Shown here: piece by piece, positions 1-64,000 of the stretch
Layout: each line of letters opens with the position of its first letter
How positions within the stretch are numbered: the stretch's first letter is position 1
Position numbers and translations under genes: made by a program
Source of the DNA: Lachnospiraceae bacterium
Lineage (GTDB): Bacteria; Bacillota; Clostridia; Lachnospirales; Lachnospiraceae
Assembly (NCBI GenBank): GCA_022794265.1
Contig: JAAWEK010000001.1
Location: forward strand, 17,343 to 81,342
DNA: 64,000 nt
Direction: 5' to 3'
Notes under the pieces: generated by a model
The model's database searches: none
The model's input: only the letters and a program-made list of their open reading frames with translations
What the model was told of the DNA's origin: nothing

Positions 1-1
1 G

Positions 2-235
2 TTTATCACGCCAGGAACACTTCTCAGCGCCCATCTGCCGGTGGTTTACGGACTGCTGGTTTTAGGCATTCTTCTGATATCTCTGGTTCTGCTTACGAAG
101 TTTGTTTCCGGCGTTTATGAGAGCATGATTTATTATAACGGTTCGGCATTAAAAATAAAGGATATTATTCAGATATCAAAACAGAACAGACAGCAGGCAG
201 CAGGTAACAGTACGGATGGAAAGGAGGAAAAATAA
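2..235 (+). CDS. ABC-2 type transporter permease, C-terminal end (partial)
   Basis: The reading frame is already open at the first base of the window and stops at 235, so only the last 77 or so residues are present. They contain one long hydrophobic segment (LVLGILLISLVLLTKFVSG) followed by a short, polar, Gln/Lys-rich cytoplasmic tail. This is the usual ending of an ABC-2 (NatB/CcmB-like) permease. The next gene is a second complete permease starting one base after this stop, so the two probably form a heterodimeric exporter whose ATPase lies upstream of the window. The substrate cannot be told from the sequence. Confidence 0.6.
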   Translation, partial: FITPGTLLSAHLPVVYGLLVLGILLISLVLLTKFVSGVYESMIYYNGSALKIKDIIQISKQNRQQAAGNSTDGKEEK

Positions 236-236
236 T

Positions 237-1613
237 ATGAAAGGTTGGAAGGATGTATTCACTTTTACGTTTACACAGAATGTAAAAGGAAAAACATTTA
301 AGGCGGCATTATACGGAATTGCAGCGCTAATATTTATTATTTTTCTTGCCATAAATATCATTGTTGCGGTAGTAAATGATGATGACGATAAAAAGAAGAA
401 AGAAGAAACGGTAAAAAACAGTGTAGATATCATTCATATTATAAATGAAAGTGATATTCAGAATGTGGATTTTCAAAAGCTGACGGAGGAGAATGAAATC
501 TTTGCCGGTATCCGTATTCTGACGGAAGAAGGAAATCCGGCTCCGGCAGAACGGGCAGAAGCTTTTGATTCCAATAGCAGGGAAATTATTCTGCAGATTC
601 AGAAATATCTTTTTAATAGTAAAACGCAGCAATATACATTGTTTGAAGAATACGATAATTCAGCAGTTCAGGATGAGGAAGTATCGGAAGAGATTGTTTA
701 CCGGCTCACTGTTTATCTGAAAAAAGACGGTGTTCTGGACAATAGCCAGGACAGAGAGACTATATCCCGGCTTGCGGAAAATCTGGCTGACTATTTTGAC
801 CGGGAAAAATATGGTTTTGCGGGAATCAGTCAGGAAGGAATGGAAATGCTGGACAGTGAGCTCCATGTGGAATCAGTGGATATAGAAAAAGCAGGAGAAA
901 GTCTGACGGAAACGCTGGCGAAAATCTTTATTCCAATGATAGTATGCCTGGTGGTATATATGCTGGTTCTTCTATATGGTCAGAGTATCAGTAAGGTGAT
1001 AGTAGTGGAGAAGAGTTCAAAACTGATGGAAACACTGCTTACATCCTTACAACCGTATGCCATCGTATTTGGTAAAATATTTGCAATGTTTGCAATTGCT
1101 ATGGTTCAGATTGTTGTATGGACGGTTTCCGGCATTCTGGGATATATTGTTGGAGATAAGATTGCGTCTTCCATGTTCAGTGGATATGAAAACCAGCTAT
1201 ATGTAATTATTGATATATTTAAGGCGGATTCCGATTCTGCATTTACGCTGACTGCGGTTATATTGGGAATTCTGGTTCTGGTAATCGGGTTCTTCATGTA
1301 TTGCGTGATGTCTGCCCTGTTTTCTTCAGGAATTTCAAAAGCAGAGGAAGTTTCAAACGGATATGCTTTATTTCAAATGGTAGTTGTGGTGGCATTCCTG
1401 GCAGCTTATATGATACCGTTGATGGGACTCTCTGATGCACTGGTAAATGTTATGCGGTTTATTCCGGTAACGGCAGCTTTTATGCTTCCGGCGGATGTTA
1501 TTATAGGAAGCTGTGGAATACTGGTTTCTGCGGTATCTCTTGGAATCATGGTTGCTGCCACTGCAGTTATGATTTATTTTACAGGTAAGATGTATAAGAA
1601 AAAGATATTTTAA
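237..1613 (+). CDS. ABC-2 type transporter permease
   Basis: This 458-residue integral membrane protein has a hydrophobic helix near residues 25-45, a charged extracytoplasmic domain of roughly 170 residues rich in Glu and Asp, and about five more hydrophobic helices from residue 225 to the end. That layout is typical of ABC-2 family (NatB/YhaP-like) permeases that export sodium, drugs or peptides. The motif after the loop (VVEKSSKLMETLLTSLQP) matches the conserved EKe..k..E.LL.s..p segment of the family. The ATG at 237 is preferred because AAGGAGG lies at 221-227; an in-frame ATG-like start at 216 would have no ribosome binding site. It follows the upstream permease by one base, so they are co-transcribed. 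The substrate is unknown. Confidence 0.8.
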   Translation: MKGWKDVFTFTFTQNVKGKTFKAALYGIAALIFIIFLAINIIVAVVNDDDDKKKKEETVKNSVDIIHIINESDIQNVDFQKLTEENEIFAGIRILTEEGNPAPAERAEAFDSNSREIILQIQKYLFNSKTQQYTLFEEYDNSAVQDEEVSEEIVYRLTVYLKKDGVLDNSQDRETISRLAENLADYFDREKYGFAGISQEGMEMLDSELHVESVDIEKAGESLTETLAKIFIPMIVCLVVYMLVLLYGQSISKVIVVEKSSKLMETLLTSLQPYAIVFGKIFAMFAIAMVQIVVWTVSGILGYIVGDKIASSMFSGYENQLYVIIDIFKADSDSAFTLTAVILGILVLVIGFFMYCVMSALFSSGISKAEEVSNGYALFQMVVVVAFLAAYMIPLMGLSDALVNVMRFIPVTAAFMLPADVIIGSCGILVSAVSLGIMVAATAVMIYFTGKMYKKKIF

Positions 1614-1644
1614 TATCCATTAAAATTAATAGAAGTATTAAAAG

Positions 1645-1693
1645 AAAAAGACGGTTTCTTATGCACCGGACTGCATAAGAAGCGGTCTTTTTG
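1645..1693 (+). terminator. Rho-independent terminator after the permease operon
   Basis: A long imperfect stem pairs 1645-1665 with 1672-1692 around a six-base loop, and the 3' arm ends in a T run. It closes the ABC permease operon. Confidence 0.85.
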
Positions 1694-1716
1694 ACAGTTG
1701 TGAAAGGATAAAAGAT

Positions 1717-1791
1717 ATGGATGAAAAGTTTGGTTTAAACAGAGCGATTAAATTTGATGAAAAGAGGATTTGCAATGAAAAGAAATGTTAG
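1717..1791 (+). CDS. possible 24-codon upstream ORF overlapping the YkgJ-like start
   Basis: An ATG at 1717 is preceded by GAAAGGA at a good spacing and opens a 24-codon frame that ends in TAG at 1789-1791. It therefore overlaps the first codons of the following gene (ATG 1775) in another frame. The peptide begins MDEKFGLNRA and has no recognisable motif. It could be a leader peptide that couples translation to the downstream gene, or simply a chance frame with a good ribosome binding site. Confidence that it is a real gene is low. Confidence 0.25.
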   Translation: MDEKFGLNRAIKFDEKRICNEKKC

Positions 1792-2458
1792 TCTGGAGGA
1801 AATATCTGATGGAAAGTTGTATGGTTTCAATGATATGGTAAAAGCTGACTGTGGGGACTGCAGAGGCTGTTCTGCCTGTTGTCATGGAATGGGACAATCC
1901 GTTATTCTGGATCCTTTTGACGTTTTCAGGCTTTTGCAGGGAATGGAGACCATGCAGGAATACGAAATCCCGGATTTTAATTCTTTGATGACTGTAGTGG
2001 AATTAAATGTGGCAGATGGGATTATTCTGCCAAATCTTAAAATGAGCGGAAATGATGAAAGCTGTGTATTTCTCAATGAAGAAGGACGCTGTAAGATACA
2101 TGCCCACAGACCGGGAATATGCAGGATATTTCCCCTGGGGAGGTATTATACGGAGGGAAGTTTTAAATATTTTCTTCAAATTCACGAATGCAGAAATGAC
2201 AAAAGAACAAAAGTAAAAGTTAAAAAATGGATTGATACACCGGATGTGAAAAGTTATGAAACATTTATCAATGACTGGCATTATTTTCTGAAAGAGATGG
2301 AGGAACTGGTTCGGTCTTCCGTTAGCGATGAAAAAATCCGGGAAGTGAATATGGATATATTAAATCAGTTTTATGTCAGATTGTATCAGGCGGACCAGGA
2401 TTTTTATGAGCAGTTTTATGAAAGACTGGGCATGATGAAAAAGAAATATAAAAAGTAG
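1775..2458 (+). CDS. YkgJ family cysteine-cluster protein
   Basis: This 227-residue soluble protein carries the family hallmark CxxCxxCxxCC at residues 26-36 (CGDCRGCSACC), followed by further conserved cysteines in CVFL, GRCKIHAHRPGICRIFPLG and a later ECR. This is the YkgJ/CxxCxxCC family (Pfam UPF0153), thought to bind zinc or an iron-sulfur cluster; the biochemical role is not established. The Arg-Pro-x-x-Cys-x-x-Phe-Pro-Leu segment is typical. The ATG at 1775 has AAGAGG about eight bases upstream; in-frame ATG 1757 and TTG 1754 lack one. It stands alone between two terminators, with an iron-type DtxR regulator convergent on it, so a metal-related role is possible but only inferred. Confidence 0.8.
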   Translation: MKRNVSLEEISDGKLYGFNDMVKADCGDCRGCSACCHGMGQSVILDPFDVFRLLQGMETMQEYEIPDFNSLMTVVELNVADGIILPNLKMSGNDESCVFLNEEGRCKIHAHRPGICRIFPLGRYYTEGSFKYFLQIHECRNDKRTKVKVKKWIDTPDVKSYETFINDWHYFLKEMEELVRSSVSDEKIREVNMDILNQFYVRLYQADQDFYEQFYERLGMMKKKYKK

Positions 2459-2508
2459 TACCAATTGATATAGTATATTACATTAAAATTAGCATACAGA
2501 TTGCCCCT

Positions 2509-2557
2509 ATATGCATAAGTATTATTGAACTTACAGATGCTTATGCATATGTTTTTT
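2509..2557 (+). terminator. terminator between YkgJ-like gene and convergent dtxR-like gene
   Basis: Perfect inverted repeat of ATATGCATAAG (2509-2519) and its complement (2540-2550), followed by GTTTTTTG. The T run faces the plus strand, ending the YkgJ transcript. The stem overlaps the last codons of the minus-strand dtxR-like gene. Confidence 0.75.
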
Positions 2558-2899
2558 GATTGCATCAAAACTTTCCCGGCTGATAACATGTTCAATCCGG
2601 CAGGCATCTTCTGCTGCAATATTTTTATCTACCCCTAGGGATTCCAGACATCTGGATAAAATTTTATGACGCTCATATATCATGTCTGCAACTTCCCGGC
2701 CGCTTTCCGTAAGAGAAATAAAACCGGATTCATTAACGGTTATCATTCCGTTCTGACGTAGGTTTTTCATTGCCACACTGATGCTTGACTTTTTGTAATT
2801 CAGTTCATTGGCAATATCGATGGAACGGACCACTGGAAGTTTCTGGCTTAATATTAAAATTGTTTCTAAATAATTTTCAACAGATTCACTTGATTTCAT
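2531..2899 (-). CDS. DtxR/IdeR-type metal-dependent transcriptional repressor
   Basis: This 122-residue protein has an N-terminal winged helix-turn-helix (about residues 1-65, with SIDIANELNYKKSSISVAMK as the DNA-reading part) and a dimerisation/metal-binding domain. The segment DACRIEHVIS closely resembles the DtxR site EACRWEHVMS, where Cys102, Glu105 and His106 bind the activating metal. A Cys rather than Glu at the first position points to iron (DtxR/IdeR type) over manganese (MntR type), though this is inference. The C-terminal SH3-like domain of DtxR is missing, as in short MntR-size proteins. No Shine-Dalgarno is visible before the ATG; two interlocking inverted repeats sit there instead. 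A DtxR-box-like site precedes the FeoB-associated gene about 310 bases away on the other strand, a plausible target. Confidence 0.85.
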   Translation of the reverse strand: MKSSESVENYLETILILSQKLPVVRSIDIANELNYKKSSISVAMKNLRQNGMITVNESGFISLTESGREVADMIYERHKILSRCLESLGVDKNIAAEDACRIEHVISRESFDAIKKHMHKHL

Positions 2900-2900
2900 A

Positions 2901-2967
2901 TGGCAGATACAATATGCAGGTTAGAGCGTGTTTGATATCTGCCAGAAAGCATTTTTCAAACACGCTC
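2901..2967 (-). other. interlocking inverted repeats (possible H-type pseudoknot) in the dtxR-like leader
   Basis: Two perfect inverted repeats interlock: TGGCAGATA at 2901-2909 pairs with 2936-2944, and GAGCGTGTTTGA at 2924-2935 pairs with 2956-2967. The order A1-B1-A2-B2 is that of an H-type pseudoknot with 9- and 12-bp stems. The innermost arm lies one base before the ATG of the minus-strand dtxR-like gene, where a ribosome binding site would normally be. It may be a regulatory RNA, a REP-like intergenic palindrome, or a protein-binding DNA element. Confidence 0.6.
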
Positions 2968-3190
2968 CAGGAACCATAAAGCTATAAAGATAGCGGCATA
3001 TTTCCTTTCTATTGGGATTAAATGTTTTGTTATAGTCATAAAAATTATATCACATTGATAAAATTTAAGCAATAAGGTGCAGAAATCCTGTTTCAGAACA
3101 CTTAGATATTCGGGCCTTTTGGAGATGAGCCGGTTATACACCGAAAGTATCCTGCTCTTGGTCCTGCCAGTGGAATTACAAAAAAAGTCA
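2968..3190. other. intergenic region between dtxR-like gene and the Feo-associated gene
   Basis: The gap from 2900 to 3271 holds no convincing gene. Besides the repeats at 2901-2967 and the promoters listed separately, the stretch is AT-rich. A 61-codon minus-strand open frame here (2956-3141) has no ribosome binding site and no protein-like composition. Confidence 0.5.
3044..3072 (-). promoter_or_regulatory. promoter of the dtxR-like gene
   Basis: On the minus strand TTGCTT (3067-3072) and TATAAT (3044-3049) are separated by 17 bases. Transcription would start near 3037 and give a leader of about 135 bases that contains the interlocking repeats. Confidence 0.6.
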
Positions 3191-3221
3191 TTGACAACTA
3201 ACCGGTGTTAGTATAGACTAA
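3191..3221 (+). promoter_or_regulatory. promoter with embedded DtxR-box-like operator
   Basis: TTGACA lies at 3191-3196, and TAGACT at 3214-3219 follows after 17 bases. Overlapping the -10 is the palindrome TTAGTATAGACTAA (3208-3221), which matches 11 of 14 bases of the half-operator TTAGGTTAGCCTAA known for DtxR/IdeR. A repressor bound here would block RNA polymerase, so the following small gene is probably iron-repressed by the neighbouring DtxR-like protein. Confidence 0.6.
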
Positions 3222-3271
3222 TCATTAGAAACAGAGGAATAAAACCCAGTATAAGAAAGGCAGGCAGCACA

Positions 3272-3415
3272 ATGGGTACATTGATTATCGGACTAATTCT
3301 GGCAGGAATCATATCACTGATAATAACAGCCATGATTAAAGACAAAAAAGCAGGGAAATCCCTGCAATGCGGTTGTGATTGTAAACACTGCAGCGGACAT
3401 TGCAGAAAGGACTGA
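3272..3415 (+). CDS. FeoB-associated Cys-rich membrane protein
   Basis: This 47-residue protein has one hydrophobic N-terminal helix (residues 3-21) and a short cytoplasmic tail with five cysteines in the pattern CGCDCKHCSGHC. That is the arrangement of the FeoB-associated Cys-rich membrane protein family, usually encoded just after feoB and thought to help ferrous iron transport, perhaps like FeoC. No feoA or feoB is next to it here, which is unusual. AGAAAGG lies about 13 bases before the ATG. The promoter carries a DtxR-box-like palindrome, in keeping with iron control. The gene ends before a strong terminator, so it is a single-gene unit. Confidence 0.75.
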   Translation: MGTLIIGLILAGIISLIITAMIKDKKAGKSLQCGCDCKHCSGHCRKD

Positions 3416-3434
3416 ATAAAATTCATATTATATC

Positions 3435-3482
3435 AAAAGAAATGTTTCATCAATGAACAATAGGTGAAACATTTCTTTTTTA
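3435..3482 (+). terminator. Rho-independent terminator
   Basis: A perfect 15-bp stem pairs 3435-3449 with 3465-3479 (arm AAAAGAAATGTTTCA) and is followed by T residues. It separates the Feo-associated gene from the phosphatase/kinase locus. Confidence 0.85.
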
Positions 3483-3584
3483 AAAAATACTTTAAAAAGT
3501 CTAAAAAAAATGGTACACTTTAAAGGAGATATTTTAGAAGTAAAACACTCTTTGGTCCGGGTGTTATCTACGGAGGCTATAATT

Positions 3585-4313
3585 ATGATGGTTACTTATC
3601 ATTTGTTATCGGACAAAGGAAGCCGGAAAAAGAACGAAGACAGGATTGGCAGTTATATACGGAATCAAGAGTATTGTTTTGCACTGGCAGATGGACTTGG
3701 CGGACATGAAAAAGGTGATTTGGCATCTAAGATAGTGATAGATACCAGTATAAATTCATTTAAAAAAGAGGGATTCAGTCAGTTTTATATCAGAGAAGCA
3801 TTTGAACTCAGTCAGGAACATTTGCTGCAGGAGCAGAAAAGACTTCAGATGTCGGACGATATAAAAACAACACTGGTATTACTGTGTATATCAGAAAAAA
3901 AGATAGAATGGGGACATATTGGTGACTCCAGGCTGTATCTGTTTAAAAATAAAAAATATGTAAGTCATACATTAGACCATAGTGTGCCGCAAATGCTGGT
4001 AAACATAGGAGAAATTACAGATAAGGATATCAGAAATCACCCTGACCGCAGTCATTTGCTGAAAGTAATGGGAATTGAGTGGGACAGGCCCAGATATGAA
4101 ATATCGGAAACAATTGATGCAGAATCTGGAATGGCGTTTTTACTGGCAAGCGACGGATTCTGGGAACTGATAGAGGAAGAAGATATGGTAAAGTGTCTGA
4201 AAAAAGCCAGGGATATACATGAGTGGATGAATCAGATGGAAAAAATTGTTATTAAAAACGGACAGGGGAAAGACATGGATAATTATTCGGCAATCGGGGT
4301 CTGGATAAAATAA
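3585..4313 (+). CDS. PP2C family Ser/Thr protein phosphatase
   Basis: This 242-residue cytoplasmic protein has the PP2C (PPM) signature motifs in order: SDKGSRKKNED near the N-terminus, ADGLGGHEKGD (metal-binding Asp-Gly at residues 36-37), GHIGDSRLYLF, LASDGFWELI and DNYSAIGVW at the C-terminus. These acidic residues hold two Mn/Mg ions that hydrolyse phospho-Ser/Thr. The ATG at 3585 is chosen because CGGAGG lies at 3571-3576 and the resulting length fits the family; an in-frame start at 3510 has no ribosome binding site. It directly precedes a Ser/Thr kinase gene and is likely the partner that reverses its phosphorylation, as in the PrpC-PrkC pair. Confidence 0.9.
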   Translation: MMVTYHLLSDKGSRKKNEDRIGSYIRNQEYCFALADGLGGHEKGDLASKIVIDTSINSFKKEGFSQFYIREAFELSQEHLLQEQKRLQMSDDIKTTLVLLCISEKKIEWGHIGDSRLYLFKNKKYVSHTLDHSVPQMLVNIGEITDKDIRNHPDRSHLLKVMGIEWDRPRYEISETIDAESGMAFLLASDGFWELIEEEDMVKCLKKARDIHEWMNQMEKIVIKNGQGKDMDNYSAIGVWIK

Positions 4314-4350
4314 ACAGCTGTTAATTATTTATTAATTCGGAACAAAAACA

Positions 4351-4379
4351 TTGCATGGAAATCTAATCAATGTTATACT
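4351..4379 (+). promoter_or_regulatory. promoter of the Ser/Thr kinase gene
   Basis: TTGCAT (4351-4356) and TATACT (4374-4379) are separated by exactly 17 bases. The predicted start of transcription, near 4386, is about 50 bases before the kinase ATG, so the kinase can be expressed apart from the phosphatase. Confidence 0.75.
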
Positions 4380-4434
4380 ATTTTTAGTCGAATTTATACA
4401 AAAAACTAGTAAATATATAGGGAGGCATACTGAT

Positions 4435-6240
4435 ATGAGTAAAATAAATCCTGATTATTTATGTCCAGGATGCATGGCAGTTTTAGATGAACCCGACTTA
4501 CCGTGTCCTTTGTGTGGCTTTGATAAGAGTACATATTCTTCATCACCCCGCAGCCTGCGGCCGTTTACCAAATTAAACGGTAAATATATGGTAGGAAAAG
4601 TAATCGGTGAAGGCGGCTTCGGTATCACTTATATTGGTTTTAATTTAGATACGGATTTGCCGGTAGCAATCAAAGAGTATTTTCCGGCAGAACTGGCAAC
4701 AAGAGATACATTACAGGGAAACACCATTAATATTTTTTCAGGTGAAGCGAAAGATTTATATAGAGAAGGATTGGAGAAATATTTAAGAGAAGCAAGAAAT
4801 CTGACCATGTTTTCCGATCTGACAGGCATAGTTACCGTCAAGGACTTTTTTTATGAAAATGATACCGCATATATCATTATGGAATATATCAACGGTATGA
4901 CATTAAAACAGCATCTTACAAAAGTCGGTGGTAAGATGAAACAGAATGAAGTTATTAAAATGATGAAGCCGGTGCTGGAATCCATGAATCAGATTCATGA
5001 AGTGGGTATCATTCACAGGGATATCAGTCCGGATAATATTATGATTACGAGGAATAATCAGATTAAACTGACAGATTTCGGTGCTGCCCGCGTATTTGAT
5101 ACGGAAGATAATAAAAGTATCACGGTGGTTCTGAAACGTGGTTATGCTCCGGAAGAACAGTATCGTGCCAAAGGAAATCAGGGACCGTGGACGGACGTAT
5201 ATGCGTTATGTGCTACCATGTATAAAATGATTACCGGTATTACTCCGCAGGAAGCGCTGGAGCGAATGATAGAGGATAATGTGGAACCATTGTCAAAGTT
5301 TGATTCTTCCATCTGGCCGGAGACAGAGTATGCGATTATGAAAGGTTTGGCATTACGGGCACAGGATCGTTTCCAGACAGTAAACGAACTTATTGATGCG
5401 TTGTATTACAGTGTATTGGAGACCGATGAAAACGGAAATCAGCATTTGGTACTTACAAGGGACACGGCCACAGAAAGTGTACCGGCTCCGCAGCCTGTAT
5501 CAGATGCGGTATTGTCTTTGAAAAATGAAGATGAATTTGAAGTAAAACCGATTGTAGTAAGTATTGGAAAGACTGCAGAAACATATGCACAGCCTTCCGT
5601 TCAGCCAATGCCGCAGCCGATACAGCCGACGCCTCAGCCGGAACCAGGTCCGGCTTCAAAGAAGGTATCGGCAGAACCACCGGTTCCAAAGCAGAAACCG
5701 GTACAGCAGCCAGAACCAAAACCGGCAAAACCGGTACAGACAGCAGTTCCAAAACAGTCTGAAGAACAGAAACAGCCGCAGGCATCAAAAAGTACAGCAG
5801 AGAATAAGAAAGGCGGATTCTTTAAGTCTACATTTAAGAAACTGGTAAAGCTTCAGCTTGGTAAAGTAAGATTTGAAGATAATATTACGGATTTGAATGT
5901 AGAACATATGGATATAGGCAATATATCCGTGTTAAAGGATTGTCTCCAGCTTCAGAAATTGGTGCTCAGTAATAATATGTTGGATGATTTGTCGCCGATT
6001 TCCGAATGTAAATCCTTGGAATATCTTGCATTGAGGAATACTCTTGTAGGAGATTTATCAACCATATCCGGTCTTGAAAATTTAAAGTATCTTGACCTTT
6101 GGGGAACAAGAGTGACAGATTTACATGATATTTATACCCTTAAGAATCTTACATATCTTTGTGTAAAGAATACGGAAATCAGACAAAGTCAGATTGATGA
6201 TTTTAAAAAGTATGTTCCGAATTGTGTGGTAGAGATATAG
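4435..6240 (+). CDS. Ser/Thr protein kinase with N-terminal zinc ribbon and C-terminal leucine-rich repeats
   Basis: This 601-residue protein begins with a zinc ribbon (Cys10, Cys13, Cys24, Cys27), then a full Hanks-type kinase domain (about 48-330): glycine loop GEGGFG, Lys80 in VAIK, catalytic loop HRDISPDN (His194-Asn201), DFG at 214-216 and an APEEQY activation end. A Pro/Gln/Lys linker of about 110 residues follows, then about four 22-residue leucine-rich repeats of the SDS22/internalin style (LxxLxLxxNxLxDLSPIxxC). Unlike PrkC or PknB there is no membrane helix and no PASTA domain, so it is probably cytoplasmic. GGGAGG stands about ten bases before ATG 4435; the in-frame TTG at 4351 falls in the -35 element. 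A PP2C phosphatase is upstream and a MoxR/DUF58/transglutaminase set downstream. Confidence 0.9.
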   Translation: MSKINPDYLCPGCMAVLDEPDLPCPLCGFDKSTYSSSPRSLRPFTKLNGKYMVGKVIGEGGFGITYIGFNLDTDLPVAIKEYFPAELATRDTLQGNTINIFSGEAKDLYREGLEKYLREARNLTMFSDLTGIVTVKDFFYENDTAYIIMEYINGMTLKQHLTKVGGKMKQNEVIKMMKPVLESMNQIHEVGIIHRDISPDNIMITRNNQIKLTDFGAARVFDTEDNKSITVVLKRGYAPEEQYRAKGNQGPWTDVYALCATMYKMITGITPQEALERMIEDNVEPLSKFDSSIWPETEYAIMKGLALRAQDRFQTVNELIDALYYSVLETDENGNQHLVLTRDTATESVPAPQPVSDAVLSLKNEDEFEVKPIVVSIGKTAETYAQPSVQPMPQPIQPTPQPEPGPASKKVSAEPPVPKQKPVQQPEPKPAKPVQTAVPKQSEEQKQPQASKSTAENKKGGFFKSTFKKLVKLQLGKVRFEDNITDLNVEHMDIGNISVLKDCLQLQKLVLSNNMLDDLSPISECKSLEYLALRNTLVGDLSTISGLENLKYLDLWGTRVTDLHDIYTLKNLTYLCVKNTEIRQSQIDDFKKYVPNCVVEI

Positions 6241-6274
6241 ACCGAAAGAGAGAAATACAGAACAACGGATATTT

Positions 6275-6318
6275 AATACCATAGGGTGTATGATTTTACA
6301 TCCTATGGTATTTTGATT
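6275..6318 (+). terminator. terminator after the kinase gene
   Basis: A 16-bp stem with one G-T mismatch pairs 6275-6290 with 6297-6312 around six bases and runs into TTTTGATTTTT. Confidence 0.8.
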
Positions 6319-6373
6319 TTTAAAAAATATAGGCAGATGTCTGCCAGAATATTACTTTTTAAGGAGAAGAAAA

Positions 6374-7033
6374 ATGAATTCAGAATCGAAAACGGGAAAA
6401 TACGGATATTTGATATTAGCAGTTTTTGTATTGGTATTAGGAATTGCAGCAGTAATGGTTTCTGGCAGTGAAACTATGGGATATATGAAAGGTCCTGCAG
6501 ATATCAGCGTCATGAGCAGTAGTGAACTGGAGGATGTGGTATACGGAGAAATCGAATTATCCAAAGCTTTTTTATATGGCTGTTATGATATTTCGTACAA
6601 TGCTGAGAATGGTATAAAAACACCGCAAACTTATTCATATATTTTATATATCGGTGATTATGTTTCTGGTAATGCTAAGTTTATCGGAATAGAGGTAAAT
6701 GAAGATAAAATAGAAGAAATGGACAGGATTGTCGACGAGAGCTGGGAAGCGATTAAAGCAGGAAAGCCGCTGGACGAATACAGCGAACTTAAAATTAAGG
6801 GAAAAATCAAAAAGATGTCAGATGACGGATACACAAATTTTGCCAATGAATTGACTAAGATGGGTATTGATTCCACAACTATTCAGAAGAATACGCTGCA
6901 TCTGGTTTTGGATGAAAACGGAACTACAGATAATAATATGTTTATATTATTCGGCGCAGGGGTAATACTTATACTGACTGGAGTTATTTGGAGTGTTTGT
7001 ATAGTGTTAATTAATCATAAGAAAAAAATATAA
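6374..7033 (+). CDS. two-helix membrane protein of unknown function
   Basis: This 219-residue protein has a hydrophobic helix at about 10-32, an extracytoplasmic domain of about 150 residues, and a second helix at about 190-212 followed by a short Lys-rich tail. I do not recognise the domain. It has no catalytic-looking motif and no cysteine cluster. AAGGAGAAG lies just before the ATG. It sits between the kinase gene (with a terminator between) and the MoxR gene 35 bases downstream, so it may be the first gene of the MoxR/DUF58/transglutaminase unit and act at the membrane with it. This is inferred from position only. Confidence 0.7.
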   Translation: MNSESKTGKYGYLILAVFVLVLGIAAVMVSGSETMGYMKGPADISVMSSSELEDVVYGEIELSKAFLYGCYDISYNAENGIKTPQTYSYILYIGDYVSGNAKFIGIEVNEDKIEEMDRIVDESWEAIKAGKPLDEYSELKIKGKIKKMSDDGYTNFANELTKMGIDSTTIQKNTLHLVLDENGTTDNNMFILFGAGVILILTGVIWSVCIVLINHKKKI

Positions 7034-7068
7034 TTTTATATCAGAGTAGAAAGGATGGATTGGGTTAC

Positions 7069-8007
7069 ATGGATATGATCAGTAAATTAGACAAAGAATT
7101 GAAAGTAGTCATTGAGGAGGTAAAGAAAGTAATTGCCGGAAAAGACGATATTATTATAAAAGTCTTTGCAGCAATGCTGTCTGGTGGACACATATTATTG
7201 GAAGACGTGCCGGGGGTGGGAAAAACCACTCTGGCAGTGGCATTTTCCAGGGCCTTATCACTGGATTACCGGAGGGTTCAGTTTACGCCTGACGTACTGC
7301 CGTCTGATGTGGTGGGATTCTCTATGTTTAATAAAAAAATAAATGATTTTGAATTTAAAGAGGGTGCAGCGATGTGTAATCTCCTGCTGGCAGATGAGAT
7401 TAACAGAACCTCTCCGAAAACCCAGGCGGCGCTGCTGGAAGTTATGGAAGAAAAGAGAGTAACAGTAGACGGGGAGACGCATTATCTGCCGGAACCGTTT
7501 ATTGTTATTGCTACCCAGAATCCGGTTGGATATGTGGGAACCCAGAAACTGCCGGAATCACAACTGGATCGTTTTATGATTAAATTATCCATGGGATATC
7601 CGGATGAAGAAAATGAAATAAATGTATACAAAGGACGCAGCTATTCTGCGCTGCAGCTTGTGAACCATGTATTAGAAAAAGATTCAATTTTAACAATGAG
7701 AAAACAGGTGGAGCAGGTACATATTGATGATAAAATCTATGATTATGTGGCGAAACTGGTAAGGGATACCAGAGACAACCAGTATATTTCACTGGGAATC
7801 AGTCCACGTGGAGGCCTGGCGTTAATCAATATGGCAAAAGGCCTTGCTTTTTTATGCGGCAGGGATTATGTGGTTCCGGAAGATGTATTGGAAGCATTGC
7901 CGGACGTTGCAATTCATAGAATTGTTTTGAGTTCGAAAGCAAAGGCAAACGGATACTCGGAGACGGATATTCTGGAAGAATTAAGGAAAAAAATTGCAAT
8001 ACCGTAA
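7069..8007 (+). CDS. MoxR-family AAA+ ATPase
   Basis: This protein of about 312 residues shows the MoxR AAA+ motifs: Walker A in EDVPGVGKTTLA, Walker B in LLADEINR, sensor 1 in ATQNPVG, and the arginine-finger region in ESQLDRFMI. MoxR ATPases act as chaperones that insert cofactors or assemble complexes, and are commonly encoded beside DUF58 and transglutaminase-like genes, as here. The start could be ATG 7069 or TTG 7060; AAAGGA at 7050-7055 is better spaced for 7069. The stop is 14 bases before the DUF58 start, so the genes are clearly one operon. The client is unknown. Confidence 0.9.
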   Translation: MDMISKLDKELKVVIEEVKKVIAGKDDIIIKVFAAMLSGGHILLEDVPGVGKTTLAVAFSRALSLDYRRVQFTPDVLPSDVVGFSMFNKKINDFEFKEGAAMCNLLLADEINRTSPKTQAALLEVMEEKRVTVDGETHYLPEPFIVIATQNPVGYVGTQKLPESQLDRFMIKLSMGYPDEENEINVYKGRSYSALQLVNHVLEKDSILTMRKQVEQVHIDDKIYDYVAKLVRDTRDNQYISLGISPRGGLALINMAKGLAFLCGRDYVVPEDVLEALPDVAIHRIVLSSKAKANGYSETDILEELRKKIAIP

Positions 8008-8021
8008 GAGAAAGGATGTTT

Positions 8022-9098
8022 ATGTGGGGAAAAAGATTTAGTTATTTTTGTTTTCTGGCATTGATACTGTTTGGTCTGCTGTTTTATCATCACTATGTAA
8101 TGATGATATGGGTAGTAATCCTGGCGGTACTGCCGGCAGTCTCATTTATTTTAACAAAACTGACAGTGAAGAAGATACATATCAGCATTATGACTGATAA
8201 ATCTACGATAGGAAAAAATGTTCCCATTGAAATATACTTTACCGTAAAAAATGGGTTTATTGCACCTATTGAAAATCTGAAACTGAATGTTAAGATTTTT
8301 AATGCATTTTATCAAAATAGCGAAGCATATGAACTGGTAGTTCCTTCCGTTCCTTTTTCCGAGAGAAAAGTCAGTATGAGGATTTCAGGAAAATATTGCG
8401 GCAGGATGATTGTACAGATAGAAAATGTCATCGTGGAAGATTTTTTGGGATTGTTCCGTTTTGAGAAAGATCTGAATGTGGTGGAAGAAGTTACAATCAT
8501 GCCGGAGAGAAATATAGAACTTCCACAGATTAATCTGTCCGACAGTGGAGTGGCGAATGACGATGAGGTTCAATATACAAAGGGAGATGATGTCTCTCAA
8601 ATTTCACAGATCAGAAATTATATTCCAGGGGATAAGCTGCAGAATATCCATTGGAAGCTGAGTGCAAAAAATGAAGAGCTTCAGGTAAAGGAGTTCAGCA
8701 AACCTTATTCAGATGAGGTTACACTTTTAGTAGAACTTTCCATCCAGGCAGATAAGCCGGAGATTACTGACAGTATTATTGAAGCATATTATGCTTCCGG
8801 TAAGTATCTGCTGAAAAACGGAAGGCGGTTTCGGGCTTCCTGGTTTAATACAAAAACAAAGGAATTGTTTGAAACTAAAATAGAAACCGATGAAGAACTG
8901 GATATTTCTCTCAATGAATTATATTATATGATACCGTATGAAAATCCTACGCTTACATACAGCAGTTATATGGCAATTCACTCCGAGCTTGTAACGACGG
9001 TGATGTATATTTCTGATGCAGGTGTAAACGGAATATCAGGTGAGAGATATGACATTTCGGATGATAAGGTGGTGATTACATGTCTTTCCGTTCAATAG
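8022..9098 (+). CDS. DUF58 domain membrane protein
   Basis: This 358-residue protein has two N-terminal hydrophobic helices (about 8-25 and 29-47), an extracytoplasmic or beta-rich middle, and the DUF58 signature: YTKGDDVSQIS, then NYIPGDKLQNIHWKLSAK and an EELQVKEF segment. DUF58 proteins have a von Willebrand A-like fold and occur with MoxR ATPases; the function is not established. Two ATG codons at 8016 and 8022 are possible; GAGAAAGGA favours 8022. The last 19 bases overlap the transglutaminase gene, which implies translational coupling. Confidence 0.85.
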   Translation: MWGKRFSYFCFLALILFGLLFYHHYVMMIWVVILAVLPAVSFILTKLTVKKIHISIMTDKSTIGKNVPIEIYFTVKNGFIAPIENLKLNVKIFNAFYQNSEAYELVVPSVPFSERKVSMRISGKYCGRMIVQIENVIVEDFLGLFRFEKDLNVVEEVTIMPERNIELPQINLSDSGVANDDEVQYTKGDDVSQISQIRNYIPGDKLQNIHWKLSAKNEELQVKEFSKPYSDEVTLLVELSIQADKPEITDSIIEAYYASGKYLLKNGRRFRASWFNTKTKELFETKIETDEELDISLNELYYMIPYENPTLTYSSYMAIHSELVTTVMYISDAGVNGISGERYDISDDKVVITCLSVQ

Positions 9099-11695
9099 CC
9101 AGTCAATTAAATATTGCAAAAAAAATTGCAGATAAAAAACTGAAAATTCGTCAGGAAAAGGATCGTCTGTCCGGTATTAACATTATTTCGGAACCGCAGA
9201 TTGATAATAATAAAAAGATATATTTTATTTTAAGCAATGCCATAATAAATTATCTGGTTGTTACCGGTATGATTGGATGTTTTGTGGTACCGTTTGAGAT
9301 TGACTGCAATATGTATATTATTCAGTTTGCTGGAATTTTTATAAGTCTTTATGTGGCATTTTTATATTATAATGTCTGGGTGAAAATAGTTGGTTATCTG
9401 CTGGGAATTTGTGGCTTTATATATGGTATCATCAATTACCAGTGGATGATTCGTGGCGGATTTGCCTATATCGCAAATATCATTATGGAATATCTGGAGA
9501 AGGATATGGATTTACCCATTGAAAGAAGATATTCCACTTATGGGTTCAATGAAAAAACGGCGGTTACAATGTGCCTGCTGTTTTTGGCATTCGGATTATT
9601 TTTGTTATTTAATATGGTGATTTCGGAAACAAAAGGCCTGGTGCTGATTCTGCTGTTTTCCTTTCCGATTACCCAGTTTGGAATGTATTTTGATGAAGGT
9701 CTGGATATTTATTATTTCACCATGTATGTGATTGGAATTACCTCGTTATATTTTTTGCGGAACACGACCCATTATCATATGGAATACAGGAGAAGAAAAG
9801 GATATACTAAAAAGGAAATCCGGGGAAAAAACAGGATTGTCTATGATTATGTAAATGACGGAAAGAGTACCTTCTGGATATTGGTCATGGTGGCAATGAT
9901 TGTGATGGCTTCTGTATTTTCCTTTTCCAGGTTTATGGAACAGGATGAGTTCCAAATGGATTCCGGGTTCAGCGAGTTAAAGGATAATACCAGAGAGTTT
10001 ACAAGACAGGTCGCATTGGTAGGATTCTGGGGAATGTTTAACCGGACTGGACAGAGTCCCGGCGGTGTCAGCAATAATAAACTGGGACAGGTAAACCGGA
10101 TAAATTATGATTTTCAAACGGATTTGATTTTAAAAACACTGCGGGTAAACGGTGAAGAAGAAATTTTTATTAAAAGTTTTAACGGTTCTGTATATGATAA
10201 TTCTTATTGGGAAACTTTATCTGCACATCAGGGAGAAGTACCTGCCATTACCAATTACGGCATTACTGTGGAAGATACCTTCGGTTTGTCGAAGCAGTTA
10301 ATGGATTATTATGGGATTGGAAATTTTTATAAACAGATTGAGGTAACCAATGTGTTTGCCAATGAAAATTATGTGTATCTTCCGTATTTTTCTGATGATA
10401 CATCCGATGCGCTCAGTACAGTTACAACCGATGATGAGTTTTCTGGTAAACTTCAGACCGGATGGGTATTTACCACATGGTATAAACCGTTGGTAGGATA
10501 CGGAACGGTAAAACAGTTACAAAACAACATTATGAATTTACGGCAAAGGGAACTTGAGAAGAGTATAAAAGCAGAATCAAGTGAAGACATATCTGTCAGA
10601 ACAAAAGCGGAAGCAGAACTGGAATGCTTTAGAAAAGAAGAAGCCTATGCATTGTATGTAAAAGATACGTATCTGCAGATACCGGATTATAACCGTCAGG
10701 CTATTCAGAACTTTGTGGATAAATATTCTATTGACCCAGACAGTGATACCCTGATTGAGGATGTTGTCAGAACCTTTCAGTATGAGTTTGAATATACCTT
10801 GATGCCAGGGAAAACTCCTAGTGCTGCAGACTTTGTAAATTATTTTTTGGATGAGACCCAGAAAGGTTATTGTACTTATTTTGCTACGGCGGCAACGCTG
10901 ATTTACCGTTATATGGGGATTCCGGCCCGATATGCAGGGGGTTACAAACTCAGCGGCGATGCATATAATGACGGCGTTGCTGACAGGAGAGAAAACGCCA
11001 TGGAATGGGCGGATTATGATGTAAAAGATAAAAATGTAATGAAATATGAGCTGACAGATACCAATGCCCATGCCTGGGTAGAAATATATATTGACGGACT
11101 GGGATGGATTCCGGTAGAAGTTACTCCGTATTCAGACTATGATTACACACAGGAGCCGGAAGAAAACAATGGCGGTATCGGAAATTATCTGGCAAATTCA
11201 GTATTTACTGCCCAAAATATGAATCGGGTTAAAAATACCACGCTCTCCATTCTCATTTTTATATTTGGTGGTGGAATTATATTTATTATATCTTATTTTG
11301 CCGTGGGCATATTTGTCAGAAAGAAGCGTTACAATGAAAGAGGAGCAGAACAGAGATACCAGAATCTAAAGAAATCCATGACGGCGGCAGGTCTTTTAAA
11401 GCGGGCGTTAAAACATGATTCATCCATGGAAGAACAGGATATAATCCGTGAGTCAGGAAAAGGTGAAATAACCTATGATGAAAGCGCTGAAATTCTGGTA
11501 AACAATCAGTATGCAGACGAGGAAACTTCATGGAAGATAATGAAGATTATTGAAAAGGCAAAGTTTAGCAGGAACCAGCCTTCGGATGAGGAGATTGATT
11601 ATCTGGTATTGAATACCAATGAAATAAATAAAAAGATATATCAAAATCTATCTCCAGTTAAAAAGTTTTTGTTTAAGTATATCAGAATGTTATAG
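9080..11695 (+). CDS. transglutaminase-like membrane protein
   Basis: This 871-residue protein has a cluster of five or six hydrophobic helices in the N-terminal third, a further helix near residues 270-290, a large extracytoplasmic domain, a transglutaminase core and a last helix near 725-745 followed by a cytoplasmic tail. The core shows the active-site Cys598 in KGYCTYFATAA and His664 in NAHAWVEIY; the third position lies in WIPVEVTP. This is the TgpA-like architecture found in operons with MoxR and DUF58. The reaction in bacteria is unproven; peptidase or crosslinking activity at the cell surface is the usual suggestion. The ATG at 9080 overlaps the DUF58 gene by 19 bases. Confidence 0.85.
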   Translation: MSFRSIASQLNIAKKIADKKLKIRQEKDRLSGINIISEPQIDNNKKIYFILSNAIINYLVVTGMIGCFVVPFEIDCNMYIIQFAGIFISLYVAFLYYNVWVKIVGYLLGICGFIYGIINYQWMIRGGFAYIANIIMEYLEKDMDLPIERRYSTYGFNEKTAVTMCLLFLAFGLFLLFNMVISETKGLVLILLFSFPITQFGMYFDEGLDIYYFTMYVIGITSLYFLRNTTHYHMEYRRRKGYTKKEIRGKNRIVYDYVNDGKSTFWILVMVAMIVMASVFSFSRFMEQDEFQMDSGFSELKDNTREFTRQVALVGFWGMFNRTGQSPGGVSNNKLGQVNRINYDFQTDLILKTLRVNGEEEIFIKSFNGSVYDNSYWETLSAHQGEVPAITNYGITVEDTFGLSKQLMDYYGIGNFYKQIEVTNVFANENYVYLPYFSDDTSDALSTVTTDDEFSGKLQTGWVFTTWYKPLVGYGTVKQLQNNIMNLRQRELEKSIKAESSEDISVRTKAEAELECFRKEEAYALYVKDTYLQIPDYNRQAIQNFVDKYSIDPDSDTLIEDVVRTFQYEFEYTLMPGKTPSAADFVNYFLDETQKGYCTYFATAATLIYRYMGIPARYAGGYKLSGDAYNDGVADRRENAMEWADYDVKDKNVMKYELTDTNAHAWVEIYIDGLGWIPVEVTPYSDYDYTQEPEENNGGIGNYLANSVFTAQNMNRVKNTTLSILIFIFGGGIIFIISYFAVGIFVRKKRYNERGAEQRYQNLKKSMTAAGLLKRALKHDSSMEEQDIIRESGKGEITYDESAEILVNNQYADEETSWKIMKIIEKAKFSRNQPSDEEIDYLVLNTNEINKKIYQNLSPVKKFLFKYIRML

Positions 11696-11712
11696 ATTTT
11701 TTGAAAAAAATC

Positions 11713-11740
11713 TTGTATGATTTGTCAGAATTGCTATAAT
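11713..11740 (+). promoter_or_regulatory. promoter of ddh
   Basis: TTGTAT (11713-11718) and a perfect TATAAT (11735-11740) are 16 bases apart, about 50 bases before the ddh start codon. Confidence 0.6.
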
Positions 11741-11789
11741 AGAAAGTTGTAAAAGATTCTGATTGGATGAAATGGAGGAAACTGATAAA

Positions 11790-12770
11790 ATGAAAATAGG
11801 AATATTGGGATACGGAAATCTGGGACGGGGGATTGAATGTGCAATCCGCCAGAATGAAGATATGGAACTTGCGGCGGTTTTTACCAGAAGAAATCCGGAA
11901 AACGTGAAGATTCTGACGGAAGGGGTTCCGGTATATCCGGCAGAGGAACTTGAAAACATGCAGGGGAAACTGGATGTTCTGATTCTTTGTGGAGGCAGTG
12001 CCACAGATTTACCAGAGCAGACGCCGTCATATGCAAAATATTTTAATGTTATTGACAGTTTTGATACACATGCAAGGATACCAGAACACTTTGACAATGT
12101 GGATACTGCAGCAAAGGAAAGCGGTCATGTAGCTCTGATATCCTGCGGCTGGGATCCGGGAATGTTTTCATTAAATCGATTATATGCAAATGCCATTTTG
12201 CCAAAGGGAAAGGATTATACGTTCTGGGGAAAAGGTGTCAGTCAGGGGCATTCGGATGCAATCCGCCGGGTAGAAGGTGTAAAAGACGGAAAGCAGTATA
12301 CAATTCCAGTAGAAGATGCTTTGGCTGCAGTCCGGAATGGGAAGAACCCGGAACTGACCACACGGCAGAAACATCTTCGCGAGTGTTTTGTTGTAGCAGA
12401 AGAAGGAGCAGATTTGGCAAAAATAGAAGAAACTATTAAGAATATGCCGAATTATTTTGCTGATTATGATACAACGGTTCATTTTATCAGTGAGGCAGAA
12501 TTAAGGGAGCAGCATAGCGGCATACCTCATGGCGGTTTTGTATTCCGTACCGGCGTGACGGGATGGGAGGAAGAACATGCTCACATAATAGAATACAGTC
12601 TGAAACTGGATTCAAATCCTGAATTTACTTCTTCGGTCATAGTGGCTTATGCAAGAGCGGTATACCGATTATCCATGGAAGGGGCATGCGGTTGTAAGAC
12701 AGTGTTTGATATTGCGCCTGCATATCTGAGTCCGAAATCCGGAGCAGAATTGAGAAAGCATTTATTATAA
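11790..12770 (+). CDS. ddh: meso-diaminopimelate dehydrogenase
   Basis: This 326-residue enzyme matches the size of Ddh. It makes meso-2,6-diaminopimelate from L-tetrahydrodipicolinate with NADPH and ammonia in one step, feeding lysine and peptidoglycan synthesis. Seen in the sequence are a Rossmann nucleotide loop at the N-terminus (GILGYGNLGRGI), the NADPH-binding FTRRNP segment, and substrate-site motifs SFDTHARIPEH, SCGWDPGMFSLNR and GKGVSQGHSDAIRR, all characteristic of the family. ATG 11790 is chosen over TTG 11763 because GGAGG is at 11774-11778. It has its own promoter and is followed by a hairpin, so it is monocistronic. Confidence 0.93.
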   Translation: MKIGILGYGNLGRGIECAIRQNEDMELAAVFTRRNPENVKILTEGVPVYPAEELENMQGKLDVLILCGGSATDLPEQTPSYAKYFNVIDSFDTHARIPEHFDNVDTAAKESGHVALISCGWDPGMFSLNRLYANAILPKGKDYTFWGKGVSQGHSDAIRRVEGVKDGKQYTIPVEDALAAVRNGKNPELTTRQKHLRECFVVAEEGADLAKIEETIKNMPNYFADYDTTVHFISEAELREQHSGIPHGGFVFRTGVTGWEEEHAHIIEYSLKLDSNPEFTSSVIVAYARAVYRLSMEGACGCKTVFDIAPAYLSPKSGAELRKHLL

Positions 12771-12806
12771 AATTGAATAATTCTTTTTTCTAAAATGATG
12801 ACCTGG

Positions 12807-12846
12807 TACATCGTCCATGTAATAGCTTTTGGACGATGTATTCTTT
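12807..12846 (+). terminator. terminator after ddh
   Basis: TACATCGTCCA (12807-12817) pairs perfectly with 12830-12840, followed by TTCTTT. The T run is short, so the site is moderately convincing. Confidence 0.6.
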
Positions 12847-12920
12847 ATTATGAAATTATCATACAGGCACTTGTAAACCATTGACTAAATAAACAATTAT
12901 AAATAGAAAGGTAAATTGAT

Positions 12921-13610
12921 ATGACAAATGAAGAAATTCAAATCCGTTTATATGAAATGGCAGATAAAAAGTTTCAGGAATTTTCTTCCGCATTGATTCC
13001 GGGCTGTACAAACATGATAGGGGTGCGGATTCCGAATCTTCGGCTGCTGGCAAAGGAAATAGTAAAAGGCGACTGGAGGGGGTATCTGGAAGAAGCAGGG
13101 GAGGATACCTTTGAGGAACTAATGCTGCAGGGAATCGTAATAGGGGGTTCGAAATGCGGAATTGAAGAAAAAATCAGTCTGGCAGAGAAATTTATTCCTA
13201 AAATACGGGACTGGTCAGTCAATGATGTGTTCTGTTCCTGTTTTAAATGTGCCGGGAAAAATCAGGAACGGGTTTTTGAATTTCTTATGCCCTATGTTAC
13301 GTCGGAACATGAATTTGAGCAGAGAGTTGTGGCTGTTATGCTGATGGACTATTTTCTCACAGAGGAATATATCCACCAGGTGCTTCAGGTGCTCAATGAA
13401 TTAAAACATGAGGGATATTATACAAAAATGGGAATTGCATGGGCGACGGCAACCGCATATGCAAAATTTCCAAGGGAAACCTACGTGTATCTGACAGAGT
13501 GGAATACACTGGATGATTTTACGTTTAATAAAGCTATTCAGAAAATGACTGAGTCTTACCGGGTTCCGCAGGAGGATAAAGAAATGCTTCGAAGATTAAA
13601 AAGGAAATAG
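12921..13610 (+). CDS. DNA alkylation repair protein (AlkD-like)
   Basis: This 229-residue all-alpha protein matches the AlkD/DNA alkylation repair family (HEAT-like repeats). It carries the typical N-terminal PGCTNMIGVRIPNLRLLAKEI segment, the middle IRDWSVNDVFCSC with its conserved Trp and Asp, and the later helical repeats. AlkC/AlkD enzymes remove N3- and N7-alkylated purines without flipping the base. A GAAAGG site is well spaced before ATG 12921. The gene is alone, between the ddh terminator and the gltX promoter. Family members outside the characterised Bacillus enzymes may have other DNA-related roles. Confidence 0.85.
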   Translation: MTNEEIQIRLYEMADKKFQEFSSALIPGCTNMIGVRIPNLRLLAKEIVKGDWRGYLEEAGEDTFEELMLQGIVIGGSKCGIEEKISLAEKFIPKIRDWSVNDVFCSCFKCAGKNQERVFEFLMPYVTSEHEFEQRVVAVMLMDYFLTEEYIHQVLQVLNELKHEGYYTKMGIAWATATAYAKFPRETYVYLTEWNTLDDFTFNKAIQKMTESYRVPQEDKEMLRRLKRK

Positions 13611-13619
13611 TCTTTTATC

Positions 13620-13648
13620 TTGCACGAAGATAGAAAATGAGATATAAT
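13620..13648 (+). promoter_or_regulatory. promoter of gltX
   Basis: TTGCAC (13620-13625) and TATAAT (13643-13648) are separated by 17 bases. Transcription would begin about 25 bases before the gltX start codon. Confidence 0.8.
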
Positions 13649-13682
13649 TGCAAAGAAATTATAGATGGAAAAGAGGAAAGAT

Positions 13683-15140
13683 ATGTCTAAGATAAGAACG
13701 AGATTTGCACCAAGCCCGACAGGCAGGATGCACGTTGGAAATTTGAGAACGGCACTTTATGAGTACCTGATCGCTAAACATGAGAACGGTGATTTTATCT
13801 TAAGAATAGAAGATACGGACCAGGAACGTTTTGTGGAAGGTGCATTGGATATTATATATCGGACTATGGAAAAAGCCGGTCTGCCTCATGATGAAGGTCC
13901 CGATAAAGACGGAGGCTTTGGTCCATATGTTCAGAGTGAGCGTCAGGCCTCCGGCATTTATTTAGAGTATGCAAAGAAGCTGGTTGAAAAAGGTGAGGCA
14001 TATTACTGCTTCTGTGACGAGCAGAGGTTAAAATCACTGGAACAGACTATTGGTGACAAGACTATTGTAGTATATGACAAGCACTGTCTTCATTTATCCA
14101 AAGAAGAAATAGAAGAAAATCTGGCGAAGGGTGTTCCTTATGTAATCCGTCAGAATAATCCCAAAGAGGGAACTACTACATTTACAGATGATATTTATGG
14201 CGAGATTACGGTTGAGAATTCGGAATTGGATGATATGATTCTGATTAAATCAGACGGGTTTCCGACTTATAATTTTGCTAATGTCATAGATGATCATTTA
14301 ATGGAGATTACCCATGTAGTCAGAGGCAATGAATATATTTCTTCCTCACCGAAATATCAGAGATTATATGAGGCGTTTGGCTGGGAGTCACCAAAATATA
14401 TACATCTTCCGTTGATTACTGATGAGAATCATAAAAAACTCAGCAAGAGAAGCGGACATTCTTCCTTTGAAGATTTACTGGAGCAGGGATTTGTGGCTGA
14501 GGCAATTGTTAATTATATTGCGCTGCTTGGCTGGAGTCCGGAAGACAATCAGGAAATATTTACTCTGGAAGAACTGATACAGAAATTTGACTATCGTCAT
14601 ATCAATAAATCTCCTTCCGTTTTTGATATTGTGAAATTGAAATGGATGAACGGTGAATATATTAAAGCCATGGAAACCGGTCTTTTTTATGAAATGGCAA
14701 TGCCGTATCTGAAACCGGTTGTTACGAAGGATTTAGACTGCAAAAAAATTCTTGATCTGGTGAAAACCAGAATCGAAGTATTTCCGGATATTGCAGAACT
14801 GGTGGATTTCTTTGAAGAGCTTCCGGATTATGACATCGGTATGTATACCCATAAAAAGATGAAGACTAACACGGAAAATTCACTGGAGGTATTAAAGGAA
14901 CTGTTGCCGCTTCTGGAAGCCCATGAGGATTATTCGGTGGATTCCCTCCATGCTCTGATTATGGAATATATTTCGAAGAAAGGAATAAAGAACGGCCAGG
15001 GATTATGGCCGGTTCGGACAGCCGTATCCGGAAAACAGATGACACCGGGAGGAGCGTTTGAAATCATGGAGATTCTGGGAAAAGCAGAATCCATAAGAAG
15101 AATTAAAGTAGGTATCGAGAAACTTGAACAGGCAATTTAG
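13683..15140 (+). CDS. gltX: glutamyl-tRNA synthetase
   Basis: This 485-residue class I synthetase charges tRNA-Glu (and, in organisms using the amidotransferase route, tRNA-Gln) with glutamate. Near the N-terminus [18 protein letters not shown] holds the HIGH-type motif (HVGN), and [11 protein letters not shown] holds the KMSKS-type motif (KLSKR). A helical anticodon-binding domain makes up the last 170 residues. ATG 13683 follows AAGAGGA; an earlier in-frame ATG at 13665 has no such site. Its last 17 bases overlap the start of the helicase gene. Confidence 0.93.
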
Positions 15141-17145
15141 TGAATCACAATGGAATGCGATTAATCATTATACAGGCCCGTGTCTGGTATTAGCAGGGCC
15201 CGGTTCCGGTAAAACATTGGTGATTACCAACCGGACCAGATATCTGATTGAACATTTCGGGGTAAATCCTTCCAATATTCTGGTCATAACCTTTACAAAG
15301 GCGGCAGCAAAGGAAATGCAGGAGCGGTTTGCAGGGCTGATGGGAGGTCAGCGGCCGCCGGTTTCCTTTGGAACATTTCATGCTGTTTTTTTCAAAATTT
15401 TAAAGTATGCCTATAATTACAGTGCAGAAAATATTCTCCGGGAAGATGAAAAATACCGGATGATACGGGAGTTGATTGAACAGGAAGAACTGGATATCGA
15501 AGATATCAATGAGTTTGTGTCTTCCATTATAGGGGAAATCAGTGCGGTAAAAGGAGATATGATAGATATCAGTCATTATTATTCCGGTAATTGCAGTGAT
15601 GAAGCATTTCGGAGAATCTATCAGAAATATGATGACAGACTGCGGAAATCCAATAAAGTGGATTTTGATGATATGCTGGTAATGTGTTATGAACTGTTGC
15701 GGGCAAGGAAAGATATTCTTGCGGCGTGGCAGAATAAATACCGGTTCATTCTGATTGATGAGTTTCAGGATATCAATCGTGTACAGTTTGAAATTATGAA
15801 ACTGCTGGCGTTGCCGGAGAACAATCTTTTTATTGTAGGAGATGACGACCAGTCCATATACCGGTTCCGGGGGGCCAGACCGGAAATCATGCTGAATTTT
15901 GAAAAAGAATATCCGGGAACCGTTCAGGTGGTTTTAAATGAAAATTATCGTTCATCCGGGAATATTGTCACTGCATCCCTGCGGTTGATTCAGAATAATA
16001 AAAACCGGTTTCAAAAGGTAATTAAACCGGTGGCAGAGAAGGGATTTCCGGTAATTTACCGGAAGTTTCCAACCCAGACAGAAGAGAATCAGCATATCGT
16101 AGATGAAATTAAATCATACATAGAAAGCGGCGGACGGTATTCGGATATTGCTATTTTGTTTCGAACCAATATCGGCCCCAGGTTCCTGGTGGACAAACTG
16201 ATGGAATATAACCTTCCGTTTCATATGAAGGATGTCATGCCGAATATTTACGAGCATTTTATTGCCAAAAATCTTTTTGCATATATTAATATTGCCTGCG
16301 GCAGTAGAAAGAGAAGCGATTATCTGCAGATTATGAACCGTCCGAAACGCTATATCTCCAGAGAGGCCCTTTCTGCGGAAGAAATTTCCATAGCCATGTT
16401 GAAAGAATTTTATTCCGATAAAGACTGGATGATGGAACGTCTGGAAAAGCTGGAATATGATTTAACATTGATTTCAAGAATGACGCCATATGCCGCTATT
16501 ACCTATATCCGGCAGGGAATCGGATATGACAGTTATCTCGGTGAATATGCCGAATATCGGAGAATGAAACAGGAAGAGCTGATAGATGTTATAAATGAAA
16601 TTGCAGAGGCAGCCAAACCGTATCAGACATTTTCTGACTGGTATATCCATATCCGGGAATATTCGGAAGAACTGGTCAGACAGGCAGAAATCAACCGGCA
16701 GAAGACTAATGCCGTTGAACTGGCTACCATGCACAGTTCCAAGGGATTGGAATATGATACGGTATTTATTATTGATGCCGTGGAAGGCGTTACGCCTCAT
16801 GCCAAAGCAGTACTTGAGGAGGATTTGGAAGAAGAAAGACGAATGTTTTATGTTGCTGCAACCCGGGCAAAACGTCGTTTGTATGTATATTCCACCGAAG
16901 AACGGTTTAATAAACCGGTTACAGCATCCAGATTTGTGGCAGAGATGCAGATTGATTTTGAAGGCATTACAGTGGGAGGAGCGGTAGTGCATAAAAAATA
17001 TGGGGAAGGAATCATCCGTCGGTTGGAGGAGGGAAAAATAGTAATATATTTTGGAAAGCTGAGAAAAGAATTAGTATTTGATATGAAATATGCGTTTTCA
17101 AACGATATCATTCAAAAAGTATCAAACCAGAATGAAAAGATATAA
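15124..17145 (+). CDS. UvrD/PcrA-type superfamily 1 DNA helicase
   Basis: This 673-residue protein has the SF1A helicase motifs in order: Walker A ([15 protein letters not shown]), [13 protein letters not shown] (Ia), [16 protein letters not shown] (II), [14 protein letters not shown] (III), LNENYRSS (IV), [16 protein letters not shown] (V) and [14 protein letters not shown] (VI). It is a 3'-5' DNA translocase likely used in repair or conflict resolution. It is somewhat shorter than PcrA but ends in a Tudor-like segment ([20 protein letters not shown]), as in PcrA. The start is TTG at 15124, inside gltX, so its translation is probably coupled to gltX. A strong terminator follows. Confidence 0.88.
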
Positions 17146-17172
17146 ATAAAATATATTTATTATACAATTAAT

Positions 17173-17222
17173 CAAAGTGAATCCCCCAAAGATGTCTCTG
17201 GGGGATTCACTTTGTGTTTTAT
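17173..17222. terminator. bidirectional Rho-independent terminator
   Basis: A perfect 16-bp stem (17173-17188 with 17199-17214, arm CAAAGTGAATCCCCCA) with a T-rich 3' flank sits between the helicase gene and the convergent MarR-type gene and can serve both. Confidence 0.85.
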
Positions 17223-17265
17223 TTGAAATAGTTTTAAGATTATAATTTATGCATGATATCTCTAT

Positions 17266-17706
17266 TTACAATAATAGTTTGGATTTTTCACGAAACCATT
17301 GCAGATATTTTTTATTCAGACGAAGAAATTCCCGGCATTCATCCGGTGACAGTTCCTGAAAAACGCTGTTTTCAATGTTTACGACCGGCTGGATTTTTTC
17401 ATTTACAAATTGTTTTCCAATATCCGTTAAAAAAATCTGCATTTCCCGTCCTTTCCCGGCTTTCAGGTAGAGTAATCCCTGATTTTCCAGTTTATGAATC
17501 GAAGAACTGACGGTCTGTTTACTGATAAAAGACATATTACAGATATCTTTTTGCAGGCAGCCGTCGCCCAGTTCCAGAATATTATATAAAATAATAAATG
17601 CACTGTCAGATATTCCCATGTTTAATGCAATCTTGTGATAAATTTCTTCCATGCCTCTGTAAATCCGATTAAATTCTTTTAATTCGTAACCTTCGTGGGA
17701 AGTCAT
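17266..17706 (-). CDS. fabT: MarR-family regulator, probable fatty acid biosynthesis repressor FabT
   Basis: This 146-residue protein has the MarR fold, with the winged helix reading segment ICNMSFISKQTVSSSIHKLENQGLL and the wing KAGKGREMQIFLT. It is transcribed divergently from the fab cluster, as FabT-type regulators often are. Three palindromes of the form TTTGA-N3-TCAAA, close to the known FabT operator (ANTTTGATTATCAAATT), lie in front of fabH. In streptococci FabT represses fab genes using long-chain acyl-ACP as co-repressor; the same job is inferred here. AAGGAG is seven bases before its ATG, and its own promoter is near consensus. The gene name is an inference from context and motif. 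Confidence 0.75.
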   Translation of the reverse strand: MTSHEGYELKEFNRIYRGMEEIYHKIALNMGISDSAFIILYNILELGDGCLQKDICNMSFISKQTVSSSIHKLENQGLLYLKAGKGREMQIFLTDIGKQFVNEKIQPVVNIENSVFQELSPDECREFLRLNKKYLQWFREKSKLLL

Positions 17707-17722
17707 AAAAAATCTCCTTATG

Positions 17723-17770
17723 TTACATTCATATTTGTAATAGTATAGAGGGGGATTAAATAATTGTCAA
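17723..17770 (-). promoter_or_regulatory. promoter of the fabT-like gene, with a small palindrome near the start of transcription
   Basis: On the minus strand TTGACA (17765-17770) and TATACT (17742-17747) are 17 bases apart. Just downstream, TTACA (17723-17727) and TGTAA (17736-17740) form an inverted repeat that could be an operator. It does not match the TTTGA-N3-TCAAA boxes at fabH. Confidence 0.7.
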
Positions 17771-17792
17771 GTAATTGCATACTAATTATTAC

Positions 17793-17849
17793 TATTCAGG
17801 CAGAATTGTTACGGATTTATAATCCACCCGTAACAATTCTGCCTGAATA
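17793..17849. repeat. perfect 22-bp inverted repeat in the fabT-fabH intergenic region
   Basis: Bases 17793-17814 (beginning TATTCAGGCAGAATTG) are the exact reverse complement of 17828-17849, with a 13-base loop. Neither side has a T run, so it is not a standard terminator. It lies upstream of the fabH promoter and outside both predicted transcripts. It could be a small non-coding repeat unit or a protein site. Confidence 0.8.
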
Positions 17850-17882
17850 CCAATCGCTATTTAATAAAATTGTAAAAAATAC

Positions 17883-17911
17883 TTGACATTGGAATCATCT
17901 GGTAATATACT
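17883..17911 (+). promoter_or_regulatory. promoter of the fab/acc operon
   Basis: TTGACA (17883-17888) and TATACT (17906-17911) with 17 bases between. Transcription would start near 17918, giving a leader of about 185 bases before fabH. The first FabT-like box overlaps the -10 and the start. Confidence 0.85.
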
Positions 17912-17926
17912 TTGAGAGTCAAAATA
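17908..17926 (+). promoter_or_regulatory. FabT-like operator 1
   Basis: TTTGA-GAG-TCAAA core (17911-17923) within TACTTTGAGAGTCAAAATA. A perfect 5-3-5 palindrome that overlaps the -10 box, so a bound MarR dimer would block transcription. Confidence 0.65.
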
Positions 17927-17930
17927 AATA

Positions 17931-17947
17931 TTTTGTTTTTCAAAGTA
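17931..17947 (+). promoter_or_regulatory. FabT-like operator 2 (degenerate)
   Basis: TTTGT-TTT-TCAAA core (17932-17944), one mismatch from the 5-3-5 palindrome, lying 21 bases (two helical turns) after box 1, so two dimers could bind the same face of the DNA. Confidence 0.5.
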
Positions 17948-17972
17948 CTAAAAATTAATCAAAAGAAAAAGA

Positions 17973-18037
17973 GTAAAATCAGCTTACTGATAAGCAGTTT
18001 TACGTATGGGAATTCACAAATACAGTTCCTATGCGTA
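17973..18037 (+). other. structured leader of fabH (two overlapping hairpins)
   Basis: Hairpin 1 pairs 17973-17978 with 17998-18003 and 17982-17986 with 17991-17995. Hairpin 2 pairs 18001-18012 with 18026-18037 using G-T wobbles. They share bases 18001-18003, so their outer pairs compete. No T run or ribosome binding site lies in them. A regulatory role is possible but unproven. Confidence 0.4.
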
Positions 18038-18051
18038 TTAAATTATCAAAA

Positions 18052-18070
18052 TACTTTGAATATCAAAATA
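18052..18070 (+). promoter_or_regulatory. FabT-like operator 3
   Basis: TTTGA-ATA-TCAAA core (18055-18067), a perfect 5-3-5 palindrome in the leader about 35 bases before the fabH ATG. It could act as a roadblock or permit looping with boxes 1 and 2. Confidence 0.6.
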
Positions 18071-18101
18071 ATTTCATAGGAATAGGAAAGGTGCCATTAT
18101 A

Positions 18102-19118
18102 ATGCATGGAAAAATAATGGGAACCGGCAGATGCATGCCGGATAAAGTCGTGGATAATGATTATTTATCAACGGTTATGGATACCAGTGATGAATGGATC
18201 TGCAGCAGAACCGGTATACGGGAACGGAGAATTGCCACAACGGAATCTACGGTATCCATGGCGGCCGGGGCGGCAAGAAATGCTCTCTTATCGGCGGGAA
18301 TGGGAATCAGAGATGTGGATATGATACTGGCGGCAACTACTTCACCGGATAATTTTGTTCCAGGTACTGCATGTGAAGTTCAGGCGATATTGAATAAAGA
18401 GGCAGAAGAAGCCGGATTTGATTCGGAAAATTCTATGGGTACATATGAAGCGTGTCATGCGGTATGCATGGACATCAATGCGGCATGTTCAGGTTTTATT
18501 TACGCCCTGTCAGTTGCAAATGCATTTATACAGTGTGGCCAGTATCGGAATATATTAGTTATCGGGGTGGAAACACTTTCAAAGATTGTAGACTGGAGTG
18601 ACAGAAGTACCTGTGTTCTGTTTGGAGATGGTGCAGGCGCGGCCGTAATCGGCGCTTCTGAAGATGGAATATTCAGACAATTACTGCATACGGATGGAAG
18701 TATGGGACATGTGCTTTCCTGCCATTGCAGAGACAATAATAATCTCGTAGTCAGCAATGAAGATAAGACAGGTTATGTGCAGATGGACGGACAGGAGGTC
18801 TTTAAATTTGCGGTTAAACGGGTACCTGAATGTATCAGCGAACTGTTGGAACAGAATCATATTGAGAAAAAAGAAATTAAATATTATCTTCTGCATCAGG
18901 CAAATGTTAAGATTATTAAATCTGTTGCGAAACGGTTGGGAGAAGAAATGGAAAAGTTTCCGGTCAATCTGGATAAGTACGGAAATACTTCAGCCGCCAG
19001 TATACCTATTCTGTTGGATGAATGTAATCGGTCAGGAATGTTTAAGAAAGGGGATAAGCTGGTATTATCCGGGTTTGGCGGAGGCCTTACCTGGGGAGCA
19101 GTTCTTCTGGAATGGTAA
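18102..19118 (+). CDS. fabH: beta-ketoacyl-ACP synthase III
   Basis: This 338-residue thiolase-fold enzyme starts fatty acid synthesis by joining acyl-CoA to malonyl-ACP. The catalytic triad is visible: Cys129 in NAACSGF, His in LLHQANVKII and Asn in KYGNTSAAS. The C-terminal GGGLTWGAVLL is typical. Compared with E. coli FabH, where the Cys is at 112, there is an insertion of about 17 residues around 98-122, just before the active-site Cys. AGGAAAGG precedes ATG 18102. It is the first gene of the fab/acc operon, downstream of the FabT-like operators. Confidence 0.95.
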   Translation: MHGKIMGTGRCMPDKVVDNDYLSTVMDTSDEWICSRTGIRERRIATTESTVSMAAGAARNALLSAGMGIRDVDMILAATTSPDNFVPGTACEVQAILNKEAEEAGFDSENSMGTYEACHAVCMDINAACSGFIYALSVANAFIQCGQYRNILVIGVETLSKIVDWSDRSTCVLFGDGAGAAVIGASEDGIFRQLLHTDGSMGHVLSCHCRDNNNLVVSNEDKTGYVQMDGQEVFKFAVKRVPECISELLEQNHIEKKEIKYYLLHQANVKIIKSVAKRLGEEMEKFPVNLDKYGNTSAASIPILLDECNRSGMFKKGDKLVLSGFGGGLTWGAVLLEW

Positions 19119-19224
19119 AGCAACATTCGGTAGGAAAGCGTTTTTCACTATTGGATGTTTAGCCGTCAAAGACGGTAAAATAAAAAAGAATAAAAAGTAA
19201 AAAGAGAAAAAGGAGATCAGGATT

Positions 19225-19452
19225 ATGTTAGAAAAAATTAAGGAAATTATTGCAGGACAGTTAAATATTGAGGCAGGAACAATTACGGAAGAATCAACAT
19301 TTGCGGACCTGGGAGCAGATTCTCTTGACTTATTTGAACTGGTAATGGCTTTGGAAGATGAATATGGTGTAGAAATTCCGTCAGAGGATTTGGAAAAATT
19401 GTTATCCGTTGAAGATGTAATGAACTATTTGAAAGAAAAGGGAGTGGAATAA
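19225..19452 (+). CDS. acpP: acyl carrier protein
   Basis: This 75-residue acidic four-helix protein carries the growing acyl chain on a phosphopantetheine arm attached to Ser33 in [21 protein letters not shown] gives a strong ribosome binding site. A small hairpin (19163-19175, CCGTC/GACGG) lies in the 106-base gap after fabH and could tune processing or stability, in keeping with the high ACP level cells need. Length and motif are fully typical. Confidence 0.96.
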
Positions 19453-19456
19453 GCTC

Positions 19457-20395
19457 ATGATAAAGGATTTAAATACAAGAATCACGCAATTGCTTGGAAT
19501 CCGTTATCCGATTATACAGGGCGGAATGGCATGGGTTGCAGAAGCAAATCTTGCGGGTGCTGTTTCAAAAGCGGGAGGTCTGGGTGTGATTGGCGGCGCC
19601 AATGCACCAGGAGAAGTCATCAGGGAACAGATACGCAAGGCAAGAGAAATTACCTCGAACCCTATCGGTGTCAACGTAATGCTGATGAGTCCCCATGTAG
19701 AGGATGTAGCAAAAGTTGTTATAGAAGAAAAAGTAGAAGTAGTAACTACCGGTGCAGGAAATCCCGAAAAATTCATGAAGGCGTGGAAAGAAGCCGGAAT
19801 CAAAATTATTCCGGTGGTAGCTTCCGTGGCTCTGGCAAAACGTATGGAGCGTAGCGGAGCCGATGCGGTAATCGCAGAAGGTACGGAATCCGGCGGACAT
19901 ATCGGAGAAGCAACTACCATGACACTGGTTCCACAGGTTGTGGATGCGGTGAGCATACCAGTGATTGCAGCCGGAGGTATCGGCGATGGCAGAGGAATTG
20001 CAGCGGCATTTATGCTTGGTGCGGAAGCGGTACAAATGGGTACCAGATTTCTGGTGGCAGAGGAATGTATCTGTCATGCCAACTACAAGGAACGGGTTAT
20101 AAAAGCAAAAGATATTGATTCTGCAGTAACGGGCAGAAGCCACGGACACCCGGTGAGACAGCTGAGAAACCAGATGACCAGGGAATACATAGAAAAAGAA
20201 AACAGCGGGGCTTCCTTTGAGGAATTGGAATATCTGACCTTAGGATCACTGAGAAATGCGGTTATGGATGGAGATGTGAAAATGGGAACCGTGATGGCGG
20301 GACAGATTGCAGGAATGGTTTCAAAAGAGCAGACCTGTGAAGAAATCATACAGGAACTGGTTTCCCAGACGAAAGAATTATTGAAAATAAATTAA
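19457..20395 (+). CDS. fabK: FMN-dependent enoyl-ACP reductase II
   Basis: This 312-residue TIM-barrel flavoprotein of the nitronate monooxygenase/FabK family reduces trans-2-enoyl-ACP with NAD(P)H in the last step of each elongation cycle. It shows RYPIIQGGMAWVAEANLAGA at the N-terminus, AEGTESGGHIGE for FMN phosphate/substrate contact, and IPVIAAGGIGDGRGIAAAF. It starts five bases after acpP and lies inside the fab operon, with no FabI, FabL or FabV in the cluster, which supports FabK over a detoxifying nitronate monooxygenase. FabK organisms are typically less sensitive to triclosan. Confidence 0.93.
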   Translation: MIKDLNTRITQLLGIRYPIIQGGMAWVAEANLAGAVSKAGGLGVIGGANAPGEVIREQIRKAREITSNPIGVNVMLMSPHVEDVAKVVIEEKVEVVTTGAGNPEKFMKAWKEAGIKIIPVVASVALAKRMERSGADAVIAEGTESGGHIGEATTMTLVPQVVDAVSIPVIAAGGIGDGRGIAAAFMLGAEAVQMGTRFLVAEECICHANYKERVIKAKDIDSAVTGRSHGHPVRQLRNQMTREYIEKENSGASFEELEYLTLGSLRNAVMDGDVKMGTVMAGQIAGMVSKEQTCEEIIQELVSQTKELLKIN

Positions 20396-20414
20396 AAGAG
20401 AAAGGTAACGGCGG

Positions 20415-21383
20415 ATGATTAAGGATAAAAAAATTGCATTTATATTTCCGGGACAGGGTTCCCAGTATGTAGGCATGGGAAAAGATTTTTATGATACCAT
20501 AGATATCAGCAGACAGACCATAGATACCGCCTGCGGATTATTGGATTTTGATTTAAAGCATGTGTTGTTTGAAGAAAATACGGATATTAATATTACGGAA
20601 TATACTCAGGCAGCCATGCTTGCTGTATCCGTAGCGATGTTAAAGGCGCTGGAAGAAAAGGGAGTCCGTTCCGATGTGAATGCTGGTTTAAGCCTGGGTG
20701 AATACGGGGCACTGGTGGCATCAGGTGTAATGGATTTTGAAACGGCTGTCCTGCTGGTGAGAAAACGGGGAATCTATATGCAGGAAGAAGTTCCGCCGTC
20801 AGCCGGCGCCATGGCCGCCGTAATGGCAATGGATACCGATACAATTTATAATATATGTGAAGAAGTAACGATACAGGAGAGAAACACTGCAGGAAGAAAG
20901 GATGCTGTGGTGCAGATTGCCAATTATAATTGTCCGGGGCAGATTGTTATATCCGGAGATTCCCAATCTGTTGGGAAAGCTTCCGAACGATTAAAGGAAG
21001 CCGGCGCCAAACGGGTAGTGCCGTTGAATGTCAGCGGTCCTTTCCATTCAAAAATGTTAATTGGAGCAGGGGAAAAACTGGGTGAGGAATTAAAAGGCGT
21101 AGTGATTCATCCGATAGAAACGCCTTATTTTTCCAATGTAACAGGAATGGTAGTAAATGAATCCGGTGAAGTAAAAGAATTACTGAAACAGCAGGTATAT
21201 TCTTCAGTAAAATGGCAGCAATGTGTGGAAAATATGATTCGGATGGGGGTAAATACTTTTGTTGAAATCGGACCGGGAAAAACATTATCTTCGTTTGTAA
21301 GGAAGATTGACCGGACCGTTACAGTAACAAATATTGAAAAGGCAGAAGATTTGGAAAAGGTAATGGAGGTATTGTCGTGTTAA
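20415..21383 (+). CDS. fabD: malonyl-CoA:ACP transacylase
   Basis: This 322-residue enzyme moves malonyl groups from CoA to ACP. It shows FPGQGSQYVGMG at the N-terminus, the nucleophile Ser93 in GLSLGEYGAL, and the catalytic His in SGPFHSKM. An AAAGG site precedes the ATG. Its last seven bases overlap fabG. Confidence 0.95.
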   Translation: MIKDKKIAFIFPGQGSQYVGMGKDFYDTIDISRQTIDTACGLLDFDLKHVLFEENTDINITEYTQAAMLAVSVAMLKALEEKGVRSDVNAGLSLGEYGALVASGVMDFETAVLLVRKRGIYMQEEVPPSAGAMAAVMAMDTDTIYNICEEVTIQERNTAGRKDAVVQIANYNCPGQIVISGDSQSVGKASERLKEAGAKRVVPLNVSGPFHSKMLIGAGEKLGEELKGVVIHPIETPYFSNVTGMVVNESGEVKELLKQQVYSSVKWQQCVENMIRMGVNTFVEIGPGKTLSSFVRKIDRTVTVTNIEKAEDLEKVMEVLSC

Positions 21384-22117
21384 CAGGAAAAATAGCAATT
21401 GTTACAGGAGCATCCAGGGGAATCGGACGACAGATTGCAAAAACCCTGGCAGAACAGGGAGCGTCAGTTATCGTAAACTACTGTGGAAGCCAACAGTCTG
21501 CAAATGAGACCGTAGAACAGATAACTGCATTTGGCGGAACAGCAAAAGCTTATCAGGCGGATGTTTCTGATTATACACAGGCTGCGGATATGATGAACGA
21601 TGTGGTCAAAGAGTATGGACGCATTGATATTTTAATCAACAATGCAGGAATTACCAGAGATAACCTGATATTAAAAATGAATGATGAAGACTTTATGAAA
21701 GTAATAAATACCAATCTTACCGGTACCTTTAACTGTGTAAAACATGCTTCCAAAATAATGTTGAAACAGAAGTATGGAAGAATCGTTAATATGGCTTCGA
21801 TTGTGGGTATTTACGGCAATGCGGGCCAGGCAAATTATGCGGCTTCCAAAGCAGGTGTAATCGGAATGACCAAATCTGTTGCAAAAGAACTTGGTTCCAG
21901 AAATATTACGGTCAATGCTATTGCACCGGGATATATTGGTACAGATATGACTGATAGCCTGCCGGATGCGGCAAAGGAAAAAATTACGTCTGCCATTGCC
22001 ATGAAACGGATGGGAACGGTGGAAGATGTGGCCAATCTGGCAGCATTTCTGGCATCTGACAAGGCTTCCTATATAACGGGACAGGTAATTGGCGTAGATG
22101 GAGGAATGTCGATATGA
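21377..22117 (+). CDS. fabG: 3-oxoacyl-ACP reductase
   Basis: This 246-residue short-chain dehydrogenase reduces 3-ketoacyl-ACP with NADPH. The cofactor motif TGASRGIG, the NNAG motif and the catalytic Ser...Tyr-x3-Lys (MASIVG ... YAASKAG) are present. It starts at GTG 21377, inside fabD, with GGAGG upstream, so translation is coupled. Its stop overlaps the fabF start. Confidence 0.95.
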   Translation: MLTGKIAIVTGASRGIGRQIAKTLAEQGASVIVNYCGSQQSANETVEQITAFGGTAKAYQADVSDYTQAADMMNDVVKEYGRIDILINNAGITRDNLILKMNDEDFMKVINTNLTGTFNCVKHASKIMLKQKYGRIVNMASIVGIYGNAGQANYAASKAGVIGMTKSVAKELGSRNITVNAIAPGYIGTDMTDSLPDAAKEKITSAIAMKRMGTVEDVANLAAFLASDKASYITGQVIGVDGGMSI

Positions 22118-23358
22118 TGAATAACGGAACAAGAGTTGTGGTGACGGGAATGGGCGCCATAACCCCGATTGGATTAAATGTAGAAGATTTTTTTAATGCA
22201 GTAAAGAAAAATGAAGTGGGAATTGACTTTATAACAAAATTCGATGCATCTGATTATAAAGCTAAACTGGCAGCAGAAGTCAAAGGGTTTGATGCCAAAG
22301 CGTATATGGATTTTAAATCTGCAAAGAGAATGGAGTTATTCTGTCAGTATGCAGTCGCTGCGGCAGGAGAAGCCATAAAGGATGCGGGGCTGGATCTGGA
22401 AAAAGAAGATGCCTACCGGGTGGGAACCAGTGTGGGTTCCGGAATCGGCAGCCTTCAGGCAATGGAACGGGAACACTCAAAACTATTGGACCGGGGGCCG
22501 GGAAGAATCAATCCGTTGCTGGTACCTTTGATGATTACCAATATGGCAGCAGGAAACGTGTCCATTTATTATAATTTAAAAGGAAAGAGCATCAATGTGG
22601 TAACCGCCTGTGCCACAGGAACCAATTCCATAGGAGAGGCATACCGGGCCATTCAGTGCGGGGAAGCGGATGTAATGATAGCAGGGGGAACCGAAAGTTC
22701 GGTGACTCCTATTGGAATCGGCGGGTTTGCGGCATTGACAGCATTGTCAAATTCTGAAGATCCGAAACGGGCTTCCATACCGTTTGATAGGGATAGAGAC
22801 GGATTTGTTATGGGAGAGGGCGCAGGCATTGTCGTACTGGAATCTTTGGAACATGCCCAAGCCAGAGGCGCAGAGATTTACGCGGAAATCGTGGGATATG
22901 GATGTTCCAGTGATGCATATCACATTACTTCTCCGGCAGAAGACGGAAGCGGTGCGGCCAGAGCCATGACAAATGCGCTGGAAGAAGCGGGAATCCGGCC
23001 GGAAGATGTGGATTATATCAATGCCCATGGAACCAGTACCCATCACAATGATTTATTTGAGACCAGGGCCATAAAACTGGCATTTGGAGAAGCGGCAAAG
23101 AATGTAAAGATCAGCTCTACAAAGTCAATGATTGGTCATCTGCTGGGAGCAGCCGGGGCAGTAGAATTTATTACCTGTGTGAAATCCATGCAGGAATCCT
23201 ATATTCATCCCAATGTGGGATTACAGGAAAGTGAAGAAGAATTAGATCTCGATTATGTGAAAGGAAACGGAATTCAGATGCCTGTCAATGTATGTATGAG
23301 TAATTCACTGGGATTTGGCGGACATAATGCCACATTGCTTGTTAAGAAATACGAATAA
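22114..23358 (+). CDS. fabF: beta-ketoacyl-ACP synthase II
   Basis: This 414-residue elongating condensing enzyme joins malonyl-ACP to acyl-ACP. The Cys-His-His triad is visible in VVTACATGTNS, NAHGTSTHHND and SMIGHLLGAAGA. The FGGHNATLL C-terminus is typical. ATG 22114 overlaps the fabG stop (ATGA); ATG 22117 is equally possible. No FabB homologue is in the cluster. Confidence 0.95.
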   Translation: MMNNGTRVVVTGMGAITPIGLNVEDFFNAVKKNEVGIDFITKFDASDYKAKLAAEVKGFDAKAYMDFKSAKRMELFCQYAVAAAGEAIKDAGLDLEKEDAYRVGTSVGSGIGSLQAMEREHSKLLDRGPGRINPLLVPLMITNMAAGNVSIYYNLKGKSINVVTACATGTNSIGEAYRAIQCGEADVMIAGGTESSVTPIGIGGFAALTALSNSEDPKRASIPFDRDRDGFVMGEGAGIVVLESLEHAQARGAEIYAEIVGYGCSSDAYHITSPAEDGSGAARAMTNALEEAGIRPEDVDYINAHGTSTHHNDLFETRAIKLAFGEAAKNVKISSTKSMIGHLLGAAGAVEFITCVKSMQESYIHPNVGLQESEEELDLDYVKGNGIQMPVNVCMSNSLGFGGHNATLLVKKYE

Positions 23359-23380
23359 TCTGGAAGGAAAGGTGTTTCAT

Positions 23381-23842
23381 ATGGAATTTGAACATATCAT
23401 TGAACTGATAAATGCTGTATCCAAATCCAATTTAAGTACGTTTACATTGGAAGAGGGAAACATGAAGATTACTCTTGGAACCAAGCAGCCGGAAATCATT
23501 ACGAAAAGTTTTGAAGTACAGAATAATGCAATTGGAGAATATAAAGTAATACAGCCGGGCCTTCCGGCGGAAGAAGCTGTTATGCCGGAAACAACAGAAG
23601 GACATGAAATCACGTCTCCACTGGTAGGAACTTTTTATACTGCTCCTTCACCGGAGGCAGAGCCTTTTGTGACGGTGGGAACTCATGTGAAAAAAGGGCA
23701 GGTGCTTGGAATTATTGAAGCGATGAAACTAATGAATGAAATTGAATCTGACTGTAACGGTGTGGTTGAAAAGATATTGATTGGCAATGAAGAAATGGTA
23801 GAATATGGCCAGACCTTATTTGTAATTAAGGAGGAAGCATAA
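23381..23842 (+). CDS. accB: biotin carboxyl carrier protein of acetyl-CoA carboxylase
   Basis: This 153-residue protein carries biotin on Lys116 in the lipoyl/biotinyl motif [14 protein letters not shown] flexible Pro/Glu-rich linker (about 55-75) joins it to an N-terminal helical part. ATG 23381 has GGAAGGAAAGG upstream; a longer in-frame start at 23315 lies inside fabF and lacks one. The stop TAA shares its last base with the fabZ start codon. Confidence 0.95.
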
Positions 23843-24270
23843 TGGCAGTATTGGGAATTCAGGAAATTATGGAAATCATACCGCACAGACAGCCGTTTTT
23901 ACTGTTGGACCGGGTAGAAGATCTGGAACCGGGGGTTCGTGCGGTTGCGTATAAAAATGTTACATATAATGAACCGTTTTTTGCAGGACATTTTCCTCAG
24001 GAACCGGTAATGCCAGGAGTTCTGATGGTAGAAGCTTTGGCACAGGCAGGTGCAGTGGCAATCCTCAGTCTGGAAGAAAACAAAGGAAAGACGGCATATT
24101 TTGGCGGAATCAATAGTGCCAGATTCCGTAAGAAAGTAGTACCAGGTGACGTATTAAAGCTGGAATGTGAGATTATCAAGCGAAAAGGACCGATTGGCGT
24201 GGGAAGCGCCAAAGCGTCTGTAAATGGCGAAATCGTAGTAAATGCGGAATTAACGTTTATGATAGGATAA
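23842..24270 (+). CDS. fabZ: 3-hydroxyacyl-ACP dehydratase
   Basis: This 142-residue hot-dog-fold enzyme removes water from 3-hydroxyacyl-ACP. The active-site His is in [18 protein letters not shown] and the catalytic Glu in [10 protein letters not shown]. It overlaps accB by one base (TAATG). This order, accB-fabZ-accC, is a well known Firmicutes arrangement. Confidence 0.95.
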
Positions 24271-24286
24271 GAAAGGTTTGATAAAT

Positions 24287-25648
24287 ATGTGTAAAACTTC
24301 ATTTCATAAAATCCTTATTGCAAACCGGGGCGAAATCGCAGTGAGAATTATTCGGGCATGCAGAGAGATGGGAATTAAAACCGTTGCAGTCTATTCAGAG
24401 GCAGACCGGAATGCCCTTCACACATTGCTGGCAGATGAAAGCGTCTGTATTGGAAAGGCACAGGCTTCCGACAGTTATCTGAATATGGAGCGTCTGGTCA
24501 GCGCTACTATTGCGACGAAAGCGGATGCCATACATCCGGGATTCGGTTTTTTATCTGAAAATGCAAAGTTTGTTGAAATGTGTGAAAAATGTAATATTAC
24601 ATTTATCGGACCGTCCAGTGAACTGATTCATAAAATGGGAAATAAATCCGAGGCCAGAAGAACTATGATGGAAGCCGGGGTTTCCGTGGTACCCGGTACG
24701 AAGGAACCGGTATTTGACGCGGAAAAAGGTAAAGAAATTGCAGATGTCATGGGATATCCGGTAATTGTAAAAGCATCTTCCGGCGGTGGCGGAAAGGGAA
24801 TGCGTATCGTTCATTCTTCAGAAGAATTTATTCAGAATTTTAATACGGCCCAGCGGGAATCCGTCAATGCCTTTGCGGATGATACCATGTATATTGAGAA
24901 ATATATTGTCAGTCCGAGACATATTGAATTTCAGATTCTGGCAGATAAACATGGAAATGTAGTACATTTGGGAGAGCGGGACTGTTCGGTTCAAAGAAGA
25001 CATCAAAAACTTTTGGAAGAATCCCCGTCCGTGGCCATTCAACCGGAGCTTCGCCGGAAAATGGGAGAACAGGCAGTGCTGGCAGCCAGAGCGGTTCACT
25101 ATCAGAATGCAGGAACCATTGAATTTTTGCTGGATAAAAACGGAGATTTTTATTTTATGGAGATGAATACCAGAATACAGGTAGAACATCCGGTTACGGA
25201 AATGGTCACTGGTATCGACCTGATCAAGGAGCAAATCCGTATTGCGGAGGGTAGGGAATTGTCCTTTACCCAGGAGGATGTCAGAATCTCTGGTCATGCC
25301 ATGGAATGCAGGATTAATGCAGAAGATCCGGATAAAAATTTCATGCCGTGTCCGGGAAGAATTGCGGAATTGCATATTCCCGGTGGAAACGGTGTTCGCA
25401 TCGATACCGCATTGTATCAGGATTATGACATTCCGCCGTATTATGATTCCATGCTGATGAAAGTCATTGTGCATGGACAGAACCGTATGGAAGCTATTAA
25501 TAAGATGCGTAGCGTGTTAGGTGAGATTATAATCGATGGTGTAACCACCAATCTGGATTTTCAGTATGAAATTATAAATAATCCTGACTTTAATGAAGGA
25601 AATATCAGTACTCATTTCATACAGGATGCGTTTGATATGAGCGAATAG
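24287..25648 (+). CDS. accC: biotin carboxylase subunit of acetyl-CoA carboxylase
   Basis: This 453-residue ATP-grasp enzyme carboxylates biotin on AccB using bicarbonate and ATP. It shows the N-terminal KILIANRGEIAVRIIRACRE, the glycine-rich ATP loop SSGGGGKGMRIV, the EMNTRIQVEHPVTEM metal/bicarbonate site and the C-terminal lid. ATG 24287 is preferred over TTG 24278 because GAAAGG is at 24271-24276. Confidence 0.95.
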   Translation: MCKTSFHKILIANRGEIAVRIIRACREMGIKTVAVYSEADRNALHTLLADESVCIGKAQASDSYLNMERLVSATIATKADAIHPGFGFLSENAKFVEMCEKCNITFIGPSSELIHKMGNKSEARRTMMEAGVSVVPGTKEPVFDAEKGKEIADVMGYPVIVKASSGGGGKGMRIVHSSEEFIQNFNTAQRESVNAFADDTMYIEKYIVSPRHIEFQILADKHGNVVHLGERDCSVQRRHQKLLEESPSVAIQPELRRKMGEQAVLAARAVHYQNAGTIEFLLDKNGDFYFMEMNTRIQVEHPVTEMVTGIDLIKEQIRIAEGRELSFTQEDVRISGHAMECRINAEDPDKNFMPCPGRIAELHIPGGNGVRIDTALYQDYDIPPYYDSMLMKVIVHGQNRMEAINKMRSVLGEIIIDGVTTNLDFQYEIINNPDFNEGNISTHFIQDAFDMSE

Positions 25649-25678
25649 AAAATTGATGAGCAGGAAGGATAGGTAATC

Positions 25679-27457
25679 ATGCTATTAGGCGATATGTTTA
25701 AAAAAACCACTTATATTCCCATACGAATGCAGCAGAAAATGAACCAGTCCCAGGTGGAAGATACCGGGAGCCAGGAAGACGACGGTCAGGGGGAAACACC
25801 CAATGTTCCCGAAGGACTGTGGAAAAAATGTAAGAGCTGCGGTGAAATGGTATACGCCGAGGATGTGAAAAGCAATTATTATATCTGCCCGAAATGCAAT
25901 CATTATTTTCGGATTCATGCAAGAACCAGAATCCGAATGCTGGCAGATGATAACGGATTTGAAGAATGGGATAATGATATATGTACCTCCAATCCGCTGG
26001 GATTTGACGGATATGAGGATAAGGTCGAATACTTAAAAGAAGCTACCAAACTGGACGAGGCGGTGATTACCGGTGTTGCAGTGATTCATGGCTGCAAAAC
26101 CGTAATCGGTGTCTGCGATACCCGTTTTCTGATGGGCAGTATGGGAGAAATCGTAGGTGAAAAGATTACCCGGGCATTTGAACGGGCGACGGAGGCAAAG
26201 CTGCCAGTAGTAATCTTTACCTGTTCTGGCGGCGCCAGAATGCAGGAAGGAATCGTATCCCTTATGCAGATGGCAAAGACTTCCCAGGCAATTAAAAAAC
26301 ACAGTGAAGCAGGGCTTTTATATATTACCGTTCTGACTGACCCTACCACCGGAGGTGTCAGTGCCAGTTTTGCCATGCTGGGAGACATTATTCTTGCCGA
26401 ACCCGGGGCGCTGGTGGGATTTGCCGGACCGAGAGTCATTAAACAGACCATAGGCCAGGACCTGCCGGAGGGATTTCAGCGTGCGGAATTTCTGGTAGAG
26501 CATGGATTTGCGGACCGTATTGTTACCCGGGAAAATTTAAAGAAAACCTTATCAGATTTAATCCGCATGAATCAGAAACCGGATTATGGGGTTCTGGATT
26601 CTCTTCGGGAAAAATGTGTAAAGTATAAAATTGAAAACAACATCGTAGATGCTAAAATAAATGAAGCGGAAAGTATGCTGACACCGTGGGACCGGGTGCA
26701 GATAGCCAGAAGCGCCAGAAGACCTACGGCATTGGATTATATTGAAGAAATTTTTGACAACTTCTATGAAATGCATGGCGACCGGCAGTACCGGGATGAT
26801 GGGGCCATTGTAGGCGGCATTGCATATTTTGGCGATATGCCTGTAACGGTAATCGGACAGCAGAAGGGTAAAAATACGACTGAGAATATCAGAAGAAACT
26901 TTGGAATGCCTTATCCCGAAGGATACCGGAAGGCGCTGCGTCTGATGAGGCAGGCAGAAAAATTTCACAGACCGGTAATTTGTTTTGTGGATACGCCGGG
27001 AGCCTTTTGTGGAATTGAGGCGGAAGAGCGGGGACAGGGTGAAGCCATAGCTAGAAATTTGTTTGAAATGTCTGCTCTTCAGGTTCCTGTTCTTTCTGTT
27101 GTAATCGGAGAAGGCGGTAGCGGCGGAGCCTTGGGAATGGCAGTTGCCAATGAAGTCTGGATGATGGAAAACTCCACATATTCCATACTATCACCAGAAG
27201 GGTTTGCTTCGATTTTGTGGAAAGACAGCAAGCGTTCCAAAGAAGCTTCCGAAGTTATGAAAATAACAGCCTCAGACTTAAAACAGCTATCCGTTATCGA
27301 GCGCGTGATACCTGAACCGGAACCGGCTGATATGGGAAATCTGAATAAAATCTGTTTCTATATGAAACGTAAAATAATTAAATTTTTACGGAAATACGAG
27401 ACAATGGAGCCGGAGGAAATAAGAGAGGAACGATATCAGAGATTTCGAAGGTTTTAG
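25679..27457 (+). CDS. accDA: fused acetyl-CoA carboxylase carboxyltransferase (AccD-AccA)
   Basis: This 592-residue protein fuses the beta and alpha carboxyltransferase subunits, which are separate in E. coli and Bacillus. The beta half (about 1-310) has the four-Cys zinc ribbon (CKSCGEM ... ICPKCNHY) and the crotonase-fold segment [12 protein letters not shown]. The alpha half (about 330-592) has the AccA segments [21 protein letters not shown] and [15 protein letters not shown]. The fusion ensures equal amounts of both subunits. It transfers the carboxyl group from biotin on AccB to acetyl-CoA, giving malonyl-CoA. It closes the fab/acc operon; no strong terminator follows it. Confidence 0.95.
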
Positions 27458-27564
27458 TAGAGGATAGTTAATGCGAGCCGGCGGCGTTCTTTTTGCCAAA
27501 ACACATCCCACTTTTTCAAACAAAACCAAAGTTTCACAATCATTTTTTATAGAAAGGATTTCTT

Positions 27565-28665
27565 ATGGAGTCAAAACCTTTAATTATTAGAGATTTAGTT
27601 GCAAAATTCCCCCTGATTCAGGGCGGTATGGGCGTTGGTGTCAGTTTGTCCGGTCTGGCAGGCGCTGTAGCGGCGGAAGGGGGTATCGGCGTCCTGTCCA
27701 CGGCCCAGATTGGTTATGATGAACCGGACTGGGATGCTCACCCGATAGAAGCCAATTTGCGGGCCATCGGCCGGCACATTAAAGCCGCAAGGGAAAAAGC
27801 GTCAGGAGGAATTATCGGCGCCAACATCATGGTTGCCACCAGGTTTTATGAGAAATATGTAAAAGCTGCCGTTGACCATGGAATCGATCTGATTATTTCC
27901 GGCGCCGGACTTCCGGTAGAGCTTCCGGTATATGTGGAGGGAAGCAATACAAAAATCGCACCGATTGTATCTTCGGTTAAGTCTGCTATGGTAATTCTGA
28001 AAATGTGGGACAGAAAGTATAAACGCTGTCCGGATCTGGTAGTGATTGAAGGTCCGCTGGCAGGTGGCCATTTGGGATTTGATGCCGGGACTGCGGAACA
28101 GGTTCAAATTCTGGACAGCAGGAATCAATATAAGAACAGTGAATTATTATTCAGCTATGAAGATGAAATTAAAAAGATAATGGAAGTTGTACAGTCTTAT
28201 TCTGAAAAATATGGATATCAGATACCGGTGGTTGTGGCAGGCGGTATTCATACGGCAGAAGATGTAAAACATGTATTGGCTTTGGGTGCCGACGGTGTCC
28301 AGGTGGCAAGCAGGTTTGTAACAACGGAGGAATGTGATGCTTCCATGGAATATAAAATGGCATATGTCAATGCAGAACAAAAAGATATTGCCATAGTGAA
28401 GAGTCCTGTGGGGATGCCGGGAAGAGCCATTCGGAATTCATTCATTAAAAAATGCGGCATTGGCAGTGAGGAGTACAAACCCAGAAAATGCCATCAGTGC
28501 ATTGAAAAATGTAATCCGGCAGAGATACCGTACTGTATTACCGATGCACTGCTGAATGCTGTCAGGGGAAAGGTGGAAGACGGACTGCTGTTTTGCGGTG
28601 CAAAAGCTTATTGTGCGAAACGGATTGAAACGGTAAAAGAGGTTATTGAAGATTTATTTTCATAG
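27565..28665 (+). CDS. FabK/nitronate monooxygenase-like flavoprotein with Cys-rich C-terminus
   Basis: This 366-residue protein is a TIM-barrel flavoprotein like FabK: FPLIQGGMGVGVSLSGLAGA, IEGPLAGGHLGFDAG and IPVVVAGGIHTAEDV are visible. After the barrel comes an extension with CHQCIEKCNPAEIPYC (C-x2-C-x3-C-x7-C) and later two more cysteines, which could hold an Fe-S cluster. FabK at 19457 lacks this tail. It lies 107 bases after accDA with its own GAAAGGA site. It could be a second enoyl reductase, a nitronate monooxygenase, or another flavin reductase; no substrate can be named. Confidence 0.8.
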   Translation: MESKPLIIRDLVAKFPLIQGGMGVGVSLSGLAGAVAAEGGIGVLSTAQIGYDEPDWDAHPIEANLRAIGRHIKAAREKASGGIIGANIMVATRFYEKYVKAAVDHGIDLIISGAGLPVELPVYVEGSNTKIAPIVSSVKSAMVILKMWDRKYKRCPDLVVIEGPLAGGHLGFDAGTAEQVQILDSRNQYKNSELLFSYEDEIKKIMEVVQSYSEKYGYQIPVVVAGGIHTAEDVKHVLALGADGVQVASRFVTTEECDASMEYKMAYVNAEQKDIAIVKSPVGMPGRAIRNSFIKKCGIGSEEYKPRKCHQCIEKCNPAEIPYCITDALLNAVRGKVEDGLLFCGAKAYCAKRIETVKEVIEDLFS

Positions 28666-28712
28666 AGGAATGGAAAACAGACGGAAATAATCAGTAAAAA
28701 TAAGGGATATTG

Positions 28713-29279
28713 TTATTCTTCTATTCCAATACGGGAACAGATACCTTTTTCAAAGGGATGTTTTACACTGTGAATTTCCGAAACATAATCTGCAAGTTCC
28801 AGTAATGCCGGACGGGGATTGCGTCCGGTTAAAACCAGTTCCAGATGAGCTGGTTTCTTTTTTACAAACTGAATCATCAATTCTTCCGGAACCAGTTTTA
28901 AATCTATGGCAACGTTGATTTCATCCAGAATCAGCATATTATAATTATCGTTGGAAGCAGTCTGCATGGCATCCGTCAGCAATCGGGTGTAGAATGCGGC
29001 AGCTTCCTCTTTTTCACTTTTTGACATATTCCATATAAATCCGAAATCTCTGAATGTCTCAATAACATTGATACCTGGAATTGTTTTTAAAATATTTAAT
29101 TCGCTGGAAGCTTCATTTTTCAGAAATCTTGCAATCAGGATGCGGTATCCCGCACCGGCCATACGGATGGCAAGGCCCGTAGCTGCAGTGGTTTTTCCTT
29201 TACCGTCACCACAGTAAATATGAATCAGGCCAAGATTCTGATTGTTGGAATTTGCAGAGGTTATATAATTTGATTTCAT
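28713..29279 (-). CDS. corrinoid adenosyltransferase (CobO/BtuR-type)
   Basis: This 188-residue P-loop protein belongs to the CobA/CobO/BtuR family that adenosylates cob(I)alamin with ATP. It has HIYCGDGKGKTTAATGLA (Walker A), ILDEINVAI (Walker B-like), ELVLTGRNP and the C-terminal SVKHPFEKGICSRIGIE, all family hallmarks. ATG 29279 has AAAGGTG at a suitable distance; a GTG four codons upstream is an alternative. It lies downstream, on the same strand, of a gene under a cobalamin riboswitch, but a terminator-like hairpin at 29340-29383 separates them. It likely converts salvaged corrinoid to the coenzyme form. Confidence 0.88.
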   Translation of the reverse strand: MKSNYITSANSNNQNLGLIHIYCGDGKGKTTAATGLAIRMAGAGYRILIARFLKNEASSELNILKTIPGINVIETFRDFGFIWNMSKSEKEEAAAFYTRLLTDAMQTASNDNYNMLILDEINVAIDLKLVPEELMIQFVKKKPAHLELVLTGRNPRPALLELADYVSEIHSVKHPFEKGICSRIGIEE

Positions 29280-29339
29280 TTTTTTTTGCACCTTTTTATT
29301 ATTTAGAAAAATTCAGAAAAACCGGATATGGGTCTAAAA

Positions 29340-29383
29340 CGAAAGACGGGCAGAAGCAATCCCTTCTTACCCGTTCTTTTTTA
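29340..29383. terminator. terminator-like hairpin between the riboswitch gene and the adenosyltransferase
   Basis: ACGGG and AGAAG (29346-29356) pair with CTTCT and CCCGT (29363-29374). The minus-strand flank is CTTTCGTTTT and the plus-strand flank is TTCTTTTTT, so it could act on either strand. On the minus strand it may partly uncouple the two genes. Confidence 0.55.
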
Positions 29384-29408
29384 ACACTGTATAACAGATT
29401 CTTTATTG

Positions 29409-30701
29409 CTATTTACCAGTTAATACGCTTTTACGCGTTAACATAACGGCTCCTGTTGATAATATACATAATGTTAGAAGAATGACAGTCATACTGCCAT
29501 TTTCTCCGGTTTTTGCGGAACTATTGGAAGCAGTAGTAGTTTCCGGTGTTTTTTTATCTGGTATTGCAGTGGTAGTATCCGTATTTATTTCCGAAACAGT
29601 TGTATCAGCAGTACTGTCGGTTTCGCTGAAAGAATCGGCGGTGGTAGTTTCATCCTGACCGGAGGTTTCTTCCGGCTGTTCCGGCGACAGTATACGGGTA
29701 ACTTCATTGGTTACATCAAAAGGAAATCCTTCATTGTCCATCAGCATCTTATATGCAATCAGGCCTTTAAGAGCATCGACGGTGGCAAACATATTGTCTT
29801 CTCCAAAATAGGTATATGCTCCCGGTGTAAGAATGCTTTTAAAGTTCAGTAAAGCATTGTAGGAAATTCTGTTATTTTCATTCTTTAAAAGGGAATATAA
29901 ATAAAGCGCCGCACCAGTGGAATTCGCGTTGGAAGTGGTGGAATATTCTCCGTTATCAAACCGGGAGCCGCCGTCTTCCATAATCAGAGACTCATTAAAT
30001 GTTATAGCATCGGCAATGGCATCCGCGATTTCTTTGTGGTCGGAAAAATAATTCAGAGCCGGAAGAACAGCTGCATTATTATCGCCGGATATGCCCCAGT
30101 AATCAATTCCACAGCCGGTCTCTGTTTGTTTGTAATTAATCATGATGGCATTCTGGAGAAGCGTTTTAATGGTGTCGGAGTGTTCCATATAATCTTCATA
30201 AGCAAATACGGCAGGCACGATAAAATCATAATAATATGGATTTTCAACCGCAGTATTTAATTCTTCTGCAGTTGCATAGGACGCAAGAAGCTGATCAAAA
30301 GCTTCTGCCATATTGTTTCCGTTTACGTCTAATGCATTACTGCCATGCAGGGCAAGAACGATTAAATAAGCGGCATACATAGTTATGTTTTCGGAACCGT
30401 TAATCAGAAGTCTGCCATCTGTAATATTGGATTCCAGCAGATTACAGTAACGGTCTGCCAGGTCTCCGGAATCGATGCCGGAACGCAGAATCAGGATGAC
30501 TTCCTTATAGTTGTATGGACTGATTTCCGTAGTGTTCAGCGCATTTAAAAGATATCCGGCTGTTGTGGAAACTTCACGGTTTACATCTGTAAATTCCGGA
30601 GATTCCTCTGCATAAATGCATGTGAAATTTGCAAGCATTAATGACAATGTTAATATAACAGTCAAAAAGATTGCGGTTGGTTTGTTGGTTTGTTTTGTCA
30701 T
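29409..30701 (-). CDS. riboswitch-controlled surface protein with helical-toroid domain and C-terminal anchor
   Basis: This 430-residue protein has a signal peptide (about 1-31, ending near TCIYAEES), then about 310 residues with repeated motifs such as NSTGAALYLYSLL and NNAAVLPALNYF that look like the alpha/alpha toroid of prenyltransferase/squalene-cyclase repeats, the same fold as vertebrate intrinsic factor and transcobalamin. A Thr/Ser/Glu-rich wall-spanning segment follows, then SSAKTGE, a hydrophobic helix and a Arg-Lys tail, which resembles a sortase signal with a non-standard motif. Its leader holds a cobalamin riboswitch, so it is made when B12 is scarce. A role in capturing corrinoids at the surface is inferred, not shown. 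AAGGAGG precedes the ATG. Confidence 0.75.
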   Translation of the reverse strand: MTKQTNKPTAIFLTVILTLSLMLANFTCIYAEESPEFTDVNREVSTTAGYLLNALNTTEISPYNYKEVILILRSGIDSGDLADRYCNLLESNITDGRLLINGSENITMYAAYLIVLALHGSNALDVNGNNMAEAFDQLLASYATAEELNTAVENPYYYDFIVPAVFAYEDYMEHSDTIKTLLQNAIMINYKQTETGCGIDYWGISGDNNAAVLPALNYFSDHKEIADAIADAITFNESLIMEDGGSRFDNGEYSTTSNANSTGAALYLYSLLKNENNRISYNALLNFKSILTPGAYTYFGEDNMFATVDALKGLIAYKMLMDNEGFPFDVTNEVTRILSPEQPEETSGQDETTTADSFSETDSTADTTVSEINTDTTTAIPDKKTPETTTASNSSAKTGENGSMTVILLTLCILSTGAVMLTRKSVLTGK

Positions 30702-30710
30702 GTTTCATCC

Positions 30711-30773
30711 TCCTTAAACTTTGGGCAGTACCCATATTCACAGAGGTGAGAGATCCTCACCGATTACTGTTCC
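30711..30773 (-). promoter_or_regulatory. expression platform of the cobalamin riboswitch
   Basis: Between the aptamer and the ATG (minus strand) lie a GGTGAG/CTCACC hairpin (30745-30761), a GGG/CCC mini-stem and the ribosome binding site AAGGAGG. There is no T run, so control is probably at translation initiation. Confidence 0.5.
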
Positions 30774-30911
30774 ATGCTGACAGATATCCTGACTTATAGC
30801 TTATCCTAGTACCCGGCCTTCCCGGAAATTTCCAGTGGCAGATTCGGGATTCGTATCTAAATACAGTAGAGTGAGCTGTTACGGATTCTGACCGTATTCC
30901 CATATCAGCAT
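30774..30911 (-). ncRNA. cobalamin (adenosylcobalamin-type) riboswitch aptamer
   Basis: On the minus strand the conserved elements appear in order: GGGAATACGGTCAGAATCC, a CTACTGTA segment, GCCACTG, GGGAAGG and the B12-box-like AAGTCAGGATATCTG. The closing P1 stem pairs ATGCTGA (30905-30911) with TCAGCAT (30774-30780). The B12 box differs a little from AGYCAGGAGACCTGC. It lies between a clear promoter and the surface-protein gene, which it should repress when cobalamin is plentiful. Confidence 0.9.
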
Positions 30912-30960
30912 GTTTTTAGCTGATTATTATCAGCATGTTTCTGGCTGATTATTATCAGCA
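30904..30960. repeat. 25-bp tandem repeat at the 5' edge of the riboswitch
   Basis: Two copies of a 25-bp unit (30904-30928 and 30929-30953, starting ATCAGCATGTTT, differing at two bases) are followed by a partial third copy (30954-30960). Each copy contains the TCAGCAT that forms the 5' arm of P1 in the riboswitch, so three alternative P1 partners exist. Confidence 0.8.
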
Positions 30961-30995
30961 ATTGTCTGTGTTTTTGTTTTTACACAGCATGTAAT

Positions 30996-31024
30996 ATGAT
31001 AAATCCTTCAGGAATTAAAGTCAA
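30996..31024 (-). promoter_or_regulatory. promoter of the riboswitch transcript
   Basis: On the minus strand TTGACT (31019-31024) and TATCAT (30996-31001) are 17 bases apart, placed so that transcription begins just before the tandem repeats. Confidence 0.7.
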
Positions 31025-31189
31025 TGTTTTATTTTGATCTTATAGTGAAATTAACAAGAGATTGTGTTATACTGATAGTCCATCGATATCATTCATAGAA
31101 GAGAAATATTAATTTAAAATAGAAAAGTCTGAAGATGTCCTGCCGGATGAGGAACGTACTCAGCAAATATTATAAGGAGAAACAGAAAT

Positions 31190-32230
31190 ATGATCAAAAC
31201 CATACTTGGAGATATCACAAAAATTGATTTAGCTGAGGCGATTGTCAATGCCGCCAATTCCAGCTTACTGGGCGGTGGCGGAGTGGACGGTGCCATTCAC
31301 AGGGCAGCGGGACCGGAATTGCTGGAGGAATGCAGAAAACTTCATGGCTGTAAAACAGGGCAGGCTAAGATTACAAAGGCATATCAACTGCCCTGCAAAT
31401 ATGTTATTCATACGGTGGGACCGGTCTGGAATGGCGGAGTGCTAAATGAGGAAGAGCGGCTGGCGGACTGCTACCGCAACTCCCTGCTGATTGCAGTACA
31501 GAATAATATCAGAACAATTGCTTTTCCATCCATTTCTACAGGAATATACAGGTTTCCGGTGGAACAGGCTGCAAAGATTGCAGTCCGCACCGTAAAGGAG
31601 TTTTTAGATAAACATCCAGGGAAGATTGATGAAGTTATCTGGGTATTGTTTGACGAAAATACGGAGAAGATATACCGTCAGGCTGTAGAAGACTCATCGA
31701 AATACAAATTAAGCCGGAAATTAAAGTTTGGACTGGCGCAGGAGCAAGACAGGATAGAAATCATGAATCTTTATGGCAGTATGATTGGGGTAAAAGGATG
31801 TACCTGGTCCAGGGAATATCCCAACATGGAATTATTAATCAGAGACATAAAAAATGAGAATGAATTCTGTATGAGAAATGAGGCGGATGATATCATTGCC
31901 GCCATTGTAATTGATGAAGATGAAGAAGTCAGAAAACTTCCGTTCTGGAATCCGGATTATAAAAAAACAGGGGAACTGGCAAGACTGGCTGTACGGCAGG
32001 ATTATCAGAATCAGGGAATTGCAGTTAAAATGATTCAGGAGACTGCTGGGATTATGTGGGAGCGCGGATACGATGCCATACATTTTCTGGTGAGCAGGAA
32101 CAATCCTGCGGCGCTGGCCAGTTATCAGAAACTGAATCTGCATTTGGCAGGAGAAACCAATTTATTTGGAGGAAACTGGTTATGCTATGAGGGGCTGATT
32201 AGGGATAAAATACTGAATGAAAGGGAATAA
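31190..32230 (+). CDS. macrodomain-GNAT acetyltransferase fusion protein
   Basis: This 346-residue protein joins two domains. Residues 1-165 form a macrodomain of the YmdB/MacroD type: IVNAANSSLLGGGGVDGAIH is the ADP-ribose-binding signature, and FPSISTGIYRFP the second loop. Such domains remove ADP-ribose from proteins or deacetylate O-acetyl-ADP-ribose. Residues about 180-345 form a GNAT N-acetyltransferase with the acetyl-CoA loop RQDYQNQGIAVKMI and the NNPAALASYQKL motif. The protein has no signal or membrane helix. It is alone between riboswitch and RG-rich gene. The fusion suggests coupling of acetyl-group and ADP-ribose chemistry; the target is unknown. Confidence 0.85.
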   Translation: MIKTILGDITKIDLAEAIVNAANSSLLGGGGVDGAIHRAAGPELLEECRKLHGCKTGQAKITKAYQLPCKYVIHTVGPVWNGGVLNEEERLADCYRNSLLIAVQNNIRTIAFPSISTGIYRFPVEQAAKIAVRTVKEFLDKHPGKIDEVIWVLFDENTEKIYRQAVEDSSKYKLSRKLKFGLAQEQDRIEIMNLYGSMIGVKGCTWSREYPNMELLIRDIKNENEFCMRNEADDIIAAIVIDEDEEVRKLPFWNPDYKKTGELARLAVRQDYQNQGIAVKMIQETAGIMWERGYDAIHFLVSRNNPAALASYQKLNLHLAGETNLFGGNWLCYEGLIRDKILNERE

Positions 32231-32292
32231 TGTGCAGGTCATAAAAAATTGCCCGAAAAAAGAAAATTTGATACTTTTTTTGCAAAAATTAG

Positions 32293-32320
32293 TTGACTTA
32301 TTATTAAAATACTATAAAAT
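32293..32320 (+). promoter_or_regulatory. promoter of the Arg/Gly-rich protein gene
   Basis: TTGACT (32293-32298) and TAAAAT (32315-32320), 16 bases apart, in an AT-rich stretch about 40 bases before the GTG start. Confidence 0.55.
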
Positions 32321-32364
32321 ATTTAATGTATAAAAATACAAAAGCATATGGAAGGAGAACATTT

Positions 32365-33081
32365 GTGGTTACGAGTAACGGTGGCGGAAGTCGCATCAGA
32401 GACACCAGAAATAGCAGCGAAAGCAGAGGCAGTGTAAGAAATTCTCAAAACGGAGAAAAACGTGAGAACAGAAAGTACGACAAAAATTCAAAGGATGAGA
32501 AAAGGAATTATTCCAGGGAAGGCAGAGGCTTTTCCGGAAGGGGCGGTAATTCCGACGACAAAGGGTATCGGAACGATAATGGAGAGAACAGAGGATATCG
32601 GTCGAACAATTTTGAAAACAGAGGGAATCGGACAGAAAGAGATTCGCGTGATGGAAATTCCAGAAGAGAATTCAGTCAGGATGGCAGACAAGGCAACAGA
32701 GGCTCATTTAACAGAAATGGAGACTCCAAACCAGGATTCAGGGGAACCGGCGGCCGGGATAACGGCAGACCGTATAAGAAGAATTCCGGGGGAAATTATT
32801 CCCCATATGATAAGGATAAAGATGAAGATGTAAAGTCAAACCAGCGTTCCCGTCAGTCTCAGAACAAGGAGACAAAACCAAAGGAACAGCAGCCGGATAA
32901 GTCTCAGATTATTAACCGGATTGAAAAAGAAAAAAAGGCGATGCAGAAGAAACAGGCAGACCGTAAAAATAATAAGCCTGCCAGACAGATGGCAAAGCCT
33001 AAGAGAACCAATAATATTGATTGGACCAGTATTTATGAAAACGGCGAATATGATGATGATGAAATTGATATGTATTATTAA
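32365..33081 (+). CDS. Arg/Gly/Asn/Ser-rich disordered protein
   Basis: This 238-residue protein is almost wholly low-complexity and charged. Residues about 5-140 are rich in Arg, Gly, Asn and Ser with many RG, RGG and NRG elements (GRGFSGRGG, ENRGYRSNN, RQGNRGS). Residues 140-215 are Lys/Gln-rich and include a predicted helix KSQIINRIEKEKKAMQKKQ. The tail NNIDWTSIYENGEYDDDEIDMYY is acidic and aromatic. No fold, signal or membrane segment is seen. RG-rich segments often bind RNA, so an RNA-related role is possible. GTG 32365 is chosen because GAAGGAG is at 32351-32357; the in-frame ATG 32326 has no site and lies too near the -10. Confidence 0.7.
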   Translation: MVTSNGGGSRIRDTRNSSESRGSVRNSQNGEKRENRKYDKNSKDEKRNYSREGRGFSGRGGNSDDKGYRNDNGENRGYRSNNFENRGNRTERDSRDGNSRREFSQDGRQGNRGSFNRNGDSKPGFRGTGGRDNGRPYKKNSGGNYSPYDKDKDEDVKSNQRSRQSQNKETKPKEQQPDKSQIINRIEKEKKAMQKKQADRKNNKPARQMAKPKRTNNIDWTSIYENGEYDDDEIDMYY

Positions 33082-33116
33082 CAGTGAACAATCTTATTCA
33101 TTGTGCTGATGATAGA

Positions 33117-33153
33117 GAATAAGAGAACTTTGCAGTGCAGAGTTCTCTTATTC
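33117..33153 (+). terminator. hairpin between the RG-rich gene and the pyrophosphorylase gene
   Basis: GAATAAGAGAACT (33117-33129) pairs perfectly with 33141-33153. The 3' flank is GCAATTATCTTT, lacking a real T run, so it is a weak terminator, an attenuator or a processing site. Confidence 0.45.
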
Positions 33154-33186
33154 GCAATTATCTTTGAATTGGGAAAGGAACAGGAC

Positions 33187-34425
33187 ATGCTTAGTAATCA
33201 GGTGAGAGAGAAAGTAAATGTATATGGCCAGCAGCAGATTCTGAGATTTTATGACGAACTGTCAGAGAAGGAAAAGGCAGTATTTGAAGAAGAACTGGAG
33301 AATCTGGATTTTTCCCTGCTGGATGTACTGGATAAAAAAAGGAATGCCGGACAGGAAGAGGATAATGCGGCAGTTTATGAGCCGCTGGAGGCATTAAAGC
33401 TGGATGAAATTATGGAGCGGTATACGGAGTTTGAGGCTGTTGGTATTGAGGCTATAAAAAACTGTAAAGTGGGAGCCGTGCTTCTTGCCGGCGGACAGGG
33501 AACCCGTCTGGGATTTGATAAGCCAAAAGGAATGTTTAATATTGGCGAGACCAGAGAACTGTATATTTTTGAGTGTCTGATAAATAATCTGATGGATGTG
33601 GTGAACCGGTCAGGGGCTTATATTCCGCTGTTTATAATGACCAGTGATAAAAATGATAAGGATACCAGAGATTTTTTTGCGGAACATGATTATTTCGGAT
33701 ATGACAAAGATTTTGTATTCTTTTTTGTACAGGATATGGCGCCGAGTGTAGATTATAATGGGAAGCTGCTGTTGGAAGAGAAGTATAAACTTTCCCTGTC
33801 TCCCAACGGTAACGGCGGCTGGTTTTCTTCCATGGTACGGGCCGGTCTGCTGGATAAAATTACTTCCATGGGTGTGGAATGGCTGAACGTATTTGCGGTT
33901 GACAATGTGCTGCAGAAAATGGCGGATCCGGTATTTGTGGGCGCCACCATTCAATCCGGCAAACCTTCCGGTTCCAAAGTGGTAAGAAAGGCATTTCCGG
34001 AAGAAAAAGTGGGCGTGATGTGCAAAGAAAACGGGAAACCTTCCATTGTAGAATATTATGAACTGACAGAGGAAATGAAAAACCGGAAGGATGCCAGCGG
34101 AGAGCCGGCATATAATTATGGTGTAATCCTGAACTATCTTTTGAAAGTAGACAGTCTGGTGGAAATATTAAACGCACAGCTTCCAGTTCATATTGTGGAG
34201 AAAAAAATACCGTATCTGGATGAGAACGGAAATGCAGTCAGCCCTACGGAACCAAACGGATATAAGTTTGAAGAATTAATACTGGATATGATTCATTTGC
34301 TGGACGACTGTCTGGTTTTTGAAGTTCTTCGAAACAGGGAATTTGCACCAGTGAAGAATAAAGAGGGTGTGGATTCTATTGAGACGGCCAGAACATTATT
34401 GAAAGAAAACGGTGTGGAAATATAA
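33187..34425 (+). CDS. UDP-sugar pyrophosphorylase (UDPGP/UAP type)
   Basis: This 412-residue nucleotidyltransferase carries VLLAGGQGTRLGFDKPKG, the UTP-binding loop of the eukaryote-like UDPGP/AGX family, plus FIMTSDKND, VEWLNVFAVDNVLQ and KVGVMCKENGKPSIVEY. Family members make UDP-GlcNAc, UDP-GalNAc or UDP-glucose from the sugar-1-phosphate and UTP. ATG 33187 has GGGAAAGGAAC upstream; a longer frame starting at 33103 runs through the hairpin and lacks one. argS follows after 18 bases, so the two are co-transcribed. Bacteria usually use GlmU or GalU for these steps, so the sugar is uncertain. Confidence 0.85.
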   Translation: MLSNQVREKVNVYGQQQILRFYDELSEKEKAVFEEELENLDFSLLDVLDKKRNAGQEEDNAAVYEPLEALKLDEIMERYTEFEAVGIEAIKNCKVGAVLLAGGQGTRLGFDKPKGMFNIGETRELYIFECLINNLMDVVNRSGAYIPLFIMTSDKNDKDTRDFFAEHDYFGYDKDFVFFFVQDMAPSVDYNGKLLLEEKYKLSLSPNGNGGWFSSMVRAGLLDKITSMGVEWLNVFAVDNVLQKMADPVFVGATIQSGKPSGSKVVRKAFPEEKVGVMCKENGKPSIVEYYELTEEMKNRKDASGEPAYNYGVILNYLLKVDSLVEILNAQLPVHIVEKKIPYLDENGNAVSPTEPNGYKFEELILDMIHLLDDCLVFEVLRNREFAPVKNKEGVDSIETARTLLKENGVEI

Positions 34426-34443
34426 ATGTAAAGGAAAGACAAA

Positions 34444-36213
34444 ATGAAAAAAATAATAGATTTGATAACAGAGCAATTTATAAATGCATTTTCCCAATGC
34501 GGATATGATACGGCTTATGCCAAAGTGACCATTTCCAACCGGCCGGATTTGTGTGAATACCAGTGCAATGGAGCAATGGCGGCAGCAAAGCAGTATAAAA
34601 AGGCGCCAATTGTGATTGCAAATGATATTGTGGAAAAACTGGAAGGTAATTCCGTATTTGAGATGATAACAGCAGTAAATCCAGGCTTTATTAATTTTAA
34701 TCTCAATTCCGGATTTTTAAAGAATTATGTATCGGAAATGGCAAAGGAAGAATTTTTAGGCTGCGAACAGACAAAATCGCCGAAAAAAATTATTATTGAT
34801 TATGGCGGTGCGAATGTGGCAAAACCTCTACATGTGGGACATCTCCGCTCAGCGGTTATCGGTGAGGCGATTAAAAGGATGAACCGGTTCGCAGGCAATG
34901 ATGTAACAGGTGATGTGCATTTGGGGGATTGGGGACTGCAGATGGGCCTGATTATTACGGAGCTGAAATTGAGAAAACCGGAGTTGGTTTATTTTAATGA
35001 AAACCATGCGGGAGTATATCCTGCCGAGGCGCCGTTTACCATTGCAGAACTGGAAGAAATTTATCCTTGTGCAAATGCAAAATCCAAAGAAGATGAAGAA
35101 TTTAAAGAAGCAGCCAGAATGGCAACTTTGGAGCTGCAGAACGGAAACCGGGGATATCTGGCGCTCTGGCAGCATATTTTAAATGTATCCATTGCTGATT
35201 TAAAGAAGAATTATGATAATCTCAATGTTTCCTTTGAATTGTGGAAAAAGGAAAGCGATGCACAGCCGTATATTCCTGAGATGGTTCAATATATGAAGGA
35301 ACAGGGATTTACAAGAATCAGCGAGGGAGCTTTGGTGGTGGATGTAAAGGAAGATAGTGATACAAAGGAAATACCGCCTTGTATGATTCTGAAATCCAAT
35401 GGGGCTACATTATATAATACAACTGATCTGGCTACCATAGTGGAGCGGATGAAACTTTTTCAGCCGGACCATATCGTTTATGTAGTGGACAAGCGCCAGG
35501 AACTTTATTTTGAGCAGGTATTCCGTTGCGCAAGAAAAACCGGACTGGTACAGCCGGATACGGAACTGACCTTCCTGGGATTCGGTACAATGAACGGAAA
35601 AGACGGAAAGCCGTTTAAAACCAGGGATGGTGGTGTTATGCGTCTGGAAAATCTGATTCGGGAAATCAATGAAGCCGTTTATAATAAGATTATGGAAAAC
35701 CGTTCCGTTACGGAAGAGGAAGCGAAGGAAACCGCTAAAATCGTAGGATTATCGGCATTAAAGTACGGAGATCTGTCCAACCAGGCATCCAAAGATTATA
35801 TTTTTGATGTGGAACGGTTTACTTCTTTTGAAGGAAATACAGGACCTTATATTCTGTATACCATCGTACGGATTAAATCCATTCTTGGAAAATATTATGA
35901 GAACAATCATGAGACGATTGAGCAGACAGAAATCTGTATTCCAGGGTCTGAATTTGAAAAATCTTTGATGCTGACACTGGCAAGATTTAATGATATGATT
36001 GAAAATGCAGTGGAGGAATTTGCGCCGCATAAGATATGTGCTTATGTATATGAGCTGGCCAATGAATTTAATAAATTTTATCATGAAACAAAGATTTTGA
36101 CCGAAGAAAATCCGGATAAGAAAAAGGGATATATTGCGCTGATTACCCTGACCAAAGCGGTATTAGAGCAGAGTATCCATATTCTTGGTTTTGAAGCGCC
36201 GGATAGAATGTAA
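34444..36213 (+). CDS. argS: arginyl-tRNA synthetase
   Basis: This 589-residue class I synthetase charges tRNA-Arg. The HIGH motif is in ANVAKPLHVGHLRSAVIGEA. The KMSKS loop is replaced in the family by the segment near GTMNGKDGKPFKTRDGG. The N-terminal Add-1 domain and a C-terminal DALR anticodon-binding domain (YVYELANEFNKFYHET) are present. AAGGAAAGAC precedes the ATG. No T-box leader was seen. Confidence 0.95.
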   Translation: MKKIIDLITEQFINAFSQCGYDTAYAKVTISNRPDLCEYQCNGAMAAAKQYKKAPIVIANDIVEKLEGNSVFEMITAVNPGFINFNLNSGFLKNYVSEMAKEEFLGCEQTKSPKKIIIDYGGANVAKPLHVGHLRSAVIGEAIKRMNRFAGNDVTGDVHLGDWGLQMGLIITELKLRKPELVYFNENHAGVYPAEAPFTIAELEEIYPCANAKSKEDEEFKEAARMATLELQNGNRGYLALWQHILNVSIADLKKNYDNLNVSFELWKKESDAQPYIPEMVQYMKEQGFTRISEGALVVDVKEDSDTKEIPPCMILKSNGATLYNTTDLATIVERMKLFQPDHIVYVVDKRQELYFEQVFRCARKTGLVQPDTELTFLGFGTMNGKDGKPFKTRDGGVMRLENLIREINEAVYNKIMENRSVTEEEAKETAKIVGLSALKYGDLSNQASKDYIFDVERFTSFEGNTGPYILYTIVRIKSILGKYYENNHETIEQTEICIPGSEFEKSLMLTLARFNDMIENAVEEFAPHKICAYVYELANEFNKFYHETKILTEENPDKKKGYIALITLTKAVLEQSIHILGFEAPDRM

Positions 36214-36234
36214 CGGATTTAAAATCAGGAATAG

Positions 36235-36281
36235 AAAAACCGGAAGAAAAGAATATTTGTTCTTTTCTTCCGGTTTCTTTC
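36235..36281. terminator. bidirectional terminator after argS
   Basis: A perfect 17-bp stem pairs 36237-36253 with 36260-36276 (arm AAACCGGAAGAAAAGAA). A/T-rich flanks on both sides serve argS and the convergent small membrane protein gene. Confidence 0.85.
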
Positions 36282-36308
36282 ATATACTAAACATTATCTG
36301 AAGACGGG

Positions 36309-36635
36309 CTATTTCGAAGAAGTGGTTTCCTCAGAATTTTTGGAAGTAGTTTCCTCCTGACTGTCACTGGTGGAATTGTTTTCTTCACTTTCCGCAGTAT
36401 ATGCCTCAAATGCACTGGTTATCTCTTCCGCAGATAAAGCATATGTGGCAATCGTTGCCTCTTCATCCTCTTTTATCCACTTATCATATACAGAGAATAT
36501 TATAAAACCAAAAAATAATGCAGTTATGATAACACCAGCTAATTTCATAAGAATAGCATTGCGTTTTTGCTTTGCGATTATTTTTTTACGATTGGCTTTT
36601 TCCTTCTTATATTCATCAACTTTTTTCTGACTCAT
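36309..36635 (-). CDS. small single-pass membrane protein
   Basis: This 108-residue protein has a Lys-rich cytoplasmic N-terminus (about 1-28), one hydrophobic helix (29-49), and an extracytoplasmic tail of Glu, Ser and Thr (QEETTSKNSEETTSS) of low complexity. I do not recognise a family. AAAGGAAT lies some 11 bases before the ATG. The orientation (positive inside) is clear. It is monocistronic, facing argS across a shared terminator. Confidence 0.7.
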   Translation of the reverse strand: MSQKKVDEYKKEKANRKKIIAKQKRNAILMKLAGVIITALFFGFIIFSVYDKWIKEDEEATIATYALSAEEITSAFEAYTAESEENNSTSDSQEETTSKNSEETTSSK

Positions 36636-36819
36636 TATTTTTCATATTCCTTTCTTCTTTGTATGTCTGTAATTGCACTTTTAACATTATATAACATATT
36701 TAAAAAATAATAAACAATAAAATATAAGATTTACAAAATTTTCTTTTGAATTATAAATATATATACAATATACGACCGCTGTTTTTTGTGGAAAATAGAT
36801 AAAAATCAAACAATTTAAG

Positions 36820-36848
36820 TTGACATTATAGAAAACATGTACTATTAT
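36820..36848 (+). promoter_or_regulatory. strong promoter of the 36886 gene
   Basis: TTGACA (36820-36825) and TATTAT (36843-36848) with 17 bases between and a very AT-rich upstream stretch (an UP-element-like region). Confidence 0.8.
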
Positions 36849-36885
36849 TATTTATATCTATAAAAAAAGAATGGGGATGCACAAA

Positions 36886-37545
36886 ATGGTAAAAAGCTTC
36901 GTACAAATATTAAACGTTGGTTTTGGTATTATTAATAATACCCAGCCGGTGGATGACAAGAATCCGGAAGTGATCATGGAAATGGTAATGGGAATGGATG
37001 ATCCGGCAAGGGATATCCGGATTATTGGTTTTAGAACCTATGATATGGATACAGATACCGGAGTTATGAGTGATCAGAGCGGAATCTATTATTTGGAAGG
37101 TGAAGAGTTTACATATCCAAAGGTTGACCAGGATATAACTTCTTATATGAAGAATGCCGGTGTCGAGTATGAAAAAGGCCAGCAGCTGATTAAGATAAAA
37201 AAACCGAATGTAATGGTATATCCGTTTAATGCAAACGACACTATTCTGGATACGGCAGCGGTTCTTATTAAAATGAAGATTCGGAAAGAAGAAGAACGCC
37301 GGGTTAGACTGGAAGAAGAGATAGTAACCTATAAGAATAATCTGGTACTGGATTTAAAGAAGGTTGCGGAATACGTTGAAAATAACCAGTTCAATACAAT
37401 ACCTCTTGTAGATGCAGGAGATAATGTTAAAGTTCTGAATGTATTAGGTGATAAAGGAAACTTCAATAAGCACATCGAACATATGAGAAATATCCGTGTG
37501 GAGATAATGGCTATTGATAAGTTTCTTCGGGAAAATACAATGTAG
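36886..37545 (+). CDS. conserved-looking cytoplasmic protein of unknown function
   Basis: This 219-residue protein has no membrane helix or signal. The first 120 residues look globular and mixed alpha/beta (FVQILNVGFGII, RDIRIIGFRTYDMDTDTG), and residues about 125-165 look like a charged coiled helix (KMKIRKEEERRVRLEEEIVTY). The rest is alpha/beta. I do not recognise the family. GGGGAT is placed before ATG 36886; an in-frame ATG at 36871 is within that site. A near-consensus promoter and a perfect terminator frame it, so it is probably a well expressed single gene. Confidence 0.7.
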   Translation: MVKSFVQILNVGFGIINNTQPVDDKNPEVIMEMVMGMDDPARDIRIIGFRTYDMDTDTGVMSDQSGIYYLEGEEFTYPKVDQDITSYMKNAGVEYEKGQQLIKIKKPNVMVYPFNANDTILDTAAVLIKMKIRKEEERRVRLEEEIVTYKNNLVLDLKKVAEYVENNQFNTIPLVDAGDNVKVLNVLGDKGNFNKHIEHMRNIRVEIMAIDKFLRENTM

Positions 37546-37557
37546 AAATATTGATTG

Positions 37558-37590
37558 AAAAAAGGAGTTGTTGGTAACAACTCCTTTTTT
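37558..37590. terminator. bidirectional terminator
   Basis: A perfect 15-bp stem (37558-37572 with 37576-37590, arm AAAAAAGGAGTTGTT) with a 3-base loop, between the 36886 gene and the convergent azlD. Confidence 0.85.
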
Positions 37591-37598
37591 CAATTTGT

Positions 37599-37901
37599 TT
37601 ATACAATCAACTGTGTAATAAACACTGTTAACATGGAACACAATGCTACTACTACGAGACTTTTTTCTTTATATGCCAGCAACAGTGCCGTCAGAGTTCC
37701 TGCTATGGCAGTGACCATACTGGTTGTGGATGTGAAGATATCCGGAAAGGTCAGGGAAGCCAGTACTGCATAGGGAACATAATATAAAAAAGATTTAATA
37801 AAGCCGGAATTGATTTCCTTACGAAAGACTGCCATTGGAAGAACGCGGGGAAGATATGTTACCAGCGCCATCAGAATAACAGCGGTCAGAGCTCTTTCCA
37901 T
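37599..37901 (-). CDS. azlD: branched-chain amino acid exporter small subunit AzlD
   Basis: This 100-residue protein has three or four hydrophobic helices and the AzlD features near the N-terminus (VTYLPRVLPMAVF). AzlD pairs with AzlC to export branched-chain amino acids and some analogues across the cytoplasmic membrane. Its ATG is immediately next to the azlC stop, with AAGGAGG inside the azlC end, so the pair is translationally coupled. Confidence 0.9.
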   Translation of the reverse strand: MERALTAVILMALVTYLPRVLPMAVFRKEINSGFIKSFLYYVPYAVLASLTFPDIFTSTTSMVTAIAGTLTALLLAYKEKSLVVVALCSMLTVFITQLIV

Positions 37902-38618
37902 TTATTTGTCCTCCTTTTTATTGATGGGAAAGAAATATGCTGCCACCATGGAAGCGGAAATGGTAGCTATAATCGTACAGAATCCGCTGGATATAAATTT
38001 AAATATAGGTATATACCGGAGCAGGCAGGTTATTGTAATGGATATCAGAATAACATACAGGATAGGGGTCTGTTTTTTTGCAGGAGGAATGATGATAGCA
38101 ATGAACATGGCGTACAGGGCAATCCCCATGGCTCCTTTTGCAATTTCCGGAAGAATCCCGGAGGTACAGGCACCTAAGAAAGTTCCCGCTGACCAGCCCA
38201 GGTAAGGCAGAGTAATCAATCCATACATATAAGAGCCGGAAATATTTTTTGGCTCTATGGAAGCAATGGCAAAGGTTTCGTCGGTAATTCCGAAACTGAA
38301 TAAAAGCCGTTGAAATAAGGAAGTACCTGGTTCCATTTTCTGTGACAGAGACAGAGACATAAGCATATATCTCATGTTGATTACGAAGGTGGTCAGGGTG
38401 ATTTCAATATATGTGCCACCGGATATGATTAAATTGGTTCCAGCGAACTGTCCGGAACTTGTAAGATTTGTCATGGATATCAAAACCGCAAGCCAGACCG
38501 GGAGTCCCGCACTTACTGCCATAAATCCGAATGTAAAGGAAACCGGAAGATAGCCAAGGCCGATGGGCAGCCCTTTGATTAGTCCGTTTCTGTATTGTTG
38601 TTTTTTTGTACCGTTCAT
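37902..38618 (-). CDS. azlC: branched-chain amino acid exporter large subunit AzlC
   Basis: This 238-residue protein has about six or more hydrophobic helices and the AzlC signatures GLPIGLGYLPVSFTFGF near the N-terminus, TNLTSSGQFAG and MRYMLMSLSLS. It forms the exporter with AzlD. The N-terminal Lys/Gln-rich stretch is cytoplasmic. No AsnC/Lrp-type regulator gene is adjacent; the promoter region carries a small inverted repeat that might be an operator. Confidence 0.92.
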   Translation of the reverse strand: MNGTKKQQYRNGLIKGLPIGLGYLPVSFTFGFMAVSAGLPVWLAVLISMTNLTSSGQFAGTNLIISGGTYIEITLTTFVINMRYMLMSLSLSQKMEPGTSLFQRLLFSFGITDETFAIASIEPKNISGSYMYGLITLPYLGWSAGTFLGACTSGILPEIAKGAMGIALYAMFIAIIIPPAKKQTPILYVILISITITCLLRYIPIFKFISSGFCTIIATISASMVAAYFFPINKKEDK

Positions 38619-38654
38619 TGTTTCTATCCTCTGCTAAGACTGTTTTGCATAGCG

Positions 38655-38697
38655 ATTATAGCATTTACTTTTTAGAAACACAAGTAACTTTCACTTG
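38655..38697 (-). promoter_or_regulatory. promoter of azlCD with inverted repeat
   Basis: On the minus strand TTGTGT (38678-38683) and TATAAT (38655-38660) are 17 bases apart. CAAGT and ACTTG (38681-38697) form an inverted repeat that overlaps the -35, a possible operator. Confidence 0.6.
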
Positions 38698-38753
38698 CAA
38701 AAAACAATGCATTCAAGTATTATACTATATAGAATGGTACTATTAGTACAGAA

Positions 38754-39644
38754 ATGAGAATACATGTGGAAAATCGATGGAATAGAAATCAGTCCTTAGA
38801 GGAATATAACCGAATAAAATATGTGGCAGGAGTCCTTTATCCGCCAGTTCTGTATGCGTTTCTGCTAATGGCAGTGCAGGTTGCAGGAAATATTTACTAT
38901 GCATATATATATGCATCTTCCATTGGTGAGAGAGTCACCATTGAACAGTCCCAGGAGTTTTTAGAAAATGTGGAGCGGCTGGTACAGGAGCATAATTATC
39001 TGCTAACAATGATATCCGCTGTTATTGGTTTGGCGGTTTTTATGTATATATATGAAAAAGATGTGAAACGCAACGGAAAATTTGGATTTATCAGACAGGT
39101 AAAAGATATTAAAACATACAGGCTGGGGTATCTGCTCATTCTCGGCTGTGTGGGAAATATAGGACTTAGCCGTTTGCTATCTCTGCTGCCGCTGGACAAT
39201 ATCATCGGCAGTTACAGGGATACCCAGGAATCTTTACTGGCAGGCAGACTGGTGATACAGATATTATCAGTATCCGTTTTGGTTCCAGTTACGGAGGAAC
39301 TGGTGTACCGGGGGCTGGTATGCCAACGGCTCCAGCGGCTGCTGGGAGATAAGATTGCGGTTTTTATGTCTGCAGGTTTGTTTGCCGTATTTCATTTTAA
39401 TCTGTTGCAGGGGATTTATGCATTTATTGCAGGGATTGTGCTGGGATATGTTTATCTGAAATACAATACCGTTGTTTATTGCATGATTTTACATGGAATT
39501 GCCAATCTTACCGCCGTTCTGGTGAATTATTTCAGCATTTCCGGTTATATTAATAACCATATTGTACTCTATCTGGTGGTTATGGTGGCAGAGCTGGCAG
39601 TAACTGTGCTGGTAGCAGAAAAAATTTACAAAAGCAAAGACTGA
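38754..39644 (+). CDS. CPBP family intramembrane metalloprotease
   Basis: This 296-residue polytopic protein has about seven or eight hydrophobic helices and the CAAX-protease/bacteriocin-processing (CPBP/Abi) motifs: EELVYRGLV (Glu-Glu...Arg), FAVFHFNLLQG and HGIANLTAV. These residues form the metal-dependent active site in the membrane. Bacterial members process peptides or give bacteriocin immunity; the substrate here is unknown. The start has no clear Shine-Dalgarno. A TATACT box at 38721-38726 and a perfect GTACT-ATT-AGTAC palindrome at 38737-38749 precede it. Confidence 0.85.
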   Translation: MRIHVENRWNRNQSLEEYNRIKYVAGVLYPPVLYAFLLMAVQVAGNIYYAYIYASSIGERVTIEQSQEFLENVERLVQEHNYLLTMISAVIGLAVFMYIYEKDVKRNGKFGFIRQVKDIKTYRLGYLLILGCVGNIGLSRLLSLLPLDNIIGSYRDTQESLLAGRLVIQILSVSVLVPVTEELVYRGLVCQRLQRLLGDKIAVFMSAGLFAVFHFNLLQGIYAFIAGIVLGYVYLKYNTVVYCMILHGIANLTAVLVNYFSISGYINNHIVLYLVVMVAELAVTVLVAEKIYKSKD

Positions 39645-39736
39645 TATTTAGATTGCATGGTAAAAATTAAATAAAAAAACATTTGATAAATTTCATACAG
39701 TGTGTTACATTAGTTTTCGAAGAAATGAGGTAAAAG

Positions 39737-40876
39737 ATGTACGATTGTATAATTGTGGGAGCAGGTATTGCAGGAGCAGTAACTGCCAGAAAACTGGCGG
39801 AGCATGATAAAAAAATTCTAATATTGGAACAGAGAGACCATATAGGTGGTAATTGCTTTGATTATATAGATAACAACGGAATTTTAATTCATAAATATGG
39901 TCCTCATATATTTCATACCAACAGTGATGAAGTATTTGAGTTTTTGTCCAGGTTTACAAAATGGTGGGATTATCATCACGAGGTGCTGGCATATGTGGAC
40001 GGAAAATACATACCGGTGCCTTTTAATCTGAATACTCTGGGTATGATATATGAGTCGGAAAAGGCTTCTGTGTTGCGGAAAAAGTTAACGGATAAATACG
40101 GATACGGCAGCAGGGTTGCCATTCTGGAGCTAATGCAGGAAGATGACGAAGAAATCCGGGAAATAGCGGATTATGTATATCAGAATATATTTTTAAAATA
40201 TACAATGAAACAGTGGGGGCAGACGCCGGAACAGGTGGATAAATCCGTAACTGCCAGGGTTCCGGTTTTAATCTCAGAGGATAATGGATATTTTCAGGAT
40301 AAATATCAGGGAATGCCTCTGCATGGATATACAAAGATGTTTGAAGCTATGCTGTCACATAAAGGAATCGACATTCGTTTATCCTCAAATGCCGGAGAAT
40401 TGCTGAAGTTTGGCGAAGAGGAAATCTTTTTTGAAGACAGGCCGTTTTTTGGCGAAGTAGTGTATACCGGACCTATTGACGAACTGTTTGACAGGATATA
40501 TGGCAGACTGCCATACCGAACCCTCCGGTTTGAATATGAGGAATGGAAGCAGGAATCCTATCAGCCGGCAGCAGTAGTAAATTATACGGTAAGTGAAGAT
40601 TTTACAAGAATTACGGAATTTAAGAAACTTACCGGACAGAAATCAGAGAATACCACGATTGTAAAAGAGTATTCTGATAATTATATGGGAAAGCAGAATG
40701 AGATTCCATATTATGCAATCTTGAATGAGAAAAATATTGATTTATATAAAAAATATCTGAATCTGACTGAAAAATATGAGAAATTACATATGTTAGGCAG
40801 ACTGGCGGAATATAAGTATTATAATATTGATGCAATTACACTGGAAGCATTGAAACTGGCTGAACGATTGATTTAG
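39737..40876 (+). CDS. glf: UDP-galactopyranose mutase
   Basis: This 379-residue flavoenzyme converts UDP-galactopyranose to UDP-galactofuranose for cell-surface glycans. It shows the FAD-binding loop IVGAGIAGAVTARKLAE, the substrate region HKYGPHIFHTNSDEVF and FTKWWDYHHEV, YTGPIDELFD, and RTLRFEYE. A ATGAGGTAAAAG site precedes the ATG. A family 2 glycosyltransferase follows 25 bases later, so the two are probably used in one glycan pathway. Confidence 0.94.
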   Translation: MYDCIIVGAGIAGAVTARKLAEHDKKILILEQRDHIGGNCFDYIDNNGILIHKYGPHIFHTNSDEVFEFLSRFTKWWDYHHEVLAYVDGKYIPVPFNLNTLGMIYESEKASVLRKKLTDKYGYGSRVAILELMQEDDEEIREIADYVYQNIFLKYTMKQWGQTPEQVDKSVTARVPVLISEDNGYFQDKYQGMPLHGYTKMFEAMLSHKGIDIRLSSNAGELLKFGEEEIFFEDRPFFGEVVYTGPIDELFDRIYGRLPYRTLRFEYEEWKQESYQPAAVVNYTVSEDFTRITEFKKLTGQKSENTTIVKEYSDNYMGKQNEIPYYAILNEKNIDLYKKYLNLTEKYEKLHMLGRLAEYKYYNIDAITLEALKLAERLI

Positions 40877-40901
40877 TATATTAGAAAAGAGGATTAGTAC
40901 A

Positions 40902-41918
40902 TTGAAGATTTTAACTATTGTTGTTCCGTGCTATAATTCTGAAGCATATATGAGAAAATGCATAGATAGTGTACTGACTGGAGGAGAAGATGTAGAAATA
41001 ATTATTGTGGATGACGGCTCTAAGGATAAAACTGCCCAAATCGCAGATGAATATGCCCGGAATCATAGTTCTGTAATAAAAGCAGTTCATCAGGAAAACG
41101 GTGGACATGGAGAAGCGGTTAACACCGGACTCAGGAATGCTTCCGGGATTTTTTTTAAGGTGGTGGACAGTGACGACTGGGTGGATGAAGCCGCTTATAA
41201 AAAGGTGTTAAAAGCATTAAAGAGTGCTGTAAAGATGGATTCGGAGCTGGATCTGCTGCTGACCAATTTTGTATATGATAAAGTAGGGGTACGCAGGAAG
41301 AAAACCATGAGGTACAAACATGCTTTGAAAGAACATACACTGCTTACCTGGAGCGACGGAGTTCGTTTTAATAAATTTCAATATATTCTGATGCATTCCG
41401 TCATTTACCGGACACAAATGTTAAGGGATTGCAATCTGGAATTGCCAAAGCATACCTTTTATGTTGATAATATTTTTATATTTAAACCTCTTCCATATGT
41501 GAGAAAATTATATTATCTGGATGTGGACTTTTATCATTACTTTATCGGAAGAAACGACCAGTCCGTAAATGAAAAAGTCATGATATCCAGGCTTGACCAG
41601 CAGATTCGGGTGAATAAATGCATGATAGATTTCTTTAGTGAAGCAGAAATAGAGGACAAGCGTCTGTATAAATATATGTTTCAATATCTGGATATGATGA
41701 TGTGTGTATCGTCCATTATGGCAATCTTATCCAAAGACAGGGATAAACTGGAGCAGAAAGCGGAACTTTGGCAATATCTGAAAGAAAAGGATCAGGAATT
41801 ATACCATGCGTTGAGAACTACGGTATTTGGAATCTGGATGAATCTTCCTGGACATAGTGGAAGAATGCTGTCTAAAAGCGGGTATAAGGTGATGCAGAAA
41901 GTATTCGGGTTTAATTAG
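40902..41918 (+). CDS. family 2 glycosyltransferase
   Basis: This 338-residue cytoplasmic or membrane-associated GT-A enzyme has TIVVPCYNSEAYMRKCIDS, IIIVDDGSKDKT, the acceptor-side QENGGHGEAVNTG and the metal-binding DSDDWVD. It starts at TTG 40902 with AAAGAGGATT upstream. Following glf, it may transfer galactofuranose or another sugar; the sugar and acceptor are not visible in the sequence. No flippase or polymerase gene is adjacent. Confidence 0.85.
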   Translation: MKILTIVVPCYNSEAYMRKCIDSVLTGGEDVEIIIVDDGSKDKTAQIADEYARNHSSVIKAVHQENGGHGEAVNTGLRNASGIFFKVVDSDDWVDEAAYKKVLKALKSAVKMDSELDLLLTNFVYDKVGVRRKKTMRYKHALKEHTLLTWSDGVRFNKFQYILMHSVIYRTQMLRDCNLELPKHTFYVDNIFIFKPLPYVRKLYYLDVDFYHYFIGRNDQSVNEKVMISRLDQQIRVNKCMIDFFSEAEIEDKRLYKYMFQYLDMMMCVSSIMAILSKDRDKLEQKAELWQYLKEKDQELYHALRTTVFGIWMNLPGHSGRMLSKSGYKVMQKVFGFN

Positions 41919-41947
41919 TTGTTTAGCAGAAATGAGGGGGATAGCAT

Positions 41948-43114
41948 ATGAAGATTTTCCACATCTCCGATTTACACATCGGAAAACAGCTGCATTATTA
42001 CAGTCTGAATGAAGAGCAGCGGTATATTTTATCCCGGATTTCTGACAAAGCGGAAGAATACCGGCCGGATGTTATTCTGATTGCTGGGGATATTTATGAT
42101 AAATCGGTTCCTTCGGGGGAGGCTTATGAGATTTTTGACGAATTTTTAAATCATCTGGCGGATATTCAGCCTTCGATTCCGGTGCTAATCATAGCTGGGA
42201 ATCATGACAATGCAAAACGGCTGAAGTATGCGGGGGCGTTTCTGGAGAAACAGAATATTCATATATCGGTTCTTCCACCGCAGGAGGAAAATGAATATCT
42301 AAAAAAGATAGTGTTGAGGGATGAAGATGGAGAAGTGAATTTTTATTTACTTCCCTTTACCAAACCGGGGTATGTAAAGCATTTGTTTAAGGAGGAAGTA
42401 ATACAGGATTATAACAGCGCCATAAAAGCGCTGATTGAACGGGAGCAGATTGACTGGTCCGAACGGAATGTACTGCTTGCCCACCAGTTTTTTGTATCCG
42501 GCGGACAGGAGCCGGATACATGTGGCTCGGAACTGAGTTATATATCCGTGGGTGGGATTGATAGTGTGGATATTGACTGTGTGCAGAAGTTTGATTATGT
42601 GGCATTGGGACATCTTCATGGGGAACAGGCCATTGGCGGACCGCATATCCGCTACAGCGGAACACCGATGAAATATTCCATCAGCGAAGAGAAACATGTA
42701 AAAGGCATTACGATGGTGACATTGGGAGCAAAAGACAGCAAAATAAAATATGAACGGATACCGCTTGTCATGGCCAGAGATGTAAGAAGGATAGAAGGAA
42801 CGTTAGAGGAAGTCATTGCACAGGCAACGGAAGAAAACAGAGATGATTATGTCAGTATTACATTGACGGATGAGGAGAGCCTGTACCGGCCGAAAGACCA
42901 GTTAGAGGAGCATTATACTCATATATTGGAAGTGCGGCTGGAAAATCGTAATATCCGTTCCAGATTAAGCAGGGTGGAAGAATCTGGGGAACATCTGGAA
43001 CCGTTAGAGGCATTTGCGGAATTTTATCAGGTTATGCACGGTCAGCCTGTCAGTGAAAAGGAAATTAAAGTTATGACCGAAATTATCAGTGAATTGAAAA
43101 ATGCACAGGAATAG
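41948..43114 (+). CDS. sbcD: DNA repair exonuclease SbcD (Mre11-like)
   Basis: This 388-residue nuclease has the metallophosphoesterase motifs HISDLHIGKQLH, LIAGDIYDKS, IAGNHDNAKR, LAHQFF and LGHLHGEQ. With SbcC it cuts hairpins and DNA ends blocked by proteins. A GGGGGAT site precedes the ATG. sbcC begins 13 bases after its stop. Confidence 0.95.
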   Translation: MKIFHISDLHIGKQLHYYSLNEEQRYILSRISDKAEEYRPDVILIAGDIYDKSVPSGEAYEIFDEFLNHLADIQPSIPVLIIAGNHDNAKRLKYAGAFLEKQNIHISVLPPQEENEYLKKIVLRDEDGEVNFYLLPFTKPGYVKHLFKEEVIQDYNSAIKALIEREQIDWSERNVLLAHQFFVSGGQEPDTCGSELSYISVGGIDSVDIDCVQKFDYVALGHLHGEQAIGGPHIRYSGTPMKYSISEEKHVKGITMVTLGAKDSKIKYERIPLVMARDVRRIEGTLEEVIAQATEENRDDYVSITLTDEESLYRPKDQLEEHYTHILEVRLENRNIRSRLSRVEESGEHLEPLEAFAEFYQVMHGQPVSEKEIKVMTEIISELKNAQE

Positions 43115-43126
43115 GGGGCGGCAGAA

Positions 43127-46100
43127 ATGAAACCAATATACATCAAAATGAAGGCATTTGGCTCCTATCAGGAGGAAACCATTGATTTTTCGGGTGTAAA
43201 CAGGGGATTGTTTCTGATAACGGGAGATACCGGTGCTGGAAAAACAACGATCTTTGATGCAATCACTTATGCATTATACGGTAAAACCAGTGGCGGAAAA
43301 CGGAACGGAGAAATGATGTGCAGTCAGTATGCGCCTGATGGAATGCCGACGGAAGTGGTATTCCGTTTTTTTTATAATGACAAAGAATATACGGTTTGCC
43401 GGAGACCAGAACAGCCTAAATGGAAAAAAACAGACCAGAACGGAACCGGAAATTATAAACAATTGAAGACTATGTCACCGGCCTTTGTGGAACTGACTTT
43501 GCCGGATGGTACGGTATGGCAGGGAAAGAAACGGGAGACGGACAGCAAAATAGAAGAAATCATCGGCTTAAATGTGGAACAGTTTACCCAGATTGCCATG
43601 CTGGCCCAGGGGGAATTTATGAAACTGCTGCATGCAACATCAGAAGAGCGGAAGGAAATTTTTGCCAGGATTTTTGATACGGGTCTATATGCCCGGATAG
43701 AGAAAAAAATCAGTGAGCGTGCAAAAACAATGAATCAGCGGCTGGATGATAATAAACAGGCCATCCTCAGGGAACTGGAGAGAATCAGATGCACAGAAAA
43801 CAGTAATTACTGTCAGGCATGGGATGCTTTTGAAGAAAAATTCAGTGAAAGTGATAAAGAGGGTCTGTTAAAACTGGTTTCGGATATTTGTCTGGAAGGT
43901 GAAAGGAAAAAAAAGGAAACAGAGGAAGAGAAGGAGGAAACGAAAAATCAGCTGGATGCAGTGAAAAGAGAGTTGCAGTTTGCTGAAATGACCAATAGGA
44001 TTTTTAACCAATTAGAGGAGGAAGAAAAACAGCAGCGGGAATTGGAAGAAGAATTACCGGAAATGAAAGAATCAGAAGAGAAGGTAACAAAAGGCCAGCG
44101 GGCGGCTGAGGTTCAAAAAGATTATCAGAATCTGCAGGAGAAAAAAGGGATTTTGGAAAACTGTAAATCCCGGATTTTCGAATTGGAGCATTGGATGGAA
44201 AAAAATGTTCCGGAAACAGAGGAGTTAAAACTTCTGGCACAAAAAGCAGCGGAGCAATATGAAAGTCAGGTGCCGGAATTGCATGTAGAAATTGCAAAAC
44301 TGCGTGGAAGTTTAGAGAAATATGATGAACTGGAGAACCAGAAGAAGAAATATTCAGAAACAGAAAGGGAATTTCAGAAGGTACAGAATAAATTAAAAGA
44401 ATTGGAACAGGACAGGGATCAGAGAAAAAGAGAACGGGAAAAATTATCTGCTGCCACAGAGGAATTAGAGAAAAATACGGAAAACATGGAAGTTCTGGAA
44501 GAACGGACGGAGAAAGAGAAAAACAGACAGGAAAGAATAGAAGATATCCGAAGTTCTCTGATAGAGCTGGAAAGAAAGGAGAGGGAATTAAAAGATTCAA
44601 AAAATAAATCCGAAGCTGCATTAAGGGTTGAGAAAGCAAAACAGACAGCGTATGATGATATATATCATAGATTTATAGATAGTCAGGCGTTTATTCTACG
44701 CTCCGGTTTAAAAACAGGAGAACCCTGTCCGGTATGCGGAAGTATTCATCACATGATACCAGAGCATGAGGGAATGGAAAAAATAGATTCTGTAGATGAA
44801 AGGATGCTGCAGAAAGTGAAAACTGAGCTGGACGAGGCGGTAGAGAACAGGATTCATGCGGATAAATGCAGGCAGAAGTGGGAGATAGACGTGAAAAATA
44901 CCAGGCATTTGATGGAAAAAGACTATAAGATACTATATGGAAAAGAACTGATTCTTTCCGGAAATACCCCAGAGGAAATAGAGTCAGATGCCCGGAGAGT
45001 GAAAAAGACTATAGAAGAACTGGAAGAGCGCAGGAAAACGGCGGAACAAAACAGGAGTATACTGGAAAAGAATAAAAAACGATTAAAGGAAATTACTGAT
45101 GAATTGGAACGGCTGACAGAGGATTTGGAAAAGCTGCAGGGAGAAAAGAGACGGTCTGAGGTGCAGATAGCGGAATCTGCAGCCGGTTTAAATCAATTAA
45201 TGGAAACACTGTGCTATCAGGATAAGGAACAGGCAGAAACGATACTGAAGGAAAAGGAATTGGAAATTGCCGGCTTAAAAGAAATGAAAGACAAGAGAGA
45301 AAGAGATCTTCTGGAATTTGAACAGACGGTTATAGAAAAAAATGGGATGCTGGCTGCGGAACGGGAAAATCTGCTCCGGAATCAGGAAGGGGTCTGTGCG
45401 GCAGAAGAGATTTATGAAAAGAATCTTGAAGCACAGGGATTTGAAAGTACGGAAGCTTTTATAAATGCAGTGTTGTCAGGAGAAGAAATTCAAAAGCTGA
45501 GGTATACCATTCAGAATTTTAAAGATAAAGAATTACTGGTTCGAAATAATCTGGAACGATTGAGACGGGAAGCGGAGGGAAAAGAGAAAATTGATACTTC
45601 CGGGAATCAGGTCAGACAGCAGGATTTAATGAACAGACTGGAAGCTTTGGAACGGGAAGAAAAAGAACTTTTTAATCTGGATGAGATTAATCAGACGGCA
45701 TACCGGAATGGAAGAAAACTTTATGTTCAGAGGGAAATATGGAAAGAGCAGGCGACAGTCGTTGATATTCTGGATAAAACTGCCAACGGTAGAATATCAA
45801 AAAAGCGTATAAATTTTCAAACCTATATCCAGAGACGTTATTTTCAGCAAATTATCGAATATGCCAATCGGCGGCTATATTCCATGTCCGGCGGCCAGTT
45901 TATTCTGCAGTGTAGGGAAATTGAGGATTTGGGGACCCAGGGAACCGTAGGACTGGATTTGGATGTCTATAGTATTGTCAACGACCGGACCCGGGATGTT
46001 AAGACGCTGTCCGGCGGAGAATCTTTCATGGCGGCTCTTTCCATGGCTCTTGGCATGGCGGATATTATTCAGAATCATCTGGGAAGCATTCATATTGATA

Positions 46101-46300
46101 CTATGTTTATTGATGAAGGGTTTGGAACCTTAAGTGAAGAAACACGGAACCAGGCAATACGGATTTTAAATGAACTGTCCGGAGAAAAGCGGCTGGTAGG
46201 AATTATTTCCCATGTCAGTGAACTGAAAGCCCAGGTAGAGACAAAGCTTTCAGTAACCAAAACAGATCAGGGAAGCAGGGCCCGGTGGGAGTTTATATAA
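43127..46300 (+). CDS. sbcC: DNA repair ATPase SbcC (Rad50-like)
   Basis: This 1057-residue SMC-like ATPase has an N-terminal Walker A (GDTGAGKTTIFDAITYALYG), two very long Glu/Lys/Arg-rich coiled coils meeting at a zinc hook CPVC (in GEPCPVCGSIH, about residue 530), the ABC signature TLSGGESFMAALSMALG and a Walker B ending IDTMFIDEGFG. It partners SbcD. The gene ends five bases before the convergent PAP2-type gene with no terminator between. Confidence 0.95.
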   Translation: MKPIYIKMKAFGSYQEETIDFSGVNRGLFLITGDTGAGKTTIFDAITYALYGKTSGGKRNGEMMCSQYAPDGMPTEVVFRFFYNDKEYTVCRRPEQPKWKKTDQNGTGNYKQLKTMSPAFVELTLPDGTVWQGKKRETDSKIEEIIGLNVEQFTQIAMLAQGEFMKLLHATSEERKEIFARIFDTGLYARIEKKISERAKTMNQRLDDNKQAILRELERIRCTENSNYCQAWDAFEEKFSESDKEGLLKLVSDICLEGERKKKETEEEKEETKNQLDAVKRELQFAEMTNRIFNQLEEEEKQQRELEEELPEMKESEEKVTKGQRAAEVQKDYQNLQEKKGILENCKSRIFELEHWMEKNVPETEELKLLAQKAAEQYESQVPELHVEIAKLRGSLEKYDELENQKKKYSETEREFQKVQNKLKELEQDRDQRKREREKLSAATEELEKNTENMEVLEERTEKEKNRQERIEDIRSSLIELERKERELKDSKNKSEAALRVEKAKQTAYDDIYHRFIDSQAFILRSGLKTGEPCPVCGSIHHMIPEHEGMEKIDSVDERMLQKVKTELDEAVENRIHADKCRQKWEIDVKNTRHLMEKDYKILYGKELILSGNTPEEIESDARRVKKTIEELEERRKTAEQNRSILEKNKKRLKEITDELERLTEDLEKLQGEKRRSEVQIAESAAGLNQLMETLCYQDKEQAETILKEKELEIAGLKEMKDKRERDLLEFEQTVIEKNGMLAAERENLLRNQEGVCAAEEIYEKNLEAQGFESTEAFINAVLSGEEIQKLRYTIQNFKDKELLVRNNLERLRREAEGKEKIDTSGNQVRQQDLMNRLEALEREEKELFNLDEINQTAYRNGRKLYVQREIWKEQATVVDILDKTANGRISKKRINFQTYIQRRYFQQIIEYANRRLYSMSGGQFILQCREIEDLGTQGTVGLDLDVYSIVNDRTRDVKTLSGGESFMAALSMALGMADIIQNHLGSIHIDTMFIDEGFGTLSEETRNQAIRILNELSGEKRLVGIISHVSELKAQVETKLSVTKTDQGSRARWEFI

Positions 46301-46305
46301 ACAGT

Positions 46306-46953
46306 TCAGTTTACTTTTGATAAGAATTTCCAGTCGGGAACATAAACAATAAAGTATAGCACAATTGCCATAATGACGGCACCGATAACATCAATACAGG
46401 AATGTTGTTTTAAAAAAACAGTGGACAATGTGATTAAAACGGAAAGGATAACAGAACAGGCCTGGGCGGGAACACGGAACCGTTTACCTTTCAGCCATTC
46501 CGATTTCAGGATTCCAATCATGATACCGATGGAATTAAAAACATGAATGCTGGGAAATACATTTGTATTGGTATCGGTCTGATACAGAGAGTAAACAGCG
46601 TTTGCAAAAACGCTGTCTGCGTTTGACAAATCAATTCTCAGATCCTGTCCGTTTGGATATATGGTGCAGATGATTAAAAAAATTGTCATACCGGTGAATA
46701 AAAACATACATTCTCTGTAATAATCTTTTTTAGATGAAAAAAACAGGAATATCATTCCGGCGGCAACATATAAAAACCACATATAGTAAGGAATGATAAA
46801 ATATTCACAGAATGGAATCACATCATCAATCCAGATATGTATAGGAGTATAATCGGTTACTATGGTTTTTTCCAGCCATATGAACCAGGGCATATAGATA
46901 AAAGCATATAATGCAGTCCAGATGTGGCTGTATTTTTTGAAAAATTGTTTCAT
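46306..46953 (-). CDS. PAP2-superfamily membrane phosphatase
   Basis: This 215-residue protein has about five or six hydrophobic helices and a reduced PAP2 signature: FPSIHVFNSIG (usually PSxH) and FLKQHSCIDVIGA (usually SR...H...D). Proteins of this kind dephosphorylate lipid phosphates such as phosphatidate or undecaprenyl pyrophosphate, or act in inositol-lipid exchange. The classical first motif KxxxxxxRP is not evident, so the activity is uncertain. It converges on sbcC. Confidence 0.75.
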   Translation of the reverse strand: MKQFFKKYSHIWTALYAFIYMPWFIWLEKTIVTDYTPIHIWIDDVIPFCEYFIIPYYMWFLYVAAGMIFLFFSSKKDYYRECMFLFTGMTIFLIICTIYPNGQDLRIDLSNADSVFANAVYSLYQTDTNTNVFPSIHVFNSIGIMIGILKSEWLKGKRFRVPAQACSVILSVLITLSTVFLKQHSCIDVIGAVIMAIVLYFIVYVPDWKFLSKVN

Positions 46954-47135
46954 TGTATGTTATGTCCTGCCTTTCATAAAAATCAGAATATGAAATTATT
47001 TGTTTCAAACGTGGAAATTATAACATAATAATTGTTTTGTATCAATATGATTATCGGTTATAGTATTTGTCCTGCTGCGGAGCTCATGGATGCAAGAGAT
47101 ATTTTTATAGTATAAAAAATTATTATAAAAAGTGA

Positions 47136-47164
47136 TTGACAAACTATCCCAAAAAAGGTATACT
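47136..47164 (+). promoter_or_regulatory. promoter of the tRNA-Val/tRNA-Met unit
   Basis: TTGACA (47136-47141) and TATACT (47159-47164), 17 bases apart, about 30 bases upstream of tRNA-Val. Confidence 0.85.
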
Positions 47165-47194
47165 ATCCTAGCAAGTTCGATAAGAAATGCAGAC

Positions 47195-47267
47195 GGGATC
47201 TTAGCTCAGCTGGGAGAGCATCTGCCTTACAAGCAGAGGGTCATAGGTTCGAGCCCTATAGGTCCCA
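47195..47267 (+). tRNA. tRNA-Val (anticodon TAC)
   Basis: A 73-base cloverleaf: acceptor GGGATCT with AGGTCCC, D-arm GCTC/GAGC, anticodon loop CTTACAA giving TAC, and T-arm with GGTTCGAGCCC. Discriminator A; CCA is not encoded. Confidence 0.95.
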
Positions 47268-47292
47268 TTGAATTTCATTATCTGACATATAT

Positions 47293-47366
47293 GGCGGAAT
47301 AGCTCAGTTGGCTAGAGCACACGGTTCATACCCGTGGTGTCATGGGTTCAAATCCCTTTTCCGCTA
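47293..47366 (+). tRNA. tRNA-Met (anticodon CAT)
   Basis: A 74-base cloverleaf: acceptor GGCGGAA with TTCCGCT (G-U at position 1-72), D-arm GCTC/GAGC, anticodon stem CACGG/CCGTG with loop TTCATAC giving CAT, T-arm with GGGTTCAAATCCC. The paired first base and the arm sequence suggest elongator Met, not initiator; Ile-CAT with lysidine is less likely. Confidence 0.9.
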
Positions 47367-47375
47367 CTTCATAAG

Positions 47376-47401
47376 ACTGGAACTGTGTTCCAGTTTTTTT
47401 G
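47376..47401 (+). terminator. terminator after the tRNA pair
   Basis: ACTGGAAC (47376-47383) pairs with GTTCCAGT (47387-47394), followed by seven T. Overlaps the likely -35 region for ispF, whose TATAAT is at 47403-47408. Confidence 0.85.
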
Positions 47402-47466
47402 TTATAATCTGGTCTGCGCCGTATTTAATAGCAGGTGCGGGAGAACCGGAAAGGAAAGGTGAATTG

Positions 47467-48009
47467 ATGAGAGTAGGAATGGGATATGATGTTCATAAAC
47501 TGTCAGAAAACAGGAAGCTTATTCTGGGAGGTGTTGAAATTCCTTTTGAAAAAGGACTGCTGGGACATTCGGATGCGGACGTATTGCTTCATGCCGTTAT
47601 GGATGCACTGTTGGGAGCGGCGGCACTGGGAGATATTGGAAAGCATTTTCCGGACAGCGACGATGCATACAAAGGAATTTCCAGTTTGAAACTGCTGGAA
47701 AAAGTCGGGGAGTTACTGGACGAGAATCTGTTTGTCATAAATAATATTGATGTTACACTGATTGCCCAACAGCCTAAAATAGCGCCATACAGGAAACAGA
47801 TGACAGATAATATTGCGGCTGCACTCAGGATAGATTCTTCGCTTGTAAATGTTAAAGCAACAACGGAAGAAGGTCTGGGATTTACTGGTGAAATGAAAGG
47901 AATGTCGGCTCAGGCCATCTGCTCGGTGAGCCGGATTACGGAACTCTCTTATGAGGCAGTTTCGGAAGGTTGTCAGGGTTGCAGCGGATGCCGGAGCCGG
48001 AACGAATAG
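47467..48009 (+). CDS. ispF: 2-C-methyl-D-erythritol 2,4-cyclodiphosphate synthase
   Basis: This enzyme of the MEP isoprenoid pathway makes the cyclodiphosphate from CDP-methylerythritol phosphate. The zinc ligands Asp8 and His10 (GYDVHKL) and His42 ([11 protein letters not shown]) are present, as are HSDADV and [10 protein letters not shown]. The protein is 180 residues, about 20 longer than usual, with a C-terminal CxxCxxC tail (Cys169, Cys172, Cys175). ATG 47467 follows GGAAAGG; the longer frame upstream runs through the tRNA-Met gene. It begins the block ispF, metallophosphoesterase, cysS, mrnC, rlmB, sigH. Confidence 0.94.
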
Positions 48010-48074
48010 GGAAATACATTGAACCGGAAATGTTTTAACACACGAATGAATGTTATCGTATGGAAAGGAATAAT

Positions 48075-49163
48075 ATGAAGTTGCAAATGATTGGATTTAT
48101 ATCGGTTATGCTTTCAATGATACTGGTAATCATATTCTATATGACACATAAGCTGGACCGGATATTGAGATGCTATGGGATAATTATTAAAAAGTTATAT
48201 TTGTATATCATCACCGGAATCGTAGGTTTAATCATTGTCATTATCAGGTCTGCCTTTGCGGCCATGGTTCTGTATATGTTTATGATGTTCCTGATTGTAG
48301 ATATCTTAAGGATTATATTAATAAAAGCGGATAAAAAGCGGATTCTTTTGACTCCGCTGGTGAAAATTTATTGTCATGGTATGCTGATTGTGGGAATCGG
48401 ACTGCTGATTACCCTGTATTCAGCATATAATGCAAAAAATCCCCATGTGACGGAATATCAGGTTACGATTGATAAACATATGGAGAATGATATAAATATT
48501 GTTCTTCTGTCGGATATCCATGCAGGTACGGCGGTCAGAGAGTATCAGTTTGATAAAATGCTGGAAAAGGTCAATGAGCTGAATGCGGATATCATCTGTC
48601 TGGCGGGAGATATTTTTGATGAAAGCAGCGACAAACAGATTATCCGTTATGCCTGTGATACTTTTTCAAAAATGCACTCCGTATATGGGGTGTATTACAT
48701 AACCGGCAACCATGATAAAAGAATTATGAAAGATTTTGAAGAATTGCTTTTTTCAGCAGGAGTAAAGATAATAGATGATTCAGCTGTTTTTATTGATAAC
48801 AGGTTCTATCTTGTGGGACGTACCGACTTAGGCATGGAAGGAGAGACGGAGCGTACTTCCGTGGAACAGTTGTTAGAGCAGGTGGATACTTCCTATCCGG
48901 TTATTTTATTGGACCACAGACCTACGGCGCTGGAAGAAGCCGGGGGAACAGGTGTGGATTTACAGCTTTCCGGCCATACTCATGCAGGACAGATATTTCC
49001 GGGAAACATTATCGTAGATATTTTTAATGATGTAGGATATGGATTTAAAAACTATCATGGTTTGAATGTAATTGTCAGTTCCGGATACGGTACCTGGGGA
49101 TTTCCAATCCGGGTGGGCAGCCACAGTGAAATCGTGAATGTAATATTGCAAGGGAAGAAGTAA
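48075..49163 (+). CDS. membrane-anchored metallophosphoesterase (YkuE/YaeI-like)
   Basis: This 362-residue protein has about four hydrophobic helices in the first 125 residues and a calcineurin-like phosphoesterase domain: LLSDIHAGTAV, LAGDIFDE, YYITGNHDKR, LLDHRP and LSGHTHAGQIFPG. Relatives in this subfamily hydrolyse UDP-2,3-diacylglucosamine-like or other phosphodiesters at the membrane; the substrate is not known here. GGAAAGGAA precedes ATG 48075; the in-frame ATG at 48060 lies before it. Confidence 0.87.
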   Translation: MKLQMIGFISVMLSMILVIIFYMTHKLDRILRCYGIIIKKLYLYIITGIVGLIIVIIRSAFAAMVLYMFMMFLIVDILRIILIKADKKRILLTPLVKIYCHGMLIVGIGLLITLYSAYNAKNPHVTEYQVTIDKHMENDINIVLLSDIHAGTAVREYQFDKMLEKVNELNADIICLAGDIFDESSDKQIIRYACDTFSKMHSVYGVYYITGNHDKRIMKDFEELLFSAGVKIIDDSAVFIDNRFYLVGRTDLGMEGETERTSVEQLLEQVDTSYPVILLDHRPTALEEAGGTGVDLQLSGHTHAGQIFPGNIIVDIFNDVGYGFKNYHGLNVIVSSGYGTWGFPIRVGSHSEIVNVILQGKK

Positions 49164-49223
49164 TGTGCTAATCTATTAGAATGCAGGATTCCGGAAAAAC
49201 CGGAACGGAATGGAGGATATTTC

Positions 49224-50630
49224 ATGAAGATTTATAATACAATGACACGCCGGAAGGAAGATTTTATACCGTTGGAAAACGGTAAGGTCAGAATGTATGT
49301 GTGCGGTCCTACTGTATATAATCTGATTCATATTGGAAATGCCAGGCCGATGATCATATTTGATACGGTCAGAAGATATATGGAATACATTGGGTATGAT
49401 GTGAATTATGTTACAAATTTTACAGATGTGGATGATAAAATCATTAAAGCGGCAAATGAAGAGGGGGTTTCTCCGGAAGAGATTGCCGGCCGCTATATTG
49501 CGGAATGCAAAAAGGATATGGAAGCCCTGAATGTAAAAGAAGCTACGAAACACCCGCTGGCAACGGAAGAAATCGATGGCATGATTGCAATGATTGGTAC
49601 CCTGATACAGAAGGGATATGCATATAATTCCAATGGTACTGTATATTTTCGTACAAGGAAATTTGATGAATATGGAAAGTTATCGAAAAAAAATATTGAT
49701 GATTTGGAAGCAGGCCATCGGGAAATCAAGGTGTCGGGAGAAGAAAATAAGGAAGATCCGCTGGATTTCGTTCTGTGGAAGCCTAAAAAGGAGGGAGAGC
49801 CTTATTGGACTTCGCCATGGAGTGACGGGCGTCCGGGCTGGCATATAGAATGTTCGGTCATGTCTAAGAAATATCTCGGAGATCAGATTGATATTCATGC
49901 AGGCGGAGAGGATTTGATATTTCCGCACCATGAGAATGAAATAGCACAGAGTGAGGCAGCCAATGGCAGGGAATTTGCAAAATACTGGATGCACAATGGT
50001 TTTTTAAATATTGATAATAAAAAGATGTCTAAATCCGTGGGAAACTTCTTCACGGTACGGGATATCAGCGAAAAGTATGACCTGCAGGTCCTGCGCTTTT
50101 TTATGCTGAGTGCCCATTACAGAAGCCCCATTAATTTTAGCGCTGAACTGATGGAAGCAGCAAAAAACGGACTGGACAGAATTCTTACGGCAGTAGAGAA
50201 TTTAAATCATCTGTCAGAAAATGCCGTTACAGAAGAACTGACAGGGGAGGAATCGGAGAACGTCTGTAAAATAAATACGTTGGTGGAAAAATATAAAGCC
50301 GCGATGGAGGATGATTTTAATACAGCGGATGCGGTATCAGTTATTTTTGAACTGGTTAAACTGGCAAATACCACAGCTGGGGAATCTTCTTCAAAAGCAT
50401 ATATTGGAGAATTAAAAAAGCAGATTGTGACGTTGTCGGATGTTCTCGGAATTATTGCCGAAAAGGAAAAAGAGATGTTGGACAGTGAAATTGAAATACT
50501 GATTGCAGAACGCCAGAATGCCCGAAAAGAAAAGAATTTTGCCAGAGCGGATGAAATCAGGGAGGAACTTTTGGAACGGGGAATAATCCTGGAAGATACA
50601 AGAGAAGGTGTAAAATGGAAGAGAGTTTAG
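49224..50630 (+). CDS. cysS: cysteinyl-tRNA synthetase
   Basis: This 468-residue class I synthetase charges tRNA-Cys. It has the zinc Cys in [14 protein letters not shown] in LIHIGNARP and KMSKS in [10 protein letters not shown]. The zinc ligands Cys and His appear in WHIECSVMS and [13 protein letters not shown] precedes the ATG. Its last 16 bases overlap mrnC, which is conserved in Firmicutes. Confidence 0.95.
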
Positions 50631-51073
50631 ACCTTTATTCGATAATAAAGGAAAAATACCAAATTCATGATATCGATCTGAAAACATATTCGCCTCTGAC
50701 CCTGGCATATATCGGGGATGCCATATATGAAATCGTCATCCGGACAAAGCTGGTTACTGAGGCAAATACCCAGGTTAGCAAACTGCACAAACGGGCAAGT
50801 AATCTGGTTAAGGCCCATACCCAGGCAGAAATGATTAAAAGTCTGTTAGAGGAACTGACAGAAACCGAAATGCAGATTTACAAGCGGGGCCGCAATGCCA
50901 AAACGGTTACCATGGCAAAGAATGCAACGATGAAAGATTATCGGAGTGCTACCGGTTTTGAGGCTGTAATGGGATATTTATATCTGAACCGGCAGAGTGA
51001 CAGAATGCTGGAGCTAATCGAAATGGGAATGCAGAATGTAAAGGATATTATTAACAGAAAGGATACTGTATGA
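50615..51073 (+). CDS. mrnC: mini-ribonuclease III
   Basis: This 152-residue protein is an RNase III catalytic domain without the double-stranded-RNA-binding domain. [16 protein letters not shown] includes the conserved acidic residues, and [16 protein letters not shown] the second signature. In Bacillus it matures 23S rRNA ends. It overlaps cysS and rlmB, so the three are coupled. Confidence 0.94.
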
Positions 51074-51810
51074 GGTACAAGGAATTGACGATTGAGGGCA
51101 GAAATGCTGTGATTGAGGCATTTCGTTCCGGTAAGACTATAGATAAAGTGTATTTACAGGATGGTTGTCATGATGGTCCGTTAAATACTATTTCCAGAGA
51201 GGCAAGAAAAAAGGATACTATTGTTCAGTATGTTCCGAAGGAGCGGCTGGACCAGATGTCCCAGACAGGAAAGCACCAGGGAGTGATAGCTATGGCTGCG
51301 GCTTATGAGTATGCCACGGTTGAGGATATTCTGCAGGCTGCAAAGGATAGAGGTGAGCCACCGTTTATAATTATTCTGGATAATATTGAAGATCCCCATA
51401 ATCTGGGAGCCATTATCCGTACTGCCAATCTTTCCGGCGCCCATGGAATTATTATTCCAAAGCGAAGAGCGGCGGGACTGACGGCAGCGGTTGCCAGAAC
51501 CTCAGCAGGAGCCATTCACTATACGCCGGTAGCAAAAGTGACCAATATTTCCGCTACGATTGAAGAACTGAAAAAAGAAGGATTATGGTTCGTATGTGCG
51601 GATATGGACGGAGAAATTATGTATCGGCTGGATTTGAAAGGGCCTATCGGTCTGGTAATCGGAAATGAAGGAGAGGGAGTCGGCCGTCTGGTTAAGGAAA
51701 AGTGTGATTTTACGGCAGCTATTCCGATGAAAGGCGATATTGATTCCCTGAATGCTTCTGTGGCGGCCGGAGTGCTTGCTTATGAGATTGTCAGACAGCG
51801 CATGTTGTAG
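51070..51810 (+). CDS. rlmB: 23S rRNA 2'-O-ribose methyltransferase (TrmH/RlmB family)
   Basis: This 246-residue SpoU/TrmH-type enzyme transfers a methyl group from S-adenosylmethionine to rRNA. The trefoil-knot motifs are visible: ILDNIEDPHNLGAIIRTA, GPIGLVIGNEGEGV and IPMKGDIDSLNASVAAGVL. An N-terminal RNA-binding domain covers residues 1-75. It overlaps mrnC by four bases. The nucleotide G2251 target is by analogy with E. coli RlmB. Confidence 0.92.
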   Translation: MRYKELTIEGRNAVIEAFRSGKTIDKVYLQDGCHDGPLNTISREARKKDTIVQYVPKERLDQMSQTGKHQGVIAMAAAYEYATVEDILQAAKDRGEPPFIIILDNIEDPHNLGAIIRTANLSGAHGIIIPKRRAAGLTAAVARTSAGAIHYTPVAKVTNISATIEELKKEGLWFVCADMDGEIMYRLDLKGPIGLVIGNEGEGVGRLVKEKCDFTAAIPMKGDIDSLNASVAAGVLAYEIVRQRML

Positions 51811-51820
51811 AAGGAGATAT

Positions 51821-52450
51821 ATGGATTCAAATCTGAGGTATCAGGAACTGCCGGATGAAAAACTGATTGAATTGATGAATCAGGGGAATAACCGGGTAAT
51901 GGATATATTATTGGATAAATACAAAAACATGGTTCGGCGGAAAGCCAGAGCCATGTTTTTGGTTGGCGGAGATACGGATGATTTAATTCAGGAAGGAATG
52001 ATTGGTTTATATAAGGCGATTCGGGATTATGATAAGAACAGGGAAGCTTCCTTTCAGACATTTGCCAGTCTGTGTGTTGATAGACAAATTTATACTGCAG
52101 TCAATAATTCCAACCGGAAAAAGCACGGTCCTTTAAACAGTTACATTTCCATTTTTGGAACGGAATCGGATTCTGGAAGTTATGGAGAATATTATGTGGA
52201 TAATCATTCGGATGAAAACCGTAATCCGGAAGAATTGCTGATTGACAGGGAAAATGTCAGGTATATAGAGCGGGCGTTGGAAAAAAGCCTCAGTAAATTT
52301 GAATGGGAAGTGATTAAAATGTATATCGACGGAGACGGATACCGGGAAATTGCCAGAAGGATGGATAAAAAGCCAAAAACCATTGATAATGCGTTGCAGA
52401 GGATTAAAAATAAGGTAAACGGAATTATTGAAGAAATGCGTTGTTCATAG
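51821..52450 (+). CDS. sigH: RNA polymerase sigma factor SigH (Spo0H)
   Basis: This 209-residue sigma-70-type factor has region 2 (GDTDDLIQEGMIGLYKAIRDYD, FQTFASLCVDRQI) and region 4 with a C-terminal helix-turn-helix (YREIARRMDKKPKTIDNALQ). In Bacillus, SigH drives early sporulation and transition-state genes and lies just downstream of rlmB and yacP, as here except that yacP is missing. ATG 51821 has AAGGAG upstream; an in-frame start inside rlmB has none. It suggests a sporulating or ex-sporulating Clostridium relative. Confidence 0.93.
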   Translation: MDSNLRYQELPDEKLIELMNQGNNRVMDILLDKYKNMVRRKARAMFLVGGDTDDLIQEGMIGLYKAIRDYDKNREASFQTFASLCVDRQIYTAVNNSNRKKHGPLNSYISIFGTESDSGSYGEYYVDNHSDENRNPEELLIDRENVRYIERALEKSLSKFEWEVIKMYIDGDGYREIARRMDKKPKTIDNALQRIKNKVNGIIEEMRCS

Positions 52451-52535
52451 TAGATTTAATAGTTAATTTTTTGAGGTATACAGCCGATATAAATAAAAAG
52501 GTACTTGGTAAGATTTGCTATTTGGAGGCATTTAT

Positions 52536-53138
52536 ATGAAAGTAACAGAAAACAGGACAAATCCTTATATTAGCAGAGATACGGGAAATAACAGATTCAG
52601 TAAATCGAAAAAGAAAAAAGACGGTTTTCTCAGAGTGCATATCGGTTTTAACCCGTCAGGAGAAAAGGCACGTATCGCTAATGCAAAGACACAATCCCAG
52701 GTAACAGCCATAGAGCGTTCTCTACGGTCTACATTACAAATGGCTGAACGTTATAACAGTGATGATAATACCATACGGGCAATAAAGAAAACCATTGCTA
52801 AGGCGGTTAGAAAGCATAAGGCTTTAGGAAAAGAAGAACGGATGGAGAATGCCAGAAAAGTAGCAGAAAGTGCGAAAAACAGAGAAGCGGAGTATAGAAT
52901 CGCACAGGAGCTGGCTCAGAAGAGAAATGCAAGAGAGAGGAGAGAGCGGGCCGAAGCAGCAGTTACAGATGGTGTGTCCAGAACCCATAACAAACGGGAT
53001 AATGGGTATGATAGAGGCAGGGAAAGCAACAGGGAAAACCGTATTGATGTCTTATGTGATGAATTTACCGGCACTTCCCAGGCAGATATTTCGGTACCAG
53101 CAGAAGTAGCAGGAGCAGAAGTGGATATTACTTTGTAA
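52536..53138 (+). CDS. charged, Arg/Lys/Glu-rich protein of unknown function
   Basis: This 200-residue soluble protein has a basic N-terminus (SKSKKKKDGFLRVHIGFN), a long charged predicted helix from about 50 to 150 (AIKKTIAKAVRKHKALGKEE, RIAQELAQKRNARERRERAE), then a disordered region and an acidic end. I do not recognise a family. It lies 85 bases after sigH with its own TTTGGAGG site, so it may be in the same or a separate unit. tRNA-Thr follows. Confidence 0.65.
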   Translation: MKVTENRTNPYISRDTGNNRFSKSKKKKDGFLRVHIGFNPSGEKARIANAKTQSQVTAIERSLRSTLQMAERYNSDDNTIRAIKKTIAKAVRKHKALGKEERMENARKVAESAKNREAEYRIAQELAQKRNARERRERAEAAVTDGVSRTHNKRDNGYDRGRESNRENRIDVLCDEFTGTSQADISVPAEVAGAEVDITL

Positions 53139-53164
53139 AAAAAATAATAGTTTGAGATTTCTAC

Positions 53165-53193
53165 TTGACAAAACAGAAAATTCAAAGTATATT
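53165..53193 (+). promoter_or_regulatory. promoter of tRNA-Thr
   Basis: TTGACA (53165-53170) and TATATT (53188-53193), separated by 17 bases. Confidence 0.85.
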
Positions 53194-53213
53194 AATAGAC
53201 GTGTGTGAAACAC

Positions 53214-53286
53214 GCTGATATGGCTCAGTCGGTAGAGCGTCGCCTTGGTAAGGCGGAGGTCACGGGTTCGATTCCCGTTATCAGCT
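53214..53286 (+). tRNA. tRNA-Thr (anticodon GGT)
   Basis: A 73-base cloverleaf: acceptor GCTGATA with TATCAGC, D-arm GCTC/GAGC, anticodon loop TTGGTAA giving GGT, T-arm GGGTTCGATTCCC. Discriminator T; CCA not encoded. Confidence 0.95.
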
Positions 53287-53344
53287 TTAAACATTAAGAA
53301 TTAATGGTAATTGATTTTTTTTGGATGAAAGAAAGAGATGAAAG

Positions 53345-53366
53345 GGAAGCTGTGGCTTCCTTTTTT
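53345..53366 (+). terminator. terminator after tRNA-Thr
   Basis: GGAAGC (53345-53350) pairs with GCTTCC (53355-53360), followed by six T. Confidence 0.8.
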
Positions 53367-53408
53367 CGATTTACCTGCCAGAAATAGGGTTGTTAAATAT
53401 AAAAAATT

Positions 53409-53453
53409 AACTCTTACCACTGAACAAAAACTGTTTAGCGGTAAGAGTTTTCT
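53409..53453. terminator. terminator-like hairpin before the convergent membrane protein gene
   Basis: AACTCTTACC (53409-53418) pairs with GGTAAGAGTT (53440-53449), with a partly paired inner part and TTTTCTG after it. It likely ends the minus-strand gene at 53535. Confidence 0.65.
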
Positions 53454-53534
53454 GTCATTTATACCTCCGAAATTGCGGTTCTGCCTGCCGGTATTTATTT
53501 TTAATCAAAGTATGTGCTGAAATGGCAGCAATCT

Positions 53535-54620
53535 TCAGGAATTATGAGGTTTTATAACAATTGAAAGAATAAATGCTGTGGCAGAAATCATCAGTAATGT
53601 AAATCCTGTATATATAAAGGGTTTTAGGCAGCCGGAGAGAATATCCCGGACAATCTCGCCTGCGAAAGCATAGGAACCGTTTATTTCATTAATAATCTTA
53701 TCAATGATATTTCCGAATATGGTTGAACAATATCCGGTAATCAGCGTGGGAACGGCAGCGAACAGGGCGGCGATTCCCAGATGGTTGAATGGTTTATTTC
53801 TATATATTCCGCTATAAAACATAAATTGTACAGTAAAGAAAAATATTACGCATAAGCTTAGAAATATTATGAGTAAAGTGATGTTGCTGCTGATTAGTTT
53901 TATCATATGATTGTAGGAGCGATATGCCGGATGATTATGAACGGTATTGGATACTTCTGTTAATATTTCTTCAGCCTTATCAATAATTTTATCTGTCAGT
54001 TCGTCCAGACGGGGATAGAGTTTGGCTTCTATGGCTGTATTCAGCGTGTTTCGCAGTTCATTGGTATCAATACCGGATAAATCAATTTCTTTCTCCCAGT
54101 CGGCCTGGGGATATTTTTCGGATATGGCAGCTTTAATCTCTGCATCGATATCAATGTCGTAGTTTTGTGAGAAAGCCTGAACAATAGGGTTTTCTGTTAT
54201 GGTGGTTTCGCTTATCTTACCATTGGATGCTTCCAGGTTGTGAATAAACTCATCTACAAGAATACCGGAAGTATTATTACAGAATTCCACCGTATCTCCT
54301 TTAATGGAAGAAAGGTCGATTTCATCTTCCGAGAGCAGGGCAGTTCCGGCAGTATTGATTACGGTGGATATGTAGTCATCGTCCATCAATTCATGAAATG
54401 TTTCCGAGGTGAAACCGTATTGTTCCAGAATGGTATTGGAATTGCTTATAATCGCTTCCGTGACAGAGGAGGATACGGCAGAGTTACCTGTGATATTTAT
54501 GGCGCCGTTATTATCAAAGATTCCGATTCTCAGAGAAATGACGAAAGCATTGGATAATAAAAAAATAAACAGTAAACAGGAACATATAAGTCCCAGAAGC
54601 GAATGTTTCATATTTTTCAT
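53535..54620 (-). CDS. membrane protein of unknown function with large extracytoplasmic domain
   Basis: This 361-residue protein has a signal-like N-terminal helix (about 7-30), an extracytoplasmic region of about 210 residues that is acidic and mostly helical, and about three C-terminal hydrophobic helices (240-265, 278-300, 330-355). I do not recognise a domain. GAAAGGATTT precedes the ATG. It is a single gene facing away from its neighbours. Confidence 0.7.
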   Translation of the reverse strand: MKNMKHSLLGLICSCLLFIFLLSNAFVISLRIGIFDNNGAINITGNSAVSSSVTEAIISNSNTILEQYGFTSETFHELMDDDYISTVINTAGTALLSEDEIDLSSIKGDTVEFCNNTSGILVDEFIHNLEASNGKISETTITENPIVQAFSQNYDIDIDAEIKAAISEKYPQADWEKEIDLSGIDTNELRNTLNTAIEAKLYPRLDELTDKIIDKAEEILTEVSNTVHNHPAYRSYNHMIKLISSNITLLIIFLSLCVIFFFTVQFMFYSGIYRNKPFNHLGIAALFAAVPTLITGYCSTIFGNIIDKIINEINGSYAFAGEIVRDILSGCLKPFIYTGFTLLMISATAFILSIVIKPHNS

Positions 54621-54721
54621 CTTTTAAATCCTTTCTGAAATATTATGGAGTTGTATTTTATATGTTGATTATATACGATATTGTAAAAAATGTAAAATGC
54701 AGAAACCTGAATCGGGACGGG

Positions 54722-54750
54722 TTGATTCTGATAAAAAATTAATGTATACT
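54722..54750 (+). promoter_or_regulatory. promoter of the zinc-ribbon/HTH gene
   Basis: TTGATT (54722-54727) and TATACT (54745-54750), 17 bases apart. Transcription would begin near 54757. Confidence 0.7.
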
Positions 54751-54787
54751 ATTGTATGGTTCTAAAATAAGATTTGACGGAAAGTCT

Positions 54788-55285
54788 TTGGAGAGAGACT
54801 ATAAAAACTACTACTATTGTTTAGTTCAGAGGTTTACGGATATGGGTATTAAAAAAGATAATATAAAATTGATTGAAACGGGACGTTGTGAAAAGTGCGG
54901 TGGTGTCCTGAAAGACCCCGGACTTGGAATATATGTTTGTTCCCGTTGTGGCCATGAAACAATGTCGGAGTTTGGAAAAATTAAAAAATTTATAGAAGAT
55001 AATGGCGCATCAACAGCAATGCAGATATCACAGGGAACCGGAATTTCAGTAAACCGGATAGAGAAATATCTGAGAGAGGGAAGAATTGAGGTTCCGGAAG
55101 GTTCAGATTTTTATATTCCGTGTTTAAAGTGCGGGGCCGATATCAGATATGGAAAATATTGTCCGGCCTGTGCGGCACAGTTGACCAAGCAGCTTCAAAG
55201 CGTATTGAGGCCTTCTGAAATCGGAGAAGTACCGAAGAAGAATGTAGGAAAAATGCGATACATAGCCCAGAAGGAAAAAAAATAG
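54788..55285 (+). CDS. zinc-ribbon/helix-turn-helix protein (YvyF-like)
   Basis: This protein of up to 165 residues has an N-terminal zinc ribbon (CEKCGG ... CSRCGHE), a helix-turn-helix-like middle (STAMQISQGTGISVNRIEKYLREGRIEV), and a second Cys4 site (CLKCGAD ... YCPACAAQ). The middle and C-terminal parts resemble the YvyF/TIGR03826 flagellar-operon family, though no flagellar gene is nearby; this is a by-eye judgment. The start is uncertain: TTG 54788 has a weak GGAAAG upstream, ATG 54842 has AGAGG, and the longer frame from 54752 runs into the -10 region. A role in transcription regulation is inferred. Confidence 0.65.
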   Translation: MERDYKNYYYCLVQRFTDMGIKKDNIKLIETGRCEKCGGVLKDPGLGIYVCSRCGHETMSEFGKIKKFIEDNGASTAMQISQGTGISVNRIEKYLREGRIEVPEGSDFYIPCLKCGADIRYGKYCPACAAQLTKQLQSVLRPSEIGEVPKKNVGKMRYIAQKEKK

Positions 55286-55364
55286 TTTTTTTTCTGATGT
55301 AAATTGAAATGAATACTGAAAGAAAGGATAATGCAGGCGGTAGTTTGGAAAGTCTGCGATATAC

Positions 55365-56447
55365 ATGGGTATAAGAATGATAAAAGATGATGGTATGGAT
55401 ACCATGAAGAGTCATCGGCTGTATCTGGTTGTAATGACTCTGATAGCTGTTGTAATGACGATTGCAAATGTAGTGATTTTTTCATTATTTATATTTGACA
55501 GAGGAAGATATCAGGAAACATCAGGAGACAGTTCCGGCGTGTTAACTGATTCAGACTATAATAAAGACGAAGACAACGATTATGTGAAAGATTCTGATAG
55601 AAGAACCGCAGAAGAGTTGAAACAGGAAATAAAGAAATCCATGGAAGAGGGCAAGGGTACTATCAGCCTGTTGCGTGAGTTATTTCCGGAGAATGTGGTA
55701 GTGTACCAGTCGAATAAGTATTTATTTTTGCCAGTTTATGATAAACTTGCAAAGAACGATATCCGGCAGGAGAATATAAAGGTTTTAACGAATGGTGAGA
55801 TTCAGTATCAGGAAAACGGAAAAGTAGTATCCGAAAAAGGAATTGATGTTTCCAGATATCAGGGAGAAATAGACTGGGATAAGGTTGCGGCAGACGGCGT
55901 TAAATTTGCATTTATCCGGGTGGGATTCCGGGGATACGGTACGGGTGCCATTGTGCTGGATGAAAATTTTGAAGCAAATATAAAAGGTGCCACAGCTGCT
56001 GGCATTAAAGTGGGAGTCTATTTCTTTTCCCAGGCCATTAATACAAAAGAAGCAGTGGAAGAAGCGGAATTTGTACTGGATCATATCAAAGGATATCAGC
56101 TGGATTATCCGGTTGTATTTGATACGGAAGATATCGTGAATGAAGACAGCAGAACAGAGGGACTGACAACGGAGGAATTAACGGATATTACTTTAGCTTT
56201 TTGCGAGGCAATTGAAGAAGCAGGTCAAACACCTATGATTTATGCAAATTTAAGATGGTTTACCATGTCGTTGGATATGACTAAACTGGAAAAATATGAA
56301 AAGTGGTATGCTTATTATGATTCACAAATGTATTTTCCGTATAAGATAAGTATTTGGCAATATACGGAATCCGGTCAGGTGGATGGCATCAATGGAAATG
56401 TTGATTTGAATATCAGTATTCATGGAGGTAAGAATGAGGACGAATAG
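55365..56447 (+). CDS. membrane-anchored GH25 lysozyme (muramidase)
   Basis: This 360-residue protein has one N-terminal hydrophobic helix (about 20-45), an acidic linker, and a GH25 catalytic domain (about 165-360). GIDVSRYQGEIDWDKV holds the first acidic residue, and VVFDTED the catalytic D-x-E motif, with IWQYTESGQVDGINGNVDLN at the end. It cuts the beta-1,4 MurNAc-GlcNAc bond in peptidoglycan outside the cell. It overlaps the Nudix gene by 14 bases, so they share a transcript. Confidence 0.9.
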   Translation: MGIRMIKDDGMDTMKSHRLYLVVMTLIAVVMTIANVVIFSLFIFDRGRYQETSGDSSGVLTDSDYNKDEDNDYVKDSDRRTAEELKQEIKKSMEEGKGTISLLRELFPENVVVYQSNKYLFLPVYDKLAKNDIRQENIKVLTNGEIQYQENGKVVSEKGIDVSRYQGEIDWDKVAADGVKFAFIRVGFRGYGTGAIVLDENFEANIKGATAAGIKVGVYFFSQAINTKEAVEEAEFVLDHIKGYQLDYPVVFDTEDIVNEDSRTEGLTTEELTDITLAFCEAIEEAGQTPMIYANLRWFTMSLDMTKLEKYEKWYAYYDSQMYFPYKISIWQYTESGQVDGINGNVDLNISIHGGKNEDE

Positions 56448-56895
56448 GATAATCAGAAGAGACAGAAGCCAGGCAATGGTTATAAGAGGTAATAAGATTT
56501 TACTGGTAAAACACCAGATGTGCGGAAGAGAATTTTTTTGTCTGCCCGGAGGCGGAATTGAGGAAGGTGAAACGCCGGAAGAGGCCGCTCTACGGGAACT
56601 GAAGGAAGAAGGCGGGGTTGAAGGCCAAATAGTTCGTAAACTGTCCGTACAGTTTAAGCCGGATAACCGGGGAGAGGTTCATACGTTTCTGATTCGGATT
56701 TCTGAGGATGCAGTTCCGTCTAAAGGGGCGGATCCGGAATTACCCCAGGAAGAGCAGACGATTATATCTGTAGAATGGCTTTCTTTAGAGGAAATTGGTG
56801 CTGTGGACCAGGCTTATTTATGGGCGGCGGGACTGAACCGGATTGATTACTTTCATAAATATTTGTTAAATATGGAGAATAAACTGTATAAATAA
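56434..56895 (+). CDS. Nudix hydrolase
   Basis: This 153-residue protein has a complete Nudix box (GGGIEEGETPEEAALRELKE, then EGG) that binds Mg or Mn and cleaves nucleoside diphosphates linked to another moiety. The substrate is unknown. ATG 56434 has GGAGG at 56424-56428, inside the end of the lysozyme gene; an in-frame ATG at 56422 overlaps that site. Confidence 0.88.
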   Translation: MRTNRIIRRDRSQAMVIRGNKILLVKHQMCGREFFCLPGGGIEEGETPEEAALRELKEEGGVEGQIVRKLSVQFKPDNRGEVHTFLIRISEDAVPSKGADPELPQEEQTIISVEWLSLEEIGAVDQAYLWAAGLNRIDYFHKYLLNMENKLYK

Positions 56896-57044
56896 TTGAT
56901 GAAAATGATTATTTTTTAAAAAGTCCTAGACTATTTTGACGATTTGTGAGAAAATAAACGCATAGTGCGATTTAATAAACAAAAGTTTTATATTATAAAT
57001 GAAATTGCACAATTGAGAATTATATACTTGAAAGGAGTCTTACG
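56896..57044 (+). promoter_or_regulatory. leader/promoter region of the IscU-like/GGGtGRT pair
   Basis: An AT-rich 149-base stretch with a long-loop inverted repeat: GTGCGATTT at 56966-56974 and AAATTGCAC at 57003-57011, one G-T mismatch. TATTAT and TATAAA-like -10 candidates lie between, but no -35 is clear. AAAGGAG precedes the gene. Confidence 0.35.
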
Positions 57045-57752
57045 ATGATTTATTCACAAGAAATTCAGAACATGTGCCCGGTTGCTCAGGGTGTTAATCA
57101 TGGATGTGCGCCTATTCCTGAAGAGGCGAAATGGGTAAAAGCAAAAGAAATTAAAGATATTTCAGGTTTCACACATGGTGTTGGCTGGTGTGCTCCTCAG
57201 CAGGGTGCCTGCAAATTAACTTTAAATGTTAAGGAAGGTGTGATTCAGGAGGCATTGGTGGAAACCATCGGATGTTCTGGTATGACTCATTCTGCAGCAA
57301 TGGCTGCTGAGATTTTACCAGGAAGAACGATTCTGGAAGCTTTAAATACGGACCTTGTCTGTGATGCCATCAACACAGCTATGAGAGAGTTATTCTTACA
57401 GATTGTTTACGGACGTTCCCAGTCTGCATTCTCAGAAGAAGGACTTGCAATCGGTGCCGGTCTGGAAGATTTGGGTAAAGGACTTCGTTCTCAGGTTGGT
57501 ACTATGTACGGTACACTTGCAAAAGGACCTCGTTATCTGGAAATGGCAGAAGGATATGTTACCGCTATCGCTCTTGATGAAGATGACCTGATTATCGGAT
57601 ATAAATTTGTCAGTCTCGGAAAGATGACAGATTTTATTAAAAAAGGTGATGATCCGAACACAGCTTATGAAAAAGCATGCGGACAGTATGGCAGAGTTGA
57701 TGATGCGGTTAAGTTAATTGATCCTAGAACAGATAAAGAAATTGCGAAATAA
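57045..57752 (+). CDS. IscU/NifU-like iron-sulfur scaffold-like protein
   Basis: This 235-residue cytoplasmic protein resembles the NifU-N/IscU scaffold fold: a central ACKLTLNVKEGVIQEALVETIGC segment with a conserved Cys77 in GCSGMTHSAAMAAEILPG. Other cysteines are Cys11, Cys21, Cys49 and Cys56; the pattern GWCAPQQGAC is distinctive. The C-terminal half has a predicted extra domain (YKFVSLGKMTDFIKKG). It precedes the GGGtGRT gene by 17 bases. No IscS, SufS or SufB is nearby, so it may not be a general Fe-S scaffold. The function is unknown. AAAGGAG is strong and codons are biased, suggesting high expression. Confidence 0.75.
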   Translation: MIYSQEIQNMCPVAQGVNHGCAPIPEEAKWVKAKEIKDISGFTHGVGWCAPQQGACKLTLNVKEGVIQEALVETIGCSGMTHSAAMAAEILPGRTILEALNTDLVCDAINTAMRELFLQIVYGRSQSAFSEEGLAIGAGLEDLGKGLRSQVGTMYGTLAKGPRYLEMAEGYVTAIALDEDDLIIGYKFVSLGKMTDFIKKGDDPNTAYEKACGQYGRVDDAVKLIDPRTDKEIAK

Positions 57753-57769
57753 TAGAGGAGGTAACGATA

Positions 57770-58780
57770 ATGGCTTTATTTGAATCATATGAAAGAAGAA
57801 TTGATAAAATCAATAGCGTATTAAACAGCTACGGTATCTCTTCCATCGAAGAAGCTGAAAAGATTACAAAGGATGCCGGATTAGACGTATATAATCAGAT
57901 TAAAGGAATTCAGCCGATTTGTTTTGAAAATGCATGTTGGGCATACATAGTTGGTGCAGCTATTGCAATTAAGAAAGGCTGCAGAAGAGCAGCAGATGCA
58001 GCAGCAGCAATCGGTGAAGGACTTCAGTCGTTCTGTATACCTGGTTCCGTTGCAGATACCCGAAAAGTTGGTTTGGGACATGGTAATTTAGGAAAGATGT
58101 TACTGGAAGAAGAAACGGAGTGTTTCTGTTTCCTTGCAGGACACGAATCATTTGCAGCAGCAGAAGGTGCAATCGGTATTGCAGAGAAGGCAAATAAGGT
58201 TCGTAAGAAACCTCTTCGTGTTATCTTAAACGGTCTTGGTAAAGATGCTGCTCAGATTATTTCAAGAATTAACGGATTTACATTTGTTGAAACTGAGTAT
58301 GATCCGTATACCAATACAGTAAAGGAAGTATTCAGAAAATCTTATTCCACAGGTTTAAGAGCAAAAGTTAACTGTTACGGTGCAAATGATGTCTGTGAAG
58401 GCGTTGCAATCATGCATAAGGAAGGTGTTGACGTTTCCATTACCGGTAATTCAACAAACCCTACAAGATTCCAGCATCCGGTTGCAGGTACTTACAAGAA
58501 AGAATGTATCGAACAGGGTAAGAAGTATTTTTCAGTGGCATCTGGTGGTGGTACAGGCAGAACCCTTCATCCGGATAATATGGCAGCAGGTCCTGCTTCC
58601 TATGGTATGACGGATACATTGGGACGTATGCACTCTGATGCACAGTTTGCAGGTTCTTCTTCTGTTCCGGCCCATGTAGAAATGATGGGGCTGATTGGTG
58701 CAGGAAATAACCCTATGGTAGGTATGACTGTTGCGGTTGCAGTTGCGATTCAGGAAGCTGCAGATGCTGGTAAGTTCTAA
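57770..58780 (+). CDS. GGGtGRT family protein (function unknown)
   Basis: This 336-residue cytoplasmic protein carries the motif that names its family, GGGTGRT, at residues 259-265, in a ASGGGTGRTLHPDNMA context. Other conserved-looking segments are FCIPGSVADTRKVGLGHGNL, CFLAGHESFAAAEGA, INGFTFVETEYDPYTN and ITGNSTNPTRFQHPVAGTY. The glycine and histidine-rich loops look like ligand or metal sites, and there are several cysteines, but no fold or reaction can be assigned. It has a strong GAGGAGG site, follows the IscU-like gene at 17 bases, and ends at a good terminator. The two proteins probably work together. Confidence 0.85.
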   Translation: MALFESYERRIDKINSVLNSYGISSIEEAEKITKDAGLDVYNQIKGIQPICFENACWAYIVGAAIAIKKGCRRAADAAAAIGEGLQSFCIPGSVADTRKVGLGHGNLGKMLLEEETECFCFLAGHESFAAAEGAIGIAEKANKVRKKPLRVILNGLGKDAAQIISRINGFTFVETEYDPYTNTVKEVFRKSYSTGLRAKVNCYGANDVCEGVAIMHKEGVDVSITGNSTNPTRFQHPVAGTYKKECIEQGKKYFSVASGGGTGRTLHPDNMAAGPASYGMTDTLGRMHSDAQFAGSSSVPAHVEMMGLIGAGNNPMVGMTVAVAVAIQEAADAGKF

Positions 58781-58813
58781 TTGAATACAATGATATGAAA
58801 AAATAAAAACAAT

Positions 58814-58860
58814 AGAGGATTCTTTAAGATTTGATTCTGAAGAATCCTCTGTTATTTTTT
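58814..58860 (+). terminator. terminator after the GGGtGRT gene
   Basis: AGAGGATTCTT (58814-58824) pairs perfectly with 58840-58850, then GTTATTTTTTAT. Confidence 0.85.
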
Positions 58861-58916
58861 ATAAGATGCAAATAGGCAGAAATGGTCAAAAGTATTTCAT
58901 ATAAGGAGGAATTTCA

Positions 58917-59735
58917 ATGAGTGTAATAAATATTCAAAACCTGACTCGGGATTATGGAGTGGGAAAAGGAATATTTAATATATCTATTCAAGTGGAAAAA
59001 GGTGAAGTTTTTGGATTTCTTGGTCCAAATGGTGCCGGTAAGACCACAACAATCCGTCATTTGATGGGGTTTATCAAACCGAAGACAGGAAGCTGTCAGA
59101 TTGATGGCCTGGATTGCTGGAGAAATCGTGACAAAATTCAAAAAAGACTTGGATATATTCCCGGAGAAATTAGTTTTTTTGATGATATGACCGGTAAAGA
59201 GTTCCTGAAATTTATTTCAGATTACCGAAACGTAGGAAAAGATAATCGAATGCAGGAGATGCTTGAGCGATTTGAATTAGAACCAAGAGGGAAAATCAAA
59301 AAAATGAGTAAGGGAATGAAACAAAAGATTGGCATTGTTACCGCATTTATGCACAACCCTGATATACTGATTTTGGACGAGCCGACAAGCGGACTTGACC
59401 CATTGATGCAAAATCGGTTTATAGAACTGATTGCAGAAGAAAAAAAGAAAGGTAAAACCATTCTGTTATCGAGTCATATGTTTGAAGAAGTGGAACGCAC
59501 CTGTGACCGTATCGGCATTATCCGAAGCGGAAAACTCGTAACCGTTGACTCGGTTGAAACATTAAGAGAACGCCATATGCATACATATACAGTTTGTCTG
59601 GATTCACAGAAACTGGCAGAGGATTTTGCAAGGGATTTTAATGGAATATGCGATGGTAACAAAGTTACAGTCCAAGCAAAACAAAGCCTTGAAACAATTT
59701 TTATGAATTATTATGGAGGTGAAAATAATGTTTAA
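58917..59735 (+). CDS. ABC transporter ATP-binding protein
   Basis: This 272-residue ATPase has Walker A (FLGPNGAGKTTTIRHLMG), the signature (KMSKGMKQKIGI, a variant of LSGGQ), Walker B (ILILDEPTSGLDP) and the His switch (LLSSHMFEEVER). It energises the permease encoded right after it. AAGGAGG precedes the ATG. Its stop overlaps the next start. The pair belongs to the ABC-2 exporter group; the substrate is unknown. It resembles bacitracin/antibiotic-type or Na-type exporters. Confidence 0.92.
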   Translation: MSVINIQNLTRDYGVGKGIFNISIQVEKGEVFGFLGPNGAGKTTTIRHLMGFIKPKTGSCQIDGLDCWRNRDKIQKRLGYIPGEISFFDDMTGKEFLKFISDYRNVGKDNRMQEMLERFELEPRGKIKKMSKGMKQKIGIVTAFMHNPDILILDEPTSGLDPLMQNRFIELIAEEKKKGKTILLSSHMFEEVERTCDRIGIIRSGKLVTVDSVETLRERHMHTYTVCLDSQKLAEDFARDFNGICDGNKVTVQAKQSLETIFMNYYGGENNV

Positions 59736-60528
59736 TATGACTTTATATAAACGGGAACTGAAAGGCAGTCTTAAAATGCTTATCATATTCGCTGCTATTA
59801 TATCTATGTATGTTACCGTTATTATCAGTATGTATGACCCTGATATGATGGCGACATTAGATAGTTTTTATGAAATTATGCCGAAACTGATGGATTCGGT
59901 TGGAATGAGTATAGGAGCGACAAGTCTGATTGGCTTTATGATTTCATACCTCTATGGATTTATTCTTCTGATTTTTCCTATGCTGTTCTGTATTCTGCGT
60001 GGGAATTGTCTTATCGCCAAGTATGCAGATAAAGGGTCAATGGTAATTTTATTGGCGGCACCATTAAAACGCAGGACAGTTGCAATAACGCAGATGTCTG
60101 TCCTTATCAGCGGAATATTGCTACTAATCATCTATACAACGGGACTGGAAATAGCAATAGCGGAAACAAGTTTTCCGGGAGAGTTGGTAATATCAGAGCT
60201 GTTAAAATTAAATGCCGCCCTTTTGTGTCTGCATTTATTTATTGGCAGTATCTGTTTTCTTGCTTCCTGTATTTTTTCAGACACAAAATACAGTATTGCT
60301 TTTGGTGCAGGCATTCCAGCGCTTATGTATATCTTACAGATGTTGGCAAATGCAGGCGAAAAGGCGGAAGCAATTAAATATTTTACATTCTTTACCCTTT
60401 TAGATGCAAATGGCATTGTGGCAAATGAAAGCAGTGCTATCATTGGAACACTGGTTTTACTGGCTGCCGCCATGGCACTTTACTCTGTTGGGACTGTTGT
60501 GTTTTCTTATAAAGATTTGCATATATAG
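59728..60528 (+). CDS. ABC transporter permease
   Basis: This 266-residue protein has six hydrophobic helices and the ABC-2 permease layout (MTLYKRELKGSLKML at the start). Its ATG 59728 overlaps the ATPase gene, with GGAGGTG at 59715-59721; an in-frame start at 59713 lies inside that site. It forms the membrane channel for the exporter. Confidence 0.85.
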   Translation: MFNMTLYKRELKGSLKMLIIFAAIISMYVTVIISMYDPDMMATLDSFYEIMPKLMDSVGMSIGATSLIGFMISYLYGFILLIFPMLFCILRGNCLIAKYADKGSMVILLAAPLKRRTVAITQMSVLISGILLLIIYTTGLEIAIAETSFPGELVISELLKLNAALLCLHLFIGSICFLASCIFSDTKYSIAFGAGIPALMYILQMLANAGEKAEAIKYFTFFTLLDANGIVANESSAIIGTLVLLAAAMALYSVGTVVFSYKDLHI

Positions 60529-60543
60529 CAATATTAAGCCTTA

Positions 60544-60580
60544 AAAAAATCAATTAAAGAGATTAACTTTTTGATTTTTT
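60544..60580 (+). terminator. AT-rich terminator after the ABC pair
   Basis: AAAAAATCAA (60544-60553) pairs with TTGATTTTTT (60571-60580). The stem is weak and AT-rich. Confidence 0.45.
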
Positions 60581-60925
60581 AAATATGGAAGACCAATGGA
60601 TTAAGGAAGGAAATAAAGAAAAAGGAACCTTTCCAGGTTCCCAAGAAGAAAGTTTATGAAAAAAAGAAAATTGAATTGCTTACATGTATATGATACTTTT
60701 TAATTGTGCAGAATCTATGTCCATGAAGTTAAAAAAATGTGATTATTTTGTAATAAAAATCCAAAAAACATAAATAATATCGTTACATCTAAATAAACTT
60801 TTCATAAACTGCAAAATATAGTATGGAAAAAGTTGTTTTTTTATTGTATGATGATGCATGTTAAATACTGAATGAAAGGAATGTACAAGGAAAAGCATAT
60901 TTTTTGCGTACATGGGAATAAATAA
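60581..60925. other. intergenic region before the exonuclease III gene
   Basis: This 345-base stretch has no supported gene. It is AT-rich and holds a GGAACC-6-GGTTCC hairpin (60623-60640) whose flanks are A-rich. No convincing promoter is seen. Confidence 0.5.
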
Positions 60926-61681
60926 ATGAAACTGGTATCATGGAATGTGAACGGTCTACGGGCTTGTGTCCAGAAAGGTTTTGAAGAGACGTTTAAAACT
61001 CTGGATGCAGATATATTCTGCATTCAGGAAAGCAAAATGCAGGCAGGACAGTTAGATCTGGCTTTGGATGGATATAAACAGTATTGGAATTATGCAGAAA
61101 AGAAAGGGTATTCGGGAACTGCTATTTTTACAAAACAGGAACCGGTTCGGGTATCCTATGGAATAAGTATAGAAGAACATGACAAAGAGGGCAGAGTGAT
61201 TACTCTTGAATTTGATACATTTTATATGGTAACAGTATATACGCCTAATTCACAAAACGAACTGGCAAGATTGGATTACAGAATGAAATGGGAAGATGCA
61301 TTTAGAAATTATTTATTATTACTGAATGAGAGAAAGCCTGTGATTGTATGTGGGGATATGAATGTGGCCCATAGGGAAATTGATTTGAAAAACCCAAAAA
61401 CCAACCGGAAAAATGCCGGTTTTACCGATGAAGAAAGAGGAAAATTTACGGAATTACTGAAATCGGGATTTGTAGATACGTACCGGTATCTGTATCCGGA
61501 TACAGAAGAAGTATACTCCTGGTGGTCTTACCGGTTTAGTGCCAGAGCAAAAAATGCAGGGTGGCGTATTGATTATTTTCTGGTGTCAGACACTGTAAAA
61601 GATAGGATTCAGGAAGCGAAGATTCATACAGAAATTATGGGCTCGGACCATTGTCCAGTGGAACTGGAAATTAATATATAA
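60926..61681 (+). CDS. xth: exodeoxyribonuclease III
   Basis: This 251-residue enzyme of the ExoIII/AP-endonuclease family repairs abasic sites. Its motifs are [24 protein letters not shown] (metal Glu), [13 protein letters not shown], and DYFLVSDT with the C-terminal GSDHCPVEL. It is complete. The upstream region has no strong ribosome binding site; ACATGGGAATAAATAA precedes the ATG. Confidence 0.94.
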
Positions 61682-61708
61682 AAAGGGAATGCGGATGAGG
61701 TAATTGAA

Positions 61709-62608
61709 ATGCAGGAAATAGAAGGATTCAGGAAACCGTTGATGGAAGATGTGGAGTTGCTCCGAAATTGTTTTATGGCCCAAAGACATATGGCATGCGA
61801 TTACAGCAGCGGAAATATTATTTTGTGGTCAAAGATTTATAATACCGAAATTGCATATATCAAAGATATGTTAATTGTTAAATTCAGCAGAGGAAAAGAT
61901 ACTTTTTTTACGTTTCCGTCAGGAATAGGAAACCATATAGAGGCAATACAATGGCTGGAGGCGTATTGTCAGGCTGAAGGCATTGATTTGAAATTTGGAA
62001 TCATGGAGCCGGAAATGTATGCGGAACTGAAGGAGATGTACCCGGGAAGATTTTCCATAGAATATTGCAGAGACAATGCGGATTATATTTATTTGGTGGA
62101 AAAACTGGCATCATTGTCGGGAAAAGCTTATCATGGGAAGAAAAATCATGTTAATAAGTTTATGAAAACCCATGAAGACTGGTCCTATGAAAAAATGAGC
62201 CGGGAAAATATGGAAGAGTGTATTCAAATGGTACAGCAATGGTGCATAGAAAACGGTTGCTGTGATGACAGGGACAAGGCTGCGGAAATCTGTGTCTGTA
62301 TTGACGGTATCCGTTGGCGGGAAGAACTGGGACTAACCGGAGGCCTGATTAGAACCGGAGACGGAATCGTAGCACTGACATTAGGGGAGCCGTTAAATCA
62401 GGATACCTTTGTCATTCACTTTGAAAAGGCATTTTCCGGAATACAGGGAGCATATCCGATGATAAACCAGCAGTTTATTTTACATGAACTTATGGGTTAT
62501 AAATATGTAAACCGGGAAGAGGATATGGGACTGGATGGGCTGAGAAAAGCAAAAGAATCTTATAAGCCTGTAATGATGGCTGAAAAGGGATTTGCTGTTT
62601 CAGGATAA
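61709..62608 (+). CDS. DUF2156 (phosphatidylglycerol lysyltransferase C-terminal-like) protein
   Basis: This 299-residue soluble protein fits the DUF2156 family, made of two GNAT-like folds and related to the catalytic domain of MprF. Visible features are YLVEKLASLSGKAYHGKKNHVNKF and the C-terminal IHFEKAFSGIQGAYPMINQQF and VNREEDMGLDGLRKAKESY. MprF itself is a membrane protein; this one lacks membrane helices, so it may move an aminoacyl or acyl group to another acceptor. AGGT sits about ten bases upstream. It is followed by a GNAT gene. Confidence 0.8.
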   Translation: MQEIEGFRKPLMEDVELLRNCFMAQRHMACDYSSGNIILWSKIYNTEIAYIKDMLIVKFSRGKDTFFTFPSGIGNHIEAIQWLEAYCQAEGIDLKFGIMEPEMYAELKEMYPGRFSIEYCRDNADYIYLVEKLASLSGKAYHGKKNHVNKFMKTHEDWSYEKMSRENMEECIQMVQQWCIENGCCDDRDKAAEICVCIDGIRWREELGLTGGLIRTGDGIVALTLGEPLNQDTFVIHFEKAFSGIQGAYPMINQQFILHELMGYKYVNREEDMGLDGLRKAKESYKPVMMAEKGFAVSG

Positions 62609-62660
62609 AAACATGTATGATTTTACGGAACGGATTTACGCTTGAGAGGTTGGGCATGGG

Positions 62661-63551
62661 ATGAATATAGCAGAATTAAAAGCCTTATGGAAGGAAGTAT
62701 TCGGAGACAGTGATGAGTATCTGGATATATTTTTTTCCAGAGTATATAAAGAAAAGAATACACTGGTTCGCTGCATTGATGGTAAACCAGCAGCAGCACT
62801 GTATATGATACCATATGAGATATGCATCAATGGGAAGAAACATATTCTGCAATATCTTTATGCGCTGGCAACAAAAGCAGAGTACCGCAGAAAGGGAATA
62901 ATGACGGAGTTAATTCATCAGGCCCATAAGATTGGAAAAAAACGGGGATATGTTTCTTCTGTATTAATTCCGGCTTGTCAGGAGTTGTATGCATTTTATC
63001 AGCAACTTGGATATAACATTGCGTATTATCAGAATAAGCTTGTACTGAGCAAATCTGAAATTGAAAGATTATGCTGGAAACATGGGGCAGACAGAAAAAG
63101 GTTCGAAATTAAAGCATTGAATATTGATTCTTTTCAGAAAATGTATGAAAAAAGTATATGGTCAGGGAAGAATGGCATTCGCCAATCAGGATTGATGAAT
63201 AATTTCTATTTAGAAATGTTGCAGCAGGATGGAGGAACGGCGGTTTCTATTTTGCTCGATAACAAAAACACGGATTTGTATGCACTGATTGGTTTTGATA
63301 ATGCATCTTCCAGACACAACAGAATGATAGTATATGAAACAAATGCAAAAAATGATGATGAAAGTATGATGTTACTTTTAACACTGGCTGATAACTTTGA
63401 ATTTTGGGAATTGGAAGGACTGGGGCTGGAATTGGAACCTGCCGGGATGTTTGGCAAACATATTCACAGGATACCATATGCATTGATTCATCCTTTTTCT
63501 GATATGGATATCCAATGGAATCGCATGGATATCCATCGGCTTCTGATATAG
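62661..63551 (+). CDS. GNAT family N-acetyltransferase (Eis-like)
   Basis: This 296-residue protein has an N-terminal GNAT domain with YLYALATKAEYRRKGIMTELI as the acetyl-CoA-binding motif and YAFYQQLGYNIAYYQ at the end, then a second domain of about 150 residues. The two-domain form resembles Eis and other aminoglycoside-type acetyltransferases, but the acceptor is unknown. It lies 52 bases after the DUF2156 gene and is the last gene before the rRNA operon. Confidence 0.82.
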   Translation: MNIAELKALWKEVFGDSDEYLDIFFSRVYKEKNTLVRCIDGKPAAALYMIPYEICINGKKHILQYLYALATKAEYRRKGIMTELIHQAHKIGKKRGYVSSVLIPACQELYAFYQQLGYNIAYYQNKLVLSKSEIERLCWKHGADRKRFEIKALNIDSFQKMYEKSIWSGKNGIRQSGLMNNFYLEMLQQDGGTAVSILLDNKNTDLYALIGFDNASSRHNRMIVYETNAKNDDESMMLLLTLADNFEFWELEGLGLELEPAGMFGKHIHRIPYALIHPFSDMDIQWNRMDIHRLLI

Positions 63552-63595
63552 CAGACAGCAACAGAATATGAAATTAAAAATAATTAAAAAAACAG

Positions 63596-63624
63596 TTGAC
63601 AAAAGGTAATCCGGGTGATATTAT
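63596..63624 (+). promoter_or_regulatory. rRNA operon promoter P1
   Basis: TTGACA (63596-63601) and TATTAT (63619-63624), 17 bases apart. It lies in a gap of about 390 bases that holds no gene. Confidence 0.85.
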
Positions 63625-63700
63625 ATTCAAGTCGCTTGTGAGACGGTCAACAAAAAACGATAAAAAAATCAGGAAACTGAGAAAAAAGTCAAAAAAACAG

Positions 63701-63729
63701 TTGACAGAATCCTGGCATTATGGTAAACT
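63701..63729 (+). promoter_or_regulatory. rRNA operon promoter P2
   Basis: TTGACA (63701-63706) and TAAACT (63724-63729), 17 bases apart. The sequence AAAAAAACAGTTGACA before P2 is repeated almost exactly at P1, suggesting a promoter duplication. Confidence 0.85.
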
Positions 63730-63941
63730 ATTAAAGTTGCTGCTGAGAAAGAGCGGCAGAGAAAAACCATGAACATTGAAAACTAAACAGTATCAACCAT
63801 CCCTGAAAAATTCCAAATTTTTCAAGATGTAAGACATCAAATGCGAACACTGTCGGAAGACAGTGACCAGAAAGAACAGCAGAACACATGAAGATGTGTC
63901 GGATAAGAATGGCTAACGTCGTTCTGGATCCGGGAAAACTT

Positions 63942-64000
<59 letters not shown>

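Follow-up and report, generated by a model that had tools for sequence, protein, structure and literature searches.

An IscU-fold protein and a GGGtGRT protein encoded by a conserved gene pair: a candidate abundant iron-sulfur protein of anaerobic bacteria

Introduction

Two adjacent genes in a 64,000-nucleotide stretch of Lachnospiraceae DNA (the whole of which we refer to as the window) raise the question of what a relative of the iron-sulfur scaffold IscU does next to a GGGtGRT protein. The available portions of the open-licence literature naming the GGGtGRT family assign it no tested function, although subscription papers may do so. An initial annotation, made from the sequence alone, suggested that the pair may carry out a metal- or sulfur-cofactor step supplying a single dedicated enzyme. 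Here we describe the organization, distribution and conservation of the pair, and consider what role best accounts for them.

Results and Discussion

Organization of the gene pair

The window sequence confirms that two linked genes 17 bases apart have ribosome-binding sites and a terminator of their own, as the initial annotation described. The features are as follows.

56927..56955, + strand: likely promoter (putative), extended -10 type, with -35 TAGACT (56927-56932), a 17-base spacer and -10 GAAAAT (56950-56955)
57031..57037, + strand: ribosome-binding site of gene 1, AAAGGAG, read from the sequence
57045..57752, + strand: gene 1, IscU-fold protein, 235 aa
57754..57761, + strand: ribosome-binding site of gene 2, AGAGGAGG, read from the sequence
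57770..58780, + strand: gene 2, GGGtGRT protein, 336 aa, PF14057
58811..58859, + strand: intrinsic terminator, hairpin and T-tract, fold -24.6 kcal/mol, z -6.85

A NUDIX-like gene lies upstream of the pair and an ABC transporter-like gene downstream, both named by inspection. Of 72 upstream regions, each 260 bases long (70 genome contigs, one viral contig and the window), 51 contain the -10 motif TGNGA(A/G)AAT; 50 dinucleotide shuffles gave 2.5 on average and never more than 7. The count is of the -10 motif alone, the -35 TAGACT being taken from the consensus. This upstream motif common to the relatives looks promoter-like. A generic promoter scan does not list the site at 56927..56955 and gives no excess over shuffled sequence (6 versus 7.0), and a simple terminator scan omits 58811..58859. 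There is no obvious iron operator in the upstream motif shared by the relatives, and an Rfam scan at gathering scores gives no riboswitch match near the pair. Elsewhere in the window there is a cobalamin riboswitch at 30762-30949 (- strand, 83.6 bits).

The two genes occur together

Linkage across genomes was one of two points on which the initial annotation staked a joint system, and the genes are adjacent wherever upstream DNA is present. Among 196 genomes drawn from the class, 98 contain both genes, 98 contain neither and none is discordant; a gene 1 carrier is defined by a profile match of at least 250 bits, and the other listed matches, at most 35 bits, are ordinary IscU or NifU proteins by length and score. 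A draw of 249 genomes from the phylum, including the window's own genome, has GGGtGRT genes in 16 genomes at 17 places, each with gene 1 directly upstream. A search of genome contigs identified at least 582 relatives. Of the best 80, whose titles are mostly Lachnospiraceae or other Clostridia, 76 have gene 1 upstream, some of them cut by contig ends; the remaining four start no more than 223 bases from the end of their contig. In one of the 76 (L064, 9305-9996) gene 1 is split into two open reading frames beside an intact GGGtGRT gene, reflecting a frameshift or an assembly error, and in Parabacteroides (L111, 9800-9991) a short annotated reading frame of about 63 aa separates the two genes.

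The same ten plasmid or chromid records contain gene 2 and gene 1, adjacent in all ten (three Vibrio, two Persicobacter and one each of Bacteroides, Parabacteroides, Phocaeicola, Collinsella and Subdoligranulum); five of them share one isolate collection and may be pieces of chromosomes. The two genes are neighbours in Clostridia, Bacteroidota, Actinomycetota and Vibrio. Distances for gene 1 and gene 2 are correlated across 140 pairs (r 0.88), and the trees of both genes join Vibrio with the two Persicobacter, which belong to another phylum, with support of 0.996 for gene 2 and 0.78 for gene 1. This suggests that the pair may have been transferred between phyla, with the caveat that the Vibrio branch is a long one.

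Gene 1 encodes an altered IscU-fold protein

The second point on which the joint system was staked is the fold of the first protein, and both profile comparison and a predicted structure of moderate quality (pTM 0.50) place an IscU-type core at about residues 24-125; SufU has this fold too. Scores are 20 bits against PF01592 (IscU and the NifU N-terminal domain), under the curated cut-off of 22 bits, and 19.9 bits against TIGR01999, where the cut-off is 192.4. Beyond the core there is a C-terminal part of about 110 extra residues (approximately 126-235), and an APQ insertion follows C49.

Residues H44, C49, C77 and C106 are invariant, each cysteine being present in 140 of 140 pairs, and G54 and V105 are found in at least 99% of the 140 gene 1 proteins. 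In hhalign comparisons C49 and C77 align with the first two cluster cysteines of IscU, and IscU Asp39 aligns with Gly54. C106 is probably the third cluster cysteine: the two are matched in a pairwise alignment at two of four gap penalties, isolated between gaps, but the match is gone at the two stiffer penalties, and the structural ranges for it are good to about one residue only. The replacement of IscU His105 by Val105 is less sure because V105 sits immediately before the weakly matched C106, and it holds only if that match holds. We dropped an earlier mapping of IscU His105-Cys106 to Tyr122-Gly123, as the structural ranges and the pairwise alignment weakly favour C106. The gene 1 protein resembles IscU and the NifU N-terminal domain in core fold and in two, probably three, cysteines, but differs in its Gly54 and probable Val105, its insertion and C-terminal part, and in having a GGGtGRT partner instead of an adjoining desulfurase gene. 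It differs from SufU likewise in that the Asp position is not kept and no desulfurase gene lies beside it.

Substitutions at these same positions are described in the accessible part of a 2026 review of IscU (PMC13423590). There, the E. coli variants D39A and D39V make the Fe-S cluster more stable; S. pombe D37A stabilises the cluster, and the aspartate is needed for its efficient release; B. subtilis D43A stabilises the cluster so that holo-SufU can be purified aerobically; and M. thermoacetophila H106A is also stabilising. These variants were made in true IscU and SufU proteins, and their effect is carried over to the gene 1 protein by analogy. Because the Asp39 position is changed, and that of His105 probably so, as in the stabilising variants, the altered IscU-fold protein looks built for keeping a cluster rather than handing it on. 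If it does so, it would represent a naturally occurring equivalent of the IscU variants that were engineered for a more stable cluster.

Gene 2 encodes a highly conserved GGGtGRT protein

The gene 2 protein is a full-length member of the GGGtGRT family without distinguishing difference (PF14057; E 4.8e-190, 630.9 bits against a cut-off of 27, profile positions 1-327), with the signature SGGGTGRT at residues 258-265. An AlphaFold2 model (pTM 0.82) has an N-terminal helical part and a Rossmann-like part, in which the signature loop at 259-302 scores a pLDDT below 50. No fold stands out in a comparison with the PDB (VIA-align), and the case for an enzyme therefore rests on conservation: 135 residues, many of them polar, are conserved at 99% or more across the 140 pairs, although no cysteine is invariant. 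On this pattern the GGGtGRT protein looks like a catalytic subunit. In one genome (G207) the pair is present as two divergent copies, the second of which (L017) is 62% identical to that of the window and has the signature GGGIGRT.

Codon bias and response to iron

The initial annotation noted strong expression signals, and codon usage agrees with this. Codon adaptation was calculated relative to the S12, S7, EF-G and EF-Tu genes of the same genome (EF-Tu identified by family match and the others by inspection), which themselves score 0.682-0.810, with EF-G at 0.718. Gene 2 (0.713) and gene 1 (0.652) rank first and second among the 53 window reading frames of at least 150 aa (median 0.479), whereas the ordinary IscU and IscS of the same genome are average (0.492 and 0.444). 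Across 94 long loci, the effective codon number is lowest for gene 2 in 56, compared with 6.6 expected, and gene 2 falls in the lowest quarter in 84; the ten loci where gene 2 is without this bias include Vibrio (L108) and Persicobacter (L113). The pair is apparently abundant, codon bias being a proxy for expression and not expression itself.

A link to iron is supported by published responses in Bacteroides and Clostridium, as given in the available parts of these papers. Iron depletion of B. thetaiotaomicron lowers BT0173-BT0174 ('GGGtGRT protein, nitrogen-fixing protein NifU') by 12.8- to 11-fold (PMC10434189). The C. pasteurianum GGGtGRT protein is higher with iron, 7.1-fold early and 2.2-fold late, which is the top iron-higher value of that table as read from its flattened columns, and with iron the NifU-related protein of the adjoining locus tag rises 1.6- to 3.7-fold (PMC5395762); the Fe-S enzymes PFOR and hydrogenase respond in the same direction in this table. 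Excerpts of other studies report GGGtGRT protein expressed in chicken gut anaerobes (PMC11204068) and in the rumen (PMC7035244), and list a 'Nitrogen-fixing protein NifU' among abundant rumen proteins, with values of 1.72, 1.47 and 0.28 in three columns (PMC6043501). This last entry likely belongs to the gene 1 family, because family members in plasmid records carry that name.

A proposed role and its alternatives

The pair is present in half of the sampled class genomes, its codon bias is close to that of elongation factors and its published response to iron is strong; in many anaerobic bacteria it may encode a major iron-sulfur protein that has been overlooked. We tentatively propose, with rather less than even confidence, that the pair encodes an abundant Fe-S protein of two subunits, probably an enzyme, in which the IscU-fold subunit keeps its cluster. 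The basis for this in our analysis is linkage, co-occurrence, conserved residues, the IscU-type core and codon bias, with the iron response coming from the cited papers; cluster binding, complex formation and catalysis are the steps that we infer. A plausible arrangement is that the two genes give rise to one obligate two-subunit iron-sulfur protein, in which the IscU fold of subunit 1 would have been converted from a transient scaffold to a cluster keeper. Its cluster would be held by C49, C77 and probably C106, and stabilised by the lack of an Asp39 equivalent and probably of a His105 equivalent, and the Rossmann-like GGGtGRT protein would be the putative catalytic subunit. Because codon bias is near the elongation-factor level and expression is lower when iron is scarce, the complex would most likely be a bulk iron-dependent enzyme of anaerobic metabolism; an Fe-S enzyme fits the iron response, the codon bias and the GGGtGRT conservation.

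The wider proposal, that the IscU fold has been recruited as a permanent cofactor subunit of a very abundant gut and rumen Fe-S enzyme (or Fe-S store) whose two genes spread together across phyla and which databases label 'nitrogen-fixing protein NifU', approaches an even chance without quite reaching it. If the IscU-fold subunit keeps its cluster, a major iron-dependent protein would have been recognised in the microbiota of gut and rumen, and the proteome label 'nitrogen-fixing protein NifU' could mean something besides nitrogen fixation.

It is possible, though unlikely, that the pair is instead an iron-sulfur storage protein or buffer. Iron-higher expression in two phyla, the codon bias and the cluster-keeping residues would all fit a store, and a possible parallel is the thioferrate storage protein IssA, which the accessible text of PMC5524996 places in a family with NifB and NifX; the likeness is one of possible role, abundant iron-sulfur holding in an anaerobe. 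Strong ferritin matches (best E below about 1e-20, from a table read by hand) are also rarer in carriers of the pair, 30 of 98 versus 57 of 98 non-carriers (p 1.7e-4, uncorrected for kinship), but the difference is not significant within the eight families that hold both states (9/22 versus 10/17), on which ground we rejected replacement of ferritin by the pair and did not count the difference in favour of the proposed enzyme. It is not obvious why a store would need a partner with 135 nearly invariant residues and no invariant cysteine, and the shared direction of response of PFOR and hydrogenase in the available C. pasteurianum table also argues against this role.

A dedicated scaffold or carrier, which would assemble a cluster for particular enzymes or deliver it to them while GGGtGRT acts as chaperone or release factor, is improbable. 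The IscU-type core with its cluster cysteines and the constant company of the two genes would suit such a role, but the neighbourhood of the pair does not. We analysed 54 loci and counted 47, examining gene clusters present in at least four; seven (L149, L162, L169, L172, L180, L110 and L114) were dropped as the GGGtGRT reading frame was lost to an overlap filter. In the 47 loci the pair has no recurring neighbour that is a desulfurase, a chaperone or a client gene, no other gene cluster is present in more than 11, and none has a fixed position in more than five, for which reason a dedicated client gene as operon partner was rejected. A cysteine desulfurase is absent from beside the pair in the window, as first noted; among the annotated neighbours in three plasmid records, that of Collinsella has a sufCBDSU set about 2 kb upstream.

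The window's genome has a cysteine desulfurase, IscU and Rrf2-type regulator together on one contig (C24; regulator named by inspection) and a SufC-SufB pair on another (C28; SufC named by inspection), and the gene pair is therefore an addition to the Fe-S machinery of the genome and not a replacement. A delivery role is further disfavoured because an assembly scaffold is catalytic and not needed in bulk, whereas codon bias here is far above that of IscU and IscS, and because the aspartate reported, in the part of the review available, as required for efficient cluster release is missing. The same codon bias, together with one clear and one less sure ligand change of a cluster-stabilising kind, leaves the feeding of one dedicated enzyme unsupported, and of the initial interpretation it is the linkage, IscU-type core, signs of strong expression and iron link that stand.

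SufU binds zinc through cysteines and an aspartate. A zinc-dependent, SufU-like sulfur carrier, or another site for a metal other than Fe-S, would be in keeping with the common fold but is very improbable, given the glycine at the aspartate position and expression that tracks iron.

Possible integration near the gene pair

Among various other features of these loci, we note that a tyrosine-recombinase-like gene, recognised by inspection, lies within 1.5 kb downstream of GGGtGRT in 22 of 137 loci with enough DNA (including L146, L156, L164, L165, L175, L096 and L098-L102); no such gene is seen in the window. These genes are of at least two kinds and occur on both strands; five of the 22 are on viral contigs, and two genomes are represented twice. 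A second copy of only the last 29 or so GGGtGRT codons is present elsewhere in seven of the 98 carriers, 2-15 kb away in five, about 49 kb away in one and on another contig in one. Such partial copies are as expected for attachment sites, and the GGGtGRT gene has an apparent hot spot for integration at its 3' end. Several IMG/VR contigs start at this gene pair.
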